The translations under genes were made by a program, and so were the position numbers. A DNA stretch of 35,056 nucleotides. Source: Hydrogenophilus sp. (GTDB taxonomy: Bacteria; Pseudomonadota; Gammaproteobacteria; Burkholderiales; Thiobacillaceae). The stretch covers positions 1 through 35,056 of the forward strand of contig DYFK01000027.1 of assembly GCA_020725265.1 (NCBI GenBank), in the 5' to 3' direction. Below are positions 1 to 35,056 of the stretch, in pieces. The notes under the pieces were generated by a model that ran no database searches, was not told the DNA's origin, and saw only the letters and a list, made by a program, of their open reading frames with translations. Numbering within the stretch: the first letter of the stretch is position 1; each line of letters starts with the position of its first letter.

Positions 1-1503
<1,503 letters not shown>

Positions 1504-1525
1504 GTCCGGTATCCCTGCCATGGTT

Positions 1526-1565
1526 CCGGCCCGATCCCCACGAGGGGGAGCGGGCCGGTTTCATT
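1526..1565 (+). terminator. Intrinsic terminator of dnaK
   Basis: Stem CCGGCCCG (1526-1533) pairs with CGGGCCGG (1551-1558). An inner TCCCC/GGGGG helix surrounds a short loop, and the stem is followed by TTTCATTT on the plus strand. It lies 23 bases after the dnaK stop and abuts the stop codon of the convergent methyltransferase gene. The T-run is on the dnaK side only, so it is assigned to dnaK. Confidence 0.8.
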
Positions 1566-2361
1566 TCGGCGCGGATAGCCGTGTTTGCCGTACCCATTCG
1601 AACAGGCAGACGGCGGCGGCGGTGGCGACGTTCAGGGATTCGACGCGGCCGGGCATGGGGATGCCGAAAGCCCGCGCGCGTTCACTGAGCTGTTCGCCAA
1701 CTCCGGCGCCTTCATTCCCGAAAATGAAACCGACCGGCCCATGCAGGTCGAGGTCGTACAGACTCGTGGTCGCGGCGGGCATGGCCGCATGCACCAGCCC
1801 GGGAAACGACTCGATGAGTTCGGGCAGATCCGATTCGTCATGGATGGCGACCCGGAACTGGGCGCCCTGGCCGCCACGCAAACATTTGGGCGACCAGACG
1901 TCGGCGCAACCACGCGACAGATGCACGGCATCGACTCCGGCGGCGGCGGCGACGCGCAGGATGGCGCCGACGTTGCCGGGGTCCTGAACATTGTCGAGCA
2001 ACACGATGCAGGGCGCGGGTCCGGCTGGCCGCGCCGTCTCGATGGCGGGTCGGGTTGAGACAACCGCCATCAGACCGACCGGGGAATCGACGGTCGCGAG
2101 CGCGCCGAACAGGCGGTCGGGTAGTGCGGTCGCGGGCACTTCGGGCAGGCGCTGAAGCCAGTCGGCCAGTGGCCCGGTCAGCGCGCTTTCCGAAAACAAC
2201 AGACGTTGCGCCGGGAAGCCGGCATCGAGCGCTTCCGTCAGCAGGTGCGGGCCGTCGATCAGGGCTGCCCTGGCCCGGCGCCGGGCCCGCCGATCCTGGC
2301 CGAGCGAGAGGACTTCCTTGAAGACCGGATTGTCGCGCGAGGAGATGATTTTCAGGGACAT
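1561..2361 (-). CDS. TrmH/SpoU-family RNA 2'-O-methyltransferase
   Basis: Predicted S-adenosylmethionine-dependent 2'-O-ribose methyltransferase of the SpoU (SPOUT, trefoil-knot) class, probably acting on rRNA. The 266-residue protein has an N-terminal substrate-binding part (IISSRDNPVFKEVLSL, then the LIDGPHLLTEAL motif typical of TsnR/TrmH-type enzymes). The catalytic domain carries all three SpoU motifs: LLDNVQDPGNVGAILR, FIFGNEGAGVGEQL, and IPMPGRVESLNVATAAAVCLFE. It is encoded 24 bases downstream of the pentapeptide-repeat gene on the same strand, so the two may be co-transcribed. It is distinct from RlmB at 19248-19991, which has the same fold. Family assignment is firm; the target nucleotide cannot be read from sequence. 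Confidence 0.9.
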   Translation of the reverse strand: MSLKIISSRDNPVFKEVLSLGQDRRARRRARAALIDGPHLLTEALDAGFPAQRLLFSESALTGPLADWLQRLPEVPATALPDRLFGALATVDSPVGLMAVVSTRPAIETARPAGPAPCIVLLDNVQDPGNVGAILRVAAAAGVDAVHLSRGCADVWSPKCLRGGQGAQFRVAIHDESDLPELIESFPGLVHAAMPAATTSLYDLDLHGPVGFIFGNEGAGVGEQLSERARAFGIPMPGRVESLNVATAAAVCLFEWVRQTRLSAPK

Positions 2362-2385
2362 CGGGTTTTCACGGACATTGCCGCC

Positions 2386-3276
2386 TCATCGGCATGCGCC
2401 GACCGAGTCTTCCGCGCAAATTCGGCCATCCGGCCATTCCGCCTTACCCAGCCGGGCGCCGTCGAGACGGGTTCCGGTCAGCGTCGCGCTTTTCAGCACC
2501 GCGAAGCGGAGATCGGCATTGCTCAGATCGGCGCCGCTCAGATTGGCTTCGGCCAGATGGGCGCCGGACAGATTGGCGCCGTTGAGCCGGGCGTCGCGGA
2601 GGTCGACGCCCCGGGCATCGACATAGGCCAGATCGGCGCCGGCCAGATCGGCGCCGCGCAGCCGGGTGGTTTCCAGGATGGCATTGCGGGCCGGGATATT
2701 CGGAGCCGACAGACCGGTCTTGTCGCAGCCGCGCCAGTTCACCGATGCCGCCAGCGGAGCTTCGCAGTTGGTTTCGAACGCCTGGCGCAGGCCGACCTGG
2801 AGTCGGGTTTCCTCGGGGTCGTTCGTTTGCGCCCACCAGATCCCGATCCCGATCACCAGCAGCAAGGCCAACGCGATCAACAGGCTCCAGGGACGCGGGT
2901 GCCGGGTTTGCGCCGCCTGTAACAGCGCCTGGGTGCGGACATGGTCGCGCGACACCGAAAGACGCGCGATTTCGTCGGCGGCGGGATCGCGGATTTCCGG
3001 AACTTCGTCGGCGGCGGATGTGTGGCGCCAGCGTTGCCGTGCCTTTTCGCGCTCGTCGCGCCAGGACGGATCGTCGGCGGCCGGGAGGCGTTCGCCGGTA
3101 CTGGGCCGGGGCTCGAACTGGCCGCTCTCGGCGATGCTCAGCCAGTCGGTCTCGTTCAGACTGATTTCCCAGGCGAGCGTGATGCGGCCGCTTTGCAGTG
3201 ATTCCTCGATCTGTGGACCCGGAAACGGGCCATAGACCTTGCCTTCATGCCGGAGATACCAAAGTGGCTGTGTCAT
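2386..3276 (-). CDS. GYF_2-domain / pentapeptide-repeat single-pass membrane protein
   Basis: A 296-residue protein of unknown role. Residues 1-50 (PLWYLRHEGKVYGPFPGPQI, then several Trp) form a GYF_2-like domain, a fold that usually binds proline-rich peptides. A charged linker leads to one hydrophobic segment at about 130-148 (SLLIALALLLVIGIGIWW). After a Cys-containing stretch come pentapeptide repeats at about 204-278 (LRGADLAGADL, LNGANLSGAHLAEANLSGADL), expected to fold as a right-handed quadrilateral beta-helix. Likely topology is GYF domain in the cytosol and repeats in the periplasm. The frame is open for another 70 codons upstream, but ATG 3276 is chosen because the domain begins there and the upstream codons run through a terminator hairpin. 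It precedes the SpoU methyltransferase gene. Confidence 0.8.
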   Translation of the reverse strand: MTQPLWYLRHEGKVYGPFPGPQIEESLQSGRITLAWEISLNETDWLSIAESGQFEPRPSTGERLPAADDPSWRDEREKARQRWRHTSAADEVPEIRDPAADEIARLSVSRDHVRTQALLQAAQTRHPRPWSLLIALALLLVIGIGIWWAQTNDPEETRLQVGLRQAFETNCEAPLAASVNWRGCDKTGLSAPNIPARNAILETTRLRGADLAGADLAYVDARGVDLRDARLNGANLSGAHLAEANLSGADLSNADLRFAVLKSATLTGTRLDGARLGKAEWPDGRICAEDSVGACR

Positions 3277-3321
3277 GTCCGCCTCGTTTGTGATCGGGTG
3301 GATTGTCCGAGCGGATCGCGC

Positions 3322-3350
3322 AAAAAAAAAGCCCGGTTGGAGAACCGGGC
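3322..3350 (-). terminator. Strong intrinsic terminator of the candidate sRNA
   Basis: A perfect 8-bp stem GCCCGGTT/AACCGGGC (3331-3338 and 3343-3350) with a 4-base loop is followed on the minus strand by nine T (3330-3322). No other minus-strand gene lies upstream that it could terminate before the promoter at 3433-3461. Confidence 0.85.
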
Positions 3351-3426
3351 TGAAATCCACCAAAGGAGGAGGATGGAGGAGACAACACTGATAACGCTCA
3401 GGGAAATAAACGTTGGGATCAGTGTT
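3322..3426 (-). ncRNA. Candidate small RNA (or attenuated leader) with anti-Shine-Dalgarno-like stretch
   Basis: Seen: a transcript starting about 3426 would open with a stem-loop whose arms are 3426-3418 plus 3414-3411 and 3396-3384 (AACACTGAT pairing with ATCAGTGTT, extended by CGTT/AACG past a 3-base bulge). Next is a CU-rich stretch, CTCCTCCATCCTCCTCC (3380-3364), complementary to Shine-Dalgarno sequences. Part of this stretch can sit in the loop of a small AUCC/GGAU hairpin (3374-3371 with 3358-3355). The RNA then ends in a strong terminator. A good promoter is placed correctly upstream. Known: CcsR/'cuckoo' sRNAs expose CCUCCUCCC motifs. Alternative: a transcription attenuator for the gene starting at 3276, 46 bases downstream. 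No Rfam search was possible. Confidence 0.5.
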
Positions 3427-3432
3427 ATAAGA

Positions 3433-3461
3433 ATTATCTAATATAGTTAATTGCCGATCAA
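3433..3461 (-). promoter_or_regulatory. Sigma-70-type promoter for the candidate sRNA
   Basis: On the minus strand, a -35 box TTGATC (3461-3456) is separated by exactly 17 bases from a -10 box GATAAT (3438-3433). This predicts a start near 3426, the first base of the 5' stem-loop. The local sequence is markedly richer in A and T than its surroundings. Confidence 0.6.
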
Positions 3462-3578
3462 GCTTGTCGGACATCGAAATGGCCATTTTTTTCTGGATCG
3501 CAGCGGCTGTTGTTTACGCGCCACACGCGGTTGGCTAACCTGCGATTTCCCTCTCAGTCCTGAAAGCAGGCAAAGACC

Positions 3579-5624
3579 ATGAGCACCGTGAATACCTCGA
3601 AAATCCGGACCCTGGCACTGGTCGGCCATGGCGGCGCCGGCAAGACAACCCTGATTGAAAACCTGCTGGCCGCTGGCGGCGCGATTCCCGTCGCCGGGTC
3701 GGTGGAACGCGGTACCACGGTCTGTGACTACGATCCCCGGGAAAAGGCTCATCTGCATTCGCTCAAGGTCGCGGCCGCCCATCTCACGCATCGCGATTGT
3801 CTGGTTCATCTACTCGATACGCCGGGGTACCCCGATTTCATGGGCCAGGCGCTGTGCGCGCTGGATGCCGTGGAAACCGTACTGGTCGTGATCGACGCCC
3901 GCAAGGGCATCGAGCTGACCACGCACCGCATGATGCATTGGGCACAGACGCGCAAGCTGTGCCGCGCCATCGCGATCAACAAGATCGACGCGCCCGATGT
4001 CGATCTGCCGGCGTTGCTCGAGGAAATCCAGAGCGCGTTCGGACGCGAGTGCCTGCCCATCAACCTGCCGGCCGGCAACGGTGCCCGGGTGACCGACTGT
4101 TTCTTCAACCCGGGCGGCGAATCCGATTTTTCCTCGGTCGCCGATGCCCACCAGGCACTGGTCGATCAGGTCGTCGAGGTCGACGAGGCGTTGATGAATC
4201 TTTATCTGGAGCAGGGCGAGATCGAACCCGGCCAACTGCACGCGCCGTTCGAGCGCGCGCTGCGCGAGAACCATCTGGTGCCGGTGTGTTTCGTGTCGGC
4301 CACGACCGGCGCCGGCATACCGGAACTGCTCGACGTCATGGTCCAGCTTCTGCCCAACCCGACCGAAGGCAACCCGCCACTGTTCGTCAAGGGCGAGGGC
4401 GAGGACGCGCGTCCGCTGCGCGCCGAGCCCGATCCGGAAAAACACGTGCTGGCGCATGTGTTCAAGATCGAGATGGATCCCTATGTCGGCCGGATCGGGG
4501 TGTTCCGCGTGCATCAGGGCACGGTCACGGCGGATTCCGCGCTGTACATCGGCGAGTCGCGCAAGCCGTTCAAGGTCGGCCATCTGTTCCGGCTCCAGGG
4601 TAAGCAGCTGGAGCCGGCGGAGGCGTGCGTGCCGGGCGACATCTGCGCGGTGACCAAGGTCGATGATCTCGGTTTCGACGTGGTCCTGCACGACGCTCCG
4701 GAAGACGACCACATCCACATGAAGGCGCTGGAATTTCCGCATGCGGTGTTCGGGCTGGCGGTCAGCCCCAGGAAGAAGGCCGATGTCGACAAGCTGTCCG
4801 AGGTGCTGCGCAAACTGACCGCCGAGGATCCCGGCCTGCATGTCGAACACGATCCGACCACGCACGAAGCGGTGATCCGCGGTCTCGGCGAAATGCATCT
4901 GAAAAGCGTGCTGGAAAAGATGCGCGAACAGTTCCGGCTGGAGATCGATACCCATCCACCCAGCATCCCCTACCGGGAGACGCTGACGGCGCCCGCCGAA
5001 GGCCATCACCGCCACAAGAAGCAGACCGGTGGCGCCGGCCAGTTCGGCGAGGTCTTCCTGCGCGTCGAACCGTTGCCGCCGGGCGGCGGGTTCGAGTTCG
5101 TCGACGCGGTCAAGGGCGGCGTCATTCCCGGCCAGTTCATTCCGGCGGTGGAGAAGGGCGTGCGGCAGGCCATGGCCACCGGCGTGGTCGCCGGCTATCC
5201 CATGCAGGACATCCGGGTCACCGTTCACGACGGCAAGAGCCACAGCGTCGACGGCAAGGAAGTGGCGTTCATCAGCGCCGGCAAGCGTGCTTTCATCGAG
5301 GCCGCGATGCAGGCCAGGCCGATCGTGCTGGAACCCGTGGTCAACATCGAACTGACCGTGCCCGAGGCGTTCATCGGCGATGTCAGCGGCGACCTTTCCG
5401 GCCGGCGCGGCCAGATCACCGGTCACCAGAGTGGGCGCGGCGGCATGCTGGTGGTTCAGGGCCAGGCGCCATTGGCCGAACTGGAGAACCTGCAATCGCG
5501 CCTGAAGGCGCTGACCGGCGGACAAGGCTCCTATACCCTCGAATTCAGCCACTATCAGCAGGTGCCGCCGAACGTCCAGCAACAACTGGCGGCACGTCAC
5601 CAACCGGTGTCCGACGAGCAATAA
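3579..5624 (+). CDS. Elongation factor G-like translational GTPase (EF-G2 type)
   Basis: A 681-residue GTPase with the five-domain layout of EF-G. The G domain has the P-loop GHGGAGKT (16-23), G3 DTPGY (80-84) and G4 NKID (134-137). Domains II-V follow, including domain III with GLGEMHLKSVLEKMREQF and domain IV with the Gly-rich HKKQTGGAGQFGEV. Switch I reads ERGTTVCDYDPREKAH rather than the EF-G RGITI. G3 has Tyr84 where EF-G has the His required for GTP hydrolysis. Both changes are typical of the separate EF-G-like subfamily (cd04170 type, as in Thermus EF-G-2), whose job is unsettled. It is a single gene, not in a str operon, ending at a terminator. It should not be annotated as the main translocase FusA. 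Confidence 0.9.
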   Translation: MSTVNTSKIRTLALVGHGGAGKTTLIENLLAAGGAIPVAGSVERGTTVCDYDPREKAHLHSLKVAAAHLTHRDCLVHLLDTPGYPDFMGQALCALDAVETVLVVIDARKGIELTTHRMMHWAQTRKLCRAIAINKIDAPDVDLPALLEEIQSAFGRECLPINLPAGNGARVTDCFFNPGGESDFSSVADAHQALVDQVVEVDEALMNLYLEQGEIEPGQLHAPFERALRENHLVPVCFVSATTGAGIPELLDVMVQLLPNPTEGNPPLFVKGEGEDARPLRAEPDPEKHVLAHVFKIEMDPYVGRIGVFRVHQGTVTADSALYIGESRKPFKVGHLFRLQGKQLEPAEACVPGDICAVTKVDDLGFDVVLHDAPEDDHIHMKALEFPHAVFGLAVSPRKKADVDKLSEVLRKLTAEDPGLHVEHDPTTHEAVIRGLGEMHLKSVLEKMREQFRLEIDTHPPSIPYRETLTAPAEGHHRHKKQTGGAGQFGEVFLRVEPLPPGGGFEFVDAVKGGVIPGQFIPAVEKGVRQAMATGVVAGYPMQDIRVTVHDGKSHSVDGKEVAFISAGKRAFIEAAMQARPIVLEPVVNIELTVPEAFIGDVSGDLSGRRGQITGHQSGRGGMLVVQGQAPLAELENLQSRLKALTGGQGSYTLEFSHYQQVPPNVQQQLAARHQPVSDEQ

Positions 5625-5639
5625 CCGGTCATGGCCGGT

Positions 5640-5665
5640 ACCCCGGCCAACCGGCCGGGGTTTTT
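5640..5665 (+). terminator. Intrinsic terminator of the EF-G-like gene
   Basis: A perfect 9-bp stem ACCCCGGCC/GGCCGGGGT (5640-5648 and 5653-5661) with loop AACC runs into TTTTT. It lies 15 bases after the stop codon and isolates this gene from the secretion operon that follows. Confidence 0.88.
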
Positions 5666-5733
5666 CGGCGTGGTGGTTTGCGTCATGATGCGCGGCGCGA
5701 CATCCGATTGTTCAATACACGAGTAGAGTTCTC

Positions 5734-7410
5734 ATGAGGCTTGCCCGGATAGTGCCGATCCTGCTCCCGCTCGCGATGGTGGGAGCCTCCGCATTCGCCC
5801 AGAACGTGCCCGGCGGCTTGTTGCCGGGCCAGATCGAGAAACAGTTCCGGGAGCCGCCGACGCCGCGCCCGGCGCCACTGGCCCAGCCGTCCTCGCCGCC
5901 GCCGGTTTCGAGCGTGCCGGCCGGTGCCGAGAGCGTGCGCTTCAGGCTGGAACGGGTCGAGCTGGAAGGGCTCGATTTCGTGCCCGCCGGCCGTTTCGAT
6001 TCGATGCTCCGCGTCGAGGCCGGCAAGGAGATTTCCATCGTCGACCTGTACGCGCTCGCCGACCGACTGACCGCCCGGTTGCGCGCGGACGGCTATCTGC
6101 TCGCGCGGGTCATCGTGCCACCGCAGGACATCGCCGATGGAGTCGCCCGGCTGCGCGTGATTCGCGGTCATGTCGCGGCGGTCCGGATCGTTGGCGACGT
6201 TGGCGAAGGCGCCGCCCGCATCGGCAATTACGCCGAACGGATCCGGGCCACGAAACCGCTCACCGCTACCGCGCTGGAACGCTACATGCTACTGATCAAT
6301 GATCTGCCCGGCGTGTTCGCCACCGCGACCCTATCGCCCTCGCGCCTGGAAGCGGGCGCCGCCGACCTGGAAGTGCGGGTGCAACGCCGCAAGTGGAGCG
6401 CCGGAGTGTCGGTCGACAATCGCGGTGGCGGCTATCTGGGCGACTGGCGGGTGATCGCCGACGCGGCGGTCGCCGACCTGCTGCGCGAGGGCCAGAACAG
6501 TTCGATCAAGGTGGTGGCCAGTCCCGGTGGCGAACTCGCCTATCTGGCCGCGCAGCACGAGGAACCGATCGGCGGGGAGGGCGGACGTCTGGGCATCAGC
6601 CTGACCGCGACCCGCGCCGAACCGGACGAACGGACCTTCATTCCGCTCAATCTGGAAACCCGTTCGCAAGCGCTCGGACTGACCTACAGCCATCCGCTCA
6701 GGCGTGGCCGGCACGACAACCTCGGCGTGCGCGCCGGCCTGTCGCTGCACAATGGCGAGGAATCGGTATTCGGCATCCGCGACCGCCAGGACAAGCTGCG
6801 TTCACTGCGTCTGGGCGCGACCTGGGATGCCGTCGATGCCTGGCGCGGCACCAATCTGGTCGACGTCGAGCTGAGTCGGGGATTGTCCGGCCTGGGCGCT
6901 TCCGGCAACGGCGATCCGATGCTGACCCGCGCGGATGGCAAGGTCGATTACAGCAAGTTCGCGTTGTTCGCCGCGCGCGTTCAGGATTTCTCGGCCAACT
7001 GGTCGCTGCTGGCCGCGTTGTCCGGCCAGTACGCGTTCGACAACTTGCTGGCCTCGGAACTGTTCGGTTTCGGAGGCGAGCCGTTCGGGCGTGGTTATGA
7101 TCCATCCGAGCTGGTCGGCGATCACGGCCTCGCCTTCAAGGCCGAACTGCGTTGGCGCGGCCTGGCGCCGGTCGCCGGCGGCATGCCCATCCGTGTCCAC
7201 GGCTTTTATGACATCGGCCGCGTCTGGCGACGCGATGCCATGCCGGCCGACGCGCGGGATTCCGCCGCCAGCATCGGCCTGGGCGCGCGCGTCGAAGTCA
7301 AACGCGATGTCTCGCTGTCGATCGAGGTGGCCAAGCCGCTGACCCGTGATGTCGCCTCGGAGGGCGATCGTTCACCGCGTCTGTACGTCGGCCTGTCGGC
7401 GCGCATGTAG
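5734..7410 (+). CDS. Two-partner secretion outer-membrane transporter (TpsB, ShlB/FhaC/HecB family)
   Basis: Outer-membrane beta-barrel that exports the TpsA protein encoded next. The 558-residue protein starts with a signal peptide (MRLARIVPILLPLAMVGASAFA, cleavage near 22). A Pro-rich linker follows, then a POTRA_2-like region at about 70-155 containing DGYLLARVIVPPQDIADGVARL and RLRVIRGHV. A second POTRA-like stretch leads into the barrel from about 210, opening with SAGVSVDNRGGGYLGDWR. The GRGYDPSELVGDHG segment near 455-470 matches the conserved L6-loop RGY motif of FhaC-like Omp85 proteins. The next gene begins 38 bases after its stop codon. The pairing with TpsA is established for this family and supported by adjacency. 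Confidence 0.93.
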   Translation: MRLARIVPILLPLAMVGASAFAQNVPGGLLPGQIEKQFREPPTPRPAPLAQPSSPPPVSSVPAGAESVRFRLERVELEGLDFVPAGRFDSMLRVEAGKEISIVDLYALADRLTARLRADGYLLARVIVPPQDIADGVARLRVIRGHVAAVRIVGDVGEGAARIGNYAERIRATKPLTATALERYMLLINDLPGVFATATLSPSRLEAGAADLEVRVQRRKWSAGVSVDNRGGGYLGDWRVIADAAVADLLREGQNSSIKVVASPGGELAYLAAQHEEPIGGEGGRLGISLTATRAEPDERTFIPLNLETRSQALGLTYSHPLRRGRHDNLGVRAGLSLHNGEESVFGIRDRQDKLRSLRLGATWDAVDAWRGTNLVDVELSRGLSGLGASGNGDPMLTRADGKVDYSKFALFAARVQDFSANWSLLAALSGQYAFDNLLASELFGFGGEPFGRGYDPSELVGDHGLAFKAELRWRGLAPVAGGMPIRVHGFYDIGRVWRRDAMPADARDSAASIGLGARVEVKRDVSLSIEVAKPLTRDVASEGDRSPRLYVGLSARM

Positions 7411-7448
7411 AGCCGGCCAAGCGAACCATAAGGATGAGGAAAAACACC

Positions 7449-10400
7449 ATGCCGACCACGCAAACCCGATTCCGACGCCGGCGCGACTGGCGCCTGAATG
7501 CCCTGACCGCCGCCTTGTGCGCGGCCGGTTGCTTCAGTCCGCTGGTACAGGCCGCGCCGACCGGTGGCGTGGTGCGCGCCGGCGATGCCCGCATCGAGCA
7601 GCAGGGCAACCTGACCCGGATCGAACAGACCAGCGCCCGCGCGATCATCGACTGGCGCGGTTTCGACGTCGGCGCCGCCGAGGCGGTGCGCTTCGACCAG
7701 CCATCGTCGCGGTCGGCGACGCTGAATCGCGTCACCGGCGACCAGCTTTCCCGGATCGATGGCCGGATCAGCGCGGACGGTCAGGTTTTCCTGGTCAATC
7801 CAAACGGCGTGATCTTCGGCGATGGCGCCAGCATCGACGTCGGCAGCCTGTTCGTCAGCACCGCCAACATCGCCAATCCGGACTTCATGGCCGGCCGCCT
7901 GAAATTCGATCAGCCCGGCCGGCCCGACGCCAGCATCCGCAACGCCGGCACGATCACCGCCGCCGAGGGCGGCCTGGTCGCCCTGGTGGCGCCGCATGTG
8001 CGCAACGACGGCGTCATCGCCGCGCGCCTGGGCAAGGTGGCTCTGGCTGGCGGCGATCGCTTCACGCTGGATCTGTACGGCGATCAGTTGATCCGTCTGG
8101 AAATCGGCGAGGCCGATGCGCGCGCGCTACTGGAAGCGCAACCCGGCCGCGTCGACCAGTCCGGCCGCATCGAGGCCGACGGCGGCCAGGTGGTACTGGT
8201 CACCGCCGCCACCGGCAAGCGCGCCCTGGATGGCGTCATCAACCTCGATGGCATCGCGCAGGCCGACAGCGTACGCGAGCAGGGCGGTCGCATCGTTCTG
8301 GAAAGCGCCGGCGAGGTCCGCGTCAGCGGTGAATTGCGCGCGCGCGGTCTTGGCGAGGGTGAGGTGGGCGGCGTCATCGATGTGCGCGGCGAGCGGATCA
8401 CGTTGGCTGGCGCCCGTGTCGACAGCAGTGGCCAGGCCGGCGGCGGCCGGGTTCACGTCGGCGGCGGCTGGCAGGGCGGCGAGGGCCGTCGGGCGCGCGA
8501 GGTCGACGTCGACACGGGCAGCCGCCTGCATGCCGACGCGCTCGGTCGCGGCGATGGCGGCGAGGTCGTGGTCTGGGCCGATGGCCGTACCGGCTATGCC
8601 GGCACCATCACGGCGCGTGGCGGCGAACAGGGTGGCGATGGCGGCCGGGTCGAGGTGTCCGGCCTGGTCAGACTCGATTTCGCCGGCCATGTCGACGCCG
8701 GCGCCAACCTCGGCCTGGGCGGCCTGCTGCTGCTCGACCCCGACAATCTGCTGATCGGACCGGCGGAAGCCGCCGTGATCGCGCGCATCCTGCGCACCGG
8801 CACCACCACCCGCCTGCAAGCCAACGAGGACATCGAGATCAACGCCGCCATCGACGGCCGCGGCGGCCGCGCCGGCGGCGGCCTCGACCTGGAGGCCGGC
8901 CGCGACATCCGGATCAATGATTACATCGTCACCCGGGATGGCCGCGTGCGCCTGTACGCCGGCACCGGCACCGTCACCGTGGCGCCGGACAAGGCGGTGT
9001 TCGCCGGCGGCGGCGGGATCGACATCGTCACCGGCGGCTCGCTCGACGCCGGTGCGTTGCTGACCAGCGGCGCCCTGTCGCTGACCTCGACCGGCGGCGC
9101 CGTGCGCGTCGGCGCGCCGATCGAGGCCGGCAACGGCGATCTGGTGGTGCGCGCCGCCACCGATGTCGACATCGACGCGCCGGTGGTCAATCTCCGTTCC
9201 GGCGCCAAGGTCGATATCGAGGCCGGTGGCGACCTGCGCGTTTCCGCCCAGATCGACGGGCTCGATGGCGTGAGTGGCGGTTCCGCGCGTCTGGTCGCCG
9301 GTGGCGATCTGACCCTGTCGAGCTGGGTCGCGACCCAGGACGGCGCGGTCACCGGCCAGTCGGGTGGGCGCATCGTGGTCGGCGCCGACGGTGGCGTGCT
9401 CGCCGGCAATGCGCCGGTATCGCTCGATGCCGGCGAAGACCTCGAATTGCACGGTATCGTCCATTCGCTGGGTGCCGTCGCCTTGCGCTCGCGCGACGCC
9501 GGCGTCGTGCTCGGCGCGCCGTTCCTGGCCGACAGTGGCGCGCTGACGGTGACGGCCGGCCTCGATGTCAGCGTCGACGCGCCGGTGCTGACGCCGCGCT
9601 CCGGAGCGCCGGTCCACATCGAGGCCGGTCGCGATCTGCGGGTGAACGCGCAGATCGACGGACTCGGCGACCAGACCAGCGGCTCCGTCACGCTGAAGGC
9701 GGGGCGCGATCTGATCGGCAACGCCTCGGTGGCGACCCGCGACGGCGCCATCGACGTTCGCGCTGGCGGCCAGGTCTGGCTCTCGCCGGAGACCGGCCTG
9801 CATGCTGGCTCGGCGCCGATCACGGTGCGTGGCGTCTCGGTCCGTACCGGCATGCTGGATACCAGCGGTGCGCTCGACGTACAGGCAACCGGTGGCGATC
9901 TGGTCATCGGCGGCGCCATGCTGCTGGGTACCACGACCCAAATCCAGACCAGCGGCAATCTCGATATCCAGCAGCCGATCGTCATGGCCGATGGCGCCTC
10001 GCTGACCCTGAGCGCCGAGCTCGATCTCGGCGTGCGCGCGTTCCTGCGCGTTTCCGGCGTTGGCGCCATCCACCTCGCCGGTGGCCGCGATGTCCATCTG
10101 GACGCGCCGGTGTTCAGTGACTTCGGCGCGATCTCGGTCACCGCCGGCCGCGATGTCACCGCCGGATCGAATGGCGGCCTGTACGCCGGCTCCGGTCCGG
10201 TCGGTATCGATGCCAACCGGAACCTGACCGCGCCGGTGGTCATGACCGGCGGGCCCATCACCCTGACCAGCGCGACCGGCTCGGTCGATCTGGCCGGTCA
10301 GGTGCGTGGCGCCGGCGCGCCGGTCGCCATCTCCGCGCCCGGCGCCATCACGATCGGCCAGCCGGTGGTGATCGGTAACGGCGGCAGCCTGAATCTGAAT

Positions 10401-13400
10401 GCCGGCGGCAATCTGACGGTCAACGCGCAGTTGCGCGGTGGTGTCGCCAGCCGCATCGAAGCGGATGCCGGCGGCGCGATCCAGGTCAACGACGACATCG
10501 CCGTCGACAGCGGCTGGATCCGCCTGTTCGCCGGCAATGAGCTCGGTTTCAGTCTGGGCGGCGGCGCCTATGCCGGCGCCGGCGGCATCCACCTCTACGC
10601 CGGCGGCAACCTGACCACCGGCAATCTTTCCGCCGCGGGCGGCGCCAGCCTGACCAGCGATGGCGCCTTGCGCGTCGCCCGGCCGATCGGTGCCGACGTC
10701 GGCGCGCTCGATCTGTACGCGGCCGGCAGCCTGTGGATCGACGCGCCCATCGCCAATGTCGGCGGCGGCCTGAGCGCGCGTTCCGGCGGCGATCTGTTCG
10801 TCAACGCCCAGATCGACGGCATCGGCACGTTCCTTTCGCTCGATGCCGGTGGCAGTCTGTACGTCGATGACGAAGTCGCCAGCGCCAATGCGCCGTTGCA
10901 GGCGCGCGCCGGCGGCAGCGTGCATCAGACCGCCAACGGCGTCGACGAATACGGCGCTCCGCTGACCCGGCAACTGCGTTCCGGCGACGCGCCGCTGACC
11001 GTGATCGCCGGCGGCAATCTGACCACCGGCTCGATGGTCACCACCTCGACCCTGGACGTGATTTCCACCGGTGGCCATATCCATATCGCCACGCCGATCT
11101 ACGAAACCACCGGCGATACCCGAATCCTGGCGGCGGGCGACATCCGCGTGAACCAGGTTGTCGCCAACAACACCTCGGGCGCCGATCTGTTCATGCAGGC
11201 CGGCGGCAATATCCACGTCGATGCCAAGATCGGTCCCTGGGATCGCAGCGACGCCACCTATCCGACCCTGAACCGCGATGCCACGCCGGGCGGGCGGATC
11301 ACCCTGATCTCCGCGGGCGACCTGCTCATCAACCAGGAGATCGCGACCTATCTGGATACCCTGACCGGCATCGACGATGCCGCCATCTCGCTGACCTCGA
11401 CCGCCGGCGGAGTCCACCTGGCGCCCAACCTCAAGGTGGTTTCCGACGGCGGCGCGATTTCCGTCCGTTCACATGCCGACCTGGAAAATGGTCCGGCCAT
11501 CACCGTGTTCGATGTCGCCCATCTGAACGCGGCGCCGACCACCGGCTATTTCACCACCGGCGCGTTGTCGCTGACCTCGACAGGCGGCGATGTCCACATC
11601 AACCAGATCATTCCCAATACCACCGGCTCGGTGACCATCCGCGCGGCCGACGGCTTGTACATCAACCAGCGCATCTACACGGCGGACGGCGACATCAATC
11701 TGTACGCGGGCGCGGGCGGCATCTGGCAGAACCCGATGGCCGATCCCGAGCCCGACGCGAACCTGAACACCACCAGGATTTCCGACATCGACCCCGCGCG
11801 GGGCAACCTGTACATGGAAGCGGTCGGCGACATCCGGCCGCAAGTCGTGCGCGCCGATGGAACGCTGACCATCAAATCGACCGCGGGCGCCATCATCGGC
11901 GGCGAGATCGGGAGCAGCCGGGACAGCGCCGCGGTCAATCTGGGCATGCCATCCAGCGTGCGTCTGGCGGGTTACACCGGCATCCATGGCTTCAATACCA
12001 CGTCCTCGTCGGATGTCGCGGCGATTTCCAGCGTCGGATCGGTCACCGGCCTGGGGGTCTATCAACCGGGCAATCTGCTGATCATCGCCGGCCAGGACAT
12101 CGTCAATCCGAGTGCCTCACTGGGGCATGCCGCCAGACTGTACGCCGGCCGCGACATCACGCTGTCCGGCTTCGTCGCCATCGATTTCGAAGCCCGCGCC
12201 GGCGGCGATTTCACGGTCACCGGCAACGCGTTGGCCAATGATGGTCCTACCTACTTCTATAACCTCGCCGGTTCGATGGATGTCAGCGCGGGCACGGATC
12301 CCTTCACCGGCCTGGGTGGCGTGACCGTCGCCGGTGTCAACGCGCCGACCTGGGGTGGGGCTACGCCGGGAGGCGGTGACATCACGTTCAATACCAGCGG
12401 TGGCAATAGGGTGCTCTGGGTCAGCGGCGATGGCGGCATGATCGCCAACGCGACCGGCAACATCACGTTGCCGATCACGCACGTTTCCTATGCCCTGGAT
12501 TTCATCAACCACGACTTCTGGGCATCGACGCTGTCCCAGCAAATCACCCAGCCGTTCGATCTGCATGCCGGCGGCGACATCTCGCTGCAACGCTTGCAAA
12601 CCGTCGGCGTGGTGTCCATGGTCTCGACCGGTGGCGACATCCAGATCGATCACACCATCGGCGCCCATGTCACGGTCGATCCCACCCAGGGCTGGAATCC
12701 GGACGACCTGGGCGTGGCCAGCCTGTACCTGCGCGCCGATCAGGGCGACATCCGCATGCATGAGGCGCGCGCCGAGGGCGACATCACCATCGCCGCGCCG
12801 AACGGCACTGTCAGCTTCCTGGGTGGCCTGAACGGCATCGAGGCCGGCGGCAACCGCTCGGTCACCGATTCCGGTGGCGCGGTCGTCGTTGGCGCCAGCA
12901 TCGACGCGACGCCTGTTAACCGGATTCCGGGGCCGATTGCCGTGGCACCGGCGGTCGCGGTCGGCCCGACGCTGGCCGGCGGGCCCGGTGGCCCGGTGCC
13001 GGGAGCCTTGCCGCCGGGGGCGCCGGCGGCGCCGCTGTTCGCCAACGCGGGGCCGGGCGCCACGCCAGGCGCGCCGACGCCGAGCGGTGCCGGGACCGGA
13101 CCGGTCGGTCCGACCGGGGCCACGGTCAGCGCTGGCACGCCTGGCGCGATCGGCGCCGGCGCGACGACCACACCGGGCGGTCTGGCGACTGGCGCCGACA
13201 GTTTTGGCGAGATTTTCGTCGCCGATTCCGCCGTCGAACAACCGGCGCGATCCTCCGAACAGACCGGCACGGAGACCGCCGAAGCCGCCGAGGGTGGGGC
13301 CAGTGCCGAGGAAACCCAGCTCGCCGATTCGTCGTCGGCGGAGGAACGCGGCGAGGGTGCGGCCGTGCTGGCCGCCATCGAGGAAGACGACGAGGAACGC

Positions 13401-13529
13401 CGGAAACGCGAGTCTGGCGCCGCGCCGCTCGATGCCGCCTATCTGGCCTTCGCCGGTGGCCGGGGGGATGCCAGGGAGAAGGACTTCGGCCGTGGCGACC
13501 CGGTCGAGCTCAATCGTGTCCGGCCCTGA
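7449..13529 (+). CDS. Filamentous-haemagglutinin-type two-partner secretion exoprotein (TpsA)
   Basis: A 2026-residue secreted or surface beta-helix protein. ATG 7449 is chosen over 7434 because GAGGA sits 8 bases ahead of it. A signal peptide with a basic n-region (RFRRRRDWR) ends near VQA-AP. The TPS secretion domain follows (GGVVRAGDARIEQQGNLTRI, then NPNGVIFG with N117), which TpsB recognises. Residues about 300-1820 are Gly/Asp-rich repeats (AGGDL, VNAQIDG, GALSLTSTGG) expected to form a long right-handed beta-helix. Residues about 1823-2026 are Pro/Gly/Ala-rich, then acidic (AIEEDDEERRKR). No recognisable toxin or protease domain is seen at the C terminus, so an adhesin or matrix role is more likely than contact-dependent inhibition. 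Its 3' end overlaps the WD40-caspase gene by 14 bases. Confidence 0.92.
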   Translation: MPTTQTRFRRRRDWRLNALTAALCAAGCFSPLVQAAPTGGVVRAGDARIEQQGNLTRIEQTSARAIIDWRGFDVGAAEAVRFDQPSSRSATLNRVTGDQLSRIDGRISADGQVFLVNPNGVIFGDGASIDVGSLFVSTANIANPDFMAGRLKFDQPGRPDASIRNAGTITAAEGGLVALVAPHVRNDGVIAARLGKVALAGGDRFTLDLYGDQLIRLEIGEADARALLEAQPGRVDQSGRIEADGGQVVLVTAATGKRALDGVINLDGIAQADSVREQGGRIVLESAGEVRVSGELRARGLGEGEVGGVIDVRGERITLAGARVDSSGQAGGGRVHVGGGWQGGEGRRAREVDVDTGSRLHADALGRGDGGEVVVWADGRTGYAGTITARGGEQGGDGGRVEVSGLVRLDFAGHVDAGANLGLGGLLLLDPDNLLIGPAEAAVIARILRTGTTTRLQANEDIEINAAIDGRGGRAGGGLDLEAGRDIRINDYIVTRDGRVRLYAGTGTVTVAPDKAVFAGGGGIDIVTGGSLDAGALLTSGALSLTSTGGAVRVGAPIEAGNGDLVVRAATDVDIDAPVVNLRSGAKVDIEAGGDLRVSAQIDGLDGVSGGSARLVAGGDLTLSSWVATQDGAVTGQSGGRIVVGADGGVLAGNAPVSLDAGEDLELHGIVHSLGAVALRSRDAGVVLGAPFLADSGALTVTAGLDVSVDAPVLTPRSGAPVHIEAGRDLRVNAQIDGLGDQTSGSVTLKAGRDLIGNASVATRDGAIDVRAGGQVWLSPETGLHAGSAPITVRGVSVRTGMLDTSGALDVQATGGDLVIGGAMLLGTTTQIQTSGNLDIQQPIVMADGASLTLSAELDLGVRAFLRVSGVGAIHLAGGRDVHLDAPVFSDFGAISVTAGRDVTAGSNGGLYAGSGPVGIDANRNLTAPVVMTGGPITLTSATGSVDLAGQVRGAGAPVAISAPGAITIGQPVVIGNGGSLNLNAGGNLTVNAQLRGGVASRIEADAGGAIQVNDDIAVDSGWIRLFAGNELGFSLGGGAYAGAGGIHLYAGGNLTTGNLSAAGGASLTSDGALRVARPIGADVGALDLYAAGSLWIDAPIANVGGGLSARSGGDLFVNAQIDGIGTFLSLDAGGSLYVDDEVASANAPLQARAGGSVHQTANGVDEYGAPLTRQLRSGDAPLTVIAGGNLTTGSMVTTSTLDVISTGGHIHIATPIYETTGDTRILAAGDIRVNQVVANNTSGADLFMQAGGNIHVDAKIGPWDRSDATYPTLNRDATPGGRITLISAGDLLINQEIATYLDTLTGIDDAAISLTSTAGGVHLAPNLKVVSDGGAISVRSHADLENGPAITVFDVAHLNAAPTTGYFTTGALSLTSTGGDVHINQIIPNTTGSVTIRAADGLYINQRIYTADGDINLYAGAGGIWQNPMADPEPDANLNTTRISDIDPARGNLYMEAVGDIRPQVVRADGTLTIKSTAGAIIGGEIGSSRDSAAVNLGMPSSVRLAGYTGIHGFNTTSSSDVAAISSVGSVTGLGVYQPGNLLIIAGQDIVNPSASLGHAARLYAGRDITLSGFVAIDFEARAGGDFTVTGNALANDGPTYFYNLAGSMDVSAGTDPFTGLGGVTVAGVNAPTWGGATPGGGDITFNTSGGNRVLWVSGDGGMIANATGNITLPITHVSYALDFINHDFWASTLSQQITQPFDLHAGGDISLQRLQTVGVVSMVSTGGDIQIDHTIGAHVTVDPTQGWNPDDLGVASLYLRADQGDIRMHEARAEGDITIAAPNGTVSFLGGLNGIEAGGNRSVTDSGGAVVVGASIDATPVNRIPGPIAVAPAVAVGPTLAGGPGGPVPGALPPGAPAAPLFANAGPGATPGAPTPSGAGTGPVGPTGATVSAGTPGAIGAGATTTPGGLATGADSFGEIFVADSAVEQPARSSEQTGTETAEAAEGGASAEETQLADSSSAEERGEGAAVLAAIEEDDEERRKRESGAAPLDAAYLAFAGGRGDAREKDFGRGDPVELNRVRP
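9162..10880 (+). repeat. Internal repeats of the TpsA beta-helix
   Basis: Three related segments begin at about 9162, 9564 and 10728. Each follows the order [ID]DAP, a short variable stretch, an EAG or RSG turn, a [GR]DL strand, then a near-identical NAQIDG (SAQIDG in the first). The first two are 402 bases apart and still similar at base level, which suggests tandem duplication. Shorter GALSLTSTGG and AGGNLTTG units recur elsewhere in the gene. Confidence 0.7.
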
Positions 13530-16443
13530 GCGCGCGCGCCGCCGGCCGGGCCGATGGCGCCGGCTGGCCGGTGTCGCCGCGCTGGCCATGGGGATGGCGC
13601 TGGAGCTGGCGCCGGCCAAGGCCGCCGAGCCGCCGGCCACGCCGATGTTGCGCGTGGAAACCGGCATGCATACCACGCTGATCCGCCGCATTCTGGTCGA
13701 CGCGCCGCGCGACCGCCTGATCACCAGCTCCGACGACAAGACCATCCGCGTCTGGCAGATGCCGGAACAGCGCCTGGTCTCGGTCCTGCGCGTGCCCATC
13801 GGCCAGGGCCATGAAGGCCAGGTGTTCGGCATTGCCCTGTCGCCGGACGGCAAAACCCTGGCGGCCGGCGGCTGGACCGGCTGGGATTGGGACGGCACCG
13901 CCTCGATCTATTTCTTCGACATCGCCAGTGGCGAACTGGTCCGCCGGATCGGTGGCTTCCGCGACGCCATCCACGCGCTGGCCTGGGCGCCGGACGGCCG
14001 CCATCTCGCGGTCGGCCTGCAAGGCCGGGCGGGCCTGGACATCCTGCGCGTGGCCGACGGCAAGGTCGCGGTCAGCGATCTTCAGTACCGCGACAAGCTG
14101 ACCGACCTGGCCTTCGATCCCGCCGGCCGCCTGGCCGCGGCTTCGCTCGACGGCATGGTCCGGCTGTACGACACGGGCTTCAAGTTGATCGGCAGGCGCG
14201 TGATCCCCGGCGGCGAAAAGCCGATCTCGGTGCGCTTCTCGCCGGATGGCGGCAAGCTGGTCGTCAGCTTTCTCGATACGCCGACACTGGCCGTGGTCAG
14301 CGGGCGAGACCTGAATCTGGATTTCCATCCCAGGCTCGACGAACCTGGCCAGAAAACCCTGTTCAGCGCCGCCTGGTCGTTGGATGGCCGTTATCTGTAC
14401 GCTGCCGGCGATCTGCCCGGCGCCGCCCGCAATCCGGTCTACCGCTGGCGCGGCGGCGGCCGGGGCAGTGTGGAGCGAATACCGGCCGCGGTCAGCCGGA
14501 TCACGGAAATCCAGGCCATGCCCGGCGGCCGCATGGTTTACGCGGCGGAAGACCCGGGGTTCGGCGTGCTTGGCGCGGATGACGCGCTGGTTGGCTTCAA
14601 GTCGCCGGACATTCTTGATTTCAGCGACTCCCACGGCCAGTTGCTGATCTCCGCCGACGCCGCCGTGGTCCGCTACCCGATCCGTCGCGGCGAACCCGCC
14701 TCGCGCGTCTTCGCCGTACTGGAAGGTACCGGCAACGAGCCGACCAAGGAGATCAAGACCAAGCTCGAAGGGCCGCGCCTGCAAGCGTCCGGCATGCGCG
14801 TGGAAGGCTGGCGGAACGGTTTCTCGCCCCGGATCAACGGCAAGGCCCCGAAACTCGACGATTACGAGATGGCGCGCGGCTACGCGCTGACTCCCGATGG
14901 CAAGTCGGTGCTGCTCGCCACCGAATGGGCGCTGCGTCTGCTCGACGCCAACGCCCGTGAACGATGGCGGGTCAAGCTCGCGGCCGTGGCCTGGTCGGTC
15001 AACGTCAGCCGCGATGGCCGCCTGGCGGTGGCGGCGCTGTCGGACGGCACCCTGCGCTGGTACCGCATGCGCGACGGCAAGGAAGTGTTCGCCTATTTCC
15101 AGCATCGCAACGACGAGGACTGGATCGCCTGGCTGCCGGATGGCCATTACATGTCATCGATCGAAGGCGACAACCACATCGGCTGGCACCTGAACCGGGG
15201 CCGCGACGCCCCCCCGGACTTCTTCCACACCGTCCAGTTCGACCGCGTGCTTTATCGGCCAGACCGGGTGGTCGGCGCTTTCCGGATGGAAACCGGGGCG
15301 CCCGGCAAACCGCCGGCATCGGCGTTCGACATCGCCCGCATCCACGAAATCGCGCCGACCCGGCTGCGCCTGCGCCCCGGCGGTATCGAGACCCGGGGCG
15401 GCCAGAGTCTGCTGCGACTCGACATCCTTGGGGAGAAAGGCGCGCGCAAGACCCTGGATCTGGCCATCTTCGTCAACGGCATCCCGGTCACGCCCGCGCG
15501 CGAACGCGAACTGAGCCCGACCGAAAGCGAGCGTTTCACGCGCAGCGTCAGTCTGCCGCTGTTCCAGCGCGAGAACGAAATTCGGGTGGAAGCCTTCAAC
15601 GGACTTTCACTGGGCGTCGCCGAGACCTATCTTTCCCTGCCGGAAGCCTTGCCGCGCAAGACACCGGTCGGCAACCTTTATCTCCTGGCCATCGGCGTCA
15701 ACGATTTTCCGGCGCTCAAGGAAGGCACCAACCTTCTCTACGCGGCGCGCGATGCAGAGGAAATCACGCGCGCTTTCAAGGAATATGGCGCTGGCCACTT
15801 CCGTCGGGTGCATTCGCGGCTGATCAATGACAACACTCCGGAAAAGCCGACGCGCGCGGCCATACTCGATGCCCTGAGCTTCATCGAACAGGCGGAGGCC
15901 GCCGATACCGTGGTCGTGTTCCTGGCCTCGCATGGCATCAGCGACCGCGCTGGCAATTACTACTTCGTGCCCCGCGATGCCCGCCCGGACGATCTCGCGC
16001 GCCTGGAAAAAGGCGGTGAAATCCGGTCGCTGATCCCCTGGACGGCGTTCTTCGATACTTTCCGCAAGACCGCCGGACGGCGTCTTCTCATCGTCGACAC
16101 CTGCCAGGCCAGGAATATCGAGGGCCGGTTCGAGTCGCATTCGCTGATGAAACGCTCCTCGGCTTCGCTGTTCTCCCTGATGCTCGCCTCCAAGGGCGAC
16201 GAGGAATCCCAGGAATTCCCGGACTCCCGCCACGGCCTGTTCACCTACTCGCTGCTGACCGCGCTGTCGGACGAGAACGATCGCAACGGCGATGGCTATC
16301 TTTCCCAGACTGAATTGTTCGAGGCCGCCGCGCGCATCGTCGAAAAGCACCGGGATCGCGAGATCGGGCCGCAAACGCCGCAGTTGGTTGCGCCGCCGCC
16401 GTTGCGTGAACTGCCGGTCGCGCGTTTGCGCCAGGGCGCGTGA
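13516..16443 (+). CDS. Exported WD40-repeat protein with C-terminal caspase (Peptidase C14) domain
   Basis: A predicted orthocaspase of 975 residues. GTG 13516 is preferred: it overlaps the tpsA end by 14 bases and gives a signal peptide (basic RARRRPGRWRR, hydrophobic core, cleavage near AKA-AE at 36). A cytosolic start at ATG 13588 is possible. Residues about 45-480 carry WD40-type repeats (LITSSDDKTIRVW, IALSPDGKTLAAGG, LAFDPAGRLAAASLDGMVRL, VSRDGRLAVAALSDGTLRW). A Trp-rich segment and an Ig-like stretch follow. The C14 domain starts near 717 (GNLYLLAIGVNDFP), with catalytic His806 in LASHGIS and Cys863 in VDTCQA, so both dyad residues are present. A later HGLFTYSLLTAL is typical of the family. 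Its substrate is unknown; co-transcription with TpsA suggests processing or surveillance of the secreted protein. Confidence 0.85.
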   Translation: MSGPERARRRPGRWRRLAGVAALAMGMALELAPAKAAEPPATPMLRVETGMHTTLIRRILVDAPRDRLITSSDDKTIRVWQMPEQRLVSVLRVPIGQGHEGQVFGIALSPDGKTLAAGGWTGWDWDGTASIYFFDIASGELVRRIGGFRDAIHALAWAPDGRHLAVGLQGRAGLDILRVADGKVAVSDLQYRDKLTDLAFDPAGRLAAASLDGMVRLYDTGFKLIGRRVIPGGEKPISVRFSPDGGKLVVSFLDTPTLAVVSGRDLNLDFHPRLDEPGQKTLFSAAWSLDGRYLYAAGDLPGAARNPVYRWRGGGRGSVERIPAAVSRITEIQAMPGGRMVYAAEDPGFGVLGADDALVGFKSPDILDFSDSHGQLLISADAAVVRYPIRRGEPASRVFAVLEGTGNEPTKEIKTKLEGPRLQASGMRVEGWRNGFSPRINGKAPKLDDYEMARGYALTPDGKSVLLATEWALRLLDANARERWRVKLAAVAWSVNVSRDGRLAVAALSDGTLRWYRMRDGKEVFAYFQHRNDEDWIAWLPDGHYMSSIEGDNHIGWHLNRGRDAPPDFFHTVQFDRVLYRPDRVVGAFRMETGAPGKPPASAFDIARIHEIAPTRLRLRPGGIETRGGQSLLRLDILGEKGARKTLDLAIFVNGIPVTPARERELSPTESERFTRSVSLPLFQRENEIRVEAFNGLSLGVAETYLSLPEALPRKTPVGNLYLLAIGVNDFPALKEGTNLLYAARDAEEITRAFKEYGAGHFRRVHSRLINDNTPEKPTRAAILDALSFIEQAEAADTVVVFLASHGISDRAGNYYFVPRDARPDDLARLEKGGEIRSLIPWTAFFDTFRKTAGRRLLIVDTCQARNIEGRFESHSLMKRSSASLFSLMLASKGDEESQEFPDSRHGLFTYSLLTALSDENDRNGDGYLSQTELFEAAARIVEKHRDREIGPQTPQLVAPPPLRELPVARLRQGA

Positions 16444-16690
16444 ACGGAGTGAGGGGTGCGCTGCCGGGATCCCGCCCCTGGCGGGATGTCGTTTCAGCTT
16501 GACCTGAGCGGGTGCATCGCGCAGCATGCGGGCCGATGTTCAAGATTCCCTTTCCGCGGGCCGCCGCCCGCGTCTTCTCCCAGGTTTCCCAGTGCTTGTC
16601 GGTGTCCGGCCTCGGCCGTCGTTCCGAACACGGCGAACAGATGGAAATCTGTGGTGGCGACGTCGGTTGGAAAAGCGCGCCGAAATGGAA
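16444..16690. other. Intergenic stretch between the caspase gene and tRNA-Leu
   Basis: No gene is supported here. An 8-bp inverted repeat ATCCCGCC/GGCGGGAT (16469-16476 and 16480-16487) lies 26 bases after the caspase stop, but no T-run follows, so it is at most a weak terminator or an mRNA 3' hairpin. The rest shows no convincing structure. Confidence 0.5.
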
Positions 16691-16724
16691 AAAGCCTGGT
16701 AAATCGTTTGATTTACCAGGCTTT
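16689..16724 (-). terminator. Terminator of the tRNA-Leu transcript
   Basis: A perfect 15-bp inverted repeat, AAAGCCTGGTAAATC (16691-16705) and its complement (16710-16724), surrounds a 4-base loop. On the minus strand it ends in TTTTT and lies just beyond the tRNA 3' end. The A-run on the other side also lets it act on the plus strand. Confidence 0.88.
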
Positions 16725-16734
16725 CTGGATGTCT

Positions 16735-16821
16735 TGGTGCCCAGGAGAGGACTCGAACCTCCACGCCCTTGCGAGCGCTAGGACCTGAACCTAGTGCGTC
16801 TACCAATTCCGCCACCTGGGC
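16735..16821 (-). tRNA. tRNA-Leu (anticodon CAG)
   Basis: The 87 bases include an encoded CCA end. Acceptor arms GCCCAGG and CCTGGGC pair, with discriminator A before CCA. The D arm contains GGCGGAATTGGTAGACGC. The anticodon stem is CTAGG/CCTAG around TT-CAG-GT, giving anticodon CAG, which reads CUG. A long class II variable arm (CGCTCGCAAGGGCG) and the T-loop GTTCGAGTC follow. CUG is clearly the preferred Leu codon in this window's genes, consistent with need for this tRNA. It diverges from rnr with only 36 bases between them. Confidence 0.97.
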
Positions 16822-16834
16822 CAAGAAGACGCGC

Positions 16835-16864
16835 ATATTAACGATCCATTCGAATTCATGTCAA
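16835..16864 (-). promoter_or_regulatory. Promoter of tRNA-Leu, overlapping the rnr start codon
   Basis: On the minus strand, a consensus -35 box TTGACA (16864-16859) is followed after 18 bases by TAATAT (16840-16835). This predicts transcription starting about 7 bases before the mature tRNA 5' end. The -35 box covers the second and third bases of the rnr ATG and the codon after it. Confidence 0.7.
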
Positions 16865-19251
16865 CGAAAAAAACATCACGAAACAACCCGAAACCCACCG
16901 ACCAGGTGGTCCCGGAAACCCCCTCGCGTGGCAAGCCCGCGCGTCGCGGCCAGAAAGCATTGCGTTGGCAGGATCCCTTCCTGGAACGCGAACGCGCCAA
17001 ATACGGCCAGGCCATGCCCAGCCGGGAGTTCATTCTTGATCTGCTGACCGAGGCGGGCGGCCCGGTCGATGCCGACGAGTTCGCGGCCAGGCTGGGCATC
17101 GAAGCCGAGGAGACGGATGCCTTCAACATCCGGCTGCGGGCGATGCAACGTGATGGCCAGATCATGCTCAACCGGCGTGGTGCCCTTTGCCTACCGGAAA
17201 AGATCGAGGTCAAGAGCGGGCGGGTCGAAGGCCATGCCGATGGTTTCGGGTTCTTCATACCCGACGATCATTCCGGCGACATGTTCCTGCAAGAAAAGGA
17301 AATGCGCGGTGTCCTGCACGGCGATCGCGTCATGGTCCGGGAGCATGGCGTCGACCGGCGTGGGCGCAAGGAAGGCAAGGTGGTCGAGGTATTGGAGCAC
17401 GCCAATTCCAGTCTGGTCGGCCGTCTCTACCGCGAACGCGGTTACCAGTGGGTGGTGGCCGAGAACAAACGCATCAGTCAGGACATCCTGATTCCCGATC
17501 ACGCGGATCTAGGTGCCAGTTCCGGACAGGTCGTCATGGTCGAGATCGTCGAGCAACCGACCAAGCACGCGCCTCCAGTTGGCAGGGTGGTCCAAATCCT
17601 GGGCAATTACGCCGATCCGGGCATGGAGATCGAAATCGCGTTGCGCAAGCACGACCTGCCACATGAGTTTTCGCCGGCTGTTCAGGCGCAGGCCAGGAAA
17701 CTGCCGAAAGGAGTGACCAGGAAGGATCTGGCCGCCGATGCCGGTCTTGCGCGCGAGGACATCCGCGATCTGCCTCTGGTCACCATCGATGGCGAGGATG
17801 CACGGGATTTCGATGATGCCGTGTATTGCCAGCCGGAAGGGCGTGGCTTCCGGCTCTGGGTGGCGATCGCCGATGTCTCGCATTATGTGAAGCCCGGTTC
17901 CGTGCTCGATCAGGATGCTTATGATCGCGGTAATTCCGTCTATTTTCCCCGCCGCGTGATCCCGATGTTGCCGGAGGAATTGTCCAACGGCCTGTGTTCG
18001 CTGAATCCGGAAGTGGACCGGCTGTGCATGGTCTGCGAGATGGAGATTTCCAGTTTCGGCAATATCAAGAAATACCGTTTCTATCCGGCGGTGATGCATT
18101 CCAAGGCGCGACTGACCTACAACCAGGTTTGGGACTGGCTGTCCTCCGGAGAGGCGCCGGCGGAACAGGAATGGGTGATGCCGTATCTGCAAGCGCTGTA
18201 CAGGTTGTTCAAGGTTTTGCTCAAGGCGCGTTTCAAGCGTGGCGCCATCGATTTCGAGACGCTGGAGACCAAGATGTTGTTCGACGAGCACGACAAGATC
18301 GAACGCATCGTGCCCTCCGCCCGCAATGACGCCCATCGGCTGATCGAGGAGTGCATGCTGGCGGCCAACGTCTGCGCGTCCGAATTCCTGCAGAAGCGCA
18401 AGCACGCGGCGCTTTATCGGGTGCATGAAGGGCCGACCCCGGACAAGCTCAAGGCGTTGCAGGAATTCCTGGCCGAATTCGGCTTTTTCCTGACCGGCGG
18501 CGACGATCCACACGCCAAGGATTACGCGGAACTGCTGGCCAAGATCAAGGGCCGTCCGGACGAACAATTGCTGCAAACCGTGCTGTTGCGCTCGCTGCGT
18601 CAGGCCATCTACAGCCCGGAGAACGTCGGCCATTTCGGTCTTGCCTACGAGGCCTACACGCATTTCACCTCGCCGATCCGCCGCTATCCCGACCTGCTCG
18701 TGCACCGCGCGATCAAGTCCTGCCTGAAGGGCGAAACCTACGATCCCGGCAACTGGGAGGACATCGGCCTGCACTGTTCGATGACCGAGCGCCGCGCCGA
18801 TGACGCCACTCGCGACGTGGTGTCCTGGCTCAAGTGCTACTACATGCAGGACAAGATCAACGAGGAGTTCGACGGCGTCATTTCCGCCGTGGTCAGCTTC
18901 GGGGTATTCGTCGCGCTCAACGAGGTGTTCGTCGAAGGCCTGGTGCATGTGACCGAACTCGGCCAGGACTATTACCACTTCGATTCCGCGCGCCATCAGA
19001 TGCTGGGTGAGCGCACGGGCCGCCGTTTCCGGCTGGGCGACAAGGTACGCATTCGCGTGGTGCGGGTGGATATCGAGACTTCACGCATCGATTTCGCGCT
19101 GGTCGATGAGGGCGCGCGGCCGGCCACGCCGGAGCCTGGCGATGGTCGCCGCGGTCATGCCGATGGTGCCCGCGATGGTCGTGGCAAGGGTACCGCCGGG
19201 AATCGGCCAACCGGCAAGACCGGAGGGGCGGCCAAGGGCAAGCGCAAATGA
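16858..19251 (+). CDS. rnr: Ribonuclease R
   Basis: A 797-residue 3'-to-5' exoribonuclease that degrades structured RNA, acting in rRNA quality control and mRNA turnover. Order of domains: a basic N-terminal tail, an RNase R winged-helix (SREFILDLLTEAGGPVDADE), two cold-shock OB domains, then the RNB catalytic domain with DGEDARDFDDAVY. Asp311, Asp317, Asp319 and Asp320 correspond to the Mg-binding aspartates of E. coli RNase R (Asp272, 278, 280, 281). An S1 domain (FDGVISAVVSFGVFVALNEV) and a Lys/Gly-rich tail close the protein. ATG 16858 starts the basic tail; no clear Shine-Dalgarno precedes it. Its stop overlaps the rlmB start by 4 bases, an order also found in E. coli. Confidence 0.97.
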   Translation: MSTKKTSRNNPKPTDQVVPETPSRGKPARRGQKALRWQDPFLERERAKYGQAMPSREFILDLLTEAGGPVDADEFAARLGIEAEETDAFNIRLRAMQRDGQIMLNRRGALCLPEKIEVKSGRVEGHADGFGFFIPDDHSGDMFLQEKEMRGVLHGDRVMVREHGVDRRGRKEGKVVEVLEHANSSLVGRLYRERGYQWVVAENKRISQDILIPDHADLGASSGQVVMVEIVEQPTKHAPPVGRVVQILGNYADPGMEIEIALRKHDLPHEFSPAVQAQARKLPKGVTRKDLAADAGLAREDIRDLPLVTIDGEDARDFDDAVYCQPEGRGFRLWVAIADVSHYVKPGSVLDQDAYDRGNSVYFPRRVIPMLPEELSNGLCSLNPEVDRLCMVCEMEISSFGNIKKYRFYPAVMHSKARLTYNQVWDWLSSGEAPAEQEWVMPYLQALYRLFKVLLKARFKRGAIDFETLETKMLFDEHDKIERIVPSARNDAHRLIEECMLAANVCASEFLQKRKHAALYRVHEGPTPDKLKALQEFLAEFGFFLTGGDDPHAKDYAELLAKIKGRPDEQLLQTVLLRSLRQAIYSPENVGHFGLAYEAYTHFTSPIRRYPDLLVHRAIKSCLKGETYDPGNWEDIGLHCSMTERRADDATRDVVSWLKCYYMQDKINEEFDGVISAVVSFGVFVALNEVFVEGLVHVTELGQDYYHFDSARHQMLGERTGRRFRLGDKVRIRVVRVDIETSRIDFALVDEGARPATPEPGDGRRGHADGARDGRGKGTAGNRPTGKTGGAAKGKRK

Positions 19252-19991
19252 GCCAGCGCGTGTTCATTCATGGCTTTCACGCCATCACCGCGCGTCTGCG
19301 TCACCACGCCGGCAGCATCCAGGTGATCTATCTGGATCAGTCACGCCGCGACAAGCGCGCCAGGGATCTGCTCAAGGCCGCCGAAGCTCGCGATGTCCGC
19401 GTGGTGCTCGCCGAAGGCGCGCGGATCGAGGAAATGGCGCGCGGAAAATCCCAGGGTGTGGTCGCGCTGGCCGACCCGATCCAGCTTGCCCGCGATCTCG
19501 ACGAGGTCATCGACGAGCTGACCGAGCCGGTGCTGCTGCTGGTGCTGGATGGCGTGACCGATCCGCATAATCTGGGTGCCTGCCTGCGCAGTGCCGACGC
19601 TTTTGGCGTGCATGCCGTGCTCGCGCCCAAGGATCGCTCCGCCGGCCTGAGCGCGGTGGCGATGAAGGCCGCCAGTGGCGCCGCCGAATCGGTGCCTTAC
19701 CTGACGGTCACCAACCTGGCGCGGGCGCTGCGCGATCTCAAGGATCGCGGCATCCTCGTGGTCGGCACCGACGACGAGGCACCGGCGACGATCATGGATG
19801 CCGATTTCACCAGTGCCTGCGCGCTGGTTCTGGGTGCCGAGGGCGCCGGCATGCGCCGGCTGACGCGAGAGCATTGCGACGTGTTGGCGCGCATCCCGAT
19901 GTTCGGTCAGGTCGAAAGCCTGAACGTGTCGGTGTCCGCCGGTGTTTGCCTGTATGAAGCCCGACGCCAACGTGGCGTACCCTTGCTGTGA
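19248..19991 (+). CDS. rlmB: 23S rRNA (guanosine-2251-2'-O)-methyltransferase RlmB
   Basis: A 247-residue SPOUT enzyme that methylates the ribose of G2251 in the 23S rRNA peptidyl-transferase P loop. The N-terminal substrate-binding domain begins QRVFIHGFHAITARL. The knot domain has LVLDGVTDPHNLGACLRSA, VMKAASGAAESVPY-like AMKAASGAAESVPY, LVLGAEGAGMRRL, and IPMFGQVESLNVSVSAGVCLYE. Both the sequence and the position directly after rnr (ATGA overlap) support RlmB rather than a general SpoU protein. Its stop overlaps a possible GTG start of the next gene. Confidence 0.94.
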   Translation: MSQRVFIHGFHAITARLRHHAGSIQVIYLDQSRRDKRARDLLKAAEARDVRVVLAEGARIEEMARGKSQGVVALADPIQLARDLDEVIDELTEPVLLLVLDGVTDPHNLGACLRSADAFGVHAVLAPKDRSAGLSAVAMKAASGAAESVPYLTVTNLARALRDLKDRGILVVGTDDEAPATIMDADFTSACALVLGAEGAGMRRLTREHCDVLARIPMFGQVESLNVSVSAGVCLYEARRQRGVPLL

Positions 19992-20002
19992 ACGGCGCGG
20001 TC

Positions 20003-20548
20003 ATGGATGCCCGGCAAGCCTGGTCGCTGATCAATGACGCTGAATTGCTGCACGGTGAGACCGAGATCGAGCTCGCCCTGGACCGGCTTGCCGCGCGCAT
20101 CGGCGACGCCCTGGCCGACCGCTTCCCGGTTGCCCTGTGCGTGATGGGCGGTGCCGTGGTCTTCTCCGGCAAGCTGCTGCCGCGTCTGGGCTTCCCACTG
20201 GAATTCGACTATCTGCACGCCAGCCGATACCGCGACGGCACCCGTGGTGGCGAAATCGCCTGGAATGTCCTGCCGCGCAAGGATCTGCGCGGCCGCGTGG
20301 TCCTGTTGATGGATGACATCCTGGATGAGGGTCATACCCTGGCGGCCGCGCGCGCGCGCCTGCTCGAACTGGGCGCGGCGGAAGTCTGGATCGCCGTGCT
20401 CGCGGACAAGGAAATCGGCCGGGCCAAGCCCGTGCATGCCGACTTTGTCGGCCTGACCTTGCCGGACCGCTATGTATTCGGCATGGGCATGGACGCCTAC
20501 GGGCTATGGCGCAACCTGCCGGCCATCTATGCATTGAAGGAGAAATGA
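20003..20548 (+). CDS. hpt: Hypoxanthine(-guanine) phosphoribosyltransferase
   Basis: Purine salvage enzyme joining hypoxanthine or guanine to PRPP to give IMP or GMP. In the 181-residue form, the PRPP-binding motif VLLMDDILDEGHT lies at about 100-112. Earlier are the VMGGAVVFSGKLLPRL loop and FDYLHASRYRDGTRGGE, and later ADFVGLTLPDRYVFGMGMD, all typical of HGPRT. ATG 20003 is chosen because family members start just before an equivalent EQAW segment. GTG 19988, overlapping the rlmB stop, would add five residues and is possible. The gene sits 3 bases before a methylthioinosine phosphorylase whose product is hypoxanthine, so the two form a short salvage pathway. Confidence 0.92.
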   Translation: MDARQAWSLINDAELLHGETEIELALDRLAARIGDALADRFPVALCVMGGAVVFSGKLLPRLGFPLEFDYLHASRYRDGTRGGEIAWNVLPRKDLRGRVVLLMDDILDEGHTLAAARARLLELGAAEVWIAVLADKEIGRAKPVHADFVGLTLPDRYVFGMGMDAYGLWRNLPAIYALKEK

Positions 20549-20551
20549 TCG

Positions 20552-21298
20552 ATGTTGGGCATCATCGGCGGCACCGGGCTGACCAAGCTTCCGGGCCTAT
20601 CCATCACCCACCGTCAGGTGATCCGCACCCCGTACGGCGAGCCATCCGGCCCGGCGACCTTCGGCGAACTGGATGGCCATCCGGTTGTGTTTCTCGCCCG
20701 CCATGGCTATGGCCACACCATTCCGCCACATCTGGTCAACTATCGCGCCAACATCTGGGCGCTGCATGCCCAGAAAGTCAGTCACGTCGTATCCGTGGCC
20801 ACGGTCGGCGGCATTCATCCGGAGCTGGCCCCCGGCAAGCTGTGCGTGCCCGATCAGATCATCGACTACACCCATGCTCGGGAAAGCACGTTCGCCGAAT
20901 ACAACGGAAAACCGGTCACCCATCAGGATTTCACCTGGCCGTATTGTGTGGACATGCGCGAACGTTGTCTGCGCGCGCTGCGTGCCGCTGGCGAGGATTT
21001 CATCGATGGCGGCGTCTATGCCGCCGTGCAGGGACCACGCCTGGAAACCAAGGCGGAAATCGATCGTCTGGCACGTGATGGCGCCGACATGGTCGGCATG
21101 ACCGGCATGCCGGAAGCCTACCTGGCGCGGGAAATCGGACTCTGCTACGCGGCGGTCACGGTCTCGGTCAACTGGGCGGCCGGCCGCGGCGACAGCGCCG
21201 AAGCGATCTCGGCGCAAACCATCGAATCCACCCTGGCTGGCGCCATGGCGCGCGTCCGCCAGGTACTGACCCGTCTGGCCTGCATGGATTACCGTTGA
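20552..21298 (+). CDS. S-methyl-5'-thioinosine phosphorylase (MTAP/PNP family)
   Basis: A 248-residue nucleoside phosphorylase that splits methylthioinosine with phosphate to hypoxanthine and 5-methylthioribose-1-phosphate. The family signature is clear: IIGGTGLTKL at the N terminus, ARHGYGHTIPPHLVNYRANIWAL, SVATVGGIHPELAPG, GGVYAAVQGPRLETKAEI, and DMVGMTGMPEAYLARE. Choice between the thioinosine enzyme (as in Pseudomonas PA3004), an MTA phosphorylase and a purine nucleoside phosphorylase cannot be settled by eye. The neighbouring hpt, which would use the hypoxanthine, favours the thioinosine reading. A good Shine-Dalgarno (AAGGAG) overlaps the end of hpt. Confidence 0.85.
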   Translation: MLGIIGGTGLTKLPGLSITHRQVIRTPYGEPSGPATFGELDGHPVVFLARHGYGHTIPPHLVNYRANIWALHAQKVSHVVSVATVGGIHPELAPGKLCVPDQIIDYTHARESTFAEYNGKPVTHQDFTWPYCVDMRERCLRALRAAGEDFIDGGVYAAVQGPRLETKAEIDRLARDGADMVGMTGMPEAYLAREIGLCYAAVTVSVNWAAGRGDSAEAISAQTIESTLAGAMARVRQVLTRLACMDYR

Positions 21299-21397
21299 CA
21301 GCGCGTTGGTTGTGCATCGCACGTCTTGATGTAAGCTAGATAAATCAAACGCTTGCGTGCCGGGTCCGACAGCCCGGAAATTGGAGATCCTGTCGAC

Positions 21398-22594
21398 ATG
21401 AGCATTTTCGACGTCAACCCCGACAACCTGTTCATCGCCAGCGGCGCGCGGACCAACATCATGCGGAACCTGGCTCTGCGCGCCTTGAACGACGGGCTGG
21501 AAAAGTACGTCGCCAAGAAATACGACGAGGCGATCGCATCGCTCAAGCGCGCGGCCAGCCTGGATCCGAAATCGAACACATCGCTCAACGCCTACGATTA
21601 CATGGCCCGCGCATACAGCCAGCTGGGCGACAACGATGCCGCGATTCGAACCTATAAGCAGTCGCTGCGCGTAGAGCCCAATCAAAGCGATATTCAGCTG
21701 GCGCTCGGTAACGTTTATTTCATGGAAGACCGTGTCGAGGAAGCGGTCGCCGCTTATGAAAAGGCCACCCAGCTCGATCCCAATGCCACCAATCGTTACT
21801 CCCTCGCGCAGGGGTATCTGGCCCTGGGACGCTACGAGGAGGCGGAGCGCCAATTCGAGGCCGTGAAGAAACTGACGCCGCGCGAGCCCGAAGCCGATGT
21901 CGGTCTCGGTCAGACCTATGCCAAGCTAGGGCGCACCGAGGATGCCCTGCGCGCCTTCCAGCAAGCAATCGACCTGCAACGGGATTACTGGACCGCTTAT
22001 TCGGAAATGGGGTATGCCTTGGTCGACGGTGGAGAAATCGACCGGGCCAGGGAGATCCTCGAAACCCTGGAACCCAACGCCGCGGAACTGGCCAATGGCC
22101 TCAGTCAGTACATCTACGAAAAAGCCGCGCCGAGAATGACCGCGGCCTACACGGACGACCGTTTCACTCCATTCTTTTCGTCCAAGGGGCCGGGAACGAA
22201 ACTGACCGACCTCAGCCCGAAACTGACCGATCCGGGTAGCGAACACCTGTTTTCCATGGTGTTCGGATTCAGCAAGCCGATGGATCGGGAATCCGTGCAG
22301 GACATCAACAACTGGATGATCGGCCGGGCCTACGACAGCAACCTGGCGAACAGCTACAACTTCGGTAACCCGGTTCCCCTGACCGAGGTGATGCCAGCGT
22401 CCAAGCCGGTCATGGTGTTCTACAACGACGCCGATCGCACCGCCACGGTGTTGTTCAGCCTCCGCCAGAATGACGCCGGAAACGGCACGCTGGATCCCTC
22501 CCACATCCAGTTCACGTTCGCCGGCAAGGATGTGCTGGGTCTGGCCATGGATGGCGCGGCCAATGATTACACCGGTTTTTCAGGGGTTGCCTGA
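21398..22594 (+). CDS. TPR-repeat protein at the head of the flagellin locus
   Basis: A 398-residue protein of unknown function, without signal peptide or membrane segment. Residues about 35-230 are tetratricopeptide repeats (EKYVAKKYDEAIASLKRAASLDPKSN, ARAYSQLGDNDAAIRTYKQS, EDRVEEAVAAYEKATQLDPNA, YLALGRYEEAERQFEAV, TYAKLGRTEDALRAFQQAI), a protein-binding solenoid. The last 150 residues (FSMVFGFSKPMDRESV, then beta-rich sequence ending in TFAGKDVLGLAMDGAAND) look like an Ig-like or structural-protein domain. ATG 21398 is preferred, with TTGGAGAT ahead; a TTG at 21353 would add 15 residues. It lies about 130 bases before flagellin 1, so an export, chaperone or filament-assembly role is possible but unproven. 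Confidence 0.75.
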   Translation: MSIFDVNPDNLFIASGARTNIMRNLALRALNDGLEKYVAKKYDEAIASLKRAASLDPKSNTSLNAYDYMARAYSQLGDNDAAIRTYKQSLRVEPNQSDIQLALGNVYFMEDRVEEAVAAYEKATQLDPNATNRYSLAQGYLALGRYEEAERQFEAVKKLTPREPEADVGLGQTYAKLGRTEDALRAFQQAIDLQRDYWTAYSEMGYALVDGGEIDRAREILETLEPNAAELANGLSQYIYEKAAPRMTAAYTDDRFTPFFSSKGPGTKLTDLSPKLTDPGSEHLFSMVFGFSKPMDRESVQDINNWMIGRAYDSNLANSYNFGNPVPLTEVMPASKPVMVFYNDADRTATVLFSLRQNDAGNGTLDPSHIQFTFAGKDVLGLAMDGAANDYTGFSGVA

Positions 22595-22614
22595 ACCCCC
22601 GGGGAAAAAACTTC

Positions 22615-22641
22615 TAAAGTTTTCCGTTCGACTGCCGAAGA
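22615..22641 (+). promoter_or_regulatory. Sigma-28 (FliA) promoter of flagellin 1
   Basis: TAAAGTTT (22615-22622), exactly 11 bases, then GCCGAAGA (22634-22641). This matches the FliA consensus TAAAGTTT-N11-GCCGATAA at 14 of 16 positions with correct spacing. Predicted start is near 22650, leaving a leader of about 75 bases before ATG 22724. Confidence 0.85.
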
Positions 22642-22674
22642 TCGAGACAACCACATCGAAACGATGTCGGTTGG

Positions 22675-22695
22675 CGGAGAGGAGAAGCCTCTCCG
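22675..22695 (+). promoter_or_regulatory. Leader stem-loop of flagellin 1 mRNA
   Basis: A perfect 8-bp stem CGGAGAGG/CCTCTCCG with loop AGAAG lies in the untranslated leader, 28 bases before the start codon. GGA occurs in the stem and again at the stem-loop junction, and also in the Shine-Dalgarno CAGGAG (22711-22716). It is a candidate site for post-transcriptional control by FlbT or CsrA; this is inference from position and known families. Confidence 0.45.
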
Positions 22696-22723
22696 GTAAT
22701 CAACCTAGAACAGGAGTTTTATC

Positions 22724-23587
22724 ATGGCAATCGGTGACGTCTCCCTGACCGGCGCAATGCGCTCCAATTTGGTCAGCCTGCAGCAAACCGCGACGTTGAT
22801 GGGCCAAACGCAGGATCGTCTGGCCACCGGTAGGAAAGTCAACAGCGCGCTCGACAACCCCGCCAACTTCTTCGCCGCGCGCGAGCACACCCAGCGCGCC
22901 AACCTGCTGAACGGTCTCAAGGACAACATCGGCGAGGCGGTTCAGACCGTCAAGGCGGCCGACAAGGCGGTGACCGCGATCACCAAGATGATCGAAGGCC
23001 TGCGTGGTCAGCTGTCGCAAGCACGTACCGCGCTCGGCGACTCCGAATCGAGTGGCACGTTGCTCGAAGGCGTGGCCAGTGGCTACAACACCATGCTCGA
23101 GCAGATCAACAACCTGGTCTCCGATTCCACCTACAAGGGCCTGACCTTCCTGTCCGGCGGTACTTCGTTGACGGTGAACTTCAACGAAAATGCTTCCACC
23201 TCGCTGGTGATGTCCGGTTTCGATGGCAGCGCGAGTGGTCTGGGGATCTCTGGCGGTACTGATATTGGTGGTACTCCGGCGTTGGCTTCCGGTGATATCG
23301 ACACCAATACCAAGATCGACGATGTCGAGAAAACCTTGAACGATGCGCTCGCGACCCTGCGCAAGGAATCCGCGACACTGGCCAACAACCTCACCATCCT
23401 CTCGGTACGTCAGAGCTTCATTTCCGACATGGTCAATACGTTGACGGAAGGCGCGGATAACCTGACGCTGGCGGATACCAACGAAGAGGGTGCCAACATG
23501 TTGATGTTGCAGACCAGGCAGGCGCTGGGTACTACTTCGTTGAGTCTCGCCTCTCAAGCGGCGCAATCGGTACTCCGGCTCTTCTAA
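22724..23587 (+). CDS. Flagellin 1
   Basis: Filament subunit of 287 residues, exported through the flagellar type III pathway and therefore without a signal peptide. The conserved N-terminal D0/D1 region (SLQQTATLMGQTQDRLATGR, SALDNPANFFAAREH) and C-terminal D1/D0 region (TLNDALATLRKESATLANNL, NLTLADTNEEGANMLMLQTR, ending SLASQAAQSVLRLF) flank a short variable Ser/Thr/Gly-rich segment at about 150-210, the likely glycosylated surface. The N-terminal sequence resembles alphaproteobacterial flagellins more than the usual gammaproteobacterial FliC. It is roughly 80% identical to flagellin 2 and nearly identical at both ends. Transcription is predicted from the sigma-28 promoter upstream. Confidence 0.95.
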   Translation: MAIGDVSLTGAMRSNLVSLQQTATLMGQTQDRLATGRKVNSALDNPANFFAAREHTQRANLLNGLKDNIGEAVQTVKAADKAVTAITKMIEGLRGQLSQARTALGDSESSGTLLEGVASGYNTMLEQINNLVSDSTYKGLTFLSGGTSLTVNFNENASTSLVMSGFDGSASGLGISGGTDIGGTPALASGDIDTNTKIDDVEKTLNDALATLRKESATLANNLTILSVRQSFISDMVNTLTEGADNLTLADTNEEGANMLMLQTRQALGTTSLSLASQAAQSVLRLF

Positions 23588-23628
23588 CCGGTTAGCCGGC
23601 GACAAGAGCACCGTATCGATGCGGATCT

Positions 23629-23658
23629 GGGGCGAGTCGCCGGCTAGGCACTCGCCCC
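23629..23658 (+). other. Hairpin after flagellin 1
   Basis: Stem GGGGCGAGT/ACTCGCCCC (23629-23637 and 23650-23658) with a 12-base loop and no T-run. It lies between flagellin 1 and the 210-residue gene. It may stabilise the abundant flagellin message or reduce read-through rather than terminate fully. Confidence 0.5.
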
Positions 23659-23679
23659 GTCCTCGTTCGGGAGGCAGCC

Positions 23680-24312
23680 ATGTCAACTTTTCCTGTCATT
23701 TCCAGTTCAGTGGCGCTGCCCGCGCAACTGGCGGAATTTCGCGCCGAGTCCGGAATGAATCCTGGACGCGCTCAGGGCGCGCCACCAACCGTGGCGCATG
23801 AGCCTGGCGTTGAGATCAGCATTTCCTCTCGCCTGCAGTCCGGCCGTGAGGTCGCCATCGCTCTTGGCGCGCGCGCGCGCGCGGCGGACACGACTTTCGA
23901 TCGCTCGCTTCGGCTTGTCGAGGACATGAAATCGCAGTTGACCTCGATTACCAAACAGTTCCCGCCGTTTGCAGCCGATAGTAGTGAACGCTTCCAGTTT
24001 CTCAACAATTTCAGTGGCTTGCGGGCACAGATCGAGTCTCTGACTTTCCCGCCTGAGCCCAAGGCGTCAGGCGAGTGGTCAGGAGTCGATTTCCCACCAG
24101 AACGGATGGATTGGGATGTGCCGTTCCTGGATCCCGCCAACGCGACGGATGAACAGGTTCAACAGGCCGAGGTTGCATTGGAGCGGTTGGGTCAGTCGCT
24201 GATGCATCGGCGTCAATCCTTCCATGAAAGCATGGCGGCGGTGATCGGAGAGAATGGCGCTGATCATGCGCGCAGCCTTTCTCTCGAATTACGCCATCGG
24301 CTGGCGGCCTGA
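23680..24312 (+). CDS. Unknown 210-residue protein between the two flagellin genes
   Basis: Not recognised. It begins with ATG 23680 after a strong GGGAGG Shine-Dalgarno. No signal peptide or membrane segment is visible. The N-terminal 50 residues are low in structure, then ISISSRLQSGREVAIALGAR, a helical stretch (FDRSLRLVEDMKSQLTSITK), a Pro-rich middle (FPPEPKASGEW, DFPPERMDWDVPF), and a helical C terminus (VQQAEVALERLGQSLMHRRQ). Size, position and helical character resemble small flagellin-linked factors such as FlaG- or chaperone-type proteins, but no motif supports a specific assignment. It ends at a strong terminator, so it probably shares the flagellin 1 transcript. The gene contains a (GC)8 run. 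Confidence 0.7.
   Translation: MSTFPVISSSVALPAQLAEFRAESGMNPGRAQGAPPTVAHEPGVEISISSRLQSGREVAIALGARARAADTTFDRSLRLVEDMKSQLTSITKQFPPFAADSSERFQFLNNFSGLRAQIESLTFPPEPKASGEWSGVDFPPERMDWDVPFLDPANATDEQVQQAEVALERLGQSLMHRRQSFHESMAAVIGENGADHARSLSLELRHRLAA
23867..23882 (+). repeat. (GC)8 dinucleotide repeat inside the 210-residue gene
   Basis: Sixteen bases of alternating G and C, coding for part of LGARARAAD. A change of one repeat unit would shift the frame and truncate the protein after about 70 residues, so it could vary by slippage; such runs also favour Z-DNA. Confidence 0.8.
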
Positions 24313-24328
24313 TGCCCATGTCTGATTG

Positions 24329-24357
24329 AACGGCCCCTGACGGGGCCGTTTTCTTTT
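24329..24357 (+). terminator. Intrinsic terminator after the flagellin 1 transcript
   Basis: A perfect 9-bp stem AACGGCCCC/GGGGCCGTT (24329-24337 and 24342-24350) with loop TGAC is followed by TTCTTTT. It separates flagellin 1 and the 210-residue gene from flagellin 2. Confidence 0.9.
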
Positions 24358-24585
24358 GAAGGGCAATTTTTGCCGCCGGGATTCGTGGGGGCGGCTGATT
24401 TTGACGTCATCATGGTGGCCATGCATTCCGCGTTTATTCCCGCGGCGACAGGGAAAATTCATCCCAGGGGGCGTGAGGCGTCATGTCGTCAGCCACGGGC
24501 GTAGGGGTCGTACGTGGAGATCATTCACATCGTGTGGGAGTGTCCTGATGCGACGTGCATGGAGGTCACCTGGTTGGATTGTTGA
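24358..24585. other. Long upstream region of flagellin 2
   Basis: No credible gene. The stretch precedes the sigma-54 promoter by up to 230 bases, the normal range for enhancer sites of a flagellar activator (FlrC- or FlbD-like). One palindrome, TGACGTCA (24402-24409), is visible, but its link to an activator is speculative. Confidence 0.4.
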
Positions 24586-24602
24586 TGGCACGATAACTGC
24601 TT
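24586..24602 (+). promoter_or_regulatory. Sigma-54 (RpoN) promoter of flagellin 2
   Basis: TGGCACGATAACTGCTT has the -24 GG and -12 GC exactly 10 bases apart and differs from TGGCAC-N5-TTGC at one base. Predicted start is near 24612, giving a leader of about 80 bases. Sigma-54 promoters need an enhancer-binding activator; none is encoded in the window. Confidence 0.82.
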
Positions 24603-24690
24603 AGAGCCGCTAGCCAATGTGGCTTGAATCCATGTCGCCCCGAAGATAGAACGCTTGCGGTCGCGCGGCATTGAATGAAGGAGAATCGTG

Positions 24691-25554
24691 ATGGCAATCG
24701 GTGACGTGTCACTAACGGGCGCGATGCGCTCGAATCTGGTCAGTCTGCAACAGACCGCGACCCTGATGGGGCAGACCCAGGATCGCTTGTCCACCGGCAA
24801 GAGAATCAACAGCGCGTTGGATAACCCGGCCAATTTTTTCGCGGCACGGGAGCATACCCAGCGAGCCAACCTGCTCACGGGATTGAAAGACAGCATCAAT
24901 GAGGCCATCCAGACGGTGAAGGCCGCTGATAAGGCGGTGACCGCGATCACGAAAATGATCGAAGGTCTGCGCGGTCAGCTTACCCAGGCAAGGACCGCGT
25001 TGGGTGACACGATCTCCAGCGGCGCGCTGCTTGATGGCATCGCCAGTGGCTACAACGAAATGATCCGGCAGGTGAACAACATCCAGCAGGATTCGATCTA
25101 CAAAGGGCTGACCTTCCTCGCATCCGGCACGACACTGACCGTCAACTTCAACGAAACCTCGACCACCAGTCTGGTCATGTCCGGGTTTGATGGTACGGCC
25201 AGCGGCCTGACTATTTCCGGAGGTACCGGGACCGGGTATGGGCAGCTGACGGTCGCGGATATCGATACCTCGGCCGAGATCGATGCCGTCGAGAAGACAC
25301 TCAACGATGCGCTTGCGACTTTGCGCAAGGAATCCGCCACGTTGGCCAACAACCTGACCATTCTCTCCGTGCGCCAGTCCTTCATCACGGATATGGTGAA
25401 TACCCTGGCGGAGGGGGCCGACAAACTCACTCTGGCGGATACCAATGAGGAGGGGGCGAACATGTTGATGTTGCAGACCCGTCAGCAATTGGGTACGACT
25501 TCCCTGAGTCTGGCATCGCAGGCTGCGCAGTCGGTGCTGCGACTGTTCGGGTAA
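24691..25554 (+). CDS. Flagellin 2
   Basis: A second 287-residue filament subunit. ATG 24691 matches flagellin 1 exactly (MAIGDVSLTGAMRSNLVSLQ) and has GAAGGAG ahead; a GTG three bases earlier is rejected. D0/D1 ends are almost identical to flagellin 1 (AADKAVTAITKMIEGLRGQL, KTLNDALATLRKESATLANN), while the middle (about 105-215) differs: SSGALLDGIASGYNEMIRQV, then a Thr/Gly-rich surface stretch with GGTGTGYGQL. The protein ends in an extra Gly. Codon choice differs at many silent sites from flagellin 1, so the duplication is not recent. It has its own sigma-54 promoter and is followed by flbT and flaF. Confidence 0.95.
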   Translation: MAIGDVSLTGAMRSNLVSLQQTATLMGQTQDRLSTGKRINSALDNPANFFAAREHTQRANLLTGLKDSINEAIQTVKAADKAVTAITKMIEGLRGQLTQARTALGDTISSGALLDGIASGYNEMIRQVNNIQQDSIYKGLTFLASGTTLTVNFNETSTTSLVMSGFDGTASGLTISGGTGTGYGQLTVADIDTSAEIDAVEKTLNDALATLRKESATLANNLTILSVRQSFITDMVNTLAEGADKLTLADTNEEGANMLMLQTRQQLGTTSLSLASQAAQSVLRLFG

Positions 25555-25612
25555 GGCGCGCCGCTGGTCATGGCGCCATCTTCGTGGCCGGCATGGATCT
25601 GGTGGCGGGGAT

Positions 25613-25653
25613 TGGCTCAAGGCTCGCGCCGCCGGACCATGGGTGGTTTTTTT
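25613..25653 (+). promoter_or_regulatory. Mixed signal before flbT: weak terminator hairpin and possible sigma-54 site
   Basis: CCGCC (25629-25633) can pair with GGTGG (25642-25646) through one G-U pair, followed by seven T, a modest terminator after flagellin 2. Just upstream, TGGCTCAAGGCTCGC (25613-25627) has GG and GC 10 bases apart but poor -12 bases. Which signal is used is unclear. Confidence 0.35.
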
Positions 25654-25725
25654 GGGGTTGTGTAGCCGCGATCCCGGGTTTGGTGGAGATCCTCCTTTCC
25701 CGGCGCGGCGATGGGGGTAGGGTTT

Positions 25726-26115
25726 ATGCCTTTGAGATTGACGCTGAAACCTCATGAAAAAGTGTTTCTGGGTGGCGCTGTCATCGTCAATGGAGATGGT
25801 CGGGCTGAGTTGACCCTGCTTAATGATGTGGCGGTCCTCAGGCAGGCCGACATTCTCACGGAAGTGACCGCGGACACGCCCTGCAAGCGCCTGTACCTGC
25901 TGGTTCAGTTGATGTACATGGATAGCCCGAATCTGGTGGATTACCATGCCAAGTTCTGGCATCAGGCGCGAGAGGTGCTGGATGCCCGTCCGGATGCCGC
26001 TGAACTGGTCGGCACCATGGGCAAGGAGATCACCCTTGGGAATTACTATCGCGGCCTCAAGATCGGCAAGAAGCTGATCGCGCTGGAGAAGGAGTCGAAG
26101 CAAGATGCGGAATAA
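25726..26115 (+). CDS. flbT: Flagellum biosynthesis repressor FlbT
   Basis: A 129-residue RNA-binding regulator; in Caulobacter FlbT binds the flagellin mRNA leader and promotes its decay until the hook is finished. ATG 25726 gives the family's standard start MPLRLTLKPHEKVFLGGAVI; ATG 25711 would add five residues. Other family-like segments are NDVAVLRQADILTE, TPCKRLYLLVQLMYMD and a Lys-rich end. It overlaps flaF by 11 bases. FlbT is mainly an alphaproteobacterial protein, so its presence beside gammaproteobacterial-type housekeeping genes is notable. Likely targets are the leaders of the two flagellins upstream. Confidence 0.9.
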   Translation: MPLRLTLKPHEKVFLGGAVIVNGDGRAELTLLNDVAVLRQADILTEVTADTPCKRLYLLVQLMYMDSPNLVDYHAKFWHQAREVLDARPDAAELVGTMGKEITLGNYYRGLKIGKKLIALEKESKQDAE

Positions 26116-26506
26116 CCCGATCGCCGCTTACGAGAGCGCGGAGAAAGCGACGCTCAGCGGCAAGGACTTGGAAGCGCACGTCCTGGAGCGAGCCGCGCAA
26201 CTGATGGCCGATGTGCGCGAACATTGGGGTGAGGCTGGCTTCGAGCCTCGCCTTGAGGAAGTGCTGCTTCACAACCAGAAGGTCTGGAGTTTCTTTCAGG
26301 CTGAAATCAGCCAGCCGGATAACCCGCTGCCGCCCGAGATCAAGCAGAACCTGCTGACGCTGTCGGTGTTCATCGACAAACGTATTTTCGAGATCATGGC
26401 TTTCCCGGAAGCCGGCAAGATGGACATCCTGATCGAAATCAACCGGAATCTCGCGGCTGGATTGCGGGGGGACGGGGCTGGTGGCGATGCGCGGGTCGCG
26501 CCCTGA
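26105..26506 (+). CDS. flaF: Flagellar biosynthesis regulator FlaF
   Basis: A 133-residue cytosolic protein. In Caulobacter FlaF is needed for flagellin synthesis and secretion and acts opposite to FlbT. The family order is present: NPIAAYESAEKATLSGKDLE, VLERAAQLMADVREHW, LHNQKVWSFFQAEISQPDNP, LPPEIKQNLLTLSVFIDKRI, and MDILIEINRNLAAGL. The start lies 11 bases inside flbT, implying coupled translation. It is the last flagellar gene before the sugar operon, 84 bases ahead of rfbF. Confidence 0.92.
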   Translation: MRNNPIAAYESAEKATLSGKDLEAHVLERAAQLMADVREHWGEAGFEPRLEEVLLHNQKVWSFFQAEISQPDNPLPPEIKQNLLTLSVFIDKRIFEIMAFPEAGKMDILIEINRNLAAGLRGDGAGGDARVAP

Positions 26507-26590
26507 GCGCTTCGTCATGCCTGGGCGCCATGAACTCAAGGCGTCATTTTCTCCGCCCGGATTCATGGTGGGGTGGCAAGGGGATTCAGG

Positions 26591-27364
26591 TTGAAGGCGG
26601 TGATTCTGGCCGGTGGCCTCGGCACGAGGATTTCCGAGGAGACCCATCTCAAGCCAAAACCGATGATCGAAATCGGTGGAAAACCGATTCTCTGGCACAT
26701 CCTGAAGCTTTATTCCGCTCACGGCGTCAACGAATTCGTGATCTGTTGCGGCTACAAGGGATACGTCATCAAGGAATATTTCGCCAACTATTTCCTGCAC
26801 ATGTCGGACGTCACCTTCGACATGGCCGACAACCACATGGAAGTCCATCAACGCAAGGCCGAGCCCTGGCGGGTCACTTTGGTCGATACCGGCGAGGAAA
26901 CGGCCACGGGGGGGCGGCTCAAGCGGGTGGCTCGCTATATCGAGAACGATGAAGCCTTCTGTTTTACCTATGGAGATGGCGTTTCCGATGTCGACATCAC
27001 GGCTGAGATCGCTTTCCATCGTGATCATGGGCGGCTGGCCACGATCATGGCCGTACAGCCACCGGGCCGTTATGGCGCGTTGCGAATCGAAAACGGCGCG
27101 GTGCGTTCCTTCACCGAAAAGCCATTGGGCGATGGCGGTTACATCAATGGCGGTTTTTTTGTCCTGTCACCCAAGTGCCTGGATTTGATCCAGGGGGATG
27201 AAGATGGCTGGGAGGGGCAACCGCTGTCGAGGCTCTCGGAGATGCGGCAACTGATGGCGTATACGCATCATGGCTTCTGGCGCCCCATGGATACCTTGCG
27301 TGACAAAACGCTGCTCGATGAACTCTGGCAGAGTGGCCAGGCACCTTGGAAAGTCTGGCCATGA
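26591..27364 (+). CDS. rfbF: Glucose-1-phosphate cytidylyltransferase
   Basis: Makes CDP-glucose from CTP and glucose-1-phosphate, the entry to CDP-3,6-dideoxyhexoses. TTG 26591 is chosen: AAGGGG lies 7 bases before it and it gives the family's standard KAVILAGGLGTRISEET and usual length of 257 residues; GTG 26573 would add six. Seen are the nucleotide-binding LAGGLGTR, KPKPMIEIGGKPILWHILK, the metal-site TYGDGVSDVD, YGALRIENGAVRSFTEKP and INGGFFVLSP. It is the first gene of a plus-strand run with 4- or 11-base overlaps that continues to at least 32.2 kb. Confidence 0.95.
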   Translation: MKAVILAGGLGTRISEETHLKPKPMIEIGGKPILWHILKLYSAHGVNEFVICCGYKGYVIKEYFANYFLHMSDVTFDMADNHMEVHQRKAEPWRVTLVDTGEETATGGRLKRVARYIENDEAFCFTYGDGVSDVDITAEIAFHRDHGRLATIMAVQPPGRYGALRIENGAVRSFTEKPLGDGGYINGGFFVLSPKCLDLIQGDEDGWEGQPLSRLSEMRQLMAYTHHGFWRPMDTLRDKTLLDELWQSGQAPWKVWP

Positions 27365-28425
27365 ATCCTGATTTCTGGCGCGGAAAACGGGTATTCATGA
27401 CCGGCCATACCGGTTTCAAGGGAGGGTGGCTGACACTCTGGCTGACCGAACTGGGCGCGCGGGTACATGGCTATGCCCTGAATCCGCCGACCGAGCCGAA
27501 TCTGTTCACGGTGGCGGGCCTCGAATCCCGCCTGCAATCGCACACCGTCGCGGATGTCAGGGACGCCGACGCATTGGCGCGCGCAATACGGGACTCTGCA
27601 CCGGAAATTGTCTTCCATCTTGCCGCTCAGCCCTTGGTCCGCAGGTCCTACCATGCCCCGGTGGAGACCTTCGCGGTCAACGTCATGGGCACGGTGCATT
27701 TGCTGGATGCGATCCGCAAGGCTTCCTCGGTTCGGGCCGTGATCAACGTGACTTCGGACAAGTGCTACGAAAATCATGAGTGGCCGTGGCCGTATCGCGA
27801 ATCCGACTCCCTGGGCGGATTCGATCCCTATTCCAGCAGCAAGGCCTGCGCGGAACTGGTCAGCCAGGCCTGGCGCCGGTCCTACCTCGATGACGCGGGA
27901 ATTCATCTGGCCACCGTGCGCGCGGGGAATGTCGTTGGTGGTGGTGACTGGGCAACCGATCGCCTGCTGCCGGATTTCCTGCGCGCGATCGACGCGGGGC
28001 AGCCTTTGACGATTCGGGCCCCGAACGCGGTGCGTCCATGGCAGCACGTCCTCGAACCGATTTCCGGGTATCTGCTGCTCGCGGAGCGCCTGTTCTTCGA
28101 TGGTGAGCCGTTCCGCGGTGCCTGGAATTTCGCCCCGGATATTGATGACGCCCGTTCCGTGGGCTGGATCGTCGAGCGCATGCGTGCCCGGGTGGCTGGC
28201 GCGACATGGCGGCAGGAGAACCGCTCCCAGCCGCATGAGGCCGGGGTTCTCCGGCTGGATGCCTCGAAAGCGCGCATCGAACTGGGGTGGCGCCCACGTT
28301 GGCGGTTGGATACCGCGCTGGACAGGGTGCTGGCTTGGCATCAGGCTTGGCGCTCTGGAGAGGATATGGCCGCGTTCGGGCTTGGTCAGATACGGGATTA
28401 CGCCAGGAGCCCTGCCGGAATATGA
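27361..28425 (+). CDS. rfbG: CDP-glucose 4,6-dehydratase
   Basis: NAD-dependent extended-SDR enzyme converting CDP-glucose to CDP-4-dehydro-6-deoxyglucose. 354 residues from ATG 27361, which overlaps the rfbF stop as ATGA. The cofactor motif GHTGFKG is at 15-21; [39 protein letters not shown], and the catalytic Tyr-X3-Lys in [14 protein letters not shown] follow. [20 protein letters not shown] and [20 protein letters not shown] are diagnostic for this subgroup. Second step of the dideoxysugar route. Confidence 0.96.
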
Positions 28426-29978
28426 ACGATCGGATCGCCGCGCCCGATTCTCTCGCGGGCCTCGTATGTCGCGACCGATCCGGTCGCTGGTGGCTCAATC
28501 TGGATGGCCGGCGTGGCCTTGTCTTCTCCGAAGCCGCGGACGTGATCCTGTTGCCGGAGGAATGGGTGGAACGACCGGACCCGGCTCCGGAAAAAGTCGA
28601 TCTGGAGTCGATCGGCCCATGGCCCGATGACGGCGAGATCAAAGGCCGGGTCGATCGCCGTGCCCTGCTTCGGTTGGCGCGCATGCGCGTGCAGCGCGAA
28701 GTGGTCGCCTATGGCGGATTGTTCGAGATGGCGGACCCGTTCCGGCCCACGGTCGACCCTGTGCCTCCATCAGGCAAGGTAATCGGAACACCGGAACTCG
28801 TGTCCATGACCGATGCCGTGCTCGATGGCTGGCTGACCACCGGTCGCCATGAAGAGGCATTCCAGTCCAGACTGGCCACCTGGCTTGGGCGGCGCCACGT
28901 GCGCACGGTCAATTCAGGCTCTTCCGCCAATCTGGTCGCCGTCGCCGCGTTGACCTCCCATCTTCTTGGGGAGCGGGCCCTGAAGCCCGGAGACGAGGTG
29001 ATCACCGTCGCGGCCGGATTTCCCACCACCGTCAACCCGCTGTTGTTGTACGGCCTGGTGCCGGTTTTCGTCGATATCCAGATTCCGACTTACAACATCG
29101 ACCCGGAGCGCCTGGAAGCAGCGATCTCGCCACGCACCCGCGCCATCGTCCTGGCCCACACCCTGGGCAATCCGTTCGACCTTGATGCGGTGATCAACTT
29201 TGCCAAACGGCATGACCTATGGGTGATTGAGGATTGCTGTGATGCTTTGGGTTCCGTCTACCGGGGCCGCCATGTCGGCACCTTCGGTCACATCGGCACC
29301 CTCAGTTTCTATCCGGCTCATCACATCACCACCGGAGAGGGGGGCGCCGTGTTCACCGATGACGACACCCTGGCCCGGGCTCTGGAATCAGTACGAGACT
29401 GGGGCCGCGACTGCTGGTGCCAGCCGGGGAGCGACAATACTTGCGGGCGCCGGTTCTCCCAGACCCATGGCACCCTGCCGCCGGGCTATGACCACAAGTA
29501 TGTCTATTCCCACTTGGGCTACAACCTCAAGATGACCGATATGCAGGCGGCCATCGGCCTGGCCCAGATGGACCGTCTGCCAGGTTTCGTCGCCGCCCGG
29601 CGAGCCAACTTCAGCTACCTGAGCGAGCGCTTGGCAAGCCTGGCGGACTTCCTCATCCTGCCGGAGGCGACGCCCGGGGCTGCGCCATCCTGGTTCGGGT
29701 TCCCGATCACCCTGCGCGAGGAGGCTGGCGTCGACCGGGTCGACCTGCTGCGTTACCTGGACCAGTACCGCATCGGCACCCGCCTGCTGTTCGCCGGAAA
29801 CCTCACGCGGCAGCCCTACTTCCAGGGCCGCGATTACCGTATCGTGGGCGACCTGAGCAATACCGATCGGGTGACCAGCCAGACCTTCTGGCTCGGTCTG
29901 TATCCCGGCCTGGACCGGGAGAGACTGGACTTCGTGGCGGACAAGCTGGAGTTGTTCTTCGGGGTGAATTTCGGATGA
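28422..29978 (+). CDS. rfbH: CDP-4-dehydro-6-deoxyglucose 3-dehydratase (E1) with N-terminal extension
   Basis: PMP-dependent, iron-sulphur enzyme that removes the C3 hydroxyl of CDP-4-dehydro-6-deoxyglucose. The [2Fe-2S] pattern C-X57-C-X1-C-X7-C is intact at Cys273, Cys331, Cys333 and Cys341. His300 in [14 protein letters not shown] replaces the PLP-binding Lys, as in E1 enzymes. Residue numbers run about 80 above the Yersinia enzyme because of an N-terminal extension ([40 protein letters not shown]) that looks like a small beta domain; length is 518 instead of about 437. ATG 28422 overlaps the rfbG stop by 4 bases and is the natural start; ATG near 28730 would remove the extension but lacks this coupling. 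The usual reductase partner (RfbI/AscD, E3) is not in the window. Confidence 0.95.
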
Positions 29979-30577
29979 ATGATGCCCTGGCGCCCGACCG
30001 CCGGGCCCTGGTGGCAGGCCAGTTCGAACTGATCACCACCAGCCTGCGGGGGTGCCTGGAGATTCGTCCCCGGCTGTTCGACGACGAGCGCGGCCGCTTC
30101 GTCAAGGTATTCCACCAAGCGGCCTTCGCCAGCGCGGGTTTGGCTACGGAGTTTGTCGAGGAGTACTACTCGGTGTCGCGTCGTGGCGTGATCCGCGGCC
30201 TGCATTTCCAGCACCCGCCCCGGGACCACGCGAAGCTGGTCTACTGTGTCGCCGGCCGGGTCCAGGATGCCGTGGTCGACCTGCGTGTCGGCTCGCCTAC
30301 CGAGGGTCGCCATGCCTTGGTCGAGTTGTCCGCCGAGACTGGCAACATGGTCTACATTCCCAGTGGCCTTGCCCACGGCTTCTGTGTCCTCAGCGATTCC
30401 GCGACCCTGGTGTACAAGGTCACCAGCGTGCACTCGCCGGAACACGATGCCGGTATCCGCTGGGATTCCGCCGGCATACCTTGGGCCGTGACAGCGCCGA
30501 TACTATCCGAGCGCGACCGCCAGCATCCGGGCCTGGCCGGCTTCGCCAGCCCGTTCAGCTACCGGATGGAGCCATGA
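29975..30577 (+). CDS. RmlC-like sugar-nucleotide 3,5- or 5-epimerase
   Basis: A 200-residue cupin of the dTDP-4-dehydrorhamnose 3,5-epimerase family. The likely base His77 (RGLHFQ), the acid Tyr147 (SATLVYKVT) and the [17 protein letters not shown] strand are present, so it should be active. In Yersinia the ascarylose pathway uses an RmlC homologue, AscE, to invert C5 of the CDP-3,6-dideoxy-4-ketosugar. Directly after rfbF, rfbG and rfbH, an AscE-like role is more likely than rhamnose synthesis, and no rmlA, rmlB or rmlD is in the window. The start overlaps rfbH by 4 bases. Confidence 0.85.
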
Positions 30578-31485
30578 AGGTACTGGTTACCGGCATCACT
30601 GGCTTCCTTGGTGGCCACCTGGCTTCCGAACTGCGCCAGCGGGGACATCTGGTTGGTGGCCTGGTGCGCGGCGGCACCGACCTTCCGGCTACGCTGGCGA
30701 GCCTACCGACCTGGCCTGTCGGGCCGGACCATGATGGCATCGATGCCGCACTCGCGGCGTTCCAGCCCGACGTCGTGGCCCATCTTGCCGCGTTGTTCGT
30801 CGCCGAACACCAGTCCGGAGACGTGTTGCCCCTGGTGCGGGCAAACATCGAATATGGTGCACGCCTGCTCGACGCCATGCGTGTGTCCGGTTGCCGCGCC
30901 CTGGTCCATGCCGGTACCTCCTGGCAGCACCGCCATGATCGGGAATACTGTCCGGTCAACCTGTACGCCGCGACCAAGCAGGCCTTCTCGACCCTCGCCG
31001 AGTACTACCTCGACGCCGTCGGCCTACGTCTGCTTGAACTGCATCTGTATGACAGTTATGGCGAGGACGATGGACGAAGAAAGTTGATAAATCTACTCAA
31101 GTTATCTGCCCAGTCATCCGATGAACTGGCCATGTCCGAAGGCGCGCAGCGTATCCATCTCGTCCACGTCGACGACCTTGCCCGGGGATTTGCCATGGCC
31201 TGCGAGCAGGTTGCCGCTCTGCCAGCCGGAACCCGGCGGGTATACCGGCTGCCATCCGCCCACGCGGTCAGCCTCAGGGAACTGGTGACGGTGTTCAATG
31301 CCATTGACCCAGGCCGTCCTGTACGGGTGCGCTGGGGTGCGCGCCCCTATCGGGTACGGGAGGTTTTCGAGCCTTGGGAAGATGCGGACGTCCTTCCGGG
31401 GTGGCGGCCGGAGATTGCGCTGGAAACCGGCTTACGGCGGGTGCGCGCGGGGGAATCGAGCAAGGAGCATGAAAATGACACATAA
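30574..31485 (+). CDS. NAD(P)-dependent sugar-nucleotide reductase/epimerase (AscF/RfbJ-like SDR)
   Basis: A 303-residue extended SDR. The Rossmann motif GITGFLGG is at 7-14 and the catalytic Tyr131-X3-Lys135 is in NLYAATKQAF; HLYDSYGEDDGRRKLINLL and the C-terminal VFEPWEDADVLPGW resemble CDP-abequose/paratose synthases and AscF. Expected role: final reduction of the C4 keto group, giving a CDP-3,6-dideoxyhexose. With the RmlC-like gene before it, CDP-ascarylose or a close isomer is the best guess; stereochemistry cannot be read from sequence. ATG 30574 overlaps the previous stop by 4 bases. The frame is open further upstream, but that part is a shadow of the epimerase gene. Confidence 0.85.
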   Translation: MKVLVTGITGFLGGHLASELRQRGHLVGGLVRGGTDLPATLASLPTWPVGPDHDGIDAALAAFQPDVVAHLAALFVAEHQSGDVLPLVRANIEYGARLLDAMRVSGCRALVHAGTSWQHRHDREYCPVNLYAATKQAFSTLAEYYLDAVGLRLLELHLYDSYGEDDGRRKLINLLKLSAQSSDELAMSEGAQRIHLVHVDDLARGFAMACEQVAALPAGTRRVYRLPSAHAVSLRELVTVFNAIDPGRPVRVRWGARPYRVREVFEPWEDADVLPGWRPEIALETGLRRVRAGESSKEHENDT

Positions 31486-32221
31486 ACATTATGTGTCCGG
31501 TAATGGCCTCGTTTTTGATCTGGGCATGAACGATGGACTGGATACGGCGTATTACCTGGAGAAGGGATACCGAGTGGTCGCGGTTGAGGCGAATCCGATC
31601 CTGGCCGAACTAGGCGGCCAGCAATTTGCCGATGCCATCGGTGCGGGCCGACTGACGATACATCAGTTGGCGATCTGGGACCGCTATGCCAGCCAGCCGT
31701 TCTACATCAGCCATGAGAATTCGCACTGGAGCAGTCTCGATTCCGGATGGGCATCACGCAACAATGGCGGGACCGATGCCATCGAGGTCAGATGTGTGCC
31801 ACTGCGCCACCTGCTGGCTGTGCATGGGGTGCCGACCTACATGAAAATTGATATCGAGGGAGTCGACGAGCTGATCATCGACCAGCTTTTGGAACTTGAT
31901 TATCTGCCTGCTTACTTGAGTGTCGAGGATTGCCGTTTCGGCTTTCGCTACGTGGAAAAGCTGGCAACCGCTGGCTACGATGCTTTCAAACTCTCCAACC
32001 AGGCGCAGGTCGAACAGTGCATCGACGAGGTCACCGGGCGACATTTCCGGTATGGCAGTTCCGGCCCGCTGGGCGAGCAGGTCGCGGGTGAATGGCTTCC
32101 CCCCGAAGCGTTCCTGGTCAGCTATGCCGAGCGGGTGCGGACCCGCGATAACCAACGCCGTTCTCCACCGGGGGTTTGGTGGGACATCCATGCGTGCGCT
32201 CCGCGTTCGCATTGGATCTGA
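31475..32221 (+). CDS. FkbM-family methyltransferase
   Basis: A 248-residue predicted SAM-dependent methyltransferase, usually acting on sugar hydroxyls. Motif I is LVFDLGMNDGLDTAYYLEKG with VVAVEANPIL after it. MKIDIEGVDELIIDQL is the family's hallmark post-motif acidic strand. ATG 31475 is preferred over 31469 because AAGGAG then lies 7 bases upstream; it overlaps the SDR gene by 11 bases. The stretch after about residue 190 (TGRHFRYGSSGPLGEQVAGE, ending WDIHACAPRSHWI) is common in FkbM proteins of cell-surface sugar loci. Likely substrate: the operon's deoxysugar or a glycan carrying it. Confidence 0.85.
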   Translation: MTHKHYVSGNGLVFDLGMNDGLDTAYYLEKGYRVVAVEANPILAELGGQQFADAIGAGRLTIHQLAIWDRYASQPFYISHENSHWSSLDSGWASRNNGGTDAIEVRCVPLRHLLAVHGVPTYMKIDIEGVDELIIDQLLELDYLPAYLSVEDCRFGFRYVEKLATAGYDAFKLSNQAQVEQCIDEVTGRHFRYGSSGPLGEQVAGEWLPPEAFLVSYAERVRTRDNQRRSPPGVWWDIHACAPRSHWI

Positions 32222-32249
32222 ATGAGGCGGAGAGAGAAAGGTGGATGGC

Positions 32250-33272
32250 ATGAAGGCAAGCATCAAACCCCGTATCAACCTGGAGGACCGCACCCCGTTG
32301 CAGGAGGTCATTCCGCTGTCCACCCCGTTCGTGCTGTTCGTGGATCCGGTGAATACCTGCAACTTTCGGTGCAGCTTCTGCCCGACCGGCGACCGCGACC
32401 TGATCAAGTCGACCGGGCGCTGGCAGGGGCGACTCGATTTCGACGTGTACAAGAAGGTGATCAATGATCTGGGCGAGTTCGACCAGCCCCTCAAGGTATT
32501 GCGCCTGTACAAGGAAGGCGAGCCGCTGCTGCATACCCGCTTTGCCGACATGGTTCGATACGCAAAGGCCAGCGGCCACGTCCAGTACATCGACACCACC
32601 ACCAACGGCTACCTGCTGACGCCCGACCGGGTGGGGCCGATCCTGGATGCCGGCATCGATCGTATCAACATCTCGGTGGATGGCATGTCCACCGAGCAGT
32701 ACTGGCAGTTCACTCAGACCCGGGTGGATTTCGACAGTTTCGTGGACAACATCCGCCGGCTCCATGAGCGCAAGGGCGACTGCGAGATCTGCGTGAAAAT
32801 TCCCGGCGATATTCTGAGCGAAGCCGATCGCCAGCGTTTCTTCGAAACCTTCGGTGACATTGCCGACCGCGTGTTCATCGAGAACTTCGCCCCCTGCTGG
32901 CCCACTTTCGACGTCGAGGAGCGCACCGGCATCCAGATCACGGAGGGCATCTACGGCAATACCATCCAGGAAGTGAAGGTGTGTCCATACATCTTTTACT
33001 CCATGGCGGTGAACACCGACGGCAGTGTCAGCCTGTGCTTCCTGGACTGGGCGCGCAAGCTCGGCATTGGCGACGTCCGCCGGGAGTCCCTGAAGTCGAT
33101 CTGGAACGGCGACGCCATGCGCCGGCATCGGCTGGCGCACCTGCGGGGGCGGCGCAAGGATGACCCCACCTGCGCCGCCTGCGGACAGTTGAGCCACTGC
33201 CTGCCGGACAATATCGATGCCTGGGCTCCCACACTGCTGGATCGAATCCAGGCCACCGCGGTGACGGCTTGA
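32250..33272 (+). CDS. Radical SAM protein with SPASM-like C-terminal cysteines
   Basis: A 340-residue radical SAM protein. The 4Fe-4S motif CNFRCSFC gives Cys37, Cys41 and Cys44 (CX3CX2C). The barrel shows YKEGEPLLHTRF, IDTTTNGYLLTPDRV and RINISVDGM. The C-terminal part has CPYIFYSMAVNTDGSVSLC, then GDVRRESLKSIWNGDAMRRH and a Cys-rich CAACGQLSHC, a SPASM-type arrangement for one or two extra clusters. ATG 32250 follows an AGGTGG ribosome site; GTG 32241 is the alternative. It has a 28-base gap after the FkbM gene. The substrate is unknown; such proteins near glycan genes are suspected to act on sugars or small molecules. Confidence 0.88.
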   Translation: MKASIKPRINLEDRTPLQEVIPLSTPFVLFVDPVNTCNFRCSFCPTGDRDLIKSTGRWQGRLDFDVYKKVINDLGEFDQPLKVLRLYKEGEPLLHTRFADMVRYAKASGHVQYIDTTTNGYLLTPDRVGPILDAGIDRINISVDGMSTEQYWQFTQTRVDFDSFVDNIRRLHERKGDCEICVKIPGDILSEADRQRFFETFGDIADRVFIENFAPCWPTFDVEERTGIQITEGIYGNTIQEVKVCPYIFYSMAVNTDGSVSLCFLDWARKLGIGDVRRESLKSIWNGDAMRRHRLAHLRGRRKDDPTCAACGQLSHCLPDNIDAWAPTLLDRIQATAVTA

Positions 33273-33282
33273 CGAGGGCGCC

Positions 33283-34905
33283 ATGGCCGAGCGCATCCTG
33301 TTCGTCATCCCGCCATACTTCAACATCGACGACTACGGACCGGGCAATCGTGCCAGCGTCCTGCCGCCATTCACCATTCCCTATGGCATCCTGTCCCTGC
33401 ATGCCTATCTGAAGGCACGCTGCGCCAAGCCCGTGGAGGTGGACATCCTCGACCTCAACCTGCCATTGCGTCAGGCCGTGGACAGGGGCGAGACCGCCGA
33501 CATCCTAGCCCGCTTCGACCATCTCATCGCCGAGCGTGTCAACGTCTTCCAGCCGACCGTGGTGGGTATCTCGGCGCTGTTCAACATCTCTTTCCGCTAT
33601 ATCCAGGACATCGCCCGGGTCGCCCGCCAGAGCGCGCCCGAGGCGCTGATTGTGGCGGGTGGCGGGCTGCCCTCGGCGGCCTACCAGCAGGTACTCGACC
33701 TGTGTCCGGACGTGGATGCCATCTGCAAGGGCGAGGGCGAGATTCCCGTTCGCGATCTTGTTGACGCTGACGAACCGGCGGCCGTGCTGGCCCACCACCC
33801 GTCCTGGATTACACGGGATGGTGTTGCCGCGGGCAAGATCCCCAGCCACACCTTTGTCGCCGATCTGGACGAGATTCCCATGCTCGACTACGACATGCTT
33901 GATCTAGACGATTACAACTCGCGTTCCATTGACAAGCGCTATGCCGGACTGAAGAAGCGTGAAATGGCGATTCATACTTCGCGTGGCTGCCCGTTTCTGT
34001 GCGTGTTCTGCTCGAACCCTTCGCTGCACGGTCGCCAGGTGCGGGCCATGAGCGTCGAGCGTGTACGCGCCGAGGTGCGCTTGATGAAGGAACGCTGGAG
34101 TCTGACCGTCCTCCTGATCGAGGACGACCACTTCTTCTTTGACAAGGCGCGGGCCAAGGAAGTCCTGCGCGCGCTGGCTGAAATGGGCATCCGCATCGAG
34201 TTTCCCAACGGGGTGGCGGTGTACGCCATCGACGAGGAGGTGGCCGAATTGTTCAGCCGCGCGGGTGTATCGACAGTGGCGTTAGCGGTGGAGTCGGGTT
34301 CCGACTATGTGCTCAACAAGATCATCAAAAAGCCGCTCAAGACTGGCATCGTCAAGGACAAGGTGGCCATGTTGCGCCGGAATGGCGTGCAGAGCCATGT
34401 ATTCATCGTGCTCGGTCTACCCGGCGAGATGGACGAGCACCGACAGCAGACCCTGGACCTGCTGCTCGACGTTGGCTTCGACTGGGCACACATTTTCTGC
34501 GCGGTACCCATTTTCGGCAGCCGATTGCATGAAATCTGCGTCGAGAACGGTTACATCGAGCAGACCGGCTTCCTGGATCACGTCAATACCAAATCGGTCA
34601 TCCGGGCCCCTGGCGTCGACCCGGAGGCGATCGAGCGTACCGCCTACCAGATGAACCTGATAGTGAACTTCGTCCACAACTACAACCTGGCCGCCGGCAA
34701 CTATGAGACGGCAGTGCATTACTTCGAGAACGTGGTCAACAAGTATCCCGGTCACGCCTTCGGCCACCATGCCTTGGCGCGTGCCTATGATGGAGTCGGC
34801 CGCGCCGATGCCGCGATGTCAGCGCGCCGACGCTTCCAGGAGATCGTCGCCAACGACGTTTGGTGGAGCGAACAGTCGGTACGGCATGGCCTCGTCACAG
34901 GGTAG
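33283..34905 (+). CDS. B12-binding-type radical SAM protein with C-terminal TPR-like segment
   Basis: A 540-residue protein with the three-part form of class B radical SAM enzymes. Residues 1-180 form a cobalamin-binding-like Rossmann domain (RILFVIPPYF, VVGISALFNISFRYIQDIAR, IVAGGGLPSA, DAICKGEGE). The usual DXHXXG cobalamin-His motif is not seen. The radical SAM core has Cys236, Cys240 and Cys243 in SRGCPFLCVFC, then LIEDDHFFFDKARA, ALAVESGSDYVL and FIVLGLPGEM. Residues about 465-530 (YNLAAGNYETAVHYFENVVN, HALARAYDGVGRADAAM) read as tetratricopeptide repeats. It starts 10 bases after the previous radical SAM gene, so the two are probably partners. Possible jobs are C-methylation or rearrangement of a sugar; not provable here. 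Confidence 0.88.
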   Translation: MAERILFVIPPYFNIDDYGPGNRASVLPPFTIPYGILSLHAYLKARCAKPVEVDILDLNLPLRQAVDRGETADILARFDHLIAERVNVFQPTVVGISALFNISFRYIQDIARVARQSAPEALIVAGGGLPSAAYQQVLDLCPDVDAICKGEGEIPVRDLVDADEPAAVLAHHPSWITRDGVAAGKIPSHTFVADLDEIPMLDYDMLDLDDYNSRSIDKRYAGLKKREMAIHTSRGCPFLCVFCSNPSLHGRQVRAMSVERVRAEVRLMKERWSLTVLLIEDDHFFFDKARAKEVLRALAEMGIRIEFPNGVAVYAIDEEVAELFSRAGVSTVALAVESGSDYVLNKIIKKPLKTGIVKDKVAMLRRNGVQSHVFIVLGLPGEMDEHRQQTLDLLLDVGFDWAHIFCAVPIFGSRLHEICVENGYIEQTGFLDHVNTKSVIRAPGVDPEAIERTAYQMNLIVNFVHNYNLAAGNYETAVHYFENVVNKYPGHAFGHHALARAYDGVGRADAAMSARRRFQEIVANDVWWSEQSVRHGLVTG

Positions 34906-35056
34906 CTATATGGGAATCGTCGTGGACAGTTATCCCGGGGAAACAGTCCAATCTTGGCCGTCCGGCGGCATCTGGCGAAGGATATGGCCTGGATGCGCGT
35001 CCTTGGCTGAAATGCGCTTCGAGTCATGTCTGCCATCAGACGTGGCTGGGTTCTAA
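34906..35056. other. Unassigned window end
   Basis: No gene is supported. ATG 34910 opens a 48-codon frame that stops at the last base of the window, but it has no ribosome site and unremarkable composition. No terminator is seen, so the operon may continue beyond the window. Confidence 0.4.

Follow-up and report, generated by a model that had tools for sequence, protein, structure and literature searches.

The window (the whole stretch of 35,056 nucleotides analysed here) carries a small-RNA unit at 3322-3461, located on the minus strand between a pentapeptide-repeat gene and a divergent elongation factor G-like gene (Table 1). A promoter TTGATC-N17-GATAAT, a 5' stem-loop, two CTCC-type blocks and a nine-T terminator had been proposed in an earlier note, and all of them were found at the places claimed on the minus strand. 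The sequence CTCCTCC occurs twice (first bases 3381 and 3371) and nowhere else on either strand of the window. The predicted RNA (3426-3322) folds at -39.4 kcal/mol against a shuffle mean of -17 (sd 2.61, n=200; z -8.58), and none of the 200 shuffles folded as low. Promoter consensus alone was not above chance (one match in the first 10 kb, where 0.9 would be expected), and terminator-like sites were not either (four found, 5.8 expected). The unit stands above chance because of its Rfam match (E 9.5e-12, whole window) and its conservation, and the small-RNA unit is real.

Table 1. Positions of the small-RNA unit and its neighbour genes in the window.
Feature	Position	Strand	Basis or remark
-35 box TTGATC	3456..3461	-	TTG at same distance in 34/34 copies read
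-10 box GATAAT	3433..3438	-	17-base spacer to -35 box
18-bp dyad TATTAGATAATTCTTATA, overlaps -10 box; proposed operator	3426..3443	strandless	comparative sequence
5' hairpin of RNA, begins at predicted first base	3384..3426	-	fold; pairing kept across 63 leaders
RF02278 core, double hairpin	3323..3384	-	67.6 bits
Site 1, anti-Shine-Dalgarno, TGTCTCCTCCA	3374..3384	-	named after Bordetella S17 site 1 (PMC11722255, accessible part)
Second CU-rich block TCCTCCTCC	3365..3373	-	sequence
Intrinsic terminator: stem 3351-3330 and nine T (3330-3322)	3322..3351	-	pattern and fold
Downstream pentapeptide-repeat gene	2386..3276	-	ATG at 3276, 45 bases past T run
Divergent elongation factor G-like gene	3579..5624	+	found in 11/33 host-family loci scanned

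The core (3323-3384, minus strand) belongs to Rfam family RF02278, "Betaproteobacteria toxic sRNA", with 67.6 bits against the curated cut-off of 50 (E 9.5e-12), and it matched positions 1-64 of 64 of the covariance model. The double hairpin, the CU-rich site and the intrinsic terminator are all present, and the host is betaproteobacterial by its relatives (Betaproteobacteria, Burkholderiales, Thiobacillaceae). The runner-up family, anti-hemB, reached 36.5 bits, which is under its own cut-off of 49.5. This match came from the Rfam search that the earlier note had suggested, and together with the conserved promoter it bears out the reading of a complete sRNA unit whose anti-Shine-Dalgarno stretches most likely pair with ribosome sites. 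The idea of a new CcsR-like type fared worse: it is ruled out by the strong RF02278 score and the sub-threshold score of the next family, and no CcsR-type family appeared in the Rfam scan. A gammaproteobacterial host, also considered possible there, is rejected on the named relatives; among named sequences, those nearest to the EF-G-like gene are from Betaproteobacteria, Thiobacillaceae, Gallionellaceae, Parasulfuritortus and others. When 61 genomes (the host and 60 relatives) were searched with RF02278, 50 had a match with E <= 0.001 and 40 were above the cut-off, and the 14 control genomes gave no match. A contig of the same genus (G003:C9) shares its unit with a sequence from an uncultured Burkholderiales bacterium (L041).

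The CcsR/cuckoo RNAs of Rhodobacter have CU-rich anti-Shine-Dalgarno loops and are linked to a DUF1127 gene. The window RNA is like them in its CU-rich anti-Shine-Dalgarno stretches, but its neighbours are the EF-G-like and pentapeptide-repeat genes and linkage to DUF1127 was not seen. Toxicity in the name of RF02278 reportedly goes back to Kimelman 2012. According to the accessible text of two reports, the family is named after growth inhibition in E. coli (PMC5688073, PMC7011215). Members described there are ncS03, ncS05, ncS27 and ncS62 of B. cenocepacia, with a shorter form of ncS27 arising by processing (PMC5688073), and four RNAs of Herbaspirillum (PMC7011215); bdhR1 and, for Herbaspirillum, Hsnc059, 063, 086 and 107 belong to the family, while ncS35 is described as a different RNA with no Rfam match (PMC5760752, accessible part). 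The window unit shares with these members the double hairpin, the CU-rich stretches and the terminator, and differs in two features missing from the model, a candidate sulfur-regulon dyad that covers the -10 box and a 43-nt 5' hairpin that is conserved. In the accessible part of the report on Bordetella pertussis S17 (S17L/S17S), a 190-nt, Hfq-dependent RNA, from which RNase E generates a stable 67-nt form, represses BP2158 via site 1 (PMC11722255). The site 1 region and the pairing at ribosome sites are alike in the window RNA, for which we also propose a long primary RNA with a stable core; S17 differs in that it responds to Bvg mode and sits between other genes, and that part of the report describes no dyad (PMC11722255). 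The sRNA is thus a new member of a known family; its own control looks new, and the sequence comparisons below support a new variant of the control circuit.

Among the 37 genomes of the host family, 34 copies could be read; G005 gave no match, and G016 and G020 gave only matches of at most about 31 bits. All 34 copies keep the -35 TTG at one exact spacing, and their -10 form is GANNAT, with element positions A9 and T10 nearly invariant. A dyad TATTAGA-N4-NCTNATR covers the -10 box up to the predicted start, and its left half is TATTAGA in 33 copies and TATAAGA in one. On both sides of the -10 box the bases vary no more than within it, a constraint that goes beyond what a sigma-70 promoter requires. 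The dyad is the newest feature of the unit and was absent from the earlier note. Although a 366-aa open frame passes through the unit, frame length is not conserved and the distance from dyad to core varies from 41 to 68 bases in steps that are not in threes, so the conservation does not reflect coding potential and a coding explanation is rejected. Across the order, dyad and RNA occur together in 49 of 399 genomes belonging to eight families and 13 genera (12 of the 12 host-family genomes drawn), and the reversed dyad pattern with the RNA in 0 of 399. RF02278 copies of several other families have no dyad, for example the eight read of nine in genome G043 (loci L115, L117, L119, L120, L123, L124 and L126), where two of the nine matches are about 380 bases apart; since copies outside these lineages are without it, the dyad is not a general property of the family. 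The own genome also has a second RF02278-like match (C6:692-750) with 40.4 bits, below the cut-off, which has GGTCTCCTCTCTCTCCTCC and a terminator; no dyad was found in the stretch inspected upstream of it.

The leader between dyad and core folds into a hairpin in all 63 distinct leaders compared. Counting the first ten positions from the start base, 518 of 630 cells were paired, whereas 1000 column shuffles gave a mean of 462.5 and a maximum of 482 (the leaders are related, and this count is not a probability), and slid versions gave 185-282 paired cells. Exchanges among A-U, G-U and G-C pairs were seen, so that pairing is kept, as a covariation check asked for in the earlier note had required of the 5' hairpin. 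One subgroup (L121, L201, L203, L205-L207) pairs poorly at the hairpin base. The 5' hairpin ends where the Rfam core starts, and by analogy with S17 trimming may take place at this border. Its loops are often C/U-rich in relatives (CCTCCC, TTTCCC, TTCCCC), as at about 3400-3406 in the window; such a loop could be a third pairing site.

The dyad is also found apart from the sRNA. In 80 family genomes TATTAG-N6-CTNATA, with perfect dyads counted on both strands, was matched 326 times and the reversed pattern 15 times; 77 of the 80 genomes had at least one match to the former. Loci fetched from the matches listed contained 77 perfect dyads, 33 at the sRNA and 44 elsewhere. Among these matches, 37 of the 44 adjoin ArsR-tolC, rhodanese, sulfur-transport or redox genes: 17 sit past the end of the ArsR gene and ahead of tolC, 10 before rhodanese, four before YeeE/YedE sulfur transporters, two before C_GCAxxG_C_C proteins, two before a short protein (the piece tested had no Pfam match), one before a metallo-hydrolase with a rhodanese-like match further on and one before a peroxiredoxin, with seven given no gene label; the labels are BLAST matches to named pieces and the queries were picked from the same loci in related genomes, so the tally is one of recurrence and not of unbiased enrichment. 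Four loci (L162, L168, L169, L175) carry a label that we take to be DUF302, and the one piece tested had no Pfam match.

In the own genome no exact dyad was found other than that of the sRNA. Allowing up to two mismatches gave 11 matches against three for the control, the sRNA site being counted on both strands, and the sites other than the sRNA have two mismatches to the pattern. They lie before tolC beside the ArsR gene (C36:40990), before a 1-Cys peroxiredoxin (C34:57552), before a 259-aa protein without Pfam match whose homologues in G013 and G002 also have the dyad (C19:108870) and, as a weak site, before a gene that is presumably SulP (C36:109967); some others have no sulfur link. In relatives the same dyad marks both the regulator locus and sulfur genes; in the own genome it does so only with two mismatches. 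Because the exact dyad of the own genome is confined to the sRNA, our confidence in sulfur control is slightly lower.

The candidate regulator is an ArsR protein of 105 aa (C36:40539-40853). In the own genome the ArsR gene, starting at C36:40539, is followed by the dyad and then by tolC, an arrangement that is the most frequent one for non-sRNA dyads in relatives among the matches listed. Of the 37 host-family genomes, 36 have this ArsR at 85-100% identity, and G050, which belongs to another family and has dyad and RNA, has it at 88%; in G040, G046 and G057, whose sRNA copies are without the dyad, identity is 79-84%. Its best solved relatives are BigR, YgaV and HlyU, then the 6o8l group (which we take to be SqrR) and NolR. 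Both sensor cysteines align in five alignments (BigR, YgaV and three HlyU-type chains), so an ArsR-group regulator with both of them is present in the genome. The protein is not BigR itself by the NCBIfam equivalog (79.8 bits, cut-off 155), and we therefore call it only BigR/SqrR-like.

As far as the accessible text of the reports goes, sulfide or polysulfide releases BigR from the -10 region that it recognises in its operon (PMC5823870), YgaV binds where RNA polymerase does on its own promoter (PMC9774250), and SoxR, a repressor that has the same two cysteines, responds to sulfane sulfur (PMC10451225). A dyad placed over the -10 box fits the logic of BigR and YgaV, and we infer that ArsR binds it. 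Compared with the persulfide-type regulons of BigR, SqrR, YgaV and SoxR, the nearest solved relatives of ArsR and the two conserved cysteines are alike, while the score below the BigR equivalog cut-off, another dyad and an sRNA as target are different; our literature search found no sRNA as target of regulons of this type.

The window RNA may also be a standard RF02278 sRNA with a dyad that serves a different regulator, such as a response regulator of LuxR/NarL type, in which case sulfur would not be the signal. GacA-type sites (TGTAAG-N6-CTTACA) have the same spacing as the dyad. The dyad is tied to ArsR only by neighbourhood (17 of the 44 perfect non-sRNA dyads among the matches listed) and gene content, further ArsR genes are present in the host genome, and the RsSqrR site as published in the accessible text, ATTC-N8-GAAT, is unlike the dyad. 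We nevertheless consider this explanation unlikely, because the rhodanese, YeeE/YedE and metallo-hydrolase genes next to the dyad are of the kinds that BigR/SqrR-type regulons typically contain, and this ArsR adjoins the dyad and is nearly universal in the host family.

Our preferred reading, which we hold to be probable, is a sulfide- or persulfide-induced RF02278 sRNA under a BigR/SqrR-like ArsR that represses mRNAs, including those of some sulfur genes, by way of their Shine-Dalgarno sites. With low sulfane sulfur, ArsR would sit on the operator over the -10 box and the RNA would be off. On exposure to sulfide, persulfide or polysulfide the two cysteines of ArsR would become oxidised or bridged, freeing the -10 box and inducing an RNA of about 105 nt with its transcription start near 3426. 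Once made, this RNA would be capped by its 5' hairpin and probably trimmed to the 62-nt double-hairpin core, with presumed roles for Hfq and RNase E. TGTCTCCTCCA and the CU-rich loop would then pair with purine-rich Shine-Dalgarno regions, so that a set of mRNAs is translated less. Betaproteobacteria commonly carry RF02278 RNAs, and a switch-on signal is reported for few of them in the accessible literature; our search found no report linking an sRNA to sulfide or sulfane sulfur in the RF02278 context. Comparative sequence now gives a candidate operator, repressor, chemical signal and testable target genes, and if the reading is true, the sRNA tunes translation as sulfide or sulfane sulfur rises.

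A search of 100 family genomes for TGGAGGAGACA, which complements site 1 exactly, with an ATG within the next 1-9 bases gave 50 rows for 48 places in 38 of them; a few of these places are the sRNA's own complement, others have no open frame, and G087:C100 was left out. A frame of at least 60 codons opens at 31 of these places, 17 with a sulfur label and 14 without. The sulfur-labelled candidates are an SCP2-like gene in six cases (in the own genome behind the YeeE/YedE pair, C35:43116), a cytochrome c gene in five (with the sulfide-dehydrogenase flavoprotein directly behind in the one tested by Pfam, L330), O-acetylhomoserine sulfhydrylase in three (one tested), a YeeE-type gene in two (one tested) and a rhodanese in one. 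Superoxide dismutase, a DUF302 protein and four genes that we take to be glmM are among the 14 others. With a shorter complement, the starts of propionate-CoA ligase and RnfE/RsxE are also hit in the own genome. Only 7-8 of the 11 complement bases are present at a YeeE/YedE-linked gene of four relatives (L154, L156, L166, L236). Predicted duplexes with three own-genome targets came out at -26.4, -30.1 and -29.4 kcal/mol, and with one invented plain Shine-Dalgarno control at -19.7, too small a set to carry weight. GGAGGAGAC-N2-10-ATG was matched 104 times against 62 for GGAGGAGCA-N2-10-ATG in 23 genomes of the host genus (some of the 104 being the complement of the sRNA itself) and 81 against 75 times in 14 others. 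At 105 GGAGGAGA-N4-9-ATG sites in nine genomes the next two bases were CA 11, AA 12 and TG 11 times, and the genome-wide tests gave no clear excess of extended targets. The predicted targets are thus leads, drawn from complementarity.

A broad growth-inhibiting RNA, slowing all translation by general Shine-Dalgarno pairing and having no specific targets, would agree with the naming of the family after E. coli growth inhibition (PMC5688073, PMC7011215, accessible parts), with the match of site 1 to the general Shine-Dalgarno sequence and with the lack of a genome-wide extended-target bias. We give this explanation rather little chance, because the same gene classes recur with the 11-base complement, and the accessible part of the report on S17S describes defined targets and no toxicity to E. 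coli in exponential growth (PMC11722255).

If the sRNA is sulfur-induced as we prefer, it would trim the translation of sulfur and energy genes, some of them in the same regulon, which would make an incoherent feed-forward loop. Since some predicted targets lie in operons that carry the same dyad in relatives, the RNA may damp its own response. We can extend this only tentatively to a sulfide/persulfide-responsive sRNA with a BigR/SqrR-like repressor in at least eight families of the order, which by feedback on the ribosome sites of sulfur genes (those for the YeeE/YedE transporter, flavocytochrome c sulfide dehydrogenase and O-acetylhomoserine sulfhydrylase, and the gene that follows the transporter) might be an RNA arm of the reactive-sulfur response.

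The earlier note had offered an attenuator as alternative. On this view the pentapeptide-repeat gene would have promoter, hairpins and terminator as its leader and would depend on read-through for its expression. That gene starts 45 bases past the T run, and in 18 of 33 host-family loci scanned it was found next to the unit on the same strand; it was not found in the other 15 (some with short flanks) or in any of 21 other-family loci with dyad and RNA, and RF02278 members elsewhere are described as free sRNAs in the accessible literature. Constant linkage to the downstream gene is thus absent, within the limits of flank length at some loci, a cis attenuator is rejected as the main function and we judge the leader explanation highly improbable, though read-through into the gene could occur as a by-product. 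The GYF domain once suggested for this gene was not confirmed, as Pfam found pentapeptide repeats only.

A function linked to EF-G is dismissed because the divergent gene was found in 11 of 33 host-family loci scanned. An Rfam scan of nine named EF-G loci (L032-L040 of 80), five of which had more than 4 kb upstream, found no RF02278, and dyad and RNA were found by pattern in four of the 80 loci, many of whose contigs are short or distant. Beyond the EF-G-like gene, the window has a secretion-pore-like ORF of 558 aa (5734-7410, plus strand) followed by a repeat-rich adhesin-like ORF of 2031 aa (7434-13529, plus strand), and judged from their sequences the two look like a two-partner secretion pair.
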